Shown: piece by piece, positions 1 through 49,755 of the stretch
How positions within the stretch are numbered: the stretch's first letter is position 1
How the letters are laid out: every line of letters starts with the position of its first letter
Assembly (NCBI GenBank): GCA_020342115.1
Contig: CP070841.1
Location: 39,427-89,181, forward strand
Direction of reading: 5' to 3'
Length of the DNA: 49,755 nucleotides
From: Spirochaetota bacterium
Lineage (GTDB): Bacteria > Spirochaetota > B62-G9 > DRHN01
Notes under the pieces: generated by a model
Seen by the model: only the letters and a program-made list of their open reading frames with translations
Database searches by the model: none
Told to the model about the DNA's origin: nothing
Position numbers and translations under genes: made by a program

Positions 1-3000
1 ATACACTCTCATTATTCAATTGCTACAAGCAAGAATCTCATACCTGAGGATCTCGACCGATGGGCAATGATCAAAGGTATTAAGGTTCTCGGCACAGGGG
101 ATTTTACTCATCCAGGCTGGTACAAAGAGCTACAGGAAAAGCTAATCGAAGCTGAGCCCGGTCTCTTTAAGCTCAAACCTGAATATAAGAACAATAAAGA
201 GAGTGACACGAGATTCATACTCACATGCGAAATAAGCTCTATATACAAGAAAGACAACAAGGTCCGTAAGGTCCACAATCTCATTTTCTCACCTGATTTT
301 TCTACTGTAGAACGAATCCAGCAATCACTAGGAAGAATTGGCAACATTACAGCAGATGGAAGACCAATCCTCGGACTCGACTCACGAGACCTTCTTGATA
401 TCGCACTGCAATGCTCTGAAAAAATATTCTTTGTGCCTGCCCATATATGGACTCCATGGTTCAGTATTCTCGGAGCAGGGTCAGGATTCAGCAGTATAGA
501 GGAATGCTACGATGATCTTTCGGAACACATCTCAGCGGTCGAAACAGGTCTCTCATCGGATCCTTCCATGAACTGGCTCTGCAGCTTCCTCGACCGTTAT
601 ACACTCATATCAAATTCCGACGCACACTCCCCTGGAAAGCTGGGAAGAGAGGCGAATATCTTCGAAACAGAGCTCTCATATGATGCTATCATTGGTGCGA
701 TGCGATCCGGTAATTCTGATAACTTTCTCGGTACAGTGGAATTTTTCCCGCAGGAGGGTAAATATCACTATGACGGGCACAGGAAGTGCGGCATCTGCTG
801 GAATCCGTTACAAACCATTAAAAACAACAACATCTGTCCAGTATGCGGCAAGAAGGTAACCATTGGTGTCATGAACAGGGTGATGCAACTTTCAGACCGG
901 GGCACAGAAGAATCAGATTCTAATCGTACCCCTTATCACTCTCTCATACCTTTGAAAGAGATACTTTCAGAAATCACCGCGACAGGTTCCGGATCTAAAA
1001 AAGTAGAAACGCTCTACCATGACATAATCAAATATGCAGGATCAGAGCTCAATCTACTTCTTAATCTCCCCTTAGATGAGATAAAAACGATGTTCCCGGG
1101 AGTTATCTTCGAAGCTGTTAAGAGGATGAGAGAGGGGGATGTTTATATAGAGGAAGGATATGATGGTGAGTATGGAAGGATAAGGGTATTTGAAGATAAA
1201 GAAAACGAGAGTCGTCTCAGGCAAAAGTCGCTCTTCACTCAAATCCATGCGAATGCTCATGCAAAGGAGGATAAACGATCCTTTATATTTGATCTTACTG
1301 ATTATAAAAATATCGATCAGAGAAGAACGCAAGAGGCGTTTATTCCTACACCCACACAAACGCTCAATGAAGAACAGCACAGGGCAAAGGAACATGACAG
1401 GGGACCCGCAATAGTACTCGCTGGACCTGGAACCGGAAAGACTCAGATATTAACCATGAGAATTGCATGGCTCATTCAAAATAAATCAGTAGATCCTAAA
1501 ACCATATTAGCCATAACCTTCACAAACCGCGCAGCAAATGAAATGCGAAATAGGGTGAAAGAATTTTTAAACGACAAAGAACTTACAAAAGACATGGAGG
1601 GCTCTGAGCCTGTAATATGTACATTCCATAAGTTTGCGCTTTCTGTACTCAAGAATTATCCAGAGATGATGAAAAGAAGCAGTAGTTTCTCCATTATAGA
1701 CGAAGAGCAAAAGAGGTATATATTGAAAAATCTCGGATGCGACAAAAACATCATAGGTCGCATCACAGATGCCATCTCAAAGTCAAAACAGCACCTGGGA
1801 ACTTCAGTCTCAGAGTTTAAAGACTCCGAGAATGAAGTATCAAAGGCCAATACTTTAGAGAATCAACTACACATACTTGCACAGAGGTATGAATCTTATC
1901 TAAGAGAAAACGATCTTTTTGATCTCGATGATCTTATCAGTTCAGTGTGTACAATTTTTTCAGGAAATACCAAGATTGTCTCTCAATACAGGGAGCGTTT
2001 TCATTGGATAATGGTCGACGAGTATCAGGATATTAACTATGCTCAATACCGGATGATACAGTTTTTGGTACACCCTGAGGATTCGAATCTCTTTGTGATT
2101 GGCGACCCAAATCAGGCAATCTACGGTTTTAGGGGAGCTTCTGTTGAGTTCATCAGACAATTCCTTGAAGATTATCCACAAGCAGCGGTGTACAGGCTGA
2201 AAAAAAGCTACCGCTGCTCCAATGAGATATTAAAAGGCTCTCAGGATGTCATACAGGGCAAAGATAATTTTGACTTGGAAGGTCTTAAAGGCGGTGTAAA
2301 AATATCGATCACCAAACATCCAACTGATAAAAGCGAAGCTGAGTGGGTGGCGAGAACAATCGAGAAAATGATGGGGGGGTTACGATTTTTTTCAATCGAC
2401 AGTAAAATTTCGTCTGGCGAAGTAGAGTTTGACAGGCTGGATAGCCTGTCAAACTCCAAGCAATTGGACAGCCCGCAAGGACTGGCTAATTGCAATGTTC
2501 CTTTGGATTCCACAGCAATGTCTTTATCCGATTTCGCAGTTTTAACAAGAATAGGCAGACAAATGGATGTGTTAAAGAAGGCATTCAACGACCACAGCAT
2601 CCCATTTCAGGAGGTTTCTGAGGTGCCCTTTTTCGAAAAGGAGCCTGTTCGGTCTATCATCGACCTCTTGAAGCTGTCGATATGCCCTGAAAACCAGTTT
2701 CTTAATAAAAGAGCAAAGGAAATGAAATTCGCTTTTAAGAATGGGATCACAGCATTTACAGACCTAATTAACAAAAAGATAAGCGTAAAGGACAAACTTT
2801 TAACAATTATCGAGAATGCATTTTTAAAAGAGCGTGAGGAAAATGAACAGGATATAACAATGCTTCTTAATCTTGCCGGGCAGTATTCGTCAGCATTCGA
2901 TCTGCTCGCGCAGGTGTCCCTTGGAACAGGGGCCGATTCATATAAGCCAACCATAGAAGCAGTCTCTCTTTTAACGATTCATTCTGCTAAGGGGCTTGAG

Positions 3001-3288
3001 TTTACTACTGTATTCATAGTAGGCTGTGAGGAAGGGCTCCTCCCCTATTCGCTCTATAAAGGTCGACCAGCTGATTTTGAAGAGGAAAAGAGGTTGCTTT
3101 ATGTAGGGATGACAAGGGCCAGGCGACGCCTGCTTCTCTCACATGCATCGAAGCGTTTCCTTATGGGAAGAGAGTATAATCTTGTAAGAAGTCCATATCT
3201 GGACAGCATAGAAGATGCGCTCATGGAGAGTGTACAGAGAGCATTTAAAAACAAAAAGGATAAATCAATACAACCAGATCTATTTTAA
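1..3288 (+). CDS. PHP domain-UvrD/Rep helicase fusion (5' partial)
   Basis: Superfamily 1 DNA helicase with an N-terminal PHP phosphoesterase-type domain. The frame is open to base 1, where it already encodes IHSHYS, the first metal-binding HxH of a PHP domain, so only a few codons lie outside the window. GDFTHPGW follows near residue 34. A zinc-ribbon with CGIC and CPVC pairs lies near 787-850. The helicase core shows Walker A GPGTGKT (about 1423-1443), Walker B MVDEYQD (about 2011-2030), GDPNQAIYGFRG, TIHSAKGLEFT and the final LLYVGMTRAR. Family members are thought to act in DNA repair, and the exact role of the PHP domain is not established. Three palindromes lie within the coding sequence (1801-1838, 2427-2454, 2460-2493), the last two in a segment that looks like an in-frame insertion between helicase motifs. 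It converges with the next gene. Confidence 0.93.
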   Translation: MHSHYSIATSKNLIPEDLDRWAMIKGIKVLGTGDFTHPGWYKELQEKLIEAEPGLFKLKPEYKNNKESDTRFILTCEISSIYKKDNKVRKVHNLIFSPDFSTVERIQQSLGRIGNITADGRPILGLDSRDLLDIALQCSEKIFFVPAHIWTPWFSILGAGSGFSSIEECYDDLSEHISAVETGLSSDPSMNWLCSFLDRYTLISNSDAHSPGKLGREANIFETELSYDAIIGAMRSGNSDNFLGTVEFFPQEGKYHYDGHRKCGICWNPLQTIKNNNICPVCGKKVTIGVMNRVMQLSDRGTEESDSNRTPYHSLIPLKEILSEITATGSGSKKVETLYHDIIKYAGSELNLLLNLPLDEIKTMFPGVIFEAVKRMREGDVYIEEGYDGEYGRIRVFEDKENESRLRQKSLFTQIHANAHAKEDKRSFIFDLTDYKNIDQRRTQEAFIPTPTQTLNEEQHRAKEHDRGPAIVLAGPGTGKTQILTMRIAWLIQNKSVDPKTILAITFTNRAANEMRNRVKEFLNDKELTKDMEGSEPVICTFHKFALSVLKNYPEMMKRSSSFSIIDEEQKRYILKNLGCDKNIIGRITDAISKSKQHLGTSVSEFKDSENEVSKANTLENQLHILAQRYESYLRENDLFDLDDLISSVCTIFSGNTKIVSQYRERFHWIMVDEYQDINYAQYRMIQFLVHPEDSNLFVIGDPNQAIYGFRGASVEFIRQFLEDYPQAAVYRLKKSYRCSNEILKGSQDVIQGKDNFDLEGLKGGVKISITKHPTDKSEAEWVARTIEKMMGGLRFFSIDSKISSGEVEFDRLDSLSNSKQLDSPQGLANCNVPLDSTAMSLSDFAVLTRIGRQMDVLKKAFNDHSIPFQEVSEVPFFEKEPVRSIIDLLKLSICPENQFLNKRAKEMKFAFKNGITAFTDLINKKISVKDKLLTIIENAFLKEREENEQDITMLLNLAGQYSSAFDLLAQVSLGTGADSYKPTIEAVSLLTIHSAKGLEFTTVFIVGCEEGLLPYSLYKGRPADFEEEKRLLYVGMTRARRRLLLSHASKRFLMGREYNLVRSPYLDSIEDALMESVQRAFKNKKDKSIQPDLF
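1801..1838. repeat. In-gene quasi-palindrome
   Basis: Arms of 16 nt (1801-1816 and 1823-1838) pair at 14 of 16 positions around a 6-nt loop, inside the helicase gene. It encodes part of a linker-like acidic stretch (SVSEFKDSENEV). It could be an older, partly decayed version of the perfect palindrome at 2427-2454, or chance. Confidence 0.5.
2427..2454. repeat. Perfect in-gene palindrome (12-bp stem)
   Basis: Arms GTTTGACAGGCT and AGCCTGTCAAAC are perfect reverse complements separated by GGAT. The element is read in frame as FDRLDSLSN within the UvrD-type gene, in a segment of about 25 residues that from memory of related helicases is not normally present there. Confidence 0.85.
2460..2493. 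repeat. Imperfect hairpin following the 2427 palindrome
   Basis: Arms GCAATTGGACAGCC and GGCTAATTGC pair imperfectly around a short loop only 5 nt after the preceding perfect palindrome, still in frame in the helicase gene. The adjacency suggests one insertion or one mutational event produced both. Confidence 0.5.
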
Positions 3289-3313
3289 ATTACATTTAAA
3301 TTTACATGTAATT
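3288..3313. terminator. Weak AT-rich hairpin between convergent genes
   Basis: AATTACAT and ATGTAATT form an 8-bp stem in the 31-nt space between the helicase stop and the convergent gene ending at 3320. The position suits a bidirectional terminator, but the stem is AT-only and lacks a clear T-tract. Confidence 0.3.
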
Positions 3314-3319
3314 CAAACT

Positions 3320-3967
3320 TTAAATAGCATCTAAGAGCTCTTCTTCTTCGATCTTTTTCCTCTCCTCTTCATCTCTTTTTTGATCGTCAACCCACCTCTT
3401 GTGCGCGTAATTAATATCAAGAGTGAAAAGCTCCTTCTTGCTATTCCAAGCCAAAAAAAGTGTTATATATGTAAAATCAGTGGACCAGCCGGATTTTAAT
3501 ACAAGCGCCCCACTTTCGAGGCCCTCCTTCACCCGAAAGTTCAATGGGAGGAGAAGTACATAATGAAGCGGTCCAAGCTCCCTTTTCTTTTGATCGCTAT
3601 ACTCCTTTTTTGAGCTCTCAGGAGCACCATATTTCTCGGTGAGCAGCTTCTTGAAATATCTGTAATCCTCGATAGCCTTCCCGCTTTCAGCTATATCGAA
3701 GCTGTAGGTGGCATTTCTCAGCTTATACTCTGTAAAGTAGTAGACAATACTTCCTTTATAGCCGGCCAGACTGGTGCCGTATACAAGTTTGTACACCTTT
3801 TTATCACCGCTTCTGGAAACAAGTTTCTCTTTCTCTATACCTCTCACCTCTTTCGCAGTCATCCCCCATCTCGTATTCCTGAAGTCGTATTCCTGAGCAA
3901 AAAGGCACAATGATGATACGCATAGTATTGTGAATATGATTATGAGCATTACCGAAAGCCTCTTCAT
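3320..3967 (-). CDS. Secreted protein of unknown function
   Basis: A 215-residue protein with a clear Sec signal peptide: KR at the N-terminus, a hydrophobic core over roughly residues 5-23 and a likely cleavage near LFAQ-EYD. The mature start DFRNTRWGMTAKEV resembles a motif common at the start of small periplasmic proteins of bacteria (phenylalanine/arginine followed by WGM and KEV), which I recognise only as a pattern, not as a characterised family. The C-terminus is very charged (RDEEERKKIEEEELLDAI). It stands alone between a convergent helicase gene and the divergent 4221 gene. No function can be assigned; a periplasmic or outer-membrane-facing location is inferred from the signal peptide. 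Confidence 0.8.
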   Translation of the reverse strand: MKRLSVMLIIIFTILCVSSLCLFAQEYDFRNTRWGMTAKEVRGIEKEKLVSRSGDKKVYKLVYGTSLAGYKGSIVYYFTEYKLRNATYSFDIAESGKAIEDYRYFKKLLTEKYGAPESSKKEYSDQKKRELGPLHYVLLLPLNFRVKEGLESGALVLKSGWSTDFTYITLFLAWNSKKELFTLDINYAHKRWVDDQKRDEEERKKIEEEELLDAI

Positions 3968-4220
3968 ATACTACTCCTTTTCAAATCTCTACTACCATAT
4001 ACATCGGCAATCTTTAGGGAGAATTTTTAACTTTTATGAGCTCGCCATAATCGAAACAGGTAACACAATATACAGGTAAAAATGTAAATTTGAATGTAAA
4101 CTATTTGAAAAATGGACATTTTTATAGAATAATGTACTTCAGCCTAAAGATCATGGTAAATATAGGCAAGAGACCGATAATTTTAATATATTAAATAAAT
4201 AATATTCCACGGCAGATAAT

Positions 4221-6803
4221 ATGGATACACGAAAGATTACTGACGGCGTTTACTGGGTAGAAATACCTGAAGCAAATCTCTACATACTCTGCGGATGTCC
4301 TGCTGACAGTGTCAAGCATATGTCTAAAAGGGGACTGATTGTTCCCAAGGAAAAAAATGGAGTACAATACGAAACAGGTCCGAATGCTATCCTGCTCTCT
4401 GATGTTTCAATTCAGAACGGACGATTCAGTAACCTCGCAGAATTTCCTGTACTTCAGATGTTTTATCGTCAGGGAATGATCCTGCCGGGTCACCCCAATA
4501 ATACAGGTATACGGCCCTTGTTAATCGGTCTTGAAGATCAGGTATATGCACAGAGTCTATACATCTACCGAGGGAACTATGGTTTAACGTCGATCCAGGA
4601 AATTCTGGATACAGGAGTTTCCACAGCCCAAGCGAATGAGTTCATGCGCCTCAAGATGAAATTTGCGTTTGATAAAATTCAAAAAACAGAAGAACTAATC
4701 GACTTTCGTATAATCGAAAAGGATGCCGTTGAATTAAGAGAAGGAGTGTTCATTCACCGTAAAGGGGTGAATGTTTATGAGTTTCTTTACAACAATAGTT
4801 CAACCACTGTTGATCTCAACCTCTCGCCTGACATGGAGTATCCATCGGCATATCACCTCGATTCACACTGCATCGGGAGAGATGACTTTTCCATTATCCA
4901 TACTGGAGAAGGAGACGGGTGGGATGAAAACCATCCATGCATGGCAAGCATTCTCACTTTCAAGGGGAAGATGTACCTCATAGATGCAGGTCCAAATATC
5001 ACTCACAGCCTTACAGCGTTAGGAATAAGTGTTAATGAGATTGAGGGAGTATTCCATACTCATGCTCATGATGACCATTTTGCCGGCCTACCCACTTTGA
5101 TTCGTTCAGACCACAGAATAAAATATTTAGCCACACCGCTTGTAAAATCCTCAGTGTTGAAGAAGTTCGAGGTACTTACAGGGATAAATGAGCGTAGATT
5201 CAAGAATTATTTTCAGATACAAGACCTGGAGTTCGACAAATGGAATCATATAGGAGAACTCGAGGTAAAACCTGTATTCTCACCGCATCCAGTAGAGACA
5301 AGCATATTGTACTTTCGTGCCCCCTTTGAAGGAACGTATAAAACATATGCCCACCTTGCTGATATTGCGTCGTTCGCTGTTCTGGAGGGCATGGTCACCG
5401 ATAACCCCCAAAAAAGCGGCATCACTCGTAAGTTTGTTAACAATGTGAAAAAGAGATACCATGATCCTGTTGATCTTAAAAAAATTGATATCGGCGGCGG
5501 TTATATTCACGGAATGGCCCAGGATTTTGTAAAGGACAGATCAACCAAACTTATTTTAGCTCATACTTCTATGGAACTCACTGATGAGCAGAAAGAGATC
5601 GGCTCGTCTGCAAGTTTTGGAATGGAAGATGTGCTCATCCCTGCAAGTGACGATTACTTCATGAAATCAGCAAAGCATTATCTGGGCTCGTACTTTCTTG
5701 ATGCATCCAGAGATGAAATTGAATCATTCCTTAAATGCCCACTGGTTGTATTGAACGGCGGATCAATCATAATAAAGAGAGGAACCAGAAACAAGGAGCT
5801 GTATCTTGTCCTCAGCGGTCTGGTAGAAGTTATCGATTCAAAAAACCAAATACATAACACCTTCTGTGCAGGCTCGCTCGTGGGCGAATGGTGTGTTTTA
5901 ACAGAAGAGCCGTGCAGGTATACTTATCGTACAAAGAGTTATGTAAGGGCTCTCAGGATTCCTCAGAAACTCTATCTCGATTTTATAAAAAAGAAAAAAC
6001 TATACGAAACCGCAATAGAAGTTCACGAAAAACGCAGGTTCCTTCGGGGCACCAAGGTATTCGGAGATATAATCTCATGCTATGTTGAAAACTGGATAGC
6101 GCAAGTGATGACAGATTATGCTTACAAAAAGGGTGAATACCTTGACGCTGATGATCAAGGCAGACTGTTCCTCGTTGAATCAGGGGAGGTCGAGATCATG
6201 GCCAAAGATAGAATTATTGAAACAATCACAGCAGGAGACTTTTACGGTGAAGAGAGAATATACGGCAATCCTCCCTACATACTCAGTGCACGCGTAGCAA
6301 AAAACTCAAAAATGAAAATCATACCCGGTAATGTTTTGAAAGGCGTACCCGTTGTTCAGCTCACACTTCTCGAGAGGTTGAAGAAGAGAATGAATCTTAT
6401 CAAAACTGGACCCGGAATAGAGTGGGGAGACGAGTTCAGCATGAAGATAAAAGAGCTTGATGAACAACATAAGGCTCTCTTCCAACTTGTAAACGAATTC
6501 ATAACAGCACCACAAAAACAGGAATTAAAAAAAATTGCCATGAACATCATAAATCATACCAAAAGGCATTTCGAATACGAAGAGGGCCTGATGCAAAAGT
6601 ACAGATATCCTGATTTCCAAACTCATAAAAAGGAACATGAGAAGCTCCTCAGGGAGCTTAAAACCTACCATGGAAGATTGAATGATAGCGGAAAAATTCT
6701 TATATCAGAGATCATCCACTTTCTCAAGAGCTGGCTTGTGAAGCATACGCTCACAGTTGACAGAAAATATATAAATCTTTTTCACAGCAAAGGTCTCTCC
6801 TAA
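4221..6803 (+). CDS. MBL-fold / double cNMP-binding / hemerythrin multidomain protein
   Basis: An 860-residue cytoplasmic protein. An N-terminal region of about 230 residues of unknown fold is followed by a metallo-beta-lactamase-like hydrolase domain with the metal signature H279-T-H281-A-H283-D-D285-H286; H356, D381 and H448 are likely further ligands. Two cyclic-nucleotide-binding domains follow (about 485-590 and 620-720; SGLVEV and SGEVEI at the beta-roll). A C-terminal bacteriohemerythrin domain carries H750, H779, H783-x3-E787 and later His/Asp ligands for a di-iron O2-binding site. No membrane segment or signal peptide is seen. By family knowledge, hemerythrin domains bind O2 and cNMP domains sense cyclic nucleotides; I infer a hydrolase or oxidoreductase gated by both. 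No strong Shine-Dalgarno precedes the ATG. A sigma-28-like -10 (ACCGATAA, 4173-4180) lies upstream, but with no -35 at normal spacing. Confidence 0.9.
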   Translation: MDTRKITDGVYWVEIPEANLYILCGCPADSVKHMSKRGLIVPKEKNGVQYETGPNAILLSDVSIQNGRFSNLAEFPVLQMFYRQGMILPGHPNNTGIRPLLIGLEDQVYAQSLYIYRGNYGLTSIQEILDTGVSTAQANEFMRLKMKFAFDKIQKTEELIDFRIIEKDAVELREGVFIHRKGVNVYEFLYNNSSTTVDLNLSPDMEYPSAYHLDSHCIGRDDFSIIHTGEGDGWDENHPCMASILTFKGKMYLIDAGPNITHSLTALGISVNEIEGVFHTHAHDDHFAGLPTLIRSDHRIKYLATPLVKSSVLKKFEVLTGINERRFKNYFQIQDLEFDKWNHIGELEVKPVFSPHPVETSILYFRAPFEGTYKTYAHLADIASFAVLEGMVTDNPQKSGITRKFVNNVKKRYHDPVDLKKIDIGGGYIHGMAQDFVKDRSTKLILAHTSMELTDEQKEIGSSASFGMEDVLIPASDDYFMKSAKHYLGSYFLDASRDEIESFLKCPLVVLNGGSIIIKRGTRNKELYLVLSGLVEVIDSKNQIHNTFCAGSLVGEWCVLTEEPCRYTYRTKSYVRALRIPQKLYLDFIKKKKLYETAIEVHEKRRFLRGTKVFGDIISCYVENWIAQVMTDYAYKKGEYLDADDQGRLFLVESGEVEIMAKDRIIETITAGDFYGEERIYGNPPYILSARVAKNSKMKIIPGNVLKGVPVVQLTLLERLKKRMNLIKTGPGIEWGDEFSMKIKELDEQHKALFQLVNEFITAPQKQELKKIAMNIINHTKRHFEYEEGLMQKYRYPDFQTHKKEHEKLLRELKTYHGRLNDSGKILISEIIHFLKSWLVKHTLTVDRKYINLFHSKGLS

Positions 6804-6850
6804 CTCATTATTTTGACTTGATCAGCAGAATAAATCTTACTAAACTATAG

Positions 6851-6865
6851 TGTTAAATTTTAACA
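6851..6865. promoter_or_regulatory. Perfect 15-nt dyad upstream of the OsmC-like gene
   Basis: TGTTAAA and TTTAACA flank a single T, 16 nt before the OsmC-like start codon. The size and position suit an operator for a dimeric repressor controlling the osmC-bioY pair. No regulator is encoded next to it, so this is suggestive only. Confidence 0.35.
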
Positions 6866-6880
6866 TAAGGGTGACCGACT

Positions 6881-7270
6881 ATGGATATGCATATTTATTT
6901 GCCGGGCGGCAAGAGGGTGGATGCACAGTACAAGGGATTCACTATCCAAACAGATCAAAGTGTGACGAATGGAGGAGAAGGAAAAAGCCCCGCTCCTTTT
7001 GATCTGTTTCTCGGCTCGCTTGGTACATGTGCAGGCTTTTATGTGCTCAGCTTCTGCCAAGAAAGAGACATTCCAACAAAAGACATTAGTCTGTTATTGA
7101 CAACCCAAAGAGACACCGAATCAAGAATGATCAACAAAATAACTATCGATATCAATCTTCCAGATGATTTTCCGGATAAGTATAAAAATGCTGTGCGGCA
7201 GGCGGCAGATCTATGTGCAGTTAAAAAACATATATTACATGCACCGGAGTTTGAAATTAAAATATCATAA
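6881..7270 (+). CDS. OsmC/Ohr family protein
   Basis: A 129-residue protein of the OsmC fold. The segment SPAPFDLFLGSLGTCAGFY with the conserved Cys, followed by a second Cys in SFCQE, is typical of the family's peroxidatic/resolving pair, which reduces organic hydroperoxides. The second half has the usual beta-strand/helix pattern ending in KKHILHAPEFEI. It is short and lacks long extensions, as do many OsmC-like proteins whose substrate is unknown. It is followed 20 nt later by a BioY-type gene, probably co-transcribed. The ATG is preceded by AAGGGTGA. Peroxidase activity is inferred from family and cysteines only. Confidence 0.85.
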   Translation: MDMHIYLPGGKRVDAQYKGFTIQTDQSVTNGGEGKSPAPFDLFLGSLGTCAGFYVLSFCQERDIPTKDISLLLTTQRDTESRMINKITIDINLPDDFPDKYKNAVRQAADLCAVKKHILHAPEFEIKIS

Positions 7271-7290
7271 TCGGAGGAGGGGGGAATTAT

Positions 7291-7872
7291 ATGCTATCTA
7301 TCTATAATGATTCGATAGGTGTCGTAGCGACACCAAAAGCTAAGACCTTTATTATTCTCAGGGGAGTGCTTTTCTCCCTCCTGTTCGCAGCGGCAACAGG
7401 CCTCCTGGCCAAACTAAGGTTTCACCTTCCATTTACACCTGTACCTGTAACCGGTCAGGTCTTTGCTGTACTCCTTAGCGGCCTGCTACTGGGAAGATTG
7501 TATGGACCAATGAGTCAGGTTTTTTACATCGGATTTGGACTTCTTGGTGTACCGTGGTTTAGTGTCTTCCCTCTCGTACCTACAGGCGGATACCTCGCCG
7601 GATTTATTGCTGCACCATATGTTACAGCGCTCATCATCACCAGAGTGAAGAGAGTTAACCTCCTCACAACAATGCTCTCCCTGATATCGGCTGTTCTCGT
7701 TATATATGTGTTAGGCTTTTCATTCTTCTGGGCTGTTACAGGGATGAGATTCTTGAAATCAGTTAAACTTGCAATCCTCCCATTCATCCCATTTGATATA
7801 GTAAAGGCTTTTCTTGCTGCGTCCGTTTTTCTCTCTCTAAAGAGGATTGTACAACCAAAAGGCTTGATTTAA
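7291..7872 (+). CDS. bioY: BioY-family substrate-binding (S) component of an ECF transporter
   Basis: A 193-residue integral membrane protein with five to six hydrophobic segments and the BioY hallmarks: PFTPVPVTGQVFAVLLSGLLLG in the first third, then GVPWFS and PTGGYLAGFIAAP. BioY is the biotin-binding S component of energy-coupling-factor transporters; it may work alone or with shared EcfAT modules, none of which is in this window. The strong ribosome-binding site TCGGAGGAGG supports the ATG at 7291. A short perfect hairpin (7-bp stem, 7318-7334) lies in the N-terminal codons. Biotin specificity is inferred from family. Confidence 0.9.
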   Translation: MLSIYNDSIGVVATPKAKTFIILRGVLFSLLFAAATGLLAKLRFHLPFTPVPVTGQVFAVLLSGLLLGRLYGPMSQVFYIGFGLLGVPWFSVFPLVPTGGYLAGFIAAPYVTALIITRVKRVNLLTTMLSLISAVLVIYVLGFSFFWAVTGMRFLKSVKLAILPFIPFDIVKAFLAASVFLSLKRIVQPKGLI

Positions 7873-7897
7873 AAGTGTATTGTAGTACACTATACGT

Positions 7898-8905
7898 ATG
7901 AAGTTTATCCTTAAAACCACGCTCAGGATACTGCTCCTTGTGCTGCTCTTTGTCATCCCTATCGGCCTCTTTATCAGCATTTTGGTCCTCAGCCAGAGAG
8001 ACATTCCTCTCTGGAATATTGGTATCAGAAATGTAATGGCTGCTTCACAAAATTTATTTCTTCCCATAATTTTTTCAACCTACATTTTTGCTACGCTTTT
8101 TGCAGTCGCCTTGGTTGATCCAATGAAGGTTAAGTCTATATTTGCACTTCATATCCCGCCTCTTATTGCAGGAGGTATAATTCTAGTAATTGTCATCTTT
8201 ACGAGCGGCATACAACAAAAAGAGGCATCCATTCGAACTGGACACCTCACATTTCTCAGAGAAAATTCCTTTAATAATACAGGAAATTCGCTCCTCTACA
8301 TCAGGAGTAAAGGACCATCTCTCTATGATGCATATATCTATGAAAAAGATTATAACAATCTCGTTGCAGCTACACAGATATCTATTGGAAAGCAACTTCG
8401 CATAGACAACAATAATAGAAGAATCTTGCTTGAGTTCGAGAACAACGGCCAAAAAAGTTTATACATCTTTCCCTTTAAAAGTTTTGTACACAAAACCACT
8501 TTAACTCAAAACAGGTTCCTTAGCTTCTATGCAAAACAGATTCGTTCACTTCAACGTAATATCCAAAATGAATATACAAGACTCCCGGTTAATGATGCAC
8601 GTTTATACGGATTGTTTATGGTGCTATCTGTGCTAATGATATCAATACCCATTACCTATGCATTAAACGACCAGGGGTGGGGGCTTTCAGGTATCGTGAG
8701 TGTCTTTCTAATCCTTTTCTTACTTCCTCTTATTTACAGGATAATTTTCAATGTGATAGAAAGAGCAGGTGGCAATCCCCCTTTTCTGGGACACTATTCA
8801 TATCTTTTCCCGTCTCTTATAATCATCATACTGGGTATTATCGTCGATGTAATTGCTAAAGTTCGCGGGAGAGACAGGCTAGCTTCCACAAAAAAGGCCG
8901 CATAA
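7898..8905 (+). CDS. Membrane protein with LptF/LptG-like topology
   Basis: A 335-residue protein with three N-terminal membrane helices (about 10-31, 52-73, 81-103), a beta-rich soluble segment (about 104-230; IRSKGPSLYDAYIYEKD resembles the start of the LptF/G periplasmic domain) and three C-terminal helices (about 238-256, 263-285, 302-320). This 3-TM/soluble/3-TM layout is that of the LptF/LptG (YjgP/YjgQ) permeases that move lipopolysaccharide with LptB. Sequence similarity is weak, so the assignment rests mainly on topology and on pairing with the next gene, which starts 11 nt downstream and has the same plan. An alternative is a spirochete-specific membrane protein pair of unknown role. 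Confidence 0.7.
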   Translation: MKFILKTTLRILLLVLLFVIPIGLFISILVLSQRDIPLWNIGIRNVMAASQNLFLPIIFSTYIFATLFAVALVDPMKVKSIFALHIPPLIAGGIILVIVIFTSGIQQKEASIRTGHLTFLRENSFNNTGNSLLYIRSKGPSLYDAYIYEKDYNNLVAATQISIGKQLRIDNNNRRILLEFENNGQKSLYIFPFKSFVHKTTLTQNRFLSFYAKQIRSLQRNIQNEYTRLPVNDARLYGLFMVLSVLMISIPITYALNDQGWGLSGIVSVFLILFLLPLIYRIIFNVIERAGGNPPFLGHYSYLFPSLIIIILGIIVDVIAKVRGRDRLASTKKAA

Positions 8906-8916
8906 TGGTATGCTGA

Positions 8917-10599
8917 ATGGATAGAATAAAGAAAAATGCATTATTATTCATAATTGTCTCCTTTATTTTGGTTTTTGTCATTCTATTCATAGCCCTTTTT
9001 ATCTTCCACTCTTCAAAAATTAATGAGCAGACGCTTTTTGTGAGTTCCTTTAAAACCTCACTCGCCTTCAACAGAGCACTAAGAGCGCTCCTCTCGCTTT
9101 TACCTCCTATTATAATATTTTTGTTCGTGACCTCGTTCTCTGTCTTCTTTACACTATCTCCTTTCCAGAAGGAGACCTTTGCTTACAACAGTGTCGCAGT
9201 GCCTTCATTTGCCATGCTTATCATATTTCTCATCATAGTAATATTCTCAGAATTATTTTTCATACCTTTACTGTATAAAAAGGAATCTATAATAGAGTAT
9301 AGATCCATCAAAGCATATAAAACGCTCCTTTATGCAAAGGAGCTTTATAACAGGAGAGATTATGACCGAACGCTCTCCATCCTGGATTTGTACTTCGAGA
9401 TAGATGAGAAGAATAAAGAAGCACAAAAACTCTATACCAGTGCCATGGATAATATTTCAAAAATATCTCCTTCACTGGAAGAGGAGGACGCAAGGGCCGG
9501 AACAACCCCACAGGGGCCAAAATCCTACTACGAAAAAGGAAAAGAAGAATACGAAAATGAAAATTATTATGCCGCTCTGTTCTACCTGGAGAGGGCACTT
9601 AAGCTTCACAGGGACAATAGAGAGATACAAGAACTTTTTGAAAGAAGCAGGAAAAAAGCGCATGACCAGCTCGGAGAGATAACAAGAAAGGAGAGAGAGA
9701 CCAAGAACCTTATCCAGCAAAAGGAGAAAGCTCTAACCGCGCTTGATGATAATCAGCTCTATGAAGCTTACAGTATATTCTATAGTTTGAATAAAAAATA
9801 TCCCGACCTGGAAGACATAAATCTCTACCTGCATACAGTAACAGAGCAACTATTAAAAATTGATTTTCTCACACAGGAATTAACCGAACATGAATGGCTT
9901 CCTACAATCGAAAATATCGTCTTCATCGATCGTCGGGGTTTCTCAAATTCAGTAGGCAGGGTCATACCAGATGATGGCAATTTTTATTTTTACGATATCA
10001 CACGTTACAGGACAGGGTACAATGGCATAGAAATGCAGAATGCTAAATATGGAAAATGGATGGAAGACAAAATTTTAATTAAGAATAACGAAGGCTTTGA
10101 ACCCATCACTGAAGGCGAAGAAGAGCTTCACTACATATATCCATTCGTTCACCCTGGATATCTCCTCTACATAAACGATCCCGAAGAGACAGGTAATCAG
10201 TTAACAATCTACGAAAGGCTATCCCTTTCTGATGATCTCAGAAGATCAGGACTGCCCATCGATGGAAGATTGGTCTACCTCTCGAAAAAGCTGGGAATCT
10301 TTTTCTCTACGTGGGTGCTTTCTCTCTTTCTCTCTGGACTTGGATGGAGAAGAAGATCCGTTTACGAATTTCCACCCCCCCTGAAGCTCATAATTTTTTC
10401 AGTAGTTACCCCATTTATCGTGTATCTGCTTCACCTTATGTATGTTGGGATGAATGAAATTATCATATATTCCCATAACTATTTCACCCGGCTGGTAACT
10501 GAGAGACTTAATGTGGCAATATGGGTTATTCTGGTAAATTGCGTGATTGCAGTTATTGCCACACTCTACTTTCTGGCCCAGAAGAGCGGGGCTGACTAA
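8917..10599 (+). CDS. Membrane protein with TPR-containing insert, LptF/G-like plan
   Basis: A 560-residue protein. Three membrane helices (about 10-30, 57-78, 97-119) are followed by a soluble region of over 300 residues and three C-terminal hydrophobic segments. The soluble part starts with TPR-like helix pairs (AKELYNRRDYDRTLSILDLY, then a second copy around residues 205-230 and a third near 275-295) and continues with a beta-rich segment (about 310-450) like the jellyroll of LptF/G. The gene follows the LptF/G-like gene by 11 nt, and the two probably form a heterodimeric inner-membrane complex. A TPR insertion is not part of standard LptF or LptG. Function is inferred and not certain. It ends 2 nt from the convergent bactofilin gene. 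Confidence 0.7.
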   Translation: MDRIKKNALLFIIVSFILVFVILFIALFIFHSSKINEQTLFVSSFKTSLAFNRALRALLSLLPPIIIFLFVTSFSVFFTLSPFQKETFAYNSVAVPSFAMLIIFLIIVIFSELFFIPLLYKKESIIEYRSIKAYKTLLYAKELYNRRDYDRTLSILDLYFEIDEKNKEAQKLYTSAMDNISKISPSLEEEDARAGTTPQGPKSYYEKGKEEYENENYYAALFYLERALKLHRDNREIQELFERSRKKAHDQLGEITRKERETKNLIQQKEKALTALDDNQLYEAYSIFYSLNKKYPDLEDINLYLHTVTEQLLKIDFLTQELTEHEWLPTIENIVFIDRRGFSNSVGRVIPDDGNFYFYDITRYRTGYNGIEMQNAKYGKWMEDKILIKNNEGFEPITEGEEELHYIYPFVHPGYLLYINDPEETGNQLTIYERLSLSDDLRRSGLPIDGRLVYLSKKLGIFFSTWVLSLFLSGLGWRRRSVYEFPPPLKLIIFSVVTPFIVYLLHLMYVGMNEIIIYSHNYFTRLVTERLNVAIWVILVNCVIAVIATLYFLAQKSGAD

Positions 10600-10601
10600 C
10601 G

Positions 10602-10991
10602 TCAATCCTGTTCATAGAGGTTTTCAACGAGCTCACGTGCATCTTGTTCAGAATTGTGACTGATGGCACATCTTCCCTCCAGGATTGTACCATTTTGGAT
10701 AATGAGCTCTGGGGTTTGAATATCACCAAGTATTTTAGAGGTGGGGAGAAGCAACACCCTGTTTGTCGCCTGTATGTTCCCTATGAGAATACCTTCAACC
10801 ACTACGCTGGAAGCTTTTATATTGGATTTTACCTTGCCTTTTGGGCCTATGAAAACCTTGTCTACTATAAGTGCCTCGCCTTCGAACTTACCATCGATTC
10901 TGATAGCACCCTTTATTGCAAACTTACCTTCGAAAGACGATGTCAGTCCAATGGTGCTGTTGGTTTCTTCACCCATTTGCATATTTGGCAT
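10602..10991 (-). CDS. Bactofilin (polymer-forming cytoskeletal protein)
   Basis: A 129-residue bactofilin. The central beta-helix is visible as repeats: IKGAIRIDGKFEGEA, VFIGPKGKVKSNIKAS, VVVEGILIGNIQAT, ILGDIQTPELIIQNG, with the family's FEG and G-x-I periodicity. A short flexible N-terminus (residues 1-15) and an acidic C-terminus flank it, as is usual. Bactofilins polymerise without nucleotide on the inner membrane face and influence cell shape, including helical curvature in spirochetes. An in-frame ATG at codon 6 is an alternative start. It lies 51 nt downstream of the coiled-coil gene at 11043 and is probably co-transcribed with it. Confidence 0.92.
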   Translation of the reverse strand: MPNMQMGEETNSTIGLTSSFEGKFAIKGAIRIDGKFEGEALIVDKVFIGPKGKVKSNIKASSVVVEGILIGNIQATNRVLLLPTSKILGDIQTPELIIQNGTILEGRCAISHNSEQDARELVENLYEQD

Positions 10992-11042
10992 GGTACTACG
11001 ACCCCTGCGTTATAAACTATTTTGTATTCAGGTATATGATTC

Positions 11043-11798
11043 TTAAAGCTCGGGCATTGCAAGAAATTTAATAAACTCTTCAGAAAAAGTGTATATTTCC
11101 TTCAGTGCCTTGATAACAGAATAATTATTAAGCTTTATATTCTTCTCAAACTCCTCAAGACTGATGGTATCATCAGGGTTCATGAGGATTGTTCCCCCCG
11201 CTTTACTATCAGCCACGATAAGTTTCAGGAAGCCTCGCATATCTTTGAAAAAACTATCCAGAGCAAATAAGTATCTCTGCCGTCCCTTTTGTGTGACAGA
11301 TTTGTCTCTAAAAATTGTGCTCGACTCAAACTCTTTTTTCTGCTGAAGTTCTTCTTCATAATCGTACTGCTTCAACAGATGCATGATCTCCATGAACTTA
11401 GGATAAAAGGTGTCTCTTTTTCCTGAATGACTGTAGTCCAGTTTAATATAATGAGCACTGAGAATTGGCAGATAATTTGCCTCGAAGAAGGTCATGTATG
11501 ACACAACCGCATCCATCTCACGGTCTTTAGAGTCTTTCTTGTACTTTGATATGGTTATTTTGCTTAAAATGGACGATACTCCGGTTCGACTTTCAACCCC
11601 TTCATCATCTGTCTTTTCCTCACCAATGGCTTCAATACGTTGCTGGAGTTTCTTTATGACTTTCTTTAGATCCTGCATATCTTTATATACCCTTTGCTTC
11701 TGAGTAATGCTTGTGGATGTTTTGTATACCCCCTCCAGCTGTTTCTGCACTCTCTCTTTTTGCTCCAGCTCTCGTCTGATATCACCCTTCTTCTCCAT
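11043..11798 (-). CDS. Coiled-coil protein of unknown function
   Basis: A 251-residue soluble protein. Residues 1-60 are strongly predicted coiled coil by eye (RRELEQKERVQKQLEG, LKKVIKKLQQRIEAIGEE); after a polar linker, a helical domain rich in aromatic residues (YMTFFEANYLPILSAHYIKLDY) fills the rest. I do not recognise a named family. It sits between a terminator following the flaA genes and the bactofilin gene, so it is most likely the first gene of a two-gene unit with the bactofilin and may have a cell-shape or envelope role (inference from context only). AGGAA precedes the ATG at a normal distance. Confidence 0.75.
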   Translation of the reverse strand: MEKKGDIRRELEQKERVQKQLEGVYKTSTSITQKQRVYKDMQDLKKVIKKLQQRIEAIGEEKTDDEGVESRTGVSSILSKITISKYKKDSKDREMDAVVSYMTFFEANYLPILSAHYIKLDYSHSGKRDTFYPKFMEIMHLLKQYDYEEELQQKKEFESSTIFRDKSVTQKGRQRYLFALDSFFKDMRGFLKLIVADSKAGGTILMNPDDTISLEEFEKNIKLNNYSVIKALKEIYTFSEEFIKFLAMPEL

Positions 11799-11850
11799 TT
11801 CCGATTCCTGAATATTTTATTGGATTAAATGCGAAACTTTGACTATATAA

Positions 11851-11888
11851 AAATAATCTCTATTCGTAAAAACGAATAGAGATTATTT
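11851..11888 (-). terminator. Rho-independent terminator after the flaA genes
   Basis: A perfect 17-bp stem (AAATAATCTCTATTCGT and its complement) with a 4-nt loop, followed on the minus strand by a T-rich run (TTATTTTTATA). It lies 60 nt downstream of the second flaA stop codon and upstream of the 11798 start, as expected for a terminator of the flaA operon. Its symmetry would also give a weaker hairpin on the plus strand. Confidence 0.75.
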
Positions 11889-11947
11889 GTTTATGATTGC
11901 CTGAGTATATTTACACCCTTGAGGGCTGGAATACATTAATGTGTCTA

Positions 11948-12646
11948 TTACCAGCCATCTTCCATATCGTCTTCGTCTCTGTGCTCCTCAAGGTAGATGT
12001 CTGTTATTGCACGAAGCTCATCTAAATAAACATAATATACACCGTAGCTCTCTTCCGGATCTGTCCTGATACTAAAACCAGCAATACTCACACCTCTCCA
12101 TTCTGGACTGTGATATGCTTCTTGCTCTATAGTTATAGGCACAGCTCTGGAGACCTTCTTCCATCCTGCGAAATCCAAAAGACCCATATCAACGATCATC
12201 TCGGAGCCTTTATAATCCAACACATGTAAGTAAAGTCTATGCTTGAAACTCCTGCCACATATCCATACGCTTATAGCCTTCGTAATACCAGGCACCTTGA
12301 TAGGTTTCGGGGGTCTTAAACTTATGTTGGTATGCGCCCTCATGTTAAAGGCAACTTTGACACCGAGAACGAAATTATTTTCTGTACCATCATTCGGGTC
12401 TATCTCAGGAAGCTCAAGCGGTCTCCCTCTTCTTTTCATTGATAAAACAATTCCCTGGTCCACAGCCATATGGGACTCCCAAGCATCAGCATCCTCAAAG
12501 TGGGTTACAGGGATATCAGCCAAGATCTGCTGTGATGTTGTTATCCCTACACGCAGGTCTTCGACATCTTCTTCCTGTGCCATTAAAGAAAGTGGAACCA
12601 GTGTTAGTAATGCACCAATTATTATATAAAAAATCGTTCTACTCAT
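11948..12646 (-). CDS. flaA: FlaA family flagellar filament sheath protein
   Basis: A 232-residue exported protein: signal peptide (residues 1-23, ending LMAQ-EED), then a FlaA domain with VTHFEDADAWESH, FVLGVKVAFNMRAHTNISLRP, and the C-terminal SYGVYYVYLDELRAITDIY that is typical of spirochete FlaA. FlaA proteins sheath or decorate the periplasmic flagellar filament core of FlaB. It is the second of two flaA paralogs 15 nt apart and shares with the first the order FEDAD/DFEDND, VKAAF, TEPEE/DPEES and YFDHMKVLTD-like C-terminus. AAGGAG precedes the ATG. The very acidic tail (EEHRDEDDMEDGW) differs from its neighbour. Confidence 0.9.
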   Translation of the reverse strand: MSRTIFYIIIGALLTLVPLSLMAQEEDVEDLRVGITTSQQILADIPVTHFEDADAWESHMAVDQGIVLSMKRRGRPLELPEIDPNDGTENNFVLGVKVAFNMRAHTNISLRPPKPIKVPGITKAISVWICGRSFKHRLYLHVLDYKGSEMIVDMGLLDFAGWKKVSRAVPITIEQEAYHSPEWRGVSIAGFSIRTDPEESYGVYYVYLDELRAITDIYLEEHRDEDDMEDGW

Positions 12647-12661
12647 TTATGGTGTCTCCTT

Positions 12662-13369
12662 TTATTGTGAACTCCATATTTCGTCTGTTCGGTCAGCAAG
12701 CTCGTCTCCATCGAATCGCTGTGTGTACATATCTGTTAAAACCTTCATGTGATCAAAATATATGACATAGCTGTCAACCCGTTCTGTAGGCTCTGTCCAA
12801 ATCACAAGTCTTACAAGACTAAGAGGCTTCTCCATTGGGAGATATCGAACTGTTTGGGGAATATGTTTTGGTATATTGACAGATAGATTTCTCCAGCCCA
12901 TGAAATGGAGACTTCCTAGGGGGAGCCTGTGAACAATTCCCCTGTAATCCCTGAGATGCGCCTCCAGGTTGTAGTAGTAATTAGCTCCCCAGACCCAAAC
13001 GTCAAGCGTTTCAGCCCTGCCAGGAACTAAAAGCTCCTCTTCTGGATAGATCGTGACACTGTTGTATCCTTTTCTCGTAAATGCTGCTTTCACTCCCATG
13101 ACGTACTTGTTATCTTCCTCGGAATATGTGCTGCTCATTCCAACAGGTCTCCCCTCCACGCCGAACTTAAGTTGAGGATATTCTTCGTCAGTAAACCGGG
13201 AGGCTGTAACCTGCCAGTTGTTATCATTATCCTCAAAATCATCTATTACGACCGACTGAATATCCTTCATTCGGTAGTCCAGCATGAAACCAATGAGCTG
13301 GGCATGACTGATTGCTGGAAGAATGAGGAGGAGTCCAGCAATAATTATGAATATGACCTTGAGCTTCAT
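12662..13369 (-). CDS. flaA: FlaA family flagellar filament sheath protein (first of pair)
   Basis: A 235-residue exported protein with signal peptide (residues 1-23, cleavage near SHAQ-LIG). Landmarks: VVIDDFEDNDNNWQVTAS, a YVMGVKAAFTRKGYNSVTIYP segment, WVWGANYYYNL and YVIYFDHMKVLTDMY, all characteristic of spirochete FlaA. It is the first gene after the sigma-28-like promoter at 13424-13451 and is followed 15 nt later by the second flaA. AAGGAGCAG gives a good ribosome-binding site. Location is the periplasmic space, on the flagellar filament. The two paralogs are quite divergent, so they may form a heteromeric sheath. Confidence 0.92.
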   Translation of the reverse strand: MKLKVIFIIIAGLLLILPAISHAQLIGFMLDYRMKDIQSVVIDDFEDNDNNWQVTASRFTDEEYPQLKFGVEGRPVGMSSTYSEEDNKYVMGVKAAFTRKGYNSVTIYPEEELLVPGRAETLDVWVWGANYYYNLEAHLRDYRGIVHRLPLGSLHFMGWRNLSVNIPKHIPQTVRYLPMEKPLSLVRLVIWTEPTERVDSYVIYFDHMKVLTDMYTQRFDGDELADRTDEIWSSQ

Positions 13370-13423
13370 TACTCTGCTCCTTTTTCATAGATAAAGGTTA
13401 AAGTATATTAAACTCCTTATTTC

Positions 13424-13451
13424 TTATCGGTTACCCTACTTCGATTTTTTA
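13424..13451 (-). promoter_or_regulatory. Sigma-28 (FliA) type flagellar promoter of flaA
   Basis: On the minus strand TAAA is followed after 16 nt by ACCGATAA (15 nt if the adjacent AAAA is used as -35), closely matching the TAAA-N15-GCCGATAA consensus for FliA promoters. It lies about 55 nt before the first flaA start codon, which is where a class-3 flagellar promoter is expected. Confidence 0.85.
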
Positions 13452-13485
13452 ACGTTTTTCTACTATTTTTAAAGTATAGAGCCTA

Positions 13486-14388
13486 TTATGATACCCTGTC
13501 AACCCAATCTTTTAGTCTTTCATACCCCTCATGAGCCATATATGAGCTTCTCACATAGGGTCCTGATGCAACATAGAGAAATCCTATCCTTTTTGCTTCA
13601 TTTTCATAATAGCGAAAGATATCAGGGTGGACATATTCCTGAACAGGAAAGTTTGCTCTGCTGGGTCTGAGATACTGACCGATTGTGACTGCATCACACC
13701 CTGCGGTTTTCAATTCATGAAGAAGCTTGATCACTTCCTGTTTTGACTCTCCAAGCCCAACCATAAACCCAGATTTAAGCATTAATGCTGGATAATTGGC
13801 TTTTAAATATTTCAGCAGCTGTATTGATCTCTGGTAATCCGCTTGAGGTCTTACCTGTTTGTAAAGCCTTGGTACTGTTTCTATATTGTGATTGTAGACA
13901 TCGGGGACACAATTTGCGACTGTATCAATCGAGCGCCTTCTTCCCAAAAAATCTGGAGTAAGGACTTCAATTTTAATGGTATCGTCGTACTTCTTGATCG
14001 CCAACACGGTTCGCGCAAACTGCATTGCACCGCCATCCGGAATATCATCTCGCGTTACAGAGGTGATGACAACATATCTTAATCCGAGTAATTTTACCGC
14101 TTTACAAATTCTCTCAGGTTCATCTTCATCGAGAGAGAGATTTTGGCCAGGCTTCAAGCACTCTACTGCACAAAACGTACAATTACGTGTGCATTTATTC
14201 CCGAGTATCATAAATGTTGCCCTTTTGCTTGAATAACATTCGGAAAGGTTTGGGCACCTGGCGTGACTGCATACTGTATTTAAATCAAGGTCATGAAGTA
14301 TGTTTTTCACACTATGCCGTTTTTCGCTATACTCAACTTTCTTCCTGAGCCACAAAGGCTTTTTCAATGCCTCTCGATTTTTCTCCAC
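13486..14388 (-). CDS. lipA: Lipoyl synthase
   Basis: A radical SAM enzyme that inserts two sulfurs into octanoyl groups on lipoyl domains. Both Fe-S clusters are visible: the auxiliary cluster CSHARCPNLSEC and the radical SAM CTRNCTFC. VTRDDIPDGG, HNIETVPRLY and KSGFMVGLGE are standard LipA motifs, and the Arg-Ser-Ser-Tyr near the C-terminus (YVRSSYMA) matches the conserved RSSY. I place the start at the GTG at 14388, preceded 5 nt upstream by GAGG, giving 300 residues; an upstream ATG at 14448 would add 20 hydrophobic residues unlike LipA. No lipB or lipoylated protein gene is in the window. Confidence 0.93.
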   Translation of the reverse strand: MEKNREALKKPLWLRKKVEYSEKRHSVKNILHDLDLNTVCSHARCPNLSECYSSKRATFMILGNKCTRNCTFCAVECLKPGQNLSLDEDEPERICKAVKLLGLRYVVITSVTRDDIPDGGAMQFARTVLAIKKYDDTIKIEVLTPDFLGRRRSIDTVANCVPDVYNHNIETVPRLYKQVRPQADYQRSIQLLKYLKANYPALMLKSGFMVGLGESKQEVIKLLHELKTAGCDAVTIGQYLRPSRANFPVQEYVHPDIFRYYENEAKRIGFLYVASGPYVRSSYMAHEGYERLKDWVDRVS

Positions 14389-14470
14389 TACTACCTCACT
14401 GATCAATGTATGTATGAAGAAAATAGTGATGATACTATGTGTTGTCAAGGGTTGGGTATTTCTGAGGTTA

Positions 14471-15166
14471 TTACGATTTCTTCTTCACCACAAAGGGGTC
14501 TTGCAGGTTATACCGATTCTTCATGGAAATCATGGTGTTTCTCGCTATACCTTCTGTTTCAAATGGACCGACTCTCACCCTGTAAAAGTTCTTGTCATCT
14601 AATTGTGTCTTTTCTATCACTACTTTATACAGCTTTTTACGAAGCTGTTCTGCCATAGAGTTTGCATTTTCTTCCTTTAAAAAAGAAGCAACCTGAATAT
14701 AATAATCTCCCTTTCCAGTATAGACGGTTTTTGGCCTTGATGGTTTTACCACTTTGACCTGAGTCTCTTTGTTGGCAACTGGAGCCTCAACAGGTTTAGT
14801 TTCCAGCTTTTCTACCTGAACCTCTTTGATCTCCTCAATTTCTTTGACTTTTTCAATCTCATCAGTCTTCTCAATCGGAGTCTGTATCTCTTCAATCTCT
14901 ATATAGCGGCTCTCTTCTTCGAGATCATTCTCGATCAGATCAAGGAGAGTTACCTCTTTTTTCTCTGTTTTCTCGACAAACTCCCTCTTGAACATTTTAG
15001 AGCGGTCTAAGCTGAAGAGCTTCTTCTCCTTCCCGCCTCCAAAAAAAAGCCCTAGGAAGAAAATTCCTATGACAACTATTCCTACAACAAAGACGATCCA
15101 GAATATCCTTCCGGTATCAAGGTTCACCTGGTAATACTCTTTTGTTTTTTTCTTATCCTCTTCCAT
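14471..15166 (-). CDS. SPOR-domain inner-membrane protein
   Basis: A 231-residue protein with a short cytoplasmic N-terminus, one membrane helix (about 21-43, IFWIVFVVGIVVIGIFFLG), a long Glu/Lys-rich linker (about 65-150, with KEIEEIKEVQVEK) and a C-terminal SPOR domain (about 155-225: YYIQVASFLKEENANSMAE, FYRVRVGPFETE). SPOR domains bind denuded glycan strands of peptidoglycan at division sites, so a role in cell-wall remodelling or division is likely. It starts 3 nt after the coaE stop and is preceded by AGGA, so it is part of the polA-coaE unit. Confidence 0.85.
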   Translation of the reverse strand: MEEDKKKTKEYYQVNLDTGRIFWIVFVVGIVVIGIFFLGLFFGGGKEKKLFSLDRSKMFKREFVEKTEKKEVTLLDLIENDLEEESRYIEIEEIQTPIEKTDEIEKVKEIEEIKEVQVEKLETKPVEAPVANKETQVKVVKPSRPKTVYTGKGDYYIQVASFLKEENANSMAEQLRKKLYKVVIEKTQLDDKNFYRVRVGPFETEGIARNTMISMKNRYNLQDPFVVKKKS

Positions 15167-15169
15167 ATT

Positions 15170-15739
15170 CTATTCCTTTTGTCCTAGAAGCTGGATCAGT
15201 GCTCTCATTCTATTCTCAAAATCTTTTTTTTCACCATTGTTGTCAATAACCTTATCGACATAATGCAATTTCTCCTTTAAGGGGATCTGCGCCTTGAGCC
15301 TGAGTGTTGCTTCCTCGTGTGAAAGCATATCTCTGACCATTCCCCTTTTGACTGCCAATTCCTCTTTGGCTTCCAGGCCGATTACAAAATCACACAGAGT
15401 GAAAAGTCCCATCTCAATGAGCAGCGCTGCGTTTATAACAACATCTCTTTTGTTTTTTAAAACCTCCTTTACCCTGCTTACCATTTCAGGATGAACGATA
15501 TCTTCCAGTTCCTTTCTCTTAGTATGGTCATTGAAAACAATATGCCCGAGTTTCTTCCTGTTGATAAGTTCTCCTTTGAGAATTTCTTCACCGAAAACTT
15601 CGACAATTTCTCGCTTCTTATCCTCAAGCACATCATGGCCTATTAGATCCACATCGATTGCATCATACCCGTACTGCTGAAATATGGAACATGCTATACT
15701 TTTCCCTGAACAGTAATTCCCGGTGAGTCCAATTATCAT
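15170..15739 (-). CDS. coaE: Dephospho-CoA kinase
   Basis: It phosphorylates the 3'-hydroxyl of dephospho-CoA, the last step of CoA synthesis. The P-loop is GLTGNYCSGKS at the N-terminus; DVDLIGHDVL, VHPEMVSRV and the lid segment with RGMVRDMLSHEEA are typical. I choose the ATG at 15739 because it puts the P-loop at residue 4 as in other CoaE proteins and gives 189 residues; a longer frame to 15832 overlaps polA and adds unrelated sequence. The ATG lies 1 nt after the polA TGA, indicating translational coupling. Confidence 0.93.
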   Translation of the reverse strand: MIIGLTGNYCSGKSIACSIFQQYGYDAIDVDLIGHDVLEDKKREIVEVFGEEILKGELINRKKLGHIVFNDHTKRKELEDIVHPEMVSRVKEVLKNKRDVVINAALLIEMGLFTLCDFVIGLEAKEELAVKRGMVRDMLSHEEATLRLKAQIPLKEKLHYVDKVIDNNGEKKDFENRMRALIQLLGQKE

Positions 15740-15740
15740 C

Positions 15741-18449
15741 TCAATGCGCCTCTTCCCAGTTATTCCCAACTGCGACATTGACTCTGAGAGGAATATCAAA
15801 AACAAGCGCACCCTCCATACGCTCCCTCGCAATACGCTTCAGGGTTTCTAACTCATCGGATGGGACCTCGAAAACCAGCTCATCGTGTACCTGAATCAAC
15901 ATCCTGCTTTTAAGCCCTCTCTGAGTAATCTCTCTGTCTATCTCGACCATAGCCTTCTTGATTAGATCTGCAGCAGTTCCCTGTATGGGAGTATTTACAG
16001 CTACTCTCCTCGCAGCTTCAAATATGTTTCTGTTCTGAGACTGTATAGCAGGTACCCATCTTATTCTTCCCATCATGGTCTCTACATACCCATCCCTTTT
16101 CGCCTTTTCAACAGTTGACTCGAAAAACTCCTTTACTCCACTGTACTTTTGAAAGTACATCTCTATGAAATTTCCTGCTTCTCTATTCGAAATACCGAGC
16201 CGTTTTGAAAGCCCAAAGGGACTCATACCATAAATGATACTGAAGTTAATGGTCTTCGCAACTGCACGCTGTTCATCTGATACTTCATTTGCATCGAGAC
16301 CGAACAGAATAGAAGCCGTTTCTCTATGTATATCGCCATCTTTCTTGAAAGTGTCGATCATGACGCGGTCCTTCGAAAGTGATGCAAGAATCCTCAGCTC
16401 AATCTGAGAATAATCTGCAGATACCAGCCTATAATCCTCTTCCGGGATAAATGCTCTGCGAATAGCTCTCCCCTCTTTCTCCCGAATAGGGATGTTCTGG
16501 AGGTTAGGGCCTGCTGAAGAGAGTCTTCCAGTGGTTGTAATGGTCTGATTGAAAGATGTATGTATTCTCCCTGTACGCGGATTTATCATAGCTGGAAGGG
16601 AGTCAATATATGTCGATTTCAGCTTTGAAAGAGTACGGTGACGGAGAAGATACTGAGCAATATCGTAACTGTTACTTAGCTCTCTCAACACTGATTCGTC
16701 AGTAGAGATTCCTGTTTTCGTTCGCTTTATAACAGGGAGCCTCAGCTTTTCAAAAAGTACCGATGCTAGCTGTTTGGTCGAGCGTATATTAAACTGCTCA
16801 CCTGCTATTTCATATATCTCCTCTTCTAGTGTCTTGATCTCACTCCCAAACTCAATACTCATATTCTTAAGGTAATCCGAATCTATTTTCACTCCAGCAC
16901 TTTCCATTCTTCCCAGCACACTTACGAGTGGAATCTCGATATCTCTGTAGAGGGACAAGAGGTTTTCCTTTTCCAATCGCTTTTTGAGGAGATTATTAAG
17001 CCTCAAGGCAATGTCCGAATCCTCACAAGCGTAAACAACCACATCTTCTAACGGATAGTCGAGCAGGGTTTTATCTTTCTCCTTAACTATATCCGTGTAT
17101 TTGATTGTTACGTAGTCGAGCCACTCCTTTGCAAGATCATCCAGATTGTATCTCTGTTGCTGAGGATTGAGAAGATAAGAAGCTATCATAGCATCTCCAT
17201 CTATCCCCTTCATGAATATTCCATACTTCATTAAAATTATAAAATCATACTTCAGATTTTGACCGACCTTTTTTATTCCTTCATTCTCTAATATTTCCTT
17301 AAGTTCGGATACCAAAAAATCTACACCTAGCCCCTTGCCTGTCTTTGATACGATTGGAATGTACGCGCCTTCTCCTTCTTCAATAGATATGGAAACTCCT
17401 ATGACTTCTGATTCTATTGGATCTTTACCTGTGGACTCTGTGTCAAACGAGATAATCCCCTTTTTCATAATCCGTTTCTTCAGGGAAGCAAAATCCTCTC
17501 TTGTCGTTATGAGGAGATAGTTTCCTCGCTTCTCCTCTTTACGTGTTTCCCAATGATTCATTGTAAGCGAAGCAAAATCTGCCCCTACGAGCTCTTCCAC
17601 CACGGAATTAAGCTCCTTATCAACAAGGATTTGAACGCCCTCTTTTTTTGGAAACCCCTCTATAAGGAAATCTTCTTTGGAAAACTCAATAGGAACATCC
17701 TTCCTTATTGTCACCAGCCCCCGACTCTTAACAGCATCTTCCCTGCCTTTCTGCAGAAGCCCTCTCGTTCTTTCCTCTCCAATGCTCTCGATATTATCAA
17801 ATAATTCTTCAAAGCTTTTGAACTGCTTTACAAGCTTTAAAGCGCCACTCTTCCCTATTCCCTTGACCCCTGGAACATTGTCTGACTGATCTCCCATAAG
17901 AGTGAATAGATCCACGATCCTTGCAGGCTGTACCCCCCAGGTCTCGAATACCTTCTGCTCATTCAACGTCTCAACATCTGAGACTCCCTTTCTTGATGCA
18001 TAGACATTCACATCCTTATCCACAAGCTGAAGCACATCCTTATCGCTCGAAACAATTGTACATTTCATACCCTCACTTTTAGCCTTATCAGTAATAGTTC
18101 CGATGAGGTCATCCGCCTCGTACCCGGGAACCTCGATAACTGAAATACCAAGCTTATCAATGAGCGTTTTAATAGTTTCGACCTGTGAGATAAGATCTTC
18201 AGGTGCCTTCAGGCGTTTCGCCTTATATGCAGGATAAAGTTTATGGCGGAATGTGGGTTCTTTTGAATCAAAGACACATACGATATACTGCGGACTCTCA
18301 TCCTGTATCAGCTTCAGAATCATCCTCATGAAGCCAAAAAGAGCAGATGTATTCTCTCCCTTTGTGGTGACGAGTGGACGCCGTATGAATGCATAGTACG
18401 CACGATACACTAGTCCATGACCGTCAATGATGTACAACCGTTCTTCCAT
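15741..18449 (-). CDS. polA: DNA polymerase I
   Basis: A 902-residue enzyme for gap filling, primer removal and repair. The 5'-nuclease domain (1-290) contains VVSSDKDVLQL and GDQSDNVPGVKGIG. The 3'-5' exonuclease domain starts near 325 and keeps the metal-binding D336-T-E338, so proofreading is probably active (many bacterial PolI proteins have lost it). The polymerase domain has motif A with D679 in SADYSQIELR, the O-helix RAVAKTINFSIIYG and motif C H855-D856-E857. GAGGAG lies 6 nt before the ATG. It is followed immediately by coaE and then the SPOR gene. Confidence 0.97.
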   Translation of the reverse strand: MEERLYIIDGHGLVYRAYYAFIRRPLVTTKGENTSALFGFMRMILKLIQDESPQYIVCVFDSKEPTFRHKLYPAYKAKRLKAPEDLISQVETIKTLIDKLGISVIEVPGYEADDLIGTITDKAKSEGMKCTIVSSDKDVLQLVDKDVNVYASRKGVSDVETLNEQKVFETWGVQPARIVDLFTLMGDQSDNVPGVKGIGKSGALKLVKQFKSFEELFDNIESIGEERTRGLLQKGREDAVKSRGLVTIRKDVPIEFSKEDFLIEGFPKKEGVQILVDKELNSVVEELVGADFASLTMNHWETRKEEKRGNYLLITTREDFASLKKRIMKKGIISFDTESTGKDPIESEVIGVSISIEEGEGAYIPIVSKTGKGLGVDFLVSELKEILENEGIKKVGQNLKYDFIILMKYGIFMKGIDGDAMIASYLLNPQQQRYNLDDLAKEWLDYVTIKYTDIVKEKDKTLLDYPLEDVVVYACEDSDIALRLNNLLKKRLEKENLLSLYRDIEIPLVSVLGRMESAGVKIDSDYLKNMSIEFGSEIKTLEEEIYEIAGEQFNIRSTKQLASVLFEKLRLPVIKRTKTGISTDESVLRELSNSYDIAQYLLRHRTLSKLKSTYIDSLPAMINPRTGRIHTSFNQTITTTGRLSSAGPNLQNIPIREKEGRAIRRAFIPEEDYRLVSADYSQIELRILASLSKDRVMIDTFKKDGDIHRETASILFGLDANEVSDEQRAVAKTINFSIIYGMSPFGLSKRLGISNREAGNFIEMYFQKYSGVKEFFESTVEKAKRDGYVETMMGRIRWVPAIQSQNRNIFEAARRVAVNTPIQGTAADLIKKAMVEIDREITQRGLKSRMLIQVHDELVFEVPSDELETLKRIARERMEGALVFDIPLRVNVAVGNNWEEAH

Positions 18450-18625
18450 TCATCACTCCTCAGTACGGACAATTGGACCTGCCGTATATGAATCTATAAT
18501 AATGTTATTATTAAGTTTAAAGCAAACACAAAAGGAACAAAGTGGCTATTTGAAATTAACAATTCGCTAAACTACTCTTAAAGGCGGTTTATTTAGTGGT
18601 ATGTATACAGCAAAGAATCTAATAA

Positions 18626-19030
18626 TCAGGCCCTGATGTTAACAATTTGAGGGGCAGCGAGAGTAGATTTAACCGGTTGTTTGCCGAGGTGTTCAAGCTT
18701 TTTTCTTGTCTGGTTACAACTCTGCTCCAGGTTTTTCTTTAATAAAAGACTCTTTTTTATCACAAGATCTTGTAGCCTTTCTATCTCTGATATCCTTTCA
18801 GAGACACCGGCTTCATTCTTCCGTACCACAAGCTCTGGAACAATATACTTCATATGCTTGTTGATATCCTCGACAAGAATCCTTTCATCTTCTGAGAGCT
18901 CATAAAGGGAGCGATATTCACCTCTCTCATGTGCCTCTTTTTCAAGCTGCTTGAGAACGACAAGCTTCAGATACGTCTTTTTAATAAAATCGAGACTCTG
19001 GATGACTTCTTCTTTTTTATCCAGCAACAT
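18626..19030 (-). CDS. Small helical protein, possible flagellar chaperone (FlgN/FliT-like)
   Basis: A 134-residue, highly charged, all-helical-looking protein (SLDFIKKTYLKLVVLKQLEKEA, then a long C-terminal coiled segment ending in a basic, non-helical tail). Its start overlaps the end of fliS by 14 nt, so the two are translationally coupled. Genes directly after fliS often encode FliT or FlgN type export chaperones, which have the same size and helical character. I see no diagnostic motif, so this is a context-based suggestion. Confidence 0.65.
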   Translation of the reverse strand: MLLDKKEEVIQSLDFIKKTYLKLVVLKQLEKEAHERGEYRSLYELSEDERILVEDINKHMKYIVPELVVRKNEAGVSERISEIERLQDLVIKKSLLLKKNLEQSCNQTRKKLEHLGKQPVKSTLAAPQIVNIRA

Positions 19031-19439
19031 CTATACCACCTTTTTTCTTCATCTCTTCAATTTTTGCTATTGAACTCTTCTTTGCAACTGTACTCCACGA
19101 CTCTCGAAGCTCTCCTGCCATTTTTCTCACAAAAGCAATGGGGGCTGTATCTTTCTTTATGTTTCCTTCTATAAGCTTCATATTAAGAAAGGAATAAATG
19201 CTTAAAAGTTTCTTGCTAATATCTCCTGCTTCCATATTCAGCGACATGGTAAGCTCAGACACAATATCCTGGGCTTTAAGGATATTATTGTTTGCTGCGT
19301 CGTATTGCTTCTTCGGGATGTTCTCTAAAGCAAGATCAAGAAACCTGATCAAACCATCGTAGAGAATAACAACGAGTTTTCCCTTGGATGCTGTCTTGAT
19401 CTGTGTTTCCCTGTAGTTCGCAATTCTGTCTTGCTGCAT
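19017..19439 (-). CDS. fliS: Flagellin export chaperone FliS
   Basis: FliS binds the C-terminus of newly made flagellin and keeps it unfolded for export. The start YRETQIKTASKGKLVVILYDGLIRFLDLA is the standard FliS opening, and the four-helix length fits (140 residues). I prefer the ATG at 19439: it has AGGGA about 8 nt upstream and gives the usual N-terminus (MQQDRIANY). The frame stays open to an ATG at 19514, but the added 25 residues (including ECSEATKCSEAT) are encoded by a tandem palindromic repeat and that ATG has no ribosome-binding site. Confidence 0.9.
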   Translation of the reverse strand: MQQDRIANYRETQIKTASKGKLVVILYDGLIRFLDLALENIPKKQYDAANNNILKAQDIVSELTMSLNMEAGDISKKLLSIYSFLNMKLIEGNIKKDTAPIAFVRKMAGELRESWSTVAKKSSIAKIEEMKKKGGIDVAG

Positions 19440-19452
19440 TGGGTTATTCCCT

Positions 19453-19580
19453 AATGTAGCTTCGCTACATTTTGTAGCTTCGCTACATTCTTGATTTATA
19501 TATTTTCTTGCCATACTGACAAGAAAATGAGTATTAAGGTGCTCATGTGGCTAAGCCACATTCATGTGGACGACCCACAT
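19453..19580. repeat. Cluster of short palindromes upstream of fliS
   Basis: At least four short hairpins lie between the DUF115 gene and fliS: AATGTAGC/GCTACATT with loop TTC (19453-19471), a second copy TGTAGC/GCTACA (19473-19487), ATGTGGCT/AGCCACAT (19545-19561) and ATGTGG/CCACAT (19564-19580). A 9-bp stem (19502-19510 with 19520-19528) encloses the upstream ATG. The paired copies look like local duplication; the second pair has a related ATGTRG...CYACAT core. Confidence 0.7.
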
Positions 19581-19679
19581 TCTTGCCAATTAAAAATTAA
19601 TAGAAGGCTCACTCAAATATATCGGAAGTTGGTATTTCAAACTTTATGCCTATACACGAAAACAGGTATCTTTTCTCGG

Positions 19680-21308
19680 CTATGATTCAAGAATTTCAAT
19701 ACATTTTTCAAGAGTCTGAATTATTCTTCGAACCATCTGGACTTCATTGGCCATCTTCACGGAATCGGGCTTTTTTAATTCTCCGCTGAAAAGGATAGTA
19801 ATCCGCTCGAGATCACTTTCTGCGCTACAAAGCCTACTTTTCAATCTTCTAAAATCATCCATTACAATCTGAGGAACAATCATTTGGTTTGTTATCTTCT
19901 TTATACTCTCAAGAAATACCTTGCGTTCTCTATTGTAATTCCTAAGAATCGAAGGAGATGATGTTTTCATACCATTTATAGCCACTCCGTTGTTCAGTCT
20001 GATAAGGTCTGAGCCCAGAAGCTCGGCCTCTAGCCAGCTTCTATAAAGGAGGAGCTTGTGAGAGGTATATATTTCACATCCTTCCTGATCATGGACACTA
20101 ATATACCTGTCGCCATAGAGCCTTCTGAAAACCTGTGTCTGCCACGTACTCGTACGCGAAGCACATTCAAGATGAAGAGTATCAAACCCTGCCCCTTTAT
20201 GATGATCATTTATTCCCCGGTATGCAAAATCGAACCCTCCCAGGAAAAGCTTTGTGAAACCCATAGCACGAGCCAAGAGAATCATAACAAGAGAACTTGT
20301 TCCCTGCATGGGAATTGTGATACTGTGATCCTTAACCGAATGCAGAATATCTTCCAAGGGGATAGAATGGGAGAAGAAATACACCTTTCCATTCCAGTTT
20401 TTGACCACCGATGGATCGGCAGAATAGGTCGTAATGAGCGGTATGGTACATTTCGGAAGCATTCTGTATCTATTTCCAAATCCAGCATCAGTGGTGAGAA
20501 TGAAGTCCGGTTCAAGTCCATGTTGTACAAGATAGGGAACAGAGGGAAGAAGTGAAAAGATAGGAAGGTTTTCCTTGTATTTATTTATTTCATGGACTAT
20601 ATCCTCAAGAAACGGCCCAGATGCAATGAGCAGTACCGGTCCACTGAACTTACCAAGCAAATCTCTGCTGAGATAGTACTTATCTCGCAAGCTGCTCAGG
20701 TTATGGAGTATATTATTCACCCAGAGCTTTTGAGATTCACTATAAGTAAATGTTGAGGCATATTGCTGAGTTATTCTCTCTTTAACAATCCTTGCTATAT
20801 CTTCAAAGTAACCTTTCTGAACCCTCACAGCCTGTGTATGCTTTACAATTGCAGCCTCAGGAAGCGGGAAATCCTTAATTCTTTCATCTATTTCATAATT
20901 AGTTAATCCAATGAGTAAAGTGAGTCGATCCAGCACCTCAGGTTCGATAATGAAGAGTGCTGCTTTAAATATATCAACGTTTCCTTCAATGAGAATCCCC
21001 CATCCACCCTCTCCAAGCAATGCATTAATATGGTAACCCAGTCCGCAACCTAGAAATATGAAAAAACTCCTGCTTTTCTTTCCTCCATCGATATAACGAA
21101 GAGCGAGTCCCCCAGGATCATATTTTGATTCAAGATATATGCTCCCGACTTTAATGGTAGGTTCACCATTTTTTGCCACACTTATAAGCTCATCTCCTGA
21201 TGAGCTTGCTATTTTATGAAAAAGGGAGGGGGTTTTTTCTTCTATTGCGGAGATATTTTTCTGAAAGTTTTTTATGTATTTTAACGCTATCTTCGGCAAA
21301 ACACTCAA
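19680..21308 (-). CDS. DUF115 / motility accessory factor (Maf) protein
   Basis: A 542-residue cytoplasmic protein. Residues about 225-290 show the DUF115 (6-hydroxymethylpterin pyrophosphokinase MptE-like) core: PVLLIASGPFLEDIV followed by GLEPDFILTTDAG; a later GFTKLFLGGFDFAY segment fits the family. In flagellated bacteria these Maf proteins transfer nonulosonic acids or related sugars to flagellin, and the position directly upstream of fliS supports a flagellin-glycosylation role. The start is a TTG 15 nt after the TGA of the upstream ORF and in the same frame as it, with no clear Shine-Dalgarno, so the exact start is uncertain and re-initiation is likely. Confidence 0.8.
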   Translation of the reverse strand: MSVLPKIALKYIKNFQKNISAIEEKTPSLFHKIASSSGDELISVAKNGEPTIKVGSIYLESKYDPGGLALRYIDGGKKSRSFFIFLGCGLGYHINALLGEGGWGILIEGNVDIFKAALFIIEPEVLDRLTLLIGLTNYEIDERIKDFPLPEAAIVKHTQAVRVQKGYFEDIARIVKERITQQYASTFTYSESQKLWVNNILHNLSSLRDKYYLSRDLLGKFSGPVLLIASGPFLEDIVHEINKYKENLPIFSLLPSVPYLVQHGLEPDFILTTDAGFGNRYRMLPKCTIPLITTYSADPSVVKNWNGKVYFFSHSIPLEDILHSVKDHSITIPMQGTSSLVMILLARAMGFTKLFLGGFDFAYRGINDHHKGAGFDTLHLECASRTSTWQTQVFRRLYGDRYISVHDQEGCEIYTSHKLLLYRSWLEAELLGSDLIRLNNGVAINGMKTSSPSILRNYNRERKVFLESIKKITNQMIVPQIVMDDFRRLKSRLCSAESDLERITILFSGELKKPDSVKMANEVQMVRRIIQTLEKCIEILES

Positions 21309-21323
21309 CCTGAAAAAAGCGGC

Positions 21324-22619
21324 TCAATAGACCATGCTTATGAGCTCATAAAAGCTCATTTTATCGGGCTGATAGCTCACCTTCTTGAAAGTGAGTGTGA
21401 GCTTCTTTTTTTTCCTCTTCAAGATCTGGGTAAATCTCTCTTTTATATGATTTATTATACCATCAACTTTCTCTGGCTGAACATCCCGGATCATAAGAAC
21501 TATCCGCTTCCAGTTCAACATGCTTACCCTGCCGCTTCTGGCTATTATCTCCTTGCAGACCCTGTAGAGTTTGTCATATAAACTTCTGTAATCTTTAAAC
21601 TCTTCATCCTTCATTACTTTCTCAGTACCCTTCAGGGTGCCAACTACAATTTGGAGGGGATATTCTGAACCTTTTGTTTCCTCGATCTCCTGTTCAAGAC
21701 TGAACTCTAAACTGAGATAGGGATCAGTATTCAACAAATTGTTATACAGAAGGTAGGGAACCAGGAAACCTGAGATTGACTTAATTTTCTCTTTAATTGG
21801 CTTTGGCAGCCTTTTTCCCAAGCCCTTCATATCGAGAATAATAAAAATTCCAAGATTAATACCATGGAAACACACAGGAATCGCTATATATGTTTTAAAT
21901 TCTCTCTCAAGCTCACTCGAGAGGAGAGAAATTCTTTTCGCTATATCCTTGGGTATTTTGGGCTCTCCCTTTTTAAGAATAGTGGTTAATTCCCTGTCGC
22001 TCTTTGAGAACCTGAACCGTCGGATCTCCTCTTCGGTGATTCCAATCCCTGAAGCTACCTCTAGTCCTCCTTTTGAATCCCATCCTGTTACAAGTACTGC
22101 AGTTTCTATATTAAATAGAGTGGATAAACGATCGAGTGCACCACTGATTTTACGTCTTTCTGTTCCAAAATAGTCATAAAGGACTAAAAGCCCCTTGACC
22201 TCTTCTCTCTGTTGTAAAAGCTCTCTCTCCTTTGATACAAGCTCCTCTTTTAATATGAAATCACTTATAAAAGGACCGCTGATGTAAGAAAGGAGAAGCA
22301 GGTTCTTTTGCTCTATTCTTTCCTTTTCTGGAATGTTACCTATAATAAGAAATCCGCCAAGCCGTGTAGCGCTGATAAGAGGAACAACCACCCAGGGTGA
22401 AAGAGGTTCTAGTTGGGTGAGATTTCGTTTGGAGAGAATCTCCTTTACATCATCTGATTTGAAAGATTCTCCCCTTCTCTCCTTCAGCAGCTTTACAAGT
22501 TTTGAGCTCTCGCTGTAGCTTAACCTTTCAAGACTCTTTTTCTTCTTTGCCTCAGAAATAACTTTTTCTACCTTGTACTTCTGTCCTCTAAGAGAAAGTA
22601 TCGCACCGCTTCTTGCTTT
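21324..22619 (-). CDS. GAF-like domain protein without a recognisable start codon
   Basis: The open frame runs for 431 codons but has no ATG, GTG or TTG before the GTG at 22391. That GTG lies inside what looks like a GAF beta-strand (PSPW-VVPLISATRLGGFLIIG) and has no ribosome-binding site, so starting there would cut the domain. The 76 upstream codons (GAILSLRGQKYKVEKV..., a helical KLVKLLKERR segment) look like real protein. Immediately upstream, in the same frame, is the TGA of the GLLxKA-repeat ORF. A coiled segment (EELVSKERELLQQREEVKGL) is followed by a second GAF-like module (FNIETAVLVTGWD ... YIAIPVCFHGINLGIFIILD) and a C-terminal domain. The two ORFs may be one gene split by a nonsense mutation or read-through codon. 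Function unknown; it lies in the flagellar gene block. Confidence 0.65.
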   Translation of the reverse strand, partial: KARSGAILSLRGQKYKVEKVISEAKKKKSLERLSYSESSKLVKLLKERRGESFKSDDVKEILSKRNLTQLEPLSPWVVVPLISATRLGGFLIIGNIPEKERIEQKNLLLLSYISGPFISDFILKEELVSKERELLQQREEVKGLLVLYDYFGTERRKISGALDRLSTLFNIETAVLVTGWDSKGGLEVASGIGITEEEIRRFRFSKSDRELTTILKKGEPKIPKDIAKRISLLSSELEREFKTYIAIPVCFHGINLGIFIILDMKGLGKRLPKPIKEKIKSISGFLVPYLLYNNLLNTDPYLSLEFSLEQEIEETKGSEYPLQIVVGTLKGTEKVMKDEEFKDYRSLYDKLYRVCKEIIARSGRVSMLNWKRIVLMIRDVQPEKVDGIINHIKERFTQILKRKKKKLTLTFKKVSYQPDKMSFYELISMVY

Positions 22620-23240
22620 TCAAAGGTCAGTGGCTGTCTTGAGGATCAGCTGAAGTAGCATGTCATGGCCCATTTCCCTGGTAGTTTGGCTAAACAGCCC
22701 AACCAATGCCATAACATCTTTTTCTTTCAAGTATTGCCTGGCGAGCTTATCCGGGGTTTTTTCCTTCTTGATTTCCTCTTTTGGTTTTGCTTTCGAAACC
22801 TTCCTCTTTTTTTTTAATGGAGCTTCTGCTCCTTTGGTAACTTTAGCTCTAACCGGTTTTTTTGCTCGGCCGGATTCTTCCTCTATAGCCTTCCAGGCTC
22901 TCTCCAGAACGCCCTCTTTCCCTTCGACCTCTTCAACAACTTCCACCTTTTCTAAAAGTCCTTCTTTCCTTTCAGCAATGATTTCGGCCTTTTCGAGAAG
23001 GCCCTCTTTTTTATCCTTGGAGAGAGCACGAGCCTTCTGTAAAAGGCCTGATCCTTCTGCTTCCTCGACTTCTGATTCTTCAGAAACCTCCAGGCGCTCA
23101 GCTTTATCGAGCAGACCTGTTGGTGCTTGAGACTCCGAAAATTGCATTGCTTTTGCCAGGAGTCCCCTTGCTGTAGTTGCCTTCTGTTCTTGATTCTTTG
23201 TCTGCCCGCTGATTGATGCAGCTTTACTCAGTAAACCCAT
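22620..23240 (-). CDS. GLLxKA-repeat, Lys/Glu-rich protein
   Basis: A 206-residue protein with seven copies of a short motif, G(L/V)L-x-(K/R)-A/V: GLLSKA, GLLAKA, GLLDKA, GLLQKA, GLLEKA, GLLEKV and GVLERA, spaced irregularly over the first 120 residues between acidic linkers. A very basic segment follows (KKKRKVSKAKPKEEIKKEK), then a short helical C-terminus (LKEKDVMALVGLFSQTTRE). The motif looks like repeated amphipathic helix starts or short linear docking sites. It is in frame with the GAF-like ORF downstream across a single TGA and may be its true N-terminal part. A sigma-28-like -10 (ACCGATAA on the minus strand, 23274-23281) lies 34 nt upstream, but without a matching -35. Confidence 0.75.
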   Translation of the reverse strand: MGLLSKAASISGQTKNQEQKATTARGLLAKAMQFSESQAPTGLLDKAERLEVSEESEVEEAEGSGLLQKARALSKDKKEGLLEKAEIIAERKEGLLEKVEVVEEVEGKEGVLERAWKAIEEESGRAKKPVRAKVTKGAEAPLKKKRKVSKAKPKEEIKKEKTPDKLARQYLKEKDVMALVGLFSQTTREMGHDMLLQLILKTATDL

Positions 23241-23378
23241 CTTTTAACCTCACTTATACCGGTCTTTTGTAGATTATCGGTATCTTCCATTGCCACAAGT
23301 ACCATTTTTTACCATGCTGTCTACAACAAGCACAATCTCGGATTATTGTGGAGTGTTACCCGAAGGTATCAGAAGATC

Positions 23379-25877
23379 TCAGCGAAGTTCCCAGCCATGC
23401 TCCCTTATATTCTTTGCGATAGCTTCATGGATCGTGTTTGCCTCTTTTTCTGTGATGGTTCTGTCCCTTTTTCTGTAGCATATGTTAAAGGCAAGATTCT
23501 TTTTTCCCTCTTTGAGTGATTTACCTCTGTAAATATCGAAAAGCTCAACCTTTTCAATAAGATCTGATTTGTAAGAACTTATAAAATCTCGAACTTCTTT
23601 TACAGATACAGTCTCATCAACAACACACGCAAGCGCAAGGACTACTTCAGGATACTTTGGAAGCTTTCTATAGCGCGTCCTTCCCATCTCCTTCTTCACG
23701 AGTTCATCAAGAATTGAAAGATCCAGCTCGAATACAGCTGCCCTATAGTTATGAAAATCAATTCCAATTGCTCTCAGAAGCTTTGGATTGAGCTCGGTAA
23801 CAGCTCCAATGCAGGTATTCCCCGAAACGATTAGTGCGCTACGGCCTGGATGGTAAGAGCCAGGGTCTCCTAAACTCTCAATGCATATGGATTTATTTTT
23901 TACCTTTGAAAAATCAACCGGAGTAAATTCCATTCCTGAAAGATCTAATCTCAAAAAGAGACTCTCGAGCCTTCCCTTAGCATGGAAAAAGACAGGGGTA
24001 TCGCTTACCTCTCTAAACATAATTGCAGCCACGGTCTTTCTCTCTAATGGCAGTTTCTTCCTTGAAACCCTCGGTTCAGTATTTGAACCTATTGTTTCAA
24101 ATACTGAACCGATCTCAAATACGTTTAATTCATTCATATAAGCAAGGTTCTTATCAATGATAGAGAATAATCCTGGAATTAGGCTTTTCCTCATCTTTGA
24201 CAGACTCGAGCTTACCGGATTCTTCAATTTCACAAACTGTTCAGAGTCTTTATAAAACAAATCAAGAATCGCATCATCTTGAAAGGAATATGTAAAAACC
24301 TCCGTAAAACCAAGCTCTTCTGAAAAAACAGCTTTCAATCTTCTTATAAGAAATAAAAGCCTGTCCCTGCGGACAGGAACACTCTCGATATTAGGCAAAA
24401 CAGGAACTATATTATTGTATCCGTATATTCTACCTATCTCTTCTACAAGATCCTGTTGTATTGATACATCTTTTGTGGCCCTGAAAGTCGGTACTGTTAC
24501 CCTGAGGTTCTTCCGATCCACCTCCTCTACTTTAAAGTGCAGTGATCGAAGTATATTCACCGCCTTTTTCGGAGCAATTTCCATACCTATCAACGTGGAA
24601 ACCCAGTCAATATTCAAAGGTATTACCACCTTTTTTCTCTTGTGGGGGTAGACATCAGCCATTCGGGATACGATCTCTGCGCCTGGAAGGAGTTTTTGAA
24701 TATGTGACACACAGCCTGTAATACCACTTGCGGTAAGCTCAGGATCGATGCTTTTTTCGAACCGGTTCGATGCTTCTGTACGCAAACCAAGACCAGTAGC
24801 CGTTCTCCTCACACTCACTGCATTGAAGTTTGCAGCTTCAATGATTATCCTTTCAGTTTCCTCTCCTATCTCAGAATCCTGGCCTCCCATTACTCCTGCA
24901 ATTGCAACCGCATGTTTCGGATCTGCAATCATTAAATTGGTTGAGGCCATTTTTCTCTCTACACCATCGAGTGTTGTGCATGTCTCACCCTTCAATGCTC
25001 GTCTCACAACAATATGCTGTTTATAGATTTTATCAGCATCAAAAGCATGTATGGGCTGCCCTGTTTCCAGCATCACATAGTTTGTTACATCCACAATGTT
25101 GTTTATTGGTCGAATATCAAGTGTATGAAGCCTTCTCCTGATCCAGTATGGAGATTTTTCAATCCTGATTCCCGAGAGCATGATTGCTGAATAGCGTGAG
25201 CATAAATCAGAATCTTTAATATCCACCTCGAGCAGCTGTGTTCCCCTGGAACTGATTACTTTCTCAAATTGTTGTTTTGGATAGAGCGGTCTTACTGCTT
25301 TTCCGAAAATAGCACCAAGCTCCCTTGCAAAACCGTAGTGTCCCCAAAGGTCTGGGCGATTCGTGATACTCTTATTGTCAATCTCGATTATATAATCCTT
25401 TGTTGGAAAAACTGAACTGAGTCGTTCTCCTGGAACAAGCTTCTTTTGGATTATCCCTTCCTCATTGAGAAGCCATAGCCCTGAATGATCTTCACTCGCC
25501 CCGATCTCCATTTCAGAGCACACAATCCCGAAAGACTCCTTTCCCCTGAGCTTTGCCTTTTTTACACGTACACCATTGGGCAATTGAGTCCCTATGAGTG
25601 CCACCGGAACATACGTTTCCTCTCTCGTATTTGGAGCTCCACTTACGATATCAAGAATCTCCTTGCCTACATCAATCTTTGTCAGCCAGAGTTTATCCGC
25701 TTCCGGGTGCGGCTCGACCTGCAGGATTTTTCCGATGACAACACCTTCAAGCTCATCTCCAATCTCTTTCACATCCTCAATCTCTGCTGTGGACATCGTA
25801 AGCCGATCCTCCACATCAAAGGGATCGATGTCACTGAGATCGAGCCATTGTGAGAGTAATAAATAACTTAGCTTCAT
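23379..25877 (-). CDS. pheT: Phenylalanine-tRNA ligase beta subunit
   Basis: An 832-residue subunit of the alpha2-beta2 PheRS. In order: tRNA-binding (EMAP-like) domain with VVIGKILQVEPHPEADKLWL near residue 45; B3/B4 domain, the editing site region, with PINNIVDVTNYVMLETGQPIHAFD; B5 domain; catalytic-like core; and the C-terminal ferredoxin-fold anticodon-binding domain (RYRKLPKYPEVVLALA ... SLKEGKKNLAFNICYRKRDRT). Length is close to the usual 800. pheS is not in the window on either side, so alpha is encoded elsewhere. A 17-bp perfect palindrome (24071-24112) is read in frame just after the conserved FEIGSVFE. Confidence 0.97.
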   Translation of the reverse strand: MKLSYLLLSQWLDLSDIDPFDVEDRLTMSTAEIEDVKEIGDELEGVVIGKILQVEPHPEADKLWLTKIDVGKEILDIVSGAPNTREETYVPVALIGTQLPNGVRVKKAKLRGKESFGIVCSEMEIGASEDHSGLWLLNEEGIIQKKLVPGERLSSVFPTKDYIIEIDNKSITNRPDLWGHYGFARELGAIFGKAVRPLYPKQQFEKVISSRGTQLLEVDIKDSDLCSRYSAIMLSGIRIEKSPYWIRRRLHTLDIRPINNIVDVTNYVMLETGQPIHAFDADKIYKQHIVVRRALKGETCTTLDGVERKMASTNLMIADPKHAVAIAGVMGGQDSEIGEETERIIIEAANFNAVSVRRTATGLGLRTEASNRFEKSIDPELTASGITGCVSHIQKLLPGAEIVSRMADVYPHKRKKVVIPLNIDWVSTLIGMEIAPKKAVNILRSLHFKVEEVDRKNLRVTVPTFRATKDVSIQQDLVEEIGRIYGYNNIVPVLPNIESVPVRRDRLLFLIRRLKAVFSEELGFTEVFTYSFQDDAILDLFYKDSEQFVKLKNPVSSSLSKMRKSLIPGLFSIIDKNLAYMNELNVFEIGSVFETIGSNTEPRVSRKKLPLERKTVAAIMFREVSDTPVFFHAKGRLESLFLRLDLSGMEFTPVDFSKVKNKSICIESLGDPGSYHPGRSALIVSGNTCIGAVTELNPKLLRAIGIDFHNYRAAVFELDLSILDELVKKEMGRTRYRKLPKYPEVVLALACVVDETVSVKEVRDFISSYKSDLIEKVELFDIYRGKSLKEGKKNLAFNICYRKRDRTITEKEANTIHEAIAKNIREHGWELR
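24071..24112. repeat. Perfect 17-bp palindrome inside pheT
   Basis: Arms TCGGTTCAGTATTTGAA (24071-24087) and its exact complement (24096-24112) flank an 8-nt loop. On the coding strand the first arm encodes the conserved IGSVFE and the second arm the following GSNTEPR, so the downstream half looks like an inverted copy of the conserved upstream half. Confidence 0.85.
24360..24377. repeat. Short perfect hairpin inside pheT
   Basis: CCTGTCC and GGACAGG pair over 7 bp around CTGC, within pheT (coding VPVRRDR). Short enough to be chance, but listed because of the longer palindrome nearby. Confidence 0.4.
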
Positions 25878-25945
25878 AACTCTTTGACCTGTTTAAAGAT
25901 ATAAAATCCAAATCTATATAACATAAGAATGACAATCAAGAAGAT

Positions 25946-27592
25946 TCAGTGTGGCTCGAACATGTTTCCCGGGGTCAGGATCCCCTTCGGATCCAGAACA
26001 TGTTTTATGGTTTTCATCATCTGGATTTCATTACGAGTATAAAGAAGGGCGAGGTATTCCCTTTTCAGTTTTCCAATACCATGCTCTGCAGAGACGGTTC
26101 CTCCGAGAGACACTGCCTTCCTGGCAAACATACCGTAGAGCTTTTTAGCTCTCTCGAGCTCGGTATGGCTGTCGGGAATCATGTTCACATGAAGATGATT
26201 GTTCCCAATATGTCCGAATATCACGTACCGAAGACTTTCTCCGTCCAGAGTCTCTCTGTAAAAATCGACCATTTCAGCAAGATGTGAATCAGGAACTGCC
26301 ATATCGGTTCCGACTTTGTGTATTCGAGGATCCATTCTTTTATTCTGAGCTATTATCTTATTTATAGTCTCAGGAAGACTGTGTCTAAAGCTTTTTAATC
26401 GAAGGAGATCTCGTTTGCTGATCGCTCCCCAAGAAACAGCCGGGTCCCCTCCTGACTTTTCAATAAGCATCTGCCACTTTTTGATACTTTCATTCATATC
26501 ATCCTTCTTCTCCCCACGCCACCCGGCACTCTCAAAGTACACAGCGTATACATTGATTTTCGTATTATCCGATATTCCTGAGATATAAGGAATTTCGGGA
26601 ATCTCTGAGGTAGGGCCCTGTATTTTTCTCGTCTCATCGAGAAGCAAGAGAGAACCTGAATCAAAATACTCGAGGGCAAGCGGTTTTTGATCACCATTTC
26701 TGGCATTAATGACAAAATCGACTGCATGTTTCTCACTATTGAAAAACCCAACTCCCCCGATGTATGAAACCGGCTCCGGGATGAGAACTATGGTGACATT
26801 GACTATTATACCCAAAATCCCCTCGCTTCCGATAAAGAGATCGATTATGTCCATTCCTCTTTTTGAGAAAAGACCGGCGGAATGCTTGGTCTCGGGTATA
26901 GTATACCCTGGAAATGGCAGTCGAATCGGTGTACCCCCTTCTCTCCTTATAGAAAAGTATCCGTTATTTTCTTTTACCTCACCACGCCTGATTCTTAAAA
27001 GCTCGCCGCTAGTGAGAACAACCTCCATTCCCACCACCCATCTTCTTGTTGGACCATAGTAAAAAGTCCTCGCACCGGATGCATTAGTGGCAACTGTTCC
27101 ACCGAGCATTGCCGTTGTTTCGGTGGGATCAGGTGGATAGAGAAACGTTTGACTGCTTTCGATGAAACGCTCCATTGAGCTTCCTTCGATACCTAGTTCT
27201 CTACTTCTAACCTTTGTCACAAGTTCGCTCAGTCTCAGTCCGCTTTCAACCTTCAGCTCGAAACTACCGGACTTGCTAGAAAGCGTGAGAATGCGTTTCA
27301 TCTTTTCAAGAGAAAGCAACCACCCTCCTTCAGCTACAGCCCCAGCACATATACCTGTTCTTCCACCCGAGATAGTAATGAATTTCCCCCTTTTTTGAGC
27401 TTCTCTGACTATGTAAGACACATGCTTGATGTTTTCCGGAAAAAAGAGCTTTTCAACACCAGATCCGAATGTATTTGACTCATCCTTGAGGTAATCTGAA
27501 TATTCCTCTCGTATACGGCTTTCGCCATCAACAATTCCCATGCCGTCACTGTGTGCGTTTATGTTGTAAATCCCGGTTGGATAATCCCCCAC
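25946..27592 (-). CDS. FAD-linked 2-hydroxyacid (lactate/glycolate) dehydrogenase, GlcD type
   Basis: A 548-residue flavoprotein of the PCMH/VAO fold. The FAD-binding part has ISGGRTGICAGA (about 74-85) and PPDPTETTAMLGGTVATNASG; the C-terminal FAD-oxidase domain has GHIGNNHLHVN and SAEHGIGKLKREYL, both standard for GlcD and D-lactate dehydrogenases. The start is a GTG 1 nt after the etfA stop, so translation is coupled. In the order etfB-etfA-glcD it matches the lactate dehydrogenase/Etf complexes of anaerobes, in which lactate oxidation to pyruvate is driven by flavin-based electron confurcation. Substrate is inferred; other 2-hydroxyacids are possible. Confidence 0.88.
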   Translation of the reverse strand: MGDYPTGIYNINAHSDGMGIVDGESRIREEYSDYLKDESNTFGSGVEKLFFPENIKHVSYIVREAQKRGKFITISGGRTGICAGAVAEGGWLLSLEKMKRILTLSSKSGSFELKVESGLRLSELVTKVRSRELGIEGSSMERFIESSQTFLYPPDPTETTAMLGGTVATNASGARTFYYGPTRRWVVGMEVVLTSGELLRIRRGEVKENNGYFSIRREGGTPIRLPFPGYTIPETKHSAGLFSKRGMDIIDLFIGSEGILGIIVNVTIVLIPEPVSYIGGVGFFNSEKHAVDFVINARNGDQKPLALEYFDSGSLLLLDETRKIQGPTSEIPEIPYISGISDNTKINVYAVYFESAGWRGEKKDDMNESIKKWQMLIEKSGGDPAVSWGAISKRDLLRLKSFRHSLPETINKIIAQNKRMDPRIHKVGTDMAVPDSHLAEMVDFYRETLDGESLRYVIFGHIGNNHLHVNMIPDSHTELERAKKLYGMFARKAVSLGGTVSAEHGIGKLKREYLALLYTRNEIQMMKTIKHVLDPKGILTPGNMFEPH

Positions 27593-27593
27593 T

Positions 27594-28580
27594 TTATTTT
27601 AACCTCTCAATGATCTTCGGTAATATCTCATACAGATCACCAACAATCCCATAATCGGCAATCTCAAATATAGGAGCGTCAGGATCCTCATTGATAGCGA
27701 TGATAGTCTCGGATCCCTTCATGCCGGCAAGATGCTGTATTGCCCCTGATATTCCACACGCTATGTAAAGCCTTGGATTAACCGTATGGCCTGTTTGACC
27801 GACCTGATGAGAATTGCTTATCCATCCAAGATCCACTGCTCCTCTGGATGCTCCAACAACGCCGTTAAGTTTGTGTGCAAGTTTTTCAAGTAACCCGAAT
27901 CCTGCACTTGCTCCCAATCCTCTCCCCCCTGATACTACCACCTCTGATTCTGTGATGTCGAACTTTTCTTTCTCTATTACTGTTTCCAGCACCTTGAGAG
28001 GTGATATCCCGCTCACATTATAATGACGCTTTTCGATCTCTATTTTACAGGCTCTCCTTACCATGTCCATCCCGAAGACATGAGGCCGAACCGTTGCCAT
28101 CTGAGGTCTCTTGACAGCACACTCAATAGTCGCAAGAATGTTCCCCCCAAATGCAGGTCTTGTCTGCAGAAGGATATTTCTCTCGGGATCGACTTCGAGT
28201 TCTGTACAATCAGCAGTGAGCCCGGTTCCTAACTTTACCGCAAGAAGCGGCATAACGCTCCTGCCAAGAAATGTTGCTCCTGCAAGCAGAATCGAAGGTT
28301 TACTTTCCTTCACTGCAGCATAGAGCAGCTCTGCGATCTCTATATAGTCATAAGAGCCATGCGAAGCCTCTTCTTCCCCGAATAGAGAGATGACCTTCTC
28401 TGCTCCATAAGAGGAGAGCATATCTCTCTGTGAAACTTTCAGTTTCCCAATACAGGCAGCAATTACACTCCCTGAAAGGTGCTCGTTGAGCAGGCAACCC
28501 TTAGCAAGAAGCTCGAACACCACCGGATTAATCTCTTCCTCTCTTTTCTCAACAAAAACCCATAAATCCCCTGTACTCAT
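27594..28580 (-). CDS. etfA: Electron transfer flavoprotein alpha subunit
   Basis: A 328-residue EtfA. The C-terminal FAD-binding domain is clear: VSGGRGLGASAGFGLLEKLA, SRGAVDLGWISNSHQVGQTG and PRLYIACGISGAIQHLAGM. The N-terminal domain is shortened and ordinary; there is no ferredoxin-like extension with Cys motifs, unlike some Lct EtfA proteins. The ATG follows etfB by 6 nt with AGGAG upstream. Together with EtfB it carries two flavins and passes electrons between the GlcD-type dehydrogenase and NAD/ferredoxin or a quinone pathway. Confidence 0.93.
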   Translation of the reverse strand: MSTGDLWVFVEKREEEINPVVFELLAKGCLLNEHLSGSVIAACIGKLKVSQRDMLSSYGAEKVISLFGEEEASHGSYDYIEIAELLYAAVKESKPSILLAGATFLGRSVMPLLAVKLGTGLTADCTELEVDPERNILLQTRPAFGGNILATIECAVKRPQMATVRPHVFGMDMVRRACKIEIEKRHYNVSGISPLKVLETVIEKEKFDITESEVVVSGGRGLGASAGFGLLEKLAHKLNGVVGASRGAVDLGWISNSHQVGQTGHTVNPRLYIACGISGAIQHLAGMKGSETIIAINEDPDAPIFEIADYGIVGDLYEILPKIIERLK

Positions 28581-28586
28581 ACCAAG

Positions 28587-29384
28587 CTATCTCCTGTACA
28601 GGCCTTTGTGCTTCAGCACATCGATAAATTCAGCACTCATCTGTTCGAGATTTCCCTCAATGTAGCTTGTACTTCCCTTCCCTTCAGGTGAAAATATTTT
28701 CTTTACTCGTGTTGGTGAGCCTTTCAATCCGCATCTCTTGATATCGGCTCCTATATCATCCGGACCCAGCCTCACTACATTCCTTTCAAAGGAGCTCACA
28801 ATACCATCAATAGTAGGAATCCTAAGCCTTTGCCTCGCCTTTACCACTGTAAGTACAGAAGGTATTGGTGCCTTGATAACCTGCTTTCCATTATCAATCA
28901 TTCGCTCTACAACAACTGATCGCTTTTCGACTTTTATTACATCAGACACAAAGGTGACAACAGGTAAGTCCAGATATGCTGAAACCTCCGGCCCCACCTG
29001 TGCAGTATCACCGTCTATGGCCTGTTTGCCAAAGAGCAAAAGATCATACTTCCCTATAGTTTTTATTGCCCTACTTATGGTATATGAGGTTGCAAGTGTA
29101 TCAGCACCTGCAAAATCACCCTTTGTAAGAAGATATGCCTTCTCTGCTCCTAATGTGAGCGAATCTCGTAATATACATTCCGCATCAGGTATCCCCATAC
29201 TCAGCACAGTAATCCTGCCGCCTACTGCCTCTTTAATCTCAAGTGCAAGCTCGAGTGCACTTTCGTCAAAGGGATTCATTATACTTGGAACTCCCTTTCT
29301 TATGAGAGTTCCTCTTTCAGGATCTATTTTAACCTTCTGTGTGTCTGGAACCTGCTTCATGCATACGAGTATCTCAAGCCCCAC
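28587..29384 (-). CDS. etfB: Electron transfer flavoprotein beta subunit
   Basis: A 265-residue EtfB. The start CMKQVPDTQKVKID and the MNPFDESALELALEIKE helix are standard. Residues 119-131 read GKQAIDGDTAQVG: the DGDTAQVG form is the one found in flavin-based bifurcating Etfs that bind a second FAD, whereas classical AMP-binding EtfB proteins have a DDDxNQT-type sequence there (knowledge of the family, from memory). The start is a GTG with GGAGG 6 nt upstream. It is the first gene of the etfB-etfA-glcD operon, divergent from the thioesterase gene at 29585. Confidence 0.93.
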   Translation of the reverse strand: MGLEILVCMKQVPDTQKVKIDPERGTLIRKGVPSIMNPFDESALELALEIKEAVGGRITVLSMGIPDAECILRDSLTLGAEKAYLLTKGDFAGADTLATSYTISRAIKTIGKYDLLLFGKQAIDGDTAQVGPEVSAYLDLPVVTFVSDVIKVEKRSVVVERMIDNGKQVIKAPIPSVLTVVKARQRLRIPTIDGIVSSFERNVVRLGPDDIGADIKRCGLKGSPTRVKKIFSPEGKGSTSYIEGNLEQMSAEFIDVLKHKGLYRR

Positions 29385-29584
29385 TTATATCCTCCATCGG
29401 TATTCCACAATTAAAATAACCATACTTTCGAAGATCAACCAATGATTTGTACCTCGCTCATGGAAAACATGCAGTTAATTCCATTGCACTACCATGGAGA
29501 AATCAAAAGGCCTATACTGGAGAAAAGTATTGTCTTATTGTTATTTGTGCTGTATCTTGATCCATCAAAAAACCCGGAGAAAAT

Positions 29585-30010
29585 ATGAACCAGGAGACCA
29601 CCTTACAAAGAATAAAAGAGCTCATTGATAATGGCGACATGCTTCTCAAGCTCTTCAATATGGAGGTCACAGAATACAACGAGGGCATTGCCTCGGTTCG
29701 TATGAAAGTGAGAGACTCACATCTCAATGCGGCTAACATCTGTCATGGTGGAGTGGTCTTTTCCCTGGCTGATGTCGCTTTTGCATTAGCTTCGAACAGC
29801 TACGGCAATGTCGCTCTCGCCCTTGATATGAGTATAAGCTATTTGAAGGCTGTGCGCTCAGGTACAATACTCACTGCACGCTGCAGCGAGTGTAAGCGTA
29901 GCAGGCGTATAGGAACCTACCTCATAGAGGTGAAGGATGCATCTGGAGATCTCGTGGCTCTTCTCAAAGCAACTGCATTTATAAAGGAAACCCCCCACTT
30001 TAACGATTAA
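29585..30010 (+). CDS. Hotdog-fold thioesterase, PaaI family
   Basis: A 141-residue single hotdog domain. NICHGGVVFSLADVAFALASNSYG contains the family's HGG-x(6)-D active-site pattern, and the following strands (ALDMSISYLKAVRSG) fit PaaI. These enzymes hydrolyse acyl-CoA thioesters, often phenylacetyl-CoA or medium-chain acyl-CoA; the substrate here is unknown. It is transcribed away from etfB with a 200-nt intergenic gap that must contain both promoters. Weak ribosome-binding site (GGAG before AAAAT). Confidence 0.85.
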   Translation: MNQETTLQRIKELIDNGDMLLKLFNMEVTEYNEGIASVRMKVRDSHLNAANICHGGVVFSLADVAFALASNSYGNVALALDMSISYLKAVRSGTILTARCSECKRSRRIGTYLIEVKDASGDLVALLKATAFIKETPHFND

Positions 30011-30151
30011 ATAGTAGATGAATAACACTTACTAATTAGCAATTAGCCTAATGTCAGACTTAAATGGATCGATATTTCAAATAGAGCCACTGAATCACGG
30101 GTATGAAAACTATCCGGTTTATTGTACCTCGCATAATGCAAGGAGAAGTCC

Positions 30152-32383
30152 TTGAATAAAGTCATAATGATTATTGGGGCAGGAATTCTTCAGGTCCCTG
30201 CAATAAAGATAGCAAGAGAGATGGGCCTCTTGACTCTCGTCACAGACTACAATCCAACCGCATATGGAATGAAATTTGCCGATTTTCCTGTTGTTATGAG
30301 CACTCGTGATGTGGATGGAACTGTGAGGATAGCCAAGCAATTTGTGAAACAACGGAGGATCGATGGTGTCATTACTGTAGGAACAGATGCATCTCTCACT
30401 GTAGCAGCGGTCCAGCATGCCCTCGATCTCCCCGGCAACCGTATCGATGTAGCAGAAGCAACAACCCACAAGATCAAGATGCGACAGAGGCTTGAGGATA
30501 ACGGGATACCTCAACCTGTTTTCTTTGCCTGCTGGACCTATGATGATGTTGTCAGCAGCGGAAAGAAGATCGGGTTTCCTTTTGTGATAAAACCTGTAGA
30601 CAATATGGGAGCCAGAGGGGTTATGCGGGTCAATAAACCTGAGGTCATCCGTTTTGCCTATGAGCGTGCAAAGAATGCATCGCCGCGAGGGGAGATAATC
30701 ACAGAAGGATTCATGGACGGTCCAGAGCTGAGTATAGATGCTCTTGTCTGGGATGGCGAAATATACGTTAGAGGGGTTGCTGATCGAATTATAGAGTTTC
30801 CTCCTTATTTTGTAGAGACAGGCCACATCATGCCCACCGAACTTCCCGAAGCTCAAGTCAAGGAAGCCTTATCTGTTTTTAAGAACGGTGTCCATGCACT
30901 CGGCATCGAAACAGGTGCAGCAAAGGGGGATATTAAGATTACATCTGATGGCGCTAAAGTGGGAGAAATCGCCTCTCGTCTCTCGGGCGGTTTTATGTCC
31001 GCATACACATATCCATACTCATCAGGGGTGAACCTGATAAAGGCAGCTCTCAACATCGCCATGGGTGAACTTCCCGGAGATATTTCCGAAAAATATCAGC
31101 GTGTGTCAGTGGAACGCGCCATAATTCCCGGAAGTGGTATTGTAAGAGAGATAGAGGGAGTTGCTGAAGCCCTCTCGATAAAGAATGTAAAGAATGTCTT
31201 TGTCACCTGTGATAAAGGAGATACTGTTCATATTCCGACAAACAATGTTGAAAAGTGTGGAAATGTCATCGCAGTTGCTGATACCCGTGAGGAAGCTCTC
31301 AGGGATGCTAATCTTGGTATTAAACTTGTGAGGATCACTCTTGGAGATGAGGGTGAACTTAATGAGGGGCTTCTTAGAAAAGAGGCTCTGGGAAAGCTCG
31401 GCGGTATCTGCTCGGTGTGCAGAACATGTGATGGAAAAGAGTGTGCCGGCTGGATTCCCGGAATCGGTTCAAAGGGGGCTGGAGAAGGATTTTTTAGGAA
31501 TATACAGATCCTGCGAAATTTCGTCATCGTACCTGATCTTTTAAAAAGAATAGACAATACCAACACCGGAAGCAACATTTTCGGTATTCCTCTCGACCTT
31601 CCCATGCTTCCTGCACCTATTTCCAACATAAGAAGGAATCTTCGAGGTCTTTATTCAGAGAAGGAATACAACCGAATACTGCTTCAGGGAGCAAAACGAT
31701 CCGGAACCATAGGCTGTATCTCCCAGATGGAGTATGAGGAAGAGGTGAATGATATTGATTACCTGATAAACCCTATCAAAGACGCCTATGGTCATGGGAT
31801 ACCTTTTTTCGATCCCTATTGTGGAGAAAACACCACTTTGAAAAACATCGAAAAGGCATTCCAGGCGGGTGTAAAGGTTTGCGGGCTTACCCTTGATCTC
31901 AAAGACAGTCCAGGAGCGACACTAATAGATGAATATTGGCTTAGTGATATCATCAAAAAGGCCCCTGTCCCTGTTATTATAAAGGGAGTTCTCACAACTG
32001 ATAATGTTGTGAAGGCAATGGATGCGGGTGCCAAGGGAATAGTCTTATCTAATCGAGGAGGGAGAATCCTCTCGAGCCTTCCATCTGGAATCGAAGTGGT
32101 AAAAGATGTTAGGAGTAGCTGCGGTAATAACCTTCTGATAATTGTTGATGGCGGTATCAGGAACGGAGAGGATATGTTCAAAGCGCTCTCACAGGGTGCA
32201 GATCTTGTGATGATCGGAAGACCGATCTTTATCGCTCTTGCTGCAAAAGAAGAGGAGGGAGTTTCCTTCTATATAGACAAGATTAAAAGAGATTTTATAA
32301 CCACAATGCTTGTGTCAGGCGCAAAGACTGTAAAGGATATTACTCCGCAAATGACTCAGCACAGTATCCTCCCACTTTATTAA
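30152..32383 (+). CDS. ATP-grasp ligase fused to an FMN-dependent 2-hydroxyacid-dehydrogenase-like domain
   Basis: A 743-residue fusion. Residues 1-400: a carbamoyl-phosphate-synthase/PurK-like ATP-grasp enzyme (IIGAGILQVPAIKIAREM pre-ATP-grasp domain; FPFVIKPVDNMGARGVM; ETGAAKGDIKIT; GEIASRLSGG). Residues about 425-743: a TIM barrel of the FMN-dependent alpha-hydroxyacid dehydrogenase family, opening with the Cys cluster CSVCRTCDGKEC, as in many anaerobe members, then VDGGIRNGEDMFKALSQGADLVMIGRP at the phosphate site. The usual catalytic SNHGGR is SNRGGR here (Arg635, codon CGA), so simple alpha-hydroxyacid oxidation is doubtful. Start is TTG with AGGAGA 5 nt upstream. Substrates unknown. 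Confidence 0.85.
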   Translation: MNKVIMIIGAGILQVPAIKIAREMGLLTLVTDYNPTAYGMKFADFPVVMSTRDVDGTVRIAKQFVKQRRIDGVITVGTDASLTVAAVQHALDLPGNRIDVAEATTHKIKMRQRLEDNGIPQPVFFACWTYDDVVSSGKKIGFPFVIKPVDNMGARGVMRVNKPEVIRFAYERAKNASPRGEIITEGFMDGPELSIDALVWDGEIYVRGVADRIIEFPPYFVETGHIMPTELPEAQVKEALSVFKNGVHALGIETGAAKGDIKITSDGAKVGEIASRLSGGFMSAYTYPYSSGVNLIKAALNIAMGELPGDISEKYQRVSVERAIIPGSGIVREIEGVAEALSIKNVKNVFVTCDKGDTVHIPTNNVEKCGNVIAVADTREEALRDANLGIKLVRITLGDEGELNEGLLRKEALGKLGGICSVCRTCDGKECAGWIPGIGSKGAGEGFFRNIQILRNFVIVPDLLKRIDNTNTGSNIFGIPLDLPMLPAPISNIRRNLRGLYSEKEYNRILLQGAKRSGTIGCISQMEYEEEVNDIDYLINPIKDAYGHGIPFFDPYCGENTTLKNIEKAFQAGVKVCGLTLDLKDSPGATLIDEYWLSDIIKKAPVPVIIKGVLTTDNVVKAMDAGAKGIVLSNRGGRILSSLPSGIEVVKDVRSSCGNNLLIIVDGGIRNGEDMFKALSQGADLVMIGRPIFIALAAKEEEGVSFYIDKIKRDFITTMLVSGAKTVKDITPQMTQHSILPLY

Positions 32384-32468
32384 CAAAACAAACCACCTTA
32401 TCAATCCACCATTTTATCCCTTTCCCAAAAAAGAGATTAGTAATATTTTACCTTCAGACCAAACTTCT

Positions 32469-32474
32469 TATACT
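32469..32474 (+). promoter_or_regulatory. Possible -10 element of mnmE
   Basis: TATACT lies only 9 nt before the mnmE ATG, which lacks a Shine-Dalgarno. If used, the mRNA would be almost leaderless. The -35 at 17-nt spacing is poor, so this is tentative. Confidence 0.3.
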
Positions 32475-32483
32475 ATTGAACAA

Positions 32484-33878
32484 ATGACACAGACCCCATT
32501 CGATACAATAGCTGCTGTCTCAACACCTGCAGGTGAGGGTGGAGTCGGCATTGTCAGAATTTCTGGTGACAAGGCACTATCGATCATACAGGAGTTATTC
32601 TCTCCACACAAAAAAGGAAGATCTGTTACCAATCGTGATTCTTTTACCATGTCCCTCGGCTATATCAAGGATAAAGAGAAGATAATTGATGAAGTTCTGG
32701 TATCAATAATGCGTAAGCCTCACACTTACACACGAGAAGATATAGTAGAGATTAATTGTCACGGCGGTGCAGTTGCAGTAAATGAGGTACTGAGACTCGT
32801 ACTCAAAGAAGGCGCTCGGCTTGCAGACCCTGGTGAGTTTACAAAGCGTGCATTTCTCAACGGCAGGATAGATCTTGCTCAGGCAGAAGCTGTTCTTGAT
32901 ATTGTGAAGGCTAAGACTCACCGTTCACTCAAGACTGCCATTGAAATGCTGAAAGGAGAGCTCTCAGAAAAGATCAACCACCTCTCAAGCACCTTACAAG
33001 AGATTCTCATACTGCTCGAGGCAAATATCGACTTTTCGGAGGATGAAGACATCCCTCATATTGAATACAATAAAATTAAAAACCAGCTTTTGAAAATAAA
33101 AGACGAGCTTGAACAGCTCATCTCGAGTTTCGATACAGGCAAAATATACAGGGATGGGCTGCTCACAGTCATAGCCGGTAAGCCGAATGTGGGAAAATCG
33201 AGCATCATGAATGCCTTCCTCAGATTCGACAGAGCAATTGTGACTCCCATTCCAGGAACTACTCGCGACATCATCACCGAACAGCTCAATATCGATGGAG
33301 TACCCTTTATCCTTGCAGACACTGCAGGCATTACCGAAACCGATAGCGTTGTCGAGATAGAGGGGGTTAAGCGCTCAAAGTCATATATGAATTTAGCCGG
33401 ACTACTGCTCCTTGTCTTTGATGGATCAGAAGAATTAGATGAGAGAGATATAGATATTGCAAAGGGAGCGCAGTCAATACCGCATTTAACCGTGGTGAAC
33501 AAGATTGACCTTTCACAAAAACTGGATATAGATGATCTTGTGAAGAAAACCCGTATATCTACCCCTCCTGTATACCTTTCTGCCAAGAATGGTACAGGGT
33601 TGGAAGAGCTTGAAATGAAGATGCTGGAACATGTAAGGTCCGGGAGTGGTGGGGGTGATTATTCACTCATACTTACAAACACAAGACATTACAATATCTT
33701 AATAAAGGCCACAGGTGAGCTGGAACATGCTTTAAAAGCGGTTCAGCAGCGAAAGGGGGCCGAGCTTCTTGCCTTTGATGTAAGAAGTGCTATGGATATC
33801 CTAGGCGAGATAACGGGAAGAGTCTCTTCAAAAGACATACTCGACGATATATTTAGCAACTTCTGTATAGGAAAATGA
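32484..33878 (+). CDS. mnmE: tRNA modification GTPase MnmE
   Basis: With MnmG it forms the cmnm5/nm5 modification at U34 of several tRNAs. The 464 residues show the N-terminal tetrahydrofolate-binding domain (DTIAAVSTPAGEGGVGIVRISG), the helical domain, and an inserted Ras-like G domain: GKPNVGKSSIMNAF (near 231), DTAGI and NKID. The C-terminal CIGK ends the protein, as in functional MnmE. No mnmG is adjacent. There is no Shine-Dalgarno before the ATG. Confidence 0.97.
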   Translation: MTQTPFDTIAAVSTPAGEGGVGIVRISGDKALSIIQELFSPHKKGRSVTNRDSFTMSLGYIKDKEKIIDEVLVSIMRKPHTYTREDIVEINCHGGAVAVNEVLRLVLKEGARLADPGEFTKRAFLNGRIDLAQAEAVLDIVKAKTHRSLKTAIEMLKGELSEKINHLSSTLQEILILLEANIDFSEDEDIPHIEYNKIKNQLLKIKDELEQLISSFDTGKIYRDGLLTVIAGKPNVGKSSIMNAFLRFDRAIVTPIPGTTRDIITEQLNIDGVPFILADTAGITETDSVVEIEGVKRSKSYMNLAGLLLLVFDGSEELDERDIDIAKGAQSIPHLTVVNKIDLSQKLDIDDLVKKTRISTPPVYLSAKNGTGLEELEMKMLEHVRSGSGGGDYSLILTNTRHYNILIKATGELEHALKAVQQRKGAELLAFDVRSAMDILGEITGRVSSKDILDDIFSNFCIGK

Positions 33879-33946
33879 TTCTATATTGATAAATCCAGCT
33901 ATTTATTATATCTTTACCTATCAGTAATCATAATTTGGAGATCGGC

Positions 33947-34522
33947 ATGGACAAAGAAAAAATAATAAAAGCCATAAAAATGATTATTGAAGAAATTGAC
34001 AAAACACCAAATCGTCCAGATCTATCGAGAACCCCTGAGAGGGTAGCCAATATGTACGAAGATATCTTCTCAGGCTCATTTGATCGCCCTGAGGAAGCCC
34101 TTGAGATCATGCTATCAGAAAAGCATGATGAAATCGTCCTCGTAAAAGATATCCCACTCTACTCCATGTGCGAACATCATATGCTTCCATTCTTCGGAAA
34201 AGCACACATAGGCTATATTCCGAAAGACAACCGAATAACCGGTCTGAGTAAGTTCGCAAGAGTTGTCGAGGTCTATGCCAAGAGACTTCAGGTACAGGAG
34301 AGGTTGACCACGTCTATTGCCGATCTTATCATGAAAAAGCTCAAACCCTATGGCGTAATAGTGGTGATTGAAGCAGAGCACCTCTGCATGATCATGAGAG
34401 GAGTCAAGAAACCTGGAAGCTACACAATCACGAGTGCAGTCCGCGGTACATTCAAGGAGAATGAGAAGACCAGAACAGAAGCTCTGTCTCTCATAATGTC
34501 TCCAAGACCCTTCAAGCTTTAA
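33947..34522 (+). CDS. folE: GTP cyclohydrolase I
   Basis: It converts GTP to dihydroneopterin triphosphate, the first step of folate synthesis. Landmarks with the zinc ligands: SMCEHHMLPFFGKAHIGYIP (Cys75, His78), GLSKFARVVEVYAKRLQVQE, and VVIEAEHLCMIMRG with the third ligand Cys. The 191-residue length is normal for the single-domain enzyme. I choose the ATG at 33947, with GGAG 6 nt upstream; an in-frame TTG at 33935 overlaps that site. mnmE ends 68 nt upstream, and a mobile element follows 57 nt downstream. Confidence 0.96.
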   Translation: MDKEKIIKAIKMIIEEIDKTPNRPDLSRTPERVANMYEDIFSGSFDRPEEALEIMLSEKHDEIVLVKDIPLYSMCEHHMLPFFGKAHIGYIPKDNRITGLSKFARVVEVYAKRLQVQERLTTSIADLIMKKLKPYGVIVVIEAEHLCMIMRGVKKPGSYTITSAVRGTFKENEKTRTEALSLIMSPRPFKL

Positions 34523-34578
34523 TTATTCAATAGAAACAAATCCCCCATTGTTAGTGTTAATATTACAATAGAATTGTT

Positions 34579-34610
34579 AAGGGGACAGGCGTGTACTTTT
34601 GAGTACTTTT
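34579..34610 (+). repeat. Left 32-bp inverted repeat of the RAYT element
   Basis: Perfect reverse complement of 35523-35554. Contains a GTACTTTT direct repeat and an internal AGTACT palindrome, and starts with the GGGGACAGG block often seen beside such transposase genes. Confidence 0.9.
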
Positions 34611-34646
34611 AAATGACAATCTAATCTCCTTTAATGGATGATTTTT

Positions 34647-35519
34647 ATGGCGAGGAAACCAAGAATAATAGGACCGCAATTATACCACCATATTTATGCT
34701 TGGGGGAATGATCATCATCCAATCTTTAAAAATAAATCAAACCATGAAATGTATTTGAATTTGTTACCTATGTATGCATCCCAAAACCAAATCGATGTTA
34801 TTGCTTATGCACTTATGGGTTCGCATGTGCATCTCTTTGTTTTCGATGCTGCAGGAAAGTTATCAAACTTTATGAATAACTTGCATGGTAGTTATGCACA
34901 ATATTTCAATACTACGTTAAAACGTGTAGGGCATGTCTTTGGTGAAAGATTCAATAGTAAAGTTGTTCAGTTTAATAACTATGGCGTATGGTTATCGCGA
35001 TATATTCATCGCCAACCAATAGAAGCTGGTTTAGTTAAGGATCCAAGGAGGTTTTCCTGGACGAGTTATCGTGCATATCTTGGATTGGAGAAAAAAGATT
35101 TTTTACAGACTGAGATTATCTTAAGTCAATTTGGTCTTGGTAAAATCGCGTTGCTAAGGTATGAAGATTTCGTTTTAGGAAAGCAAGATGACCAGGTTAA
35201 GTGGGATACAAACACGATATCAGTGATAGGAGATAATACATTTGTTGAACATTTTAATACAGTTTCTACAGGTATTGTAAAAAGATTAGTAGACAAACCA
35301 ATTGGTGAAGATTTAATTAAAATAACAGCTAACCATTTTAAATGTAAACTTGAAATATTAATGAATCCGATAGGTAGAGAGGAACGAAAGCTTCGTCACA
35401 GGGCTTTTGATTACTTAGTTAATGAGCATGGATTATCTGCAAGACATGTTTCCCGCTTGTTTAACGTTACTCCAAAGGCAGTAGTCAAATCTATAAGATG
35501 CACAGCTAGGACAACCTGA
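34647..35519 (+). CDS. REP-associated tyrosine transposase (IS200-like HUH, RAYT)
   Basis: An HUH single-strand nuclease of the TnpA_REP family. The opening (MARKPRIIGPQLYHHIYAWGN) is typical; the HUH metal site is H60-V-H62 in ALMGSHVHLF, and the catalytic Tyr is Y112 in NNYGVWLSRYIHRQP. The C-terminal part (about 215-290) looks like a DnaA-type helix-turn-helix (LRHRAFDYLVNEHGLSARHVSRLF), as in many RAYTs, and probably recognises the flanking repeat. Base composition is visibly more AT-rich than folE and tyrS, suggesting transfer. The start at 34647 is preferred over ATGs at 34634 and 34638, with only weak ribosome-binding sequence for any of them. Confidence 0.9.
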   Translation: MARKPRIIGPQLYHHIYAWGNDHHPIFKNKSNHEMYLNLLPMYASQNQIDVIAYALMGSHVHLFVFDAAGKLSNFMNNLHGSYAQYFNTTLKRVGHVFGERFNSKVVQFNNYGVWLSRYIHRQPIEAGLVKDPRRFSWTSYRAYLGLEKKDFLQTEIILSQFGLGKIALLRYEDFVLGKQDDQVKWDTNTISVIGDNTFVEHFNTVSTGIVKRLVDKPIGEDLIKITANHFKCKLEILMNPIGREERKLRHRAFDYLVNEHGLSARHVSRLFNVTPKAVVKSIRCTARTT

Positions 35520-35522
35520 TTC

Positions 35523-35554
35523 AAAAGTACTCAAAAGTACACGCCTGTCCCCTT
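35523..35554 (-). repeat. Right 32-bp inverted repeat of the RAYT element
   Basis: Perfect reverse complement of 34579-34610, beginning 3 nt after the transposase stop and ending 9 nt from the convergent tyrS stop. Confidence 0.9.
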
Positions 35555-35563
35555 TGGATAACT

Positions 35564-36838
35564 TTATCTTTTCGGTACAAGCTTCATGTGGCGTTTTTTG
35601 CCAGCCCTGAGGGTAAGCCCCCCATCAGAAAAATCTTTTCCGGTGAGTATGAGACTTTCGTCGTTAATCCTCTTTTCTTCGATGTAGGCTCCACCCTGTT
35701 TTATCAATCTACGCGCTTCGCCCTTGCTTGACACAAGCCCCGCTTTCACAAATGCATCGAGAACACTAAAGCCATTCTGGATTATCTCTAGTTCAACAAG
35801 CACCTGTGGCGACTTAGCGGCCCCTTTATCATCTTCAAGTATAGCCGACGATGTCTGTACAGTCCTTCCCGGATCAGCCTCGCCGAACTTATCGATCGAT
35901 GCACGATATGCATTCCGCGCATCTTCCTCACTATGGGTTATCGATGTTGCTTCAAATGCGAGAATCTCCTTAGCGCGATTGAGGAGAGGTGGTTTTAACC
36001 TCGCAAGCTCTTTTATCTCACTCATAGGCAGGAAGGTGAAGTAACCAAGATACCTCTCAACATCAGAGTCCATCGTATTCCTGAAAAACTGGTAATACTC
36101 ATAGGGAGAGGTCTTCTTACTGTCAAGCCATACTGCTCCTTTCACAGATTTCCCAAACTTCTCACCACTGGAATCTGTGATGAGTGGAAAAGTTATGCCG
36201 TACACTTCCTTCTGTGAAATCCTCCTTGTGAGATCGATTCCGGCAACGATGTTTCCCCACTGATCCTGGCCTCCCATCTGGAGGTCACAGTCATAGTCTT
36301 TGTTTAGCACATAAAAATCATACGCCTGGAGCACCATGTAATTAAACTCTATGAAAGTGAGCCCTTTTTCTAGCCTTAGTTTCACAGATTCCGCTGCAAG
36401 CATCTTGTTAACTGAAAAGTGTTTACCTATATCACGCAGGAACTCAATATAGTTCAAAGGAGACAGCCAAGCGGCATTGTTGAGCAGAAGGGCTTGATCC
36501 TCATCAAATGATATGTACTGCCCCAGTTGTCGCTTTAATACCTCGGCATTCCCCTCCAGCTCAGCCCTGCTGAGGAGTTTTCTTGTTTCTGTCTTCCCGG
36601 ACGGATCTCCAACCAGACCGGTCCCCCCGCCTACCAGAGCAATCGGGCGATGCCCATTTCGCTGCAGATGGGCAAGGGCCATGATAGGTACGAGGCTTCC
36701 CGCATGGAGTGAATCTGCAGATGGATCAAAACCGATATATGCAGTAACTTTTTTTCTATCAAAAAGTTTTTTTAGCGCCTCTTCATCTGTCTCCTGGAAA
36801 ATAAATCCTCTCTCTTTGAGCACACTGTACGGATTCAT
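35564..36838 (-). CDS. tyrS: Tyrosine-tRNA ligase
   Basis: Class I aminoacyl-tRNA synthetase. The HIGH-type signature is HAGSLVP after GFDPSADSL; LVGGGTGLVGDPSGK and the substrate motif QMGGQDQWGNI follow; KFGKS replaces the KMSKS loop, the form usual in this TyrS group. A C-terminal S4 RNA-binding domain (KAGLVSSKGEARRLIKQGG) is intact. The ATG at 36838 is preferred (GGAG 5 nt upstream), giving 424 residues; an in-frame ATG at 36865 would add nine. It converges with the RAYT element. Confidence 0.96.
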   Translation of the reverse strand: MNPYSVLKERGFIFQETDEEALKKLFDRKKVTAYIGFDPSADSLHAGSLVPIMALAHLQRNGHRPIALVGGGTGLVGDPSGKTETRKLLSRAELEGNAEVLKRQLGQYISFDEDQALLLNNAAWLSPLNYIEFLRDIGKHFSVNKMLAAESVKLRLEKGLTFIEFNYMVLQAYDFYVLNKDYDCDLQMGGQDQWGNIVAGIDLTRRISQKEVYGITFPLITDSSGEKFGKSVKGAVWLDSKKTSPYEYYQFFRNTMDSDVERYLGYFTFLPMSEIKELARLKPPLLNRAKEILAFEATSITHSEEDARNAYRASIDKFGEADPGRTVQTSSAILEDDKGAAKSPQVLVELEIIQNGFSVLDAFVKAGLVSSKGEARRLIKQGGAYIEEKRINDESLILTGKDFSDGGLTLRAGKKRHMKLVPKR

Positions 36839-36901
36839 ACCCGCTCCTGGGAAGTAATTTTTCACACTAATATATTTTTGTTTTCCTGAAAAGTAAATGT
36901 T

Positions 36902-37975
36902 TCACCTGTACTCCTGTGAGGCCTCCTCCCCAAGTAATACTCTGAGTGCACCGAGTGCAAGTGCCTTTTGCTCCATCTCCCCTGGTATAACAACAATACA
37001 CACTCCTCGCCCCAACATCTGTTTTATCCAGGAAACCATATATCGCTCGTCATGTACAATTCCGCCTGTCAGCACAACAGCATCGATATTACTATCCGCA
37101 CCAGGAAACAGACTCATAATCTGCTTAGCAATCTGATAGGCCATTGCCATGTATATAAGCTCAGCCTTTGAATCACCAGCCTCAATTCTCTCCACAACTT
37201 CTTTTGTGCTGTTTGTTCCTAGGTATGAAACCATTCCCCCTTCACCCTTCAGGATTCTTCTGATTTGATCGTGACTGTACTTGCCTTTGAAACAGATCTC
37301 GACAAGCTGTCCAGCTGGAACTGTTCCTGTCCTCTCAGGACTGAAGGGACCATCTCCATCGAGCGCATTGTTCACATCCACCACTCTTCCGTTTTTATGG
37401 AGTCCAACCGATATTCCTCCACCAAGGTGTGCAACAATGATGTTCGCTTCATCGTATTGCTTTCCAATCCTGCTTGCTGCCTCTCTTGCTGCTGCCTTCT
37501 GGTTCAGCGCATGAAATAATGAGAGCCGTTCAAATTCTGGGTGACCTGCTATTCTTGAAACATTATCGAGCTCATCTATCACCACAGGATCAACAATGTA
37601 TGCCGGAATCTGAAGCGGATCTGCTAACCCCTTTGCAAGAAGTGCCCCGAGGTTTGAGGCGTGTTCTCCATACCTCGCTGCAGTGAGGTCCTCCACCATC
37701 CTATTGTTTACCCTGAATGTTCCTGAAGGCACAGGGTGGAGCAATCCTCCCCGCCCAACAACTACACTGAGCGATGTAAGAGGAAGCTTGCGTTTGTTAA
37801 TAAACTGCTCTATAGTTTCTTTCCTGAAGTGATACTGGTCGATAATGGTTGAGAACTCTTTGAGCTGATCTAAAGAATGATGAATCTGCTCTGAGAGAAT
37901 TTGTTTTTCATCATGAAAAAGAGAGAGTTTGGTCGAGGTAGAACCTGGATTGATAACGAAGATCCTGTGAGTCAT
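36902..37975 (-). CDS. buk: Butyrate kinase / branched-chain-acid kinase (ASKHA family)
   Basis: A 357-residue acyl kinase: FVINPGSTSTKLSLF at the N-terminus, VVGRGGLLHPVPSGTF, NIIVAHLGGGISVGLH and AVVLTGGIVHDE are the motifs of butyrate kinase, and residues such as NNALDGDGPFSPERTG are specific to it compared with acetate kinase. It makes ATP from butyryl- or branched-chain acyl-phosphate. The usual partner ptb (phosphotransbutyrylase) is not adjacent. A strong AGGAGGGGC precedes the ATG. Together with the Etf-coupled dehydrogenase it suggests fermentative or anaerobic acid metabolism. Confidence 0.92.
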   Translation of the reverse strand: MTHRIFVINPGSTSTKLSLFHDEKQILSEQIHHSLDQLKEFSTIIDQYHFRKETIEQFINKRKLPLTSLSVVVGRGGLLHPVPSGTFRVNNRMVEDLTAARYGEHASNLGALLAKGLADPLQIPAYIVDPVVIDELDNVSRIAGHPEFERLSLFHALNQKAAAREAASRIGKQYDEANIIVAHLGGGISVGLHKNGRVVDVNNALDGDGPFSPERTGTVPAGQLVEICFKGKYSHDQIRRILKGEGGMVSYLGTNSTKEVVERIEAGDSKAELIYMAMAYQIAKQIMSLFPGADSNIDAVVLTGGIVHDERYMVSWIKQMLGRGVCIVVIPGEMEQKALALGALRVLLGEEASQEYR

Positions 37976-38066
37976 CTGCCCCTCCTGTTTAAACGGAGAG
38001 TGTGGTAATTAAAAAGGGAGCAAAACCTTGATCAGGGATTTGAACATGGCTTTGAATTAGAACCTT

Positions 38067-40424
38067 TTAAAAAAGGTGTTGAACCACATCATTCATAGTA
38101 CCCACCAGATGGAAAGTAAGACCTTTCTTAATATAATCCGGGATTTCATTCAAATCCTTCCGGTTCTCTTCAGGCAAGATGATCTCCTTCATACTGGCTC
38201 TCTTTGCAGCAATCATCTTCTCCTTTATTCCACCAACAGGAAGCACATTGCCTATGAGCGACAGCTCGCCTGTCATTGCGAGTCCACTCTTGAGCTTCTT
38301 TCCTGTGACAAGAGAAAGCATTGCAGCTGCCATCGTGATCCCGGCAGATGGACCATCCTTTGGAGTTGCCCCTGCGGGGACATGGAGATGTATGATGTTC
38401 TTCTCAAAGAGATTCCCATCGACCCCTAATTCCTTAGCGATTGACCTCACAAAGGAAAGAGCAATATTTGCAGATTCTTTCATTACATCTCCCAGGGACC
38501 CTGTGAGTTTCAGCTCTTCGTTTCCGGGAATGAGGATGGACTCAACAGTGAGAGTAGCTCCTCCAAGAGGGGTCCACGCGAGCCCCACGGCAATTCCCGG
38601 GCGTTTGATCTTCTGCGAGATCTCCTCAACAAATACCCTTTCTCCAAGGAAGTCCTTTATACTCTCCTTCTTCACTATATAAGGAAAACGAATTTCCTTT
38701 TCGAGAGAACGACGAGCAATCTTACGCGATATCTTGTCAACAGACTTCTCGAAGTTTCTCAAGCCCGCTTCCTTTACATATCCTCTTAATATTTCCTTTA
38801 AGGCACTTTTCTCGAACTTTACATTACTGCTTTTAAGGCCATGTTTCTCAAGAGAACGAGGTATGATATACCGTCTGCCGATCTCTATCTTCTCCTCTTC
38901 GATATATCCGCTGAGTCTTATTACTTCCATCCGATCCAGCAAGGGTGCTGGAATCGTATCAAGGGTGTTTGCAGTAGTTATAAAGAGAATACTCGATAGA
39001 TCAAAGGGCAGGTCAAGGTAGTGGTCACGAAACTGAACATTCTGCTCCGGGTCAAGAACCTCTAGAAGTGCGGAAGAAGGATCGCCCTGAAAGCTCACCC
39101 CGAGCTTATCGATCTCGTCAAGCATTATTACTGGATTCTTGGTGCTGACAATCTTCAAAGCCTGGATGATCTTACCGGGCATCGCCCCTATATAGGTACG
39201 GCGGTGCCCCTTGATCTCTGCCTCATCCCTCATGCCTCCGAGTGAAAATCTAAAAAATTTCCTGTTCATTGCACGGGCAATAGATTTCCCCACCGATGTC
39301 TTTCCAACACCAGGAGGTCCAACGAGACAGAGGATGGACCCTTTTGATTGGGGCCGGAGCTTCTTGATAGAGAGAAACTCAAGGATGCGCTCCTTCACCT
39401 CATCAAGATCATAATGATCCTTATCAAGTATCCGTCGGGCCTTTGGTATGTCAATATCCTGTTCTGTCAGTGTGTTCCATGGGAGAGAACATATTGTCTC
39501 CAGGTAGTTGCGTGTTACCGCATATTCCGGAGAGTGAGTATCCATCAATCCAAGCTTCTCAAGCTCTTCATAAGCCTTATCATGAACCTCCTCTTCGAGC
39601 TCCAGCCCGTCGAGTATCTCCTTAACTTTGTTGTATTCTTTGCCCTTTGCATCGACCTCTAATCCCAGTTCCTTCTTGATCGCCTTGAGCTGCTCCTTGA
39701 GAAAAAACTCTCGCTGCTGTTTCGTTACCTTCTCTGTGATCTGATCCTGAATCTTCTTCTGAAGCAGTAATAGCTCCTTCTCCCTGTGCAGGAGTGTCAG
39801 AACTTTCTCTATTCGTTTTTTTACATCAAAGATCTCAAGGATCTCCTGCTGCTTCTCGCGGTCGATATTAAGGATCGATGAGATAAAGTCTGCAACCTTC
39901 TCCGCCCCATCGAGGTTTGCCATATTGAGCTTGATCTCCTCGGTAAAGAACGGGTTGTCCTCAGAGACATCCTTGATTTCTGAGTAGAGCGCTCTGATAA
40001 GTGCCTGCAGCTCATTATCCATACGGATCTTTTCTTCAACATCAGTAATAGCAGCAGTAATAAAGGGATCAAAGGAAAGAAACTTTTTAACCTCAAACCT
40101 TTTGAGGGTGTTGATAAATATATTTATCTTCCCGTCGGGAAGATTTATCTTTTTAATGATTTTTCCAGCGGTTCCAACTCTGTACAGGTTACGCGCTTCA
40201 ACCTCTTCGATCTCGGGATTTCTCATAAGAATCATACCCATGTAACCATCTGTCTCAAGAACCTTTTCAACTGTCTTTTTATATTTTTCCCCCTCTATGA
40301 TAAGCGGCATAAATATACCCGGAAATACAGGTCTCGCTTTCATAGGGACTACAAAAACTTTTGGGGGTAGAACCTTTCCTAATGCTACTAAAGTTTTTGC
40401 ATCTTCAATCTCTAACTTGCTCAT
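38067..40424 (-). CDS. lon: ATP-dependent protease Lon
   Basis: A 785-residue LonA: N-terminal LAN domain (residues about 20-220), helical/coiled region, AAA+ module with Walker A CLVGPPGVGKTSVGKS and sensor/arginine-finger region, and C-terminal serine protease with Ser693 in KDGPSAGITMAAA and the catalytic Lys in GGIKEKMIAAKRAS (about 734-736). It degrades misfolded and specific regulatory proteins. AAGGTG precedes the ATG. The upstream AT-rich region (40425-40549) is shared with a divergent gene; I see no CIRCE-type heat-shock operator there. Confidence 0.97.
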   Translation of the reverse strand: MSKLEIEDAKTLVALGKVLPPKVFVVPMKARPVFPGIFMPLIIEGEKYKKTVEKVLETDGYMGMILMRNPEIEEVEARNLYRVGTAGKIIKKINLPDGKINIFINTLKRFEVKKFLSFDPFITAAITDVEEKIRMDNELQALIRALYSEIKDVSEDNPFFTEEIKLNMANLDGAEKVADFISSILNIDREKQQEILEIFDVKKRIEKVLTLLHREKELLLLQKKIQDQITEKVTKQQREFFLKEQLKAIKKELGLEVDAKGKEYNKVKEILDGLELEEEVHDKAYEELEKLGLMDTHSPEYAVTRNYLETICSLPWNTLTEQDIDIPKARRILDKDHYDLDEVKERILEFLSIKKLRPQSKGSILCLVGPPGVGKTSVGKSIARAMNRKFFRFSLGGMRDEAEIKGHRRTYIGAMPGKIIQALKIVSTKNPVIMLDEIDKLGVSFQGDPSSALLEVLDPEQNVQFRDHYLDLPFDLSSILFITTANTLDTIPAPLLDRMEVIRLSGYIEEEKIEIGRRYIIPRSLEKHGLKSSNVKFEKSALKEILRGYVKEAGLRNFEKSVDKISRKIARRSLEKEIRFPYIVKKESIKDFLGERVFVEEISQKIKRPGIAVGLAWTPLGGATLTVESILIPGNEELKLTGSLGDVMKESANIALSFVRSIAKELGVDGNLFEKNIIHLHVPAGATPKDGPSAGITMAAAMLSLVTGKKLKSGLAMTGELSLIGNVLPVGGIKEKMIAAKRASMKEIILPEENRKDLNEIPDYIKKGLTFHLVGTMNDVVQHLF

Positions 40425-40462
40425 TTTCTTCTATCACCTTCCTATTCTTCTAATATAAATAT

Positions 40463-40490
40463 AATATTTTTTCCGTATAAAAAAAATATT
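40463..40490. promoter_or_regulatory. AT-rich inverted repeat between divergent genes
   Basis: AATATTTTTT and AAAAAATATT flank 8 nt in the 125-nt space between lon and the methyltransferase gene. It could be an operator or an UP-like element, or simply AT-rich promoter DNA. Confidence 0.3.
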
Positions 40491-40549
40491 GCTAAATCCT
40501 TAACCATTTAGTACTATTCATGGAAATTATCCACTGGAAGGGAAAAATA

Positions 40550-41353
40550 ATGATAGTAATTGGTGAGCTTATCAATTCGACAAGAAAAAAAATCAAAGAA
40601 GCAATGGAAAACAAGGATGCAGATTACATAAGAAACCTTGCTAAACAGCAGGATGAAGCTGGTGCCGATTTTATTGATGTGAATGCAGGGGCTTTCATAG
40701 AGGATGAATTAGAAAAGCTTAAATGGGCTATGGAAGAGGTACAGGCGGTAACGAGTAAGCCCCTAGCCATAGATAGCCCCAGAGGAAAAGCTATAGAGAT
40801 GGGTCTTGGATTACATAAAAACGGTAAACCAATGATTAACTCGATCACTAAAGAGTCTGAGCGGTGGGATGAGCTCTTTCCTCTTGTAGTGGAAAGCGAC
40901 TCATTCATCCTTAGCCTATGCATTGATAACAATGGAATCCCGGATATCGCAGATGAAAGGGTGAAAATTGCAGAAGGTATTATCAATGATCTCACAAAAG
41001 CCGGAAAACCCATAGAGGATATAGGAATTGATCCTCTTACCACACCATTGAGTGTTAACACGAACTATGGATTAGTAGTAACCGAGACTATAGAAAAGAT
41101 AAAGAAGAACTTTCCTGAAGCTAAGCTTATCACAGGATTGAGTAATATCTCATACGGGCTTCCTGCAAGACGTCAGGTAAACCGGGCATTTATAACCATG
41201 TGTATGGTCTACGGACTTGATGGCGCACTCATAGACCCACTTGACAGAGTCATGATGAGCATTGTAAGGGCTACAGAGGCACTTCTTAATAAAGATCCTT
41301 TCTGTGGGAATTATCTCAAAGACTATAGACAGGGCTTAATTGCAAAGGAATAA
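40550..41353 (+). CDS. Pterin-dependent (methyltetrahydrofolate) methyltransferase
   Basis: A 267-residue TIM-barrel protein of the dihydropteroate-synthase-like family: MIVIGELINSTRKKIKEA and GADFIDVNAGAF at the pterin site, KPLAIDSPRGKAIEMGL, GIDPLTTPLS and KLITGLSNISYGLPARRQVN. The GLSNISYGLPxR motif is typical of methyl-THF:corrinoid/iron-sulfur-protein methyltransferase (AcsE) and related demethylation-system enzymes. No corrinoid protein or other Wood-Ljungdahl gene lies in the window. The ATG at 40550 follows GGAAGGG; an ATG at 40520 would add ten residues without a family match. Confidence 0.9.
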   Translation: MIVIGELINSTRKKIKEAMENKDADYIRNLAKQQDEAGADFIDVNAGAFIEDELEKLKWAMEEVQAVTSKPLAIDSPRGKAIEMGLGLHKNGKPMINSITKESERWDELFPLVVESDSFILSLCIDNNGIPDIADERVKIAEGIINDLTKAGKPIEDIGIDPLTTPLSVNTNYGLVVTETIEKIKKNFPEAKLITGLSNISYGLPARRQVNRAFITMCMVYGLDGALIDPLDRVMMSIVRATEALLNKDPFCGNYLKDYRQGLIAKE

Positions 41354-41387
41354 ATTAATATTGCATATTAATAATAGCTAAATTTAT

Positions 41388-42776
41388 TTACAAATCTTCT
41401 TCACCAGAATATTCTTCTGTTTTTTCAAGATTTTCAAATCTTGTATAAGTATTAAAAAATCTAAGTTCCCGGGTTCCAGTTGGTCCATTTCTTTGTTTCT
41501 GGATAATTACTTCTGCTATACCCTTATTTTCTGATTTAGGATTGTAAAGTTCATCTCTGTACAAGAATATAACAACATCAGCGTCTTGTTCAATTGCTCC
41601 TGATTCTCTTAGATCGGAGAGAATAGGGCGTTTACCGCCCGCCCGTGATTCAACAGCTCTTGAAAGTTGAGAAATTGCAACGACAGGTATGTTAAGCTCA
41701 CGTGCCAGTGCCTTTAAGGATCGTGAAATCTCTGATATCTCCTGGGTTCTTCCCTCATTTCTCCTTCTTGAAGTATCCATGAGCTGGAGATAATCGACGA
41801 TAAGGATATCCAATCCATGCCTAGACTGGATGCGTCTTGCCTTAGCCCTTAGCTGCATATCTGATATGCCAGGAGTATCATCGATAAATATGTTTGCATC
41901 AGCAAGCTTTCCAGCTGCTGTAGTTAATGGACTCCATTGACTTTCACCAAGAAATCCTTTTCTTAATATCTGACTATCGATCTTTGCCTCAGAACATAGC
42001 ATCCTCTGAACCAGCGCCTCTTTTGACATCTCGAGACTGAAGATTGCCACATTTCGTTTCTGCCTGATTCCTATGTTCTGGGCAATGTTGAGTGCGAATG
42101 CTGTTTTTCCAACAGACGGCCGTGCTGCAACAATAATAAGCTCGGAGCGCTGGAACCCACTTGTCAAATCATCAAACTCCTTGAAACCACTCGGAATTCC
42201 TGTATAGAAGTCATCTATATGATATAGCTTTTCTATGGCTGTTATACTGCTTTTAATAATTTCATTCATAGAAAAATAGCCTCTAGCTTCTTTGCGCTCT
42301 GCTACGTCGAATATAAGCTTTTCAGCCTCATCTACAATCTCGTGTGCATCTCTTTCGGCATTATAACCAATAGATAAAATATCTGACGCTGCATGTATTA
42401 ATTTTCGTAATAGTGATTTTTGTTCTATTATCTTTGCATAGTATTCAATATTTGCCGAGGTGGGAACCTCATCAAGCAGCGAAGAGACGTATATTACACC
42501 ACCGGCTTTATCGAGCTCATCGTTACTCTTCAGATGCTCATTCAATGTTATGATATCAACTGGAACTGCACGGTTGTAAAGATCCAAGATAGTATTGAAA
42601 ATAACTTTATGCTGACTGGAGTAGAAGTCATCCTCCTTAAGTATGTCAATGGCAATCTCTATAGCCTCTCGATCGAGAAGCATGCTCCCTAGGCAGGCAC
42701 GTTCAGCCTCCAGGTTTTGTGGGGGAAGCTTGTCAACTAGCGATGGCTGATTATTGTTTCTCAATACATCTGCCAT
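41388..42776 (-). CDS. dnaB: Replicative DNA helicase DnaB
   Basis: A hexameric helicase at the replication fork, 462 residues. The N-terminal DnaB_N domain begins near LPPQNLEAERACLGSMLLD; the RecA-like C-terminal domain has IVAARPSVGKTAFALNIA (Walker A), ILIVDYLQLM (Walker B), RSLKALARELNIPVVAISQLSR and RKRPILSDLRESG-type motif around GGKRPILSDLRESG. No intein is present. It is the last gene of the rpsF-ssb-rpsR-DUF2232-rplI-dnaB block, 66 nt after rplI. Confidence 0.97.
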   Translation of the reverse strand: MADVLRNNNQPSLVDKLPPQNLEAERACLGSMLLDREAIEIAIDILKEDDFYSSQHKVIFNTILDLYNRAVPVDIITLNEHLKSNDELDKAGGVIYVSSLLDEVPTSANIEYYAKIIEQKSLLRKLIHAASDILSIGYNAERDAHEIVDEAEKLIFDVAERKEARGYFSMNEIIKSSITAIEKLYHIDDFYTGIPSGFKEFDDLTSGFQRSELIIVAARPSVGKTAFALNIAQNIGIRQKRNVAIFSLEMSKEALVQRMLCSEAKIDSQILRKGFLGESQWSPLTTAAGKLADANIFIDDTPGISDMQLRAKARRIQSRHGLDILIVDYLQLMDTSRRRNEGRTQEISEISRSLKALARELNIPVVAISQLSRAVESRAGGKRPILSDLRESGAIEQDADVVIFLYRDELYNPKSENKGIAEVIIQKQRNGPTGTRELRFFNTYTRFENLEKTEEYSGEEDL

Positions 42777-42842
42777 AGTTAAACTCTTTAACCTGAAGCT
42801 ATTATACTAAAATTGAACAACCAGATTGGAATTAATCTTTCA

Positions 42843-43286
42843 TTACTCTTTTACGACCCAAACCTTAAGCTCAGCTTTTATAGTATCTAATATTTTAATT
42901 GGAACCTTGTAAACACCAATCGATTTAATAGGCTCATCCAGAAGGATGCTCTTTTTCTCAATTTCATACCCCTGTTCCTTCAGTGCTTTTGCTATATCGG
43001 TCTCATGGATTGCACCAAAGAGACGGTCATTATCCTGAGCAGCAGCCGGGATATTGATTGAGATCGAGCTCAACTCTTCGGCGAGCTTTTGTGCATCATC
43101 CGTCTGTTGTACATTTTGTAGCTCTACCTTCTTCTTCTGCTCCTTTATGCGGTTTCTAGCTAAGGCAGTCTCAGGTACAGCGAGTCCTTTAGGAAACAGG
43201 TAGTTTCTGGCATATCCATTGGCTAAATCTTTTGTATCACCCTCAACCCCGAGTCCAGGAACATCTTTTATCAAAATAACCTTCAT
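42843..43286 (-). CDS. rplI: 50S ribosomal protein L9
   Basis: A 147-residue L9: the N-terminal domain VILIKDVPGLGVEGDTKDLANGYARNYLFPKGLA is diagnostic, the long connecting helix follows and the C-terminal domain is complete. Its ATG overlaps the TGA of the DUF2232 gene by 4 nt (ATGA), a sign of translational coupling. Confidence 0.97.
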   Translation of the reverse strand: MKVILIKDVPGLGVEGDTKDLANGYARNYLFPKGLAVPETALARNRIKEQKKKVELQNVQQTDDAQKLAEELSSISINIPAAAQDNDRLFGAIHETDIAKALKEQGYEIEKKSILLDEPIKSIGVYKVPIKILDTIKAELKVWVVKE

Positions 43287-44467
43287 TTCTCTCTCCTTTT
43301 CTCGAAACCCCTCAGCTTCTCGTCTATTTCCAGCCAGATGTTTGCAACACCGATACCCGTTACAATGGTTACAAACACGATAAATGCGTAGAATAGAAGG
43401 AAGAGTAAAACCACATACTGTAAAATCTGTGGAATCCTCAAGCGGTCAGCAATCATTTTTATTATTGATAATCCTTTGAGAAAGTAAAGGAATGAGAATA
43501 TCACCGCCACATTCCAGCTCACTATTCCTAAAACGGCACTCCTCAGAAATAAATTTATGAATACCAGCCCCCATGAAGCGATTAATCCCCACACCCAGTC
43601 GCTGTCTATTTCATAGTTCTTGATATCGAAATCGAATGAAGCCCTCTTCAGCTTTCTCTTGAAGTAGAATTTCACTAAGAGTACACTCAAGAATATTACT
43701 ATCAGCTGTTTTATCAGATAACCACCTCTCGGGGCAACCCCAAATATTACACTCTTTTTATATATTTCAGCTGCAATTTCTACCTTCTTTGCCATCAGAC
43801 TATAATCAACTGTTTTCGATGAGAATATATGACCGTAGTGTCCAACCTGTGTTAGATAGAGATCCACATACCTGTTTGTTTTAAGGTCTATAAAGCGGGC
43901 ATAGTCCTCTATAAACCTGTCAAAGCCGCCAATGAATCCCGATATGATAAAGGCGAAGACGAACATACCTATGTAAATGGAGAGTGATAGAAACACGACA
44001 TATGCAAGTCTGTAGTTTCTTGAGACCAGATATCCAACAAATATACCGAAGACTCCAAACAGGAAATAGTAATCTAAAAACCGTATGCCCTCAATACCAA
44101 CAGTTGAGCCCAGGAACTCAAATGCATAGCGGTCAGCAGAAAAAAGGAACAGCCCGTTGTCGAGTGGGAACGAGCCAATACCATTCATTACGAAAAAGAG
44201 AAAAATAATAAAAGAACCTGTAAGGTATACACCGGCTTCCTTCCATCCTCTCTTGATAGTGAGGATCATTATAGGAATAAAAGAGAATTGCGTGAAAATT
44301 GCTGATCCGTAAAGTACAAAAGAGAGGGCTATAAGGAGAACACTGGTACCCACCTCACGCCATTCAAGCTGGATTTCAGTATCTCTGAGGCTGATAGATT
44401 TCACCCTGGAGATAAAGTCATATTTCATGAGCTTTGAAAATTTTACAAATATCTCTCTTCTCTCCAT
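43283..44467 (-). CDS. DUF2232 (YybS-like) membrane protein
   Basis: A 394-residue integral membrane protein with about eight hydrophobic segments, the first four after residue 35. The position between rpsR and rplI matches the yybS-type genes found at the same place in many bacteria. Function is unknown; an S component of a transporter has been proposed for this family. The soluble helical segment near residues 175-230 (FDRFIEDYARFIDLKTNRYVDLY) is the largest non-membrane part. An in-frame ATG at codon 14 is an alternative start. Confidence 0.8.
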   Translation of the reverse strand: MERREIFVKFSKLMKYDFISRVKSISLRDTEIQLEWREVGTSVLLIALSFVLYGSAIFTQFSFIPIMILTIKRGWKEAGVYLTGSFIIFLFFVMNGIGSFPLDNGLFLFSADRYAFEFLGSTVGIEGIRFLDYYFLFGVFGIFVGYLVSRNYRLAYVVFLSLSIYIGMFVFAFIISGFIGGFDRFIEDYARFIDLKTNRYVDLYLTQVGHYGHIFSSKTVDYSLMAKKVEIAAEIYKKSVIFGVAPRGGYLIKQLIVIFLSVLLVKFYFKRKLKRASFDFDIKNYEIDSDWVWGLIASWGLVFINLFLRSAVLGIVSWNVAVIFSFLYFLKGLSIIKMIADRLRIPQILQYVVLLFLLFYAFIVFVTIVTGIGVANIWLEIDEKLRGFEKRREK

Positions 44468-44494
44468 AGCGGCTCAGCCAATGCTTTTTTATAT

Positions 44495-45199
44495 CTATTT
44501 ATTTGCCTCAAAGGGTAGAAGCGCGATGAATCGGGCACGTTTAATTGCCATTGCAAGTATTCTCTGATGCTTAGCACATGTCCCTGTAATTCTTCTGGGA
44601 AGAATCTTGCCTCTCTCCGTTACAAATCTCCTTAACAAGTCGATATCCTTATAATCGATCTCTTTTACCTTTTTTACACAAAGTTTACACACTTTTCTTC
44701 TGAAATAGATTCGTCTCTGCGTAAACTGCTGGCTTACTGCTGTATCGACAGTCTCTGGCTGCCGTCTTTCCCCAGTTTTTGCGGTCTGTCCCTTTACTTC
44801 AATCTTTTCTTTTTTATCTGGCTTTCCCTTCTCCTCTGGCTTCTCTTTCGATTCAATCGTTTCTGTTTTTTCCTCAGTTTCGATCGTATCTGTTTCTTCT
44901 TTTATATCAGTCGTTTCCGGCTTTACCTTCATCTCGGTTGTTTCCACCTTTTCCTTCATATCGGTTGTTTCCGGCTTTTCTTTTATTTCAGTCGTTTCCC
45001 GCTTTTCCTTCTTTTCGGTCGTTTTTGGTTTTTCTTTTGTTTCAGTCTTTACCGATTTTTCCTGTTTCTTATCTTTTTTTACAGTTTTGGCTCCTGCAGT
45101 CTTCTCCTTTTTGGCAGCTTTAGTCTCGTCTGATTTCTCTTTTTTCGCAGTTCTCTTATCGACACTCTCTACCTTTTCATCTTTCTTTTCTTTCGCCAT
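44495..45199 (-). CDS. rpsR: 30S ribosomal protein S18 with long repetitive N-terminal extension
   Basis: Residues about 161-234 are an ordinary S18: RRKVCKLC (C171, C174), [33 protein letters not shown]. The Cys pair and the later Cys/His form a possible zinc site. Typical S18 is 70-95 residues; here an extra 160 residues precede it, very rich in Lys, Glu and Thr and almost free of hydrophobic residues. Residues 60-122 are seven tandem 9-residue units on the pattern TTEIKEKPE. The reading frame is continuous from a normal ATG 20 nt after the ssb stop, so the extension is probably translated. Confidence 0.92.
44834..45022 (-). repeat. 27-bp coding tandem repeat in rpsR (7 units)
   Basis: Seven 27-bp units encode [54 protein letters not shown] and TIESKEKPE. 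The units are degenerate, suggesting that copy number is not recent, but slippage could still vary the length. Confidence 0.8.
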
Positions 45200-45219
45200 A
45201 CCATATACCTCTTAATCAA

Positions 45220-45732
45220 TTAAAATGGAATCTCATCATCATCGAGTTCTGATAAAAAACGATCCTGATCTGATTCTGAAGCTTCTTCCTGAAAGTCGCC
45301 TTCCTTTGGCGCCTCTCGAACTGGTTCCCTATATTGTTCCTGTGCTGCCCTGCCGGATCCAAAAAATTGAACTGTATTAGCAACAATCTCGACAACACTT
45401 CTCCTCGTCCCGTCTTCAGCCGACCACCGCCTTTGCTGGAGTCTTCCATCTATTCCAACCTGCCGTCCCTTTGAAAGGTACTCCTTACATATCTCTGCGG
45501 TCTTATTCCATGTTACCACATTAAAAAAGCTCGTTGAATCATCCGTTGCCGTAGCACCCGAATCTCCAGAAGGATCAACTGCTCCTTCGGGTGCCTGGGA
45601 CCGTCGAGACCCGGATGATCGATTAACTGCTATAGAGAACTTGCACACAGCAGCTCCTGACTGTGTATAGCTTAAATCAGGATCCTTTGTGAGCCGTCCG
45701 ACAATGACGACATGATTTATATCCCAACTCAT
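45220..45732 (-). CDS. ssb: Single-stranded DNA-binding protein
   Basis: A 170-residue SSB: OB fold from MSWDINHVVIVGRLTKDPDLSYT through FFNVVTWNKTAEICKEYLSKGRQVGIDGRLQ, then a flexible linker and the acidic tip DDDEIPF that binds partner proteins. The OB fold contains an extra Ser/Gly-rich loop of about 25 residues (GSRRSQAPEGAVDPSGDSG). I choose the ATG at 45732, with GAGG 8 nt upstream; the ORF extends to 45783 without family match. It lies between rpsF and rpsR as usual. Confidence 0.95.
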   Translation of the reverse strand: MSWDINHVVIVGRLTKDPDLSYTQSGAAVCKFSIAVNRSSGSRRSQAPEGAVDPSGDSGATATDDSTSFFNVVTWNKTAEICKEYLSKGRQVGIDGRLQQRRWSAEDGTRRSVVEIVANTVQFFGSGRAAQEQYREPVREAPKEGDFQEEASESDQDRFLSELDDDEIPF

Positions 45733-45844
45733 ATCACTCACCTCTTTAACCACTATTGTATTCTCTTGAGCAAAACATAGCAAGCTATTTCATTGCCAAT
45801 AACAACGAGAGTTAGTGATTCATCAAAAAAGAAAAGGGAGTCTC

Positions 45845-46123
45845 TTATATCCTGAGTTTCAGGTGTCGGATCACGTTGGGGTTGAGCTTGAGCTCTTTCT
45901 CGAAATCCCCAAGCTTTGAGAAGTCCTTTATCTCTATTTGGGTTAAGTAGTAAAAACCATCCGTCTTCTTGTCTATTGTATAGGCAAGTCGACGTTTCCC
46001 CATCTCTTCCTCTTTAATCAGGCTGGCATCAATCTTTTTGTAGCTTTCCTTAATCCTACCGATCTCTTCTTTATAGTTCTCTTCAGTTGGATCAAGAACG
46101 TACAGCAGTTCATACTTTCGCAT
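45845..46123 (-). CDS. rpsF: 30S ribosomal protein S6
   Basis: A 92-residue S6: MRKYELLYVLDPTEENYKEEI, GKRRLAYTIDKKTDGFYYL and a conserved C-terminus VIRHLKLRI. It binds S18 during assembly of the platform, and both are encoded here. GGGAG lies 8 nt before the ATG. It is the first gene of the operon; the transcript probably starts near 46268, giving a leader of about 145 nt with three hairpins. Confidence 0.97.
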   Translation of the reverse strand: MRKYELLYVLDPTEENYKEEIGRIKESYKKIDASLIKEEEMGKRRLAYTIDKKTDGFYYLTQIEIKDFSKLGDFEKELKLNPNVIRHLKLRI

Positions 46124-46137
46124 ACATTTAACTCCCT

Positions 46138-46233
46138 AAAGTAATCAAATCTAAAAATAGATTTGATTACTTTTTAGAAGTTCAAACCTTATAGGTTTGA
46201 ACTTCATGTTACTAACAAACCTCTTCTGAGGTT
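46138..46233. promoter_or_regulatory. Three tandem hairpins in the rpsF leader
   Basis: Stem 1: 16 bp perfect (46138-46153 with 46158-46173, loop AAAA). Stem 2: 13 bp perfect (46177-46189 with 46193-46205, loop TAT). Stem 3: 6 bp (46218-46223 with 46228-46233). They lie between the predicted rpsF start point and its ribosome-binding site. On the minus strand no T-run follows, so they are not simple terminators for rpsF. Confidence 0.7.
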
Positions 46234-46274
46234 AATAAGTACAAAGTTACATTTTCACGCTTCATTCCTCCAAT

Positions 46275-46303
46275 AATTTAGAAAAAAGCTCATCACACGT
46301 CAA
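46275..46303 (-). promoter_or_regulatory. Sigma-70 type promoter of the rpsF operon
   Basis: On the minus strand TTGACG (46298-46303) is separated by exactly 17 nt from TAAATT (46275-46280). It points at rpsF, about 152 nt upstream of its ATG. Confidence 0.65.
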
Positions 46304-46363
46304 GTTAATTGTCATTTCTTGCTATTTTCTATGCAAATCAGATTTTGGTTAATTTCATTTTTC

Positions 46364-46392
46364 TTTAAACTTGATAGTAGCTGTATTATAAT
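46364..46392 (+). promoter_or_regulatory. Promoter of the HAD/kinase fusion gene
   Basis: A consensus -10 TATAAT (46387-46392) with TTTAAA (46364-46369) 17 nt upstream. The predicted start point near 46399 supports the ATG at 46424 over the upstream in-frame ATG at 46319, which would lie before the promoter. Confidence 0.6.
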
Positions 46393-46423
46393 CTTAAAAG
46401 CATCACATAAAAAACACAGACTC

Positions 46424-47698
46424 ATGGTTAATAAACAAAAATCAGGAAAGCGTTTGAAACAATCACCGTACAAAGGGATTGTTGTTTTTGATGTGGATGG
46501 TGTAATTTATAAGGACATTTTCCTAAAAAAGATAGTTCAGTCGAGAGGTTTTATAAACTATCTGAAAATCATCATTCTTGGATGGAGGTATTTCAGAGAG
46601 CACATTACGCTCGATGGGCTACTTCGGGAAGGGTATAAACTCGCCGGGAACATTACAGTTCAGGAGGCTCAAGAGGTCGCAAATGAAATAAAAATTACCA
46701 CAACTATAAAACCTGCCATTAAGGTTCTCCATCAGAATGGATACTTAGTTTCGTTAATAAGTGCAGGCATACCAAATTTTGTACTAAAGAAGCTGGCTCA
46801 GGAAATCGGTGCTGATCATTATACAGGTCTGGATATTGAAGAGAGCGGCGGCGAAATAAATGTTGAAAAGATACATGTGATTTCCAAGGTGGACATAGCG
46901 GATAAGCTCATCCAGGAATTGGGCTTGGAGTGGGATCAAGTGGTCTCTGTTGGGGACGATCCTGGAAACATTGCCCTGTTAAAGAAAAGTAGGATTGGGA
47001 TAGGATTCAATCCTGTGAAGTCTGTACGAGATAATTCGGATGTCGTTATCGAAGGTAATAATTTTCTCGAAATCCTCCCATATATTATCCCGCAGGAGAA
47101 GCTGCCAAAAACAATATCGATAAGCAGATTTAACTGGAGAAGAGAGCTATTTCGCAAAGTCGTACACCTGGGAGGCTGTGCAATCCCCTTTATTGCCAGG
47201 TATAATAAAATCCTCACCTCAGTCGTACTCCTCGCTATTATTGTTATATACCTCATATCAGAGCTCATGCGCACCTTTGGTCTCTCGTTCAGTCTGTTCT
47301 CCCAGATCACCAGGAGAGCACAACGGCACAGCGAACGAAGGGGGATTGTGTACGGACCAATACTTCTTGGTCTTGGAATCGCCATGACAATCGTATTCTT
47401 CAAATCAGAAATATACATCCCGGCTGTTCTTGTTGTTTCAATCTCAGATTCCATTTCTGCACTTGTCGGCAGGAGATGGGGCAAGATACATATATTCGGG
47501 TTGAGAAACAGAACTGTTGAAGGATCGACCGCTTTTTTTGTCTCGGCTTTTATAATCCTTTATTTTTATTTTCCATTGCCGGTAGCTATCATGACCACCA
47601 TTGTTGCTGCAATTCTCGAACTTGTACCAGTATACAATATGGATAATCTCCTGATCCCTGTTGGAACTGCACTCTTTCTATTGCTCTACGGTATCTGA
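46424..47698 (+). CDS. HAD phosphatase fused to a dolichol/phytol-kinase-like membrane domain
   Basis: A 424-residue fusion. Residues about 15-220: a SerB-like HAD hydrolase with motif I VVFDVDGVIYKD, motif II LISAGIP, and SVGDDPGNIALL for the last acidic motif. Residues about 235-424: a polytopic CTP-dependent polyprenol/phytol kinase domain (FRKVVHLGGCAIPF, SISDSISALVGRRWGK, NRTVEGSTAFF, VYNMDNLLIP). Family members phosphorylate dolichol, phytol or diacylglycerol. I infer a lipid phosphate cycle: HAD removes and the membrane domain adds phosphate, or the HAD acts on a different substrate in the same pathway. There is no Shine-Dalgarno at this ATG; the ORF extends back to 46319. Confidence 0.8.
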   Translation: MVNKQKSGKRLKQSPYKGIVVFDVDGVIYKDIFLKKIVQSRGFINYLKIIILGWRYFREHITLDGLLREGYKLAGNITVQEAQEVANEIKITTTIKPAIKVLHQNGYLVSLISAGIPNFVLKKLAQEIGADHYTGLDIEESGGEINVEKIHVISKVDIADKLIQELGLEWDQVVSVGDDPGNIALLKKSRIGIGFNPVKSVRDNSDVVIEGNNFLEILPYIIPQEKLPKTISISRFNWRRELFRKVVHLGGCAIPFIARYNKILTSVVLLAIIVIYLISELMRTFGLSFSLFSQITRRAQRHSERRGIVYGPILLGLGIAMTIVFFKSEIYIPAVLVVSISDSISALVGRRWGKIHIFGLRNRTVEGSTAFFVSAFIILYFYFPLPVAIMTTIVAAILELVPVYNMDNLLIPVGTALFLLLYGI

Positions 47699-47711
47699 TA
47701 GCGTAATTGTA

Positions 47712-47739
47712 TTGACAAAAACAATATATAAAATAAAGT
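47712..47739 (+). promoter_or_regulatory. Promoter upstream of the PCMT gene
   Basis: A perfect -35 TTGACA (47712-47717) and TAAAGT (47734-47739) at 16-nt spacing, 15 nt before the ATG. The -10 is only a 4 of 6 match. Confidence 0.45.
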
Positions 47740-47754
47740 ATATTTAAAAGAGAC

Positions 47755-48483
47755 ATGAAAAAGAGCTTCATTTTAGTATGTTGTGTGATTTTTCTCCTCG
47801 TTATCATTACAGGTAATGGCTACGCTGATTACGAGGCCCAAAGACGGCGCCTGGTTAAAAACCACATAGAAAATGAGGGTATCGATGACAGGCTTGTCCT
47901 CGATAGTATGCTCTCGGTTCCCAGGGAAAAGTTCGTTCCACAAGATCAGAAACGCCAGGCATACCTGAATGTTCCTCTTCCTATAGGTTATGGCCAAACC
48001 ATATCCCAACCGTACATCGTTGCAATCATGACTCAGCTTCTCAATGTTAATGAAGATGATGTTGTGCTAGAGATAGGAACCGGCTCCGGATACCAGGCTG
48101 CAGTTCTGGCAGAAATTGTTAAAGAGGTTTATACCGTTGAGATCATTGAGCCGCTCGGTATAGCTGCGAAAACAAGGCTCAAGAGACTGGGCTACGAGAA
48201 TGTTGAGGTACATATCGGTGACGGCTACTTTGGATGGAAGGAACACTCTCCCTATGATGCAATCATGGTAACTGCAGCAGCAGATCATATTCCTCCCCCA
48301 CTCATACGTCAGCTCAAGAATGGAGGAAGAATGTGTATTCCCGTTGGACCACCCTATTTTCCACAGGTCCTCAAACTATTAGAAAAAAATGAAAAGGGAG
48401 AGGTTCGTATCTGGGATGTATTACCTGTGAGGTTTGTGCCACTTACACGGGCAGTGGATTGGAAAGATAAAGCGTGGGAGTAG
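47755..48483 (+). CDS. pcm: Exported protein-L-isoaspartate O-methyltransferase
   Basis: It methylates isoaspartyl residues in aged proteins using S-adenosylmethionine. The SAM site is VVLEIGTGSGYQAAVLAEIV; the preceding LPIGYGQTISQPYIVAIM and YDAIMVTAAADHIP match PCMT. Unlike the standard cytosolic enzyme it begins with a hydrophobic signal peptide (residues 1-24, KKSFILVCCVIFLLVIITG, then YADYEAQ), so it probably works in the periplasm or is membrane-anchored. It follows the HAD/kinase gene by 56 nt with its own -35. A SAM supply outside the cytoplasm would be needed, which is not explained here. Confidence 0.88.
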   Translation: MKKSFILVCCVIFLLVIITGNGYADYEAQRRRLVKNHIENEGIDDRLVLDSMLSVPREKFVPQDQKRQAYLNVPLPIGYGQTISQPYIVAIMTQLLNVNEDDVVLEIGTGSGYQAAVLAEIVKEVYTVEIIEPLGIAAKTRLKRLGYENVEVHIGDGYFGWKEHSPYDAIMVTAAADHIPPPLIRQLKNGGRMCIPVGPPYFPQVLKLLEKNEKGEVRIWDVLPVRFVPLTRAVDWKDKAWE

Positions 48484-48530
48484 CTTAATAAGAATGTAGA
48501 CACAATGCTTTGAGACATGATTCTTTTAAC

Positions 48531-49755
48531 ATGTTCCAAAGTATTATGTCCCGCTGAAACATGAAATCAATAAAGCCCTACCATATCTCTCTCTTCTTCA
48601 TCTCAGCGGCTGTGCTTTCACTAGAAATATCACTCATGCGTGTGCTTAAAATCGAAGGCTTTGGGAACTTTACCTATACAGCTATTGCTCTCGCACTCAC
48701 CGGTTTTGGAGCATCCGGGACACTCGTCTGTATTTTCGGAAAGAGAATAAAAGAACAAATCTTTACTATATCTCTTCTTGCTGCAGCCGGGTTCATCCTC
48801 ACACTCGGAGCAGGAGCATACTTCTCCCAGAAGATCGTTTTCGACCCCCTCAGGATTGTATGGGACCCTCAGCAGATCGGCCGCCTTCTTATCAGGTATA
48901 TTATTTATACGATCCCTTTCATCTGTGGCTCAGGATTCATTCTACTTGCCTTTATGATTGAACGGTCCAGCAGGGCATATTTTTACAATCTACTCGGATC
49001 AGGATCGGGTGTGTTAATTATTCTTTTTCTTCTCTATATTATACCTCCGAATAAGATCCTTATTGCGCCACTTGGACTCGCACTGATCTCGATAATCCTT
49101 CTCTTCCTCGACAAAAAGTTCAAGGCCCGCTTTTTCATAATTGTATTCGGTGCTCTACTACCAGGTTTTATTCTATTCTTCATCAGCGGCATCAATGTCC
49201 TTCCCTATAAGGGAATAGAGCTAACTCTCAACCTGCCTGATGCATCTGTTATAGAAATAAATCACAGCCCATTCGGCACATTGGAAGTCGTGGAATCTTC
49301 CAAAATCAGAATTGCGCCAGGGCTCAGCCTGGCCTTTGAAGGAGAGCTTCCGCCACAGCACGCGCTCTTTCTCGACGGAGACGGGCTTTCAGCAATGGAC
49401 AGAATTGAAACCTCATATTCACTCGACTATACTCTCTATCAAACACAATCTTCGGTTTACCAGCTCTACTCGAATCCCAGTGTGTTCATCGCCGGGCTGG
49501 GAGGAGGGACTGCTGTTGAGCGTGCCTTTAAAAATGGCGCTTCAATGATTGTAGTTGCAGAAGAAAATCCCTATCTTGGTATTCTCTTGAAAGATAAATT
49601 TAAGCATTACAGTAAAGGTTTCTTTAACCAGAACTTCATAGAGATAGTCAACAGCAACGCAAGACAGCTCTTGAGAGCACACAGAAACGAGAAGTGGGAC
49701 ATAATCGAAATCTCAGAAACCGATAGCGCTGTTTCCTCTATCGGAGGGATTTACT
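48531..49755 (+). CDS. Membrane-bound spermidine-synthase-like protein (3' partial)
   Basis: The frame is open from the 48530s to the window edge, so the 3' end lies outside. An N-terminal membrane part has about seven helices (SAAVLSLEISLMRVL, TAIALALTGFGASGT, then segments to about residue 220). A soluble part resembles spermidine synthase: LFLDGDGLSAMDR, FIAGLGGGTAVERAFKNGASMIVVAEENP, with the GGG nucleotide/SAM motif and the following acidic residue. Such fusions are common bacterial 'spermidine synthase' membrane proteins whose substrate is not known. By the coordinates, the ATG at 48531 is in frame with the body; an ATG at 48562 (MKSIKPYH) looks plausible but is one base out of phase as I count, so the start is uncertain. 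Confidence 0.7.

Follow-up and report, generated by a model that had tools for sequence, protein, structure and literature searches.

The window, i.e. the whole stretch of 49,755 nucleotides that was analysed, belongs to a genome assembled as a single contig of 3.53 Mb. Read directly from the sequence, an open reading frame of 743 codons starts with TTG at position 30152 and stops at 32383. It encodes an ATP-grasp ligase fused to a flavin domain of the FMN_dh type. With matches counted against the curated Pfam cut-offs, the N-terminal half contains ATP-grasp_4 (46.2 bits, cut-off 27) and LAL_C2 (62.3 bits, cut-off 29.4), and the C-terminal half contains FMN_dh (PF01070; 176 bits, cut-off 24.9). 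The domain assignments of the original prediction were thus borne out. Its reading frame, coordinates and numbering (SNRGGR at residues 633-638) were right, and the FMN-phosphate motif (DGGIR, GRP) and the N-terminal Cys cluster (C420, C423, C426, C431) are present as it described. The features are the following:

30140..30145, + strand: ribosome-binding site AAGGAG serving the TTG start (read directly)
30152..32383, + strand: fusion gene, ATP-grasp ligase plus four-Cys FMN_dh-like domain, 743 aa (open reading frame, Pfam, homologs)
30152..31351, + strand: N-terminal ATP-grasp ligase half, residues 1-400 (Pfam, closest solved structures 3vot and 4dim)
31121..31342, + strand: LAL_C2 subdomain (L-amino acid ligase C-terminal domain 2), residues 324-397 (Pfam)
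31379..32356, + strand: FMN_dh-like barrel half, residues 410-735 (Pfam, structural model)
31409..31444, + strand: Cys cluster C420-x2-C423-x2-C426-x4-C431, possible Fe-S or Zn site (alignment)
31724..31726, + strand: Gln525; Gln in 8/8 of the window's order, Asp or Glu in every other fusion and stand-alone homolog
31811..31813, + strand: Asp554; Lys in 62/73 fusions and in all stand-alone homologs
31889..31891, + strand: Thr580; Ser or Thr in 8/8 of the window's order, Asp in all other homologs
31982..31984, + strand: Lys611, invariant active-site Lys of the family (alignment)
32048..32065, + strand: SNRGGR, residues 633-638, vs SNHGGR in the family; Arg638 of the family is kept (alignment)
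32147..32161, + strand: DGGIR, residues 666-670, FMN-phosphate-binding motif, kept (alignment)
32216..32224, + strand: GRP, residues 689-691, FMN-phosphate-binding motif, kept (alignment)

A full-chain AlphaFold2 model reached a mean pLDDT of 89.5 with a pTM of 0.63, so that the relative position of the two halves is unsure; modelled alone, the C-terminal half reached a pLDDT of 90.8 and a pTM of 0.91. The solved structure nearest to the N-terminal half is the L-amino acid ligase BL00235 (3vot, TM 0.87), with 4dim also close. For the C-terminal half, the best PDB matches found by Foldseek are alpha-hydroxyacid oxidases (TM 0.7-0.8, 20-28% identity). Sequence matches to the solved chains begin past the Cys cluster, which is therefore without precedent in those chains, and the searches that we ran found no solved structure for the four-Cys flavin subfamily. 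In the ligase half, the invariant residues K107, K147, E185, E192, D260, E272 and R276 are all intact; K107, K147, E185, D260, E272 and R276, invariant in 57 fusions, would by analogy bind ATP and Mg.

Distribution of the fusion and of its separate domains

We gathered 73 fusions from Spirochaetota, a few of them partial, which rejects the idea that the fusion could be absent outside this assembly. The whole fusion shares 68-72% identity with its counterparts in seven further genomes of the order, and full-length identity is about 40-48% across much of the phylum, a conservation far beyond chance. A homolog was present in all of the 41 related genomes, most often as the full fusion, and a fusion 71% identical to that of the window was found in record DRHN01000343.1 (Spirochaetes bacterium HyVt-370). 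From 393 Spirochaetota genomes, 174 carry the flavin domain (E <= 1e-15), partly in fusions of 740-800 aa and partly as stand-alone proteins of 340-390 aa. In genomes without the fusion, the ligase half is often present alone (400-565 aa).

Outside Spirochaetota, the search for the fusion covered essentially 249 Pseudomonadota genomes, none of which had a match spanning both halves, and 72,556 plasmids, from which the fusion was absent. A scan of genome contigs matched only a near relative. One Clostridia replicon and one record of nearly genome size carry stand-alone, His-bearing homologs with the four Cys.

Several variants of this architecture were observed. In genome G023, a fusion of 724 aa (L095:4387-6558) combines a His-bearing flavin half with an ATP-grasp half that is highly divergent (24% identity); the genome also has a separate ligase gene, and the fusion is possibly an independent event. 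Three stand-alone ligases (L097:5372-7057, L098:4693-6366 and L099:5740-7416) have about 130-150 additional C-terminal residues in place of the flavin half, a stretch seemingly common to all three. Two stand-alone flavin homologs (L071:2298-3338 and L072:4628-5734) show an altered Cys motif, CGVY...CDG...C, the first lying near genes for a fumarase-like protein, an aminotransferase and an MTTB-type methyltransferase.

Residue 635 and constraint on the flavin half

In the alpha-hydroxyacid dehydrogenase family, the His of SNHGGR is the catalytic active-site base (PMC10153336), so that the canonical 2-hydroxyacid chemistry should be lost in a domain with Arg at this position. The alignment confirmed the predicted replacement of this His by Arg635 (codon 32054-32056). 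Of the 73 fusions, 60 have His at residue 635, 8 have Arg, 3 have Asn and 2 have Lys; the 21 stand-alone homologs all have His. The original prediction had named His-bearing homologs with lactate-oxidase-like activity as evidence against it: homologs with His are common, and none of them has a known activity. The eight Arg sequences correspond exactly to the order of the window (8 genomes from two families and seven genera); Arg635 is therefore neither a sequencing error nor a mutation of one genome.

Arg635 is fixed in this order along with D525Q, K554N/D and D580S/T, three positions that are nearly invariant elsewhere; residue 554 is Asn or Asp in 8/8 of the order and likewise in the decayed sequences of its sister lineage. 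When canonical family members were aligned by profile, the Thr and Asp of their TVD motif fell at residues 580 and 582, respectively, while positions 525 and 554 were placed at the canonical substrate/FMN loops by eye, a less sure assignment. The four Cys, K611, D582, R638, DGGxR and GRP are intact in 8/8 of the order, and the Cys cluster is kept in 70/73 fusions and 19/21 stand-alone homologs.

We then compared the evolution of the two halves, using two quick trees in which some long branches make the details uncertain. The tree built from the ligase half places next to the Arg order (SH-aLRT 98) a sister lineage in which residue 635 is Lys in two fusions (G156 and G136) and Asn in three (G015, G027 and G038). 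In these last three, the Cys cluster has disappeared together with GGR, DGGxR and GRP, and the ligase half is still conserved (57% identical to that of the window in G038). From its sequence, their flavin half (loci L110, L111 and L109, respectively) appears to be a natural pseudoenzyme domain. Since it is fully decayed beside a well-conserved ligase, there is no obligatory coupling between the two activities. In G140 (locus L058), which is related to G156, the His has been kept in a gene cut by the contig end. With the Arg, Lys and Asn lineages, this indicates repeated losses of the His inside a single clade, one of them leading to a dead barrel. In addition, ligase-only genes are nested among the fusions in the tree, with at least three changes of state.

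On the stem branch of the Arg order, the flavin half accumulated 1.49 changes per column vs 0.31 for the ligase half. The pairwise divergence ratio between the C- and N-terminal halves is 2.3 within the order, compared with about 1.2-1.4 in His-bearing fusions. Within the order, dN of the C-terminal half is only 0.17-0.34, whereas dS is above 2 or saturated, which places this half under constraint. The flavin half of the Arg order thus seems to have changed rapidly at first and then to have come under constraint.

Gene neighbourhood and function of the fusion

In the family of the window, the gene upstream of the fusion encodes a PaaI-like hotdog thioesterase (29585-30010) and the gene downstream is mnmE (32484-33878). 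We looked for a shared operon across about 100 loci and found none: the neighbours change by family (TPR, STAS, SpoIIE, GGDEF-like, glpX, mnm and other genes) and define no pathway. In seven loci (L058, L084, L100, L109, L110, L111 and L118), the fusion or ligase gene is followed by a conserved protein of 330-350 aa without Pfam match and with faint similarity to GGDEF, a TPR gene mostly coming next. Within the window, a protein resembling REP-associated/Y1-type transposases was recognised by eye at 34638-35519 (+ strand).

Divergent from the thioesterase-fusion pair, genes for a GlcD-like FAD-linked oxidase, EtfA and EtfB lie at 25946-29384 (- strand), an arrangement also seen in L138. These gene types are those of the electron-bifurcating lactate dehydrogenase of acetogens; other enzymes may therefore handle 2-hydroxyacid oxidation here.

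The reading that we favour, with moderate confidence, is that the flavin half in this order serves as a cofactor-binding module put to an altered or regulatory use, the ligase being the conserved function and no 2-hydroxyacid oxidation taking place. The protein would be a single-chain protein typical of Spirochaetota. Judging from its family, fold and invariant residues, the N-terminal half is probably active as an ATP-grasp ligase, similar in type to the L-amino acid ligases, and would convert a carboxylate to an acyl-phosphate and join it to an amine. The C-terminal half would descend from a four-Cys, FMN-binding barrel similar to 2-hydroxyacid dehydrogenases, and with Arg635 in place of His it should no longer perform His-dependent oxidation of 2-hydroxyacids in this order. 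Purifying selection maintains the Cys cluster, Lys611, Asp582, Arg638 and the FMN-phosphate motif in the C-terminal half, which is therefore still expected to hold FMN and a metal cluster. It may work as a flavoenzyme of altered activity or as a redox- or FMN-dependent module that serves the ligase. In favour of this reading are the four replacements shared by all 8 genomes of the order beside intact cofactor motifs, the constraint on the C-terminal half after its rapid change, the intact residues and the fold of the ligase half, and the conservation of that half even in proteins whose flavin half is dead or missing. Against it, the C-terminal half evolves about two times faster than the N-terminal half, as under relaxed constraint, and in the sister lineage the flavin half has ended up fully decayed. 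Moreover, the inter-domain arrangement is uncertain in the model (pTM 0.63) and the genomic context gives no pointer to a new reaction.

The raised divergence of the C-terminal half, the state of the sister lineage and the nesting of ligase genes without flavin half among the fusions would also be expected if this half were a pseudoenzyme in slow decay, i.e. if the dehydrogenase had become dispensable in the ancestor of the clade and the barrel were only a structural part of the ligase. We regard this as a real, if tentative, possibility. However, the cofactor motifs and the residues newly acquired at the altered positions are fixed in all 8 genomes over order-level divergence, whereas under decay the Cys cluster and the FMN motif should go early, as they did in the sister lineage. 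The job of the flavin half in the order of the window has probably changed, or the half is being retired.

The original prediction had suggested a different reaction. Four replaced positions in the active-site region beside intact cofactor motifs favour a non-canonical function; they name no reaction. Its examples, an isomerisation or a redox-coupled ligation in a small-molecule pathway, found no support, as the neighbourhoods give no pathway and the ligase half stands alone in several lineages. It is unlikely that Arg635 and its co-varying residues form a new flavoenzyme site. Such a site could, for example, be reductive, with FMN receiving electrons via the four-Cys cluster and Arg donating the proton, and it would produce or alter the carboxylate or amine for the fused ligase to join. 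If true, a flavin redox step and the ATP-driven formation of an amide would be coupled in one chain.

Retention of K611, R638 and D582 would suit a domain that still works as a 2-hydroxyacid dehydrogenase and uses Arg635 or another residue as the base, and in some oxidoreductases, such as IMP dehydrogenase and fumarate reductase, an Arg does serve as acid/base. Nevertheless, the base of this family is His (PMC10153336) and three more positions of the active-site region changed in the same lineage, which makes such a dehydrogenase quite improbable.

Finally, mnmE, mnmG or mnmA directly adjoins the fusion gene in 14/68 loci from four families (the window, L083, L085, L086, L089, L090, L091, L093, L132, L137, L138, L140, L154 and L155), and one of them likewise adjoins the stand-alone gene in L070. 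This frequency exceeds expectation, but the adjacency came to notice post hoc. The co-occurrence of the fusion with MnmL, MnmM and MnmC gave no support for a shared pathway, and the fusion as a substitute for MnmL/MnmC in tRNA U34 modification was rejected, the distributions not being complementary. Despite the adjacency, a role in tRNA wobble-uridine (xnm5s2U34) modification is very improbable, since most families have no such neighbour, MnmL-family radical SAM proteins pass the cut-off in 31/41 relatives with or without the fusion, and the MnmC methyltransferase domain comes and goes independently of it.

Returning to the cofactor-binding module that we favour, its setting is a bifunctional enzyme kept across many Spirochaetota families. 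The phylum offers a series from the intact site (60 fusions) through His-to-Lys or His-to-Arg replacements with cofactor motifs to the decayed barrel and the ligase alone. With this natural series, what the flavin half does, and how it is retired or repurposed inside the fusion, can be tested directly by comparing a few proteins.

Comparison with known systems

The literature that we searched held nothing relevant on such a ligase-flavoenzyme fusion. The whole N-terminal half is similar in fold to L-amino acid ligases (BL00235/3vot, RizA/4wd3, BacD/3vmm; LAL_C2, PF18603), with which it shares ATP-grasp_4 and LAL_C2 above cut-off and the conserved ATP/Mg residues. It differs from them by its low identity (about 25%) and by its fusion to a flavin barrel, and none of the NCBIfam ligase equivalogs reaches its cut-off.

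The C-terminal half has the barrel, the FMN-phosphate motif and the active-site Lys and Arg of FMN-dependent alpha-hydroxyacid oxidases and dehydrogenases (PF01070; glycolate, lactate and mandelate enzymes), from which it differs by the change of the catalytic His to Arg and by the added four-Cys cluster. It is not a member of L-lactate oxidase TIGR02708 (98.7 bits, cut-off 645.5), of the pre-mycofactocin synthase MftD TIGR03966 (89.9 bits, cut-off 470.85) or of type 2 IPP isomerase TIGR02151 (45.3 bits, cut-off 281.3), and it scores far under the cut-off of the NCBIfam LldD equivalog.

The same four-Cys cluster and barrel, at about 30-34% identity, occur in stand-alone proteins of Clostridia and spirochaetes annotated as “alpha-hydroxy-acid oxidizing protein” (e.g. 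Vescimonas WP_212821939.1), for which we found no characterisation in the literature searched. Unlike the protein of the window, they have no ATP-grasp half and keep SNHGGR as well as Asp, Lys and Asp at positions 525, 554 and 580. The protein of the window is a variant of known families.
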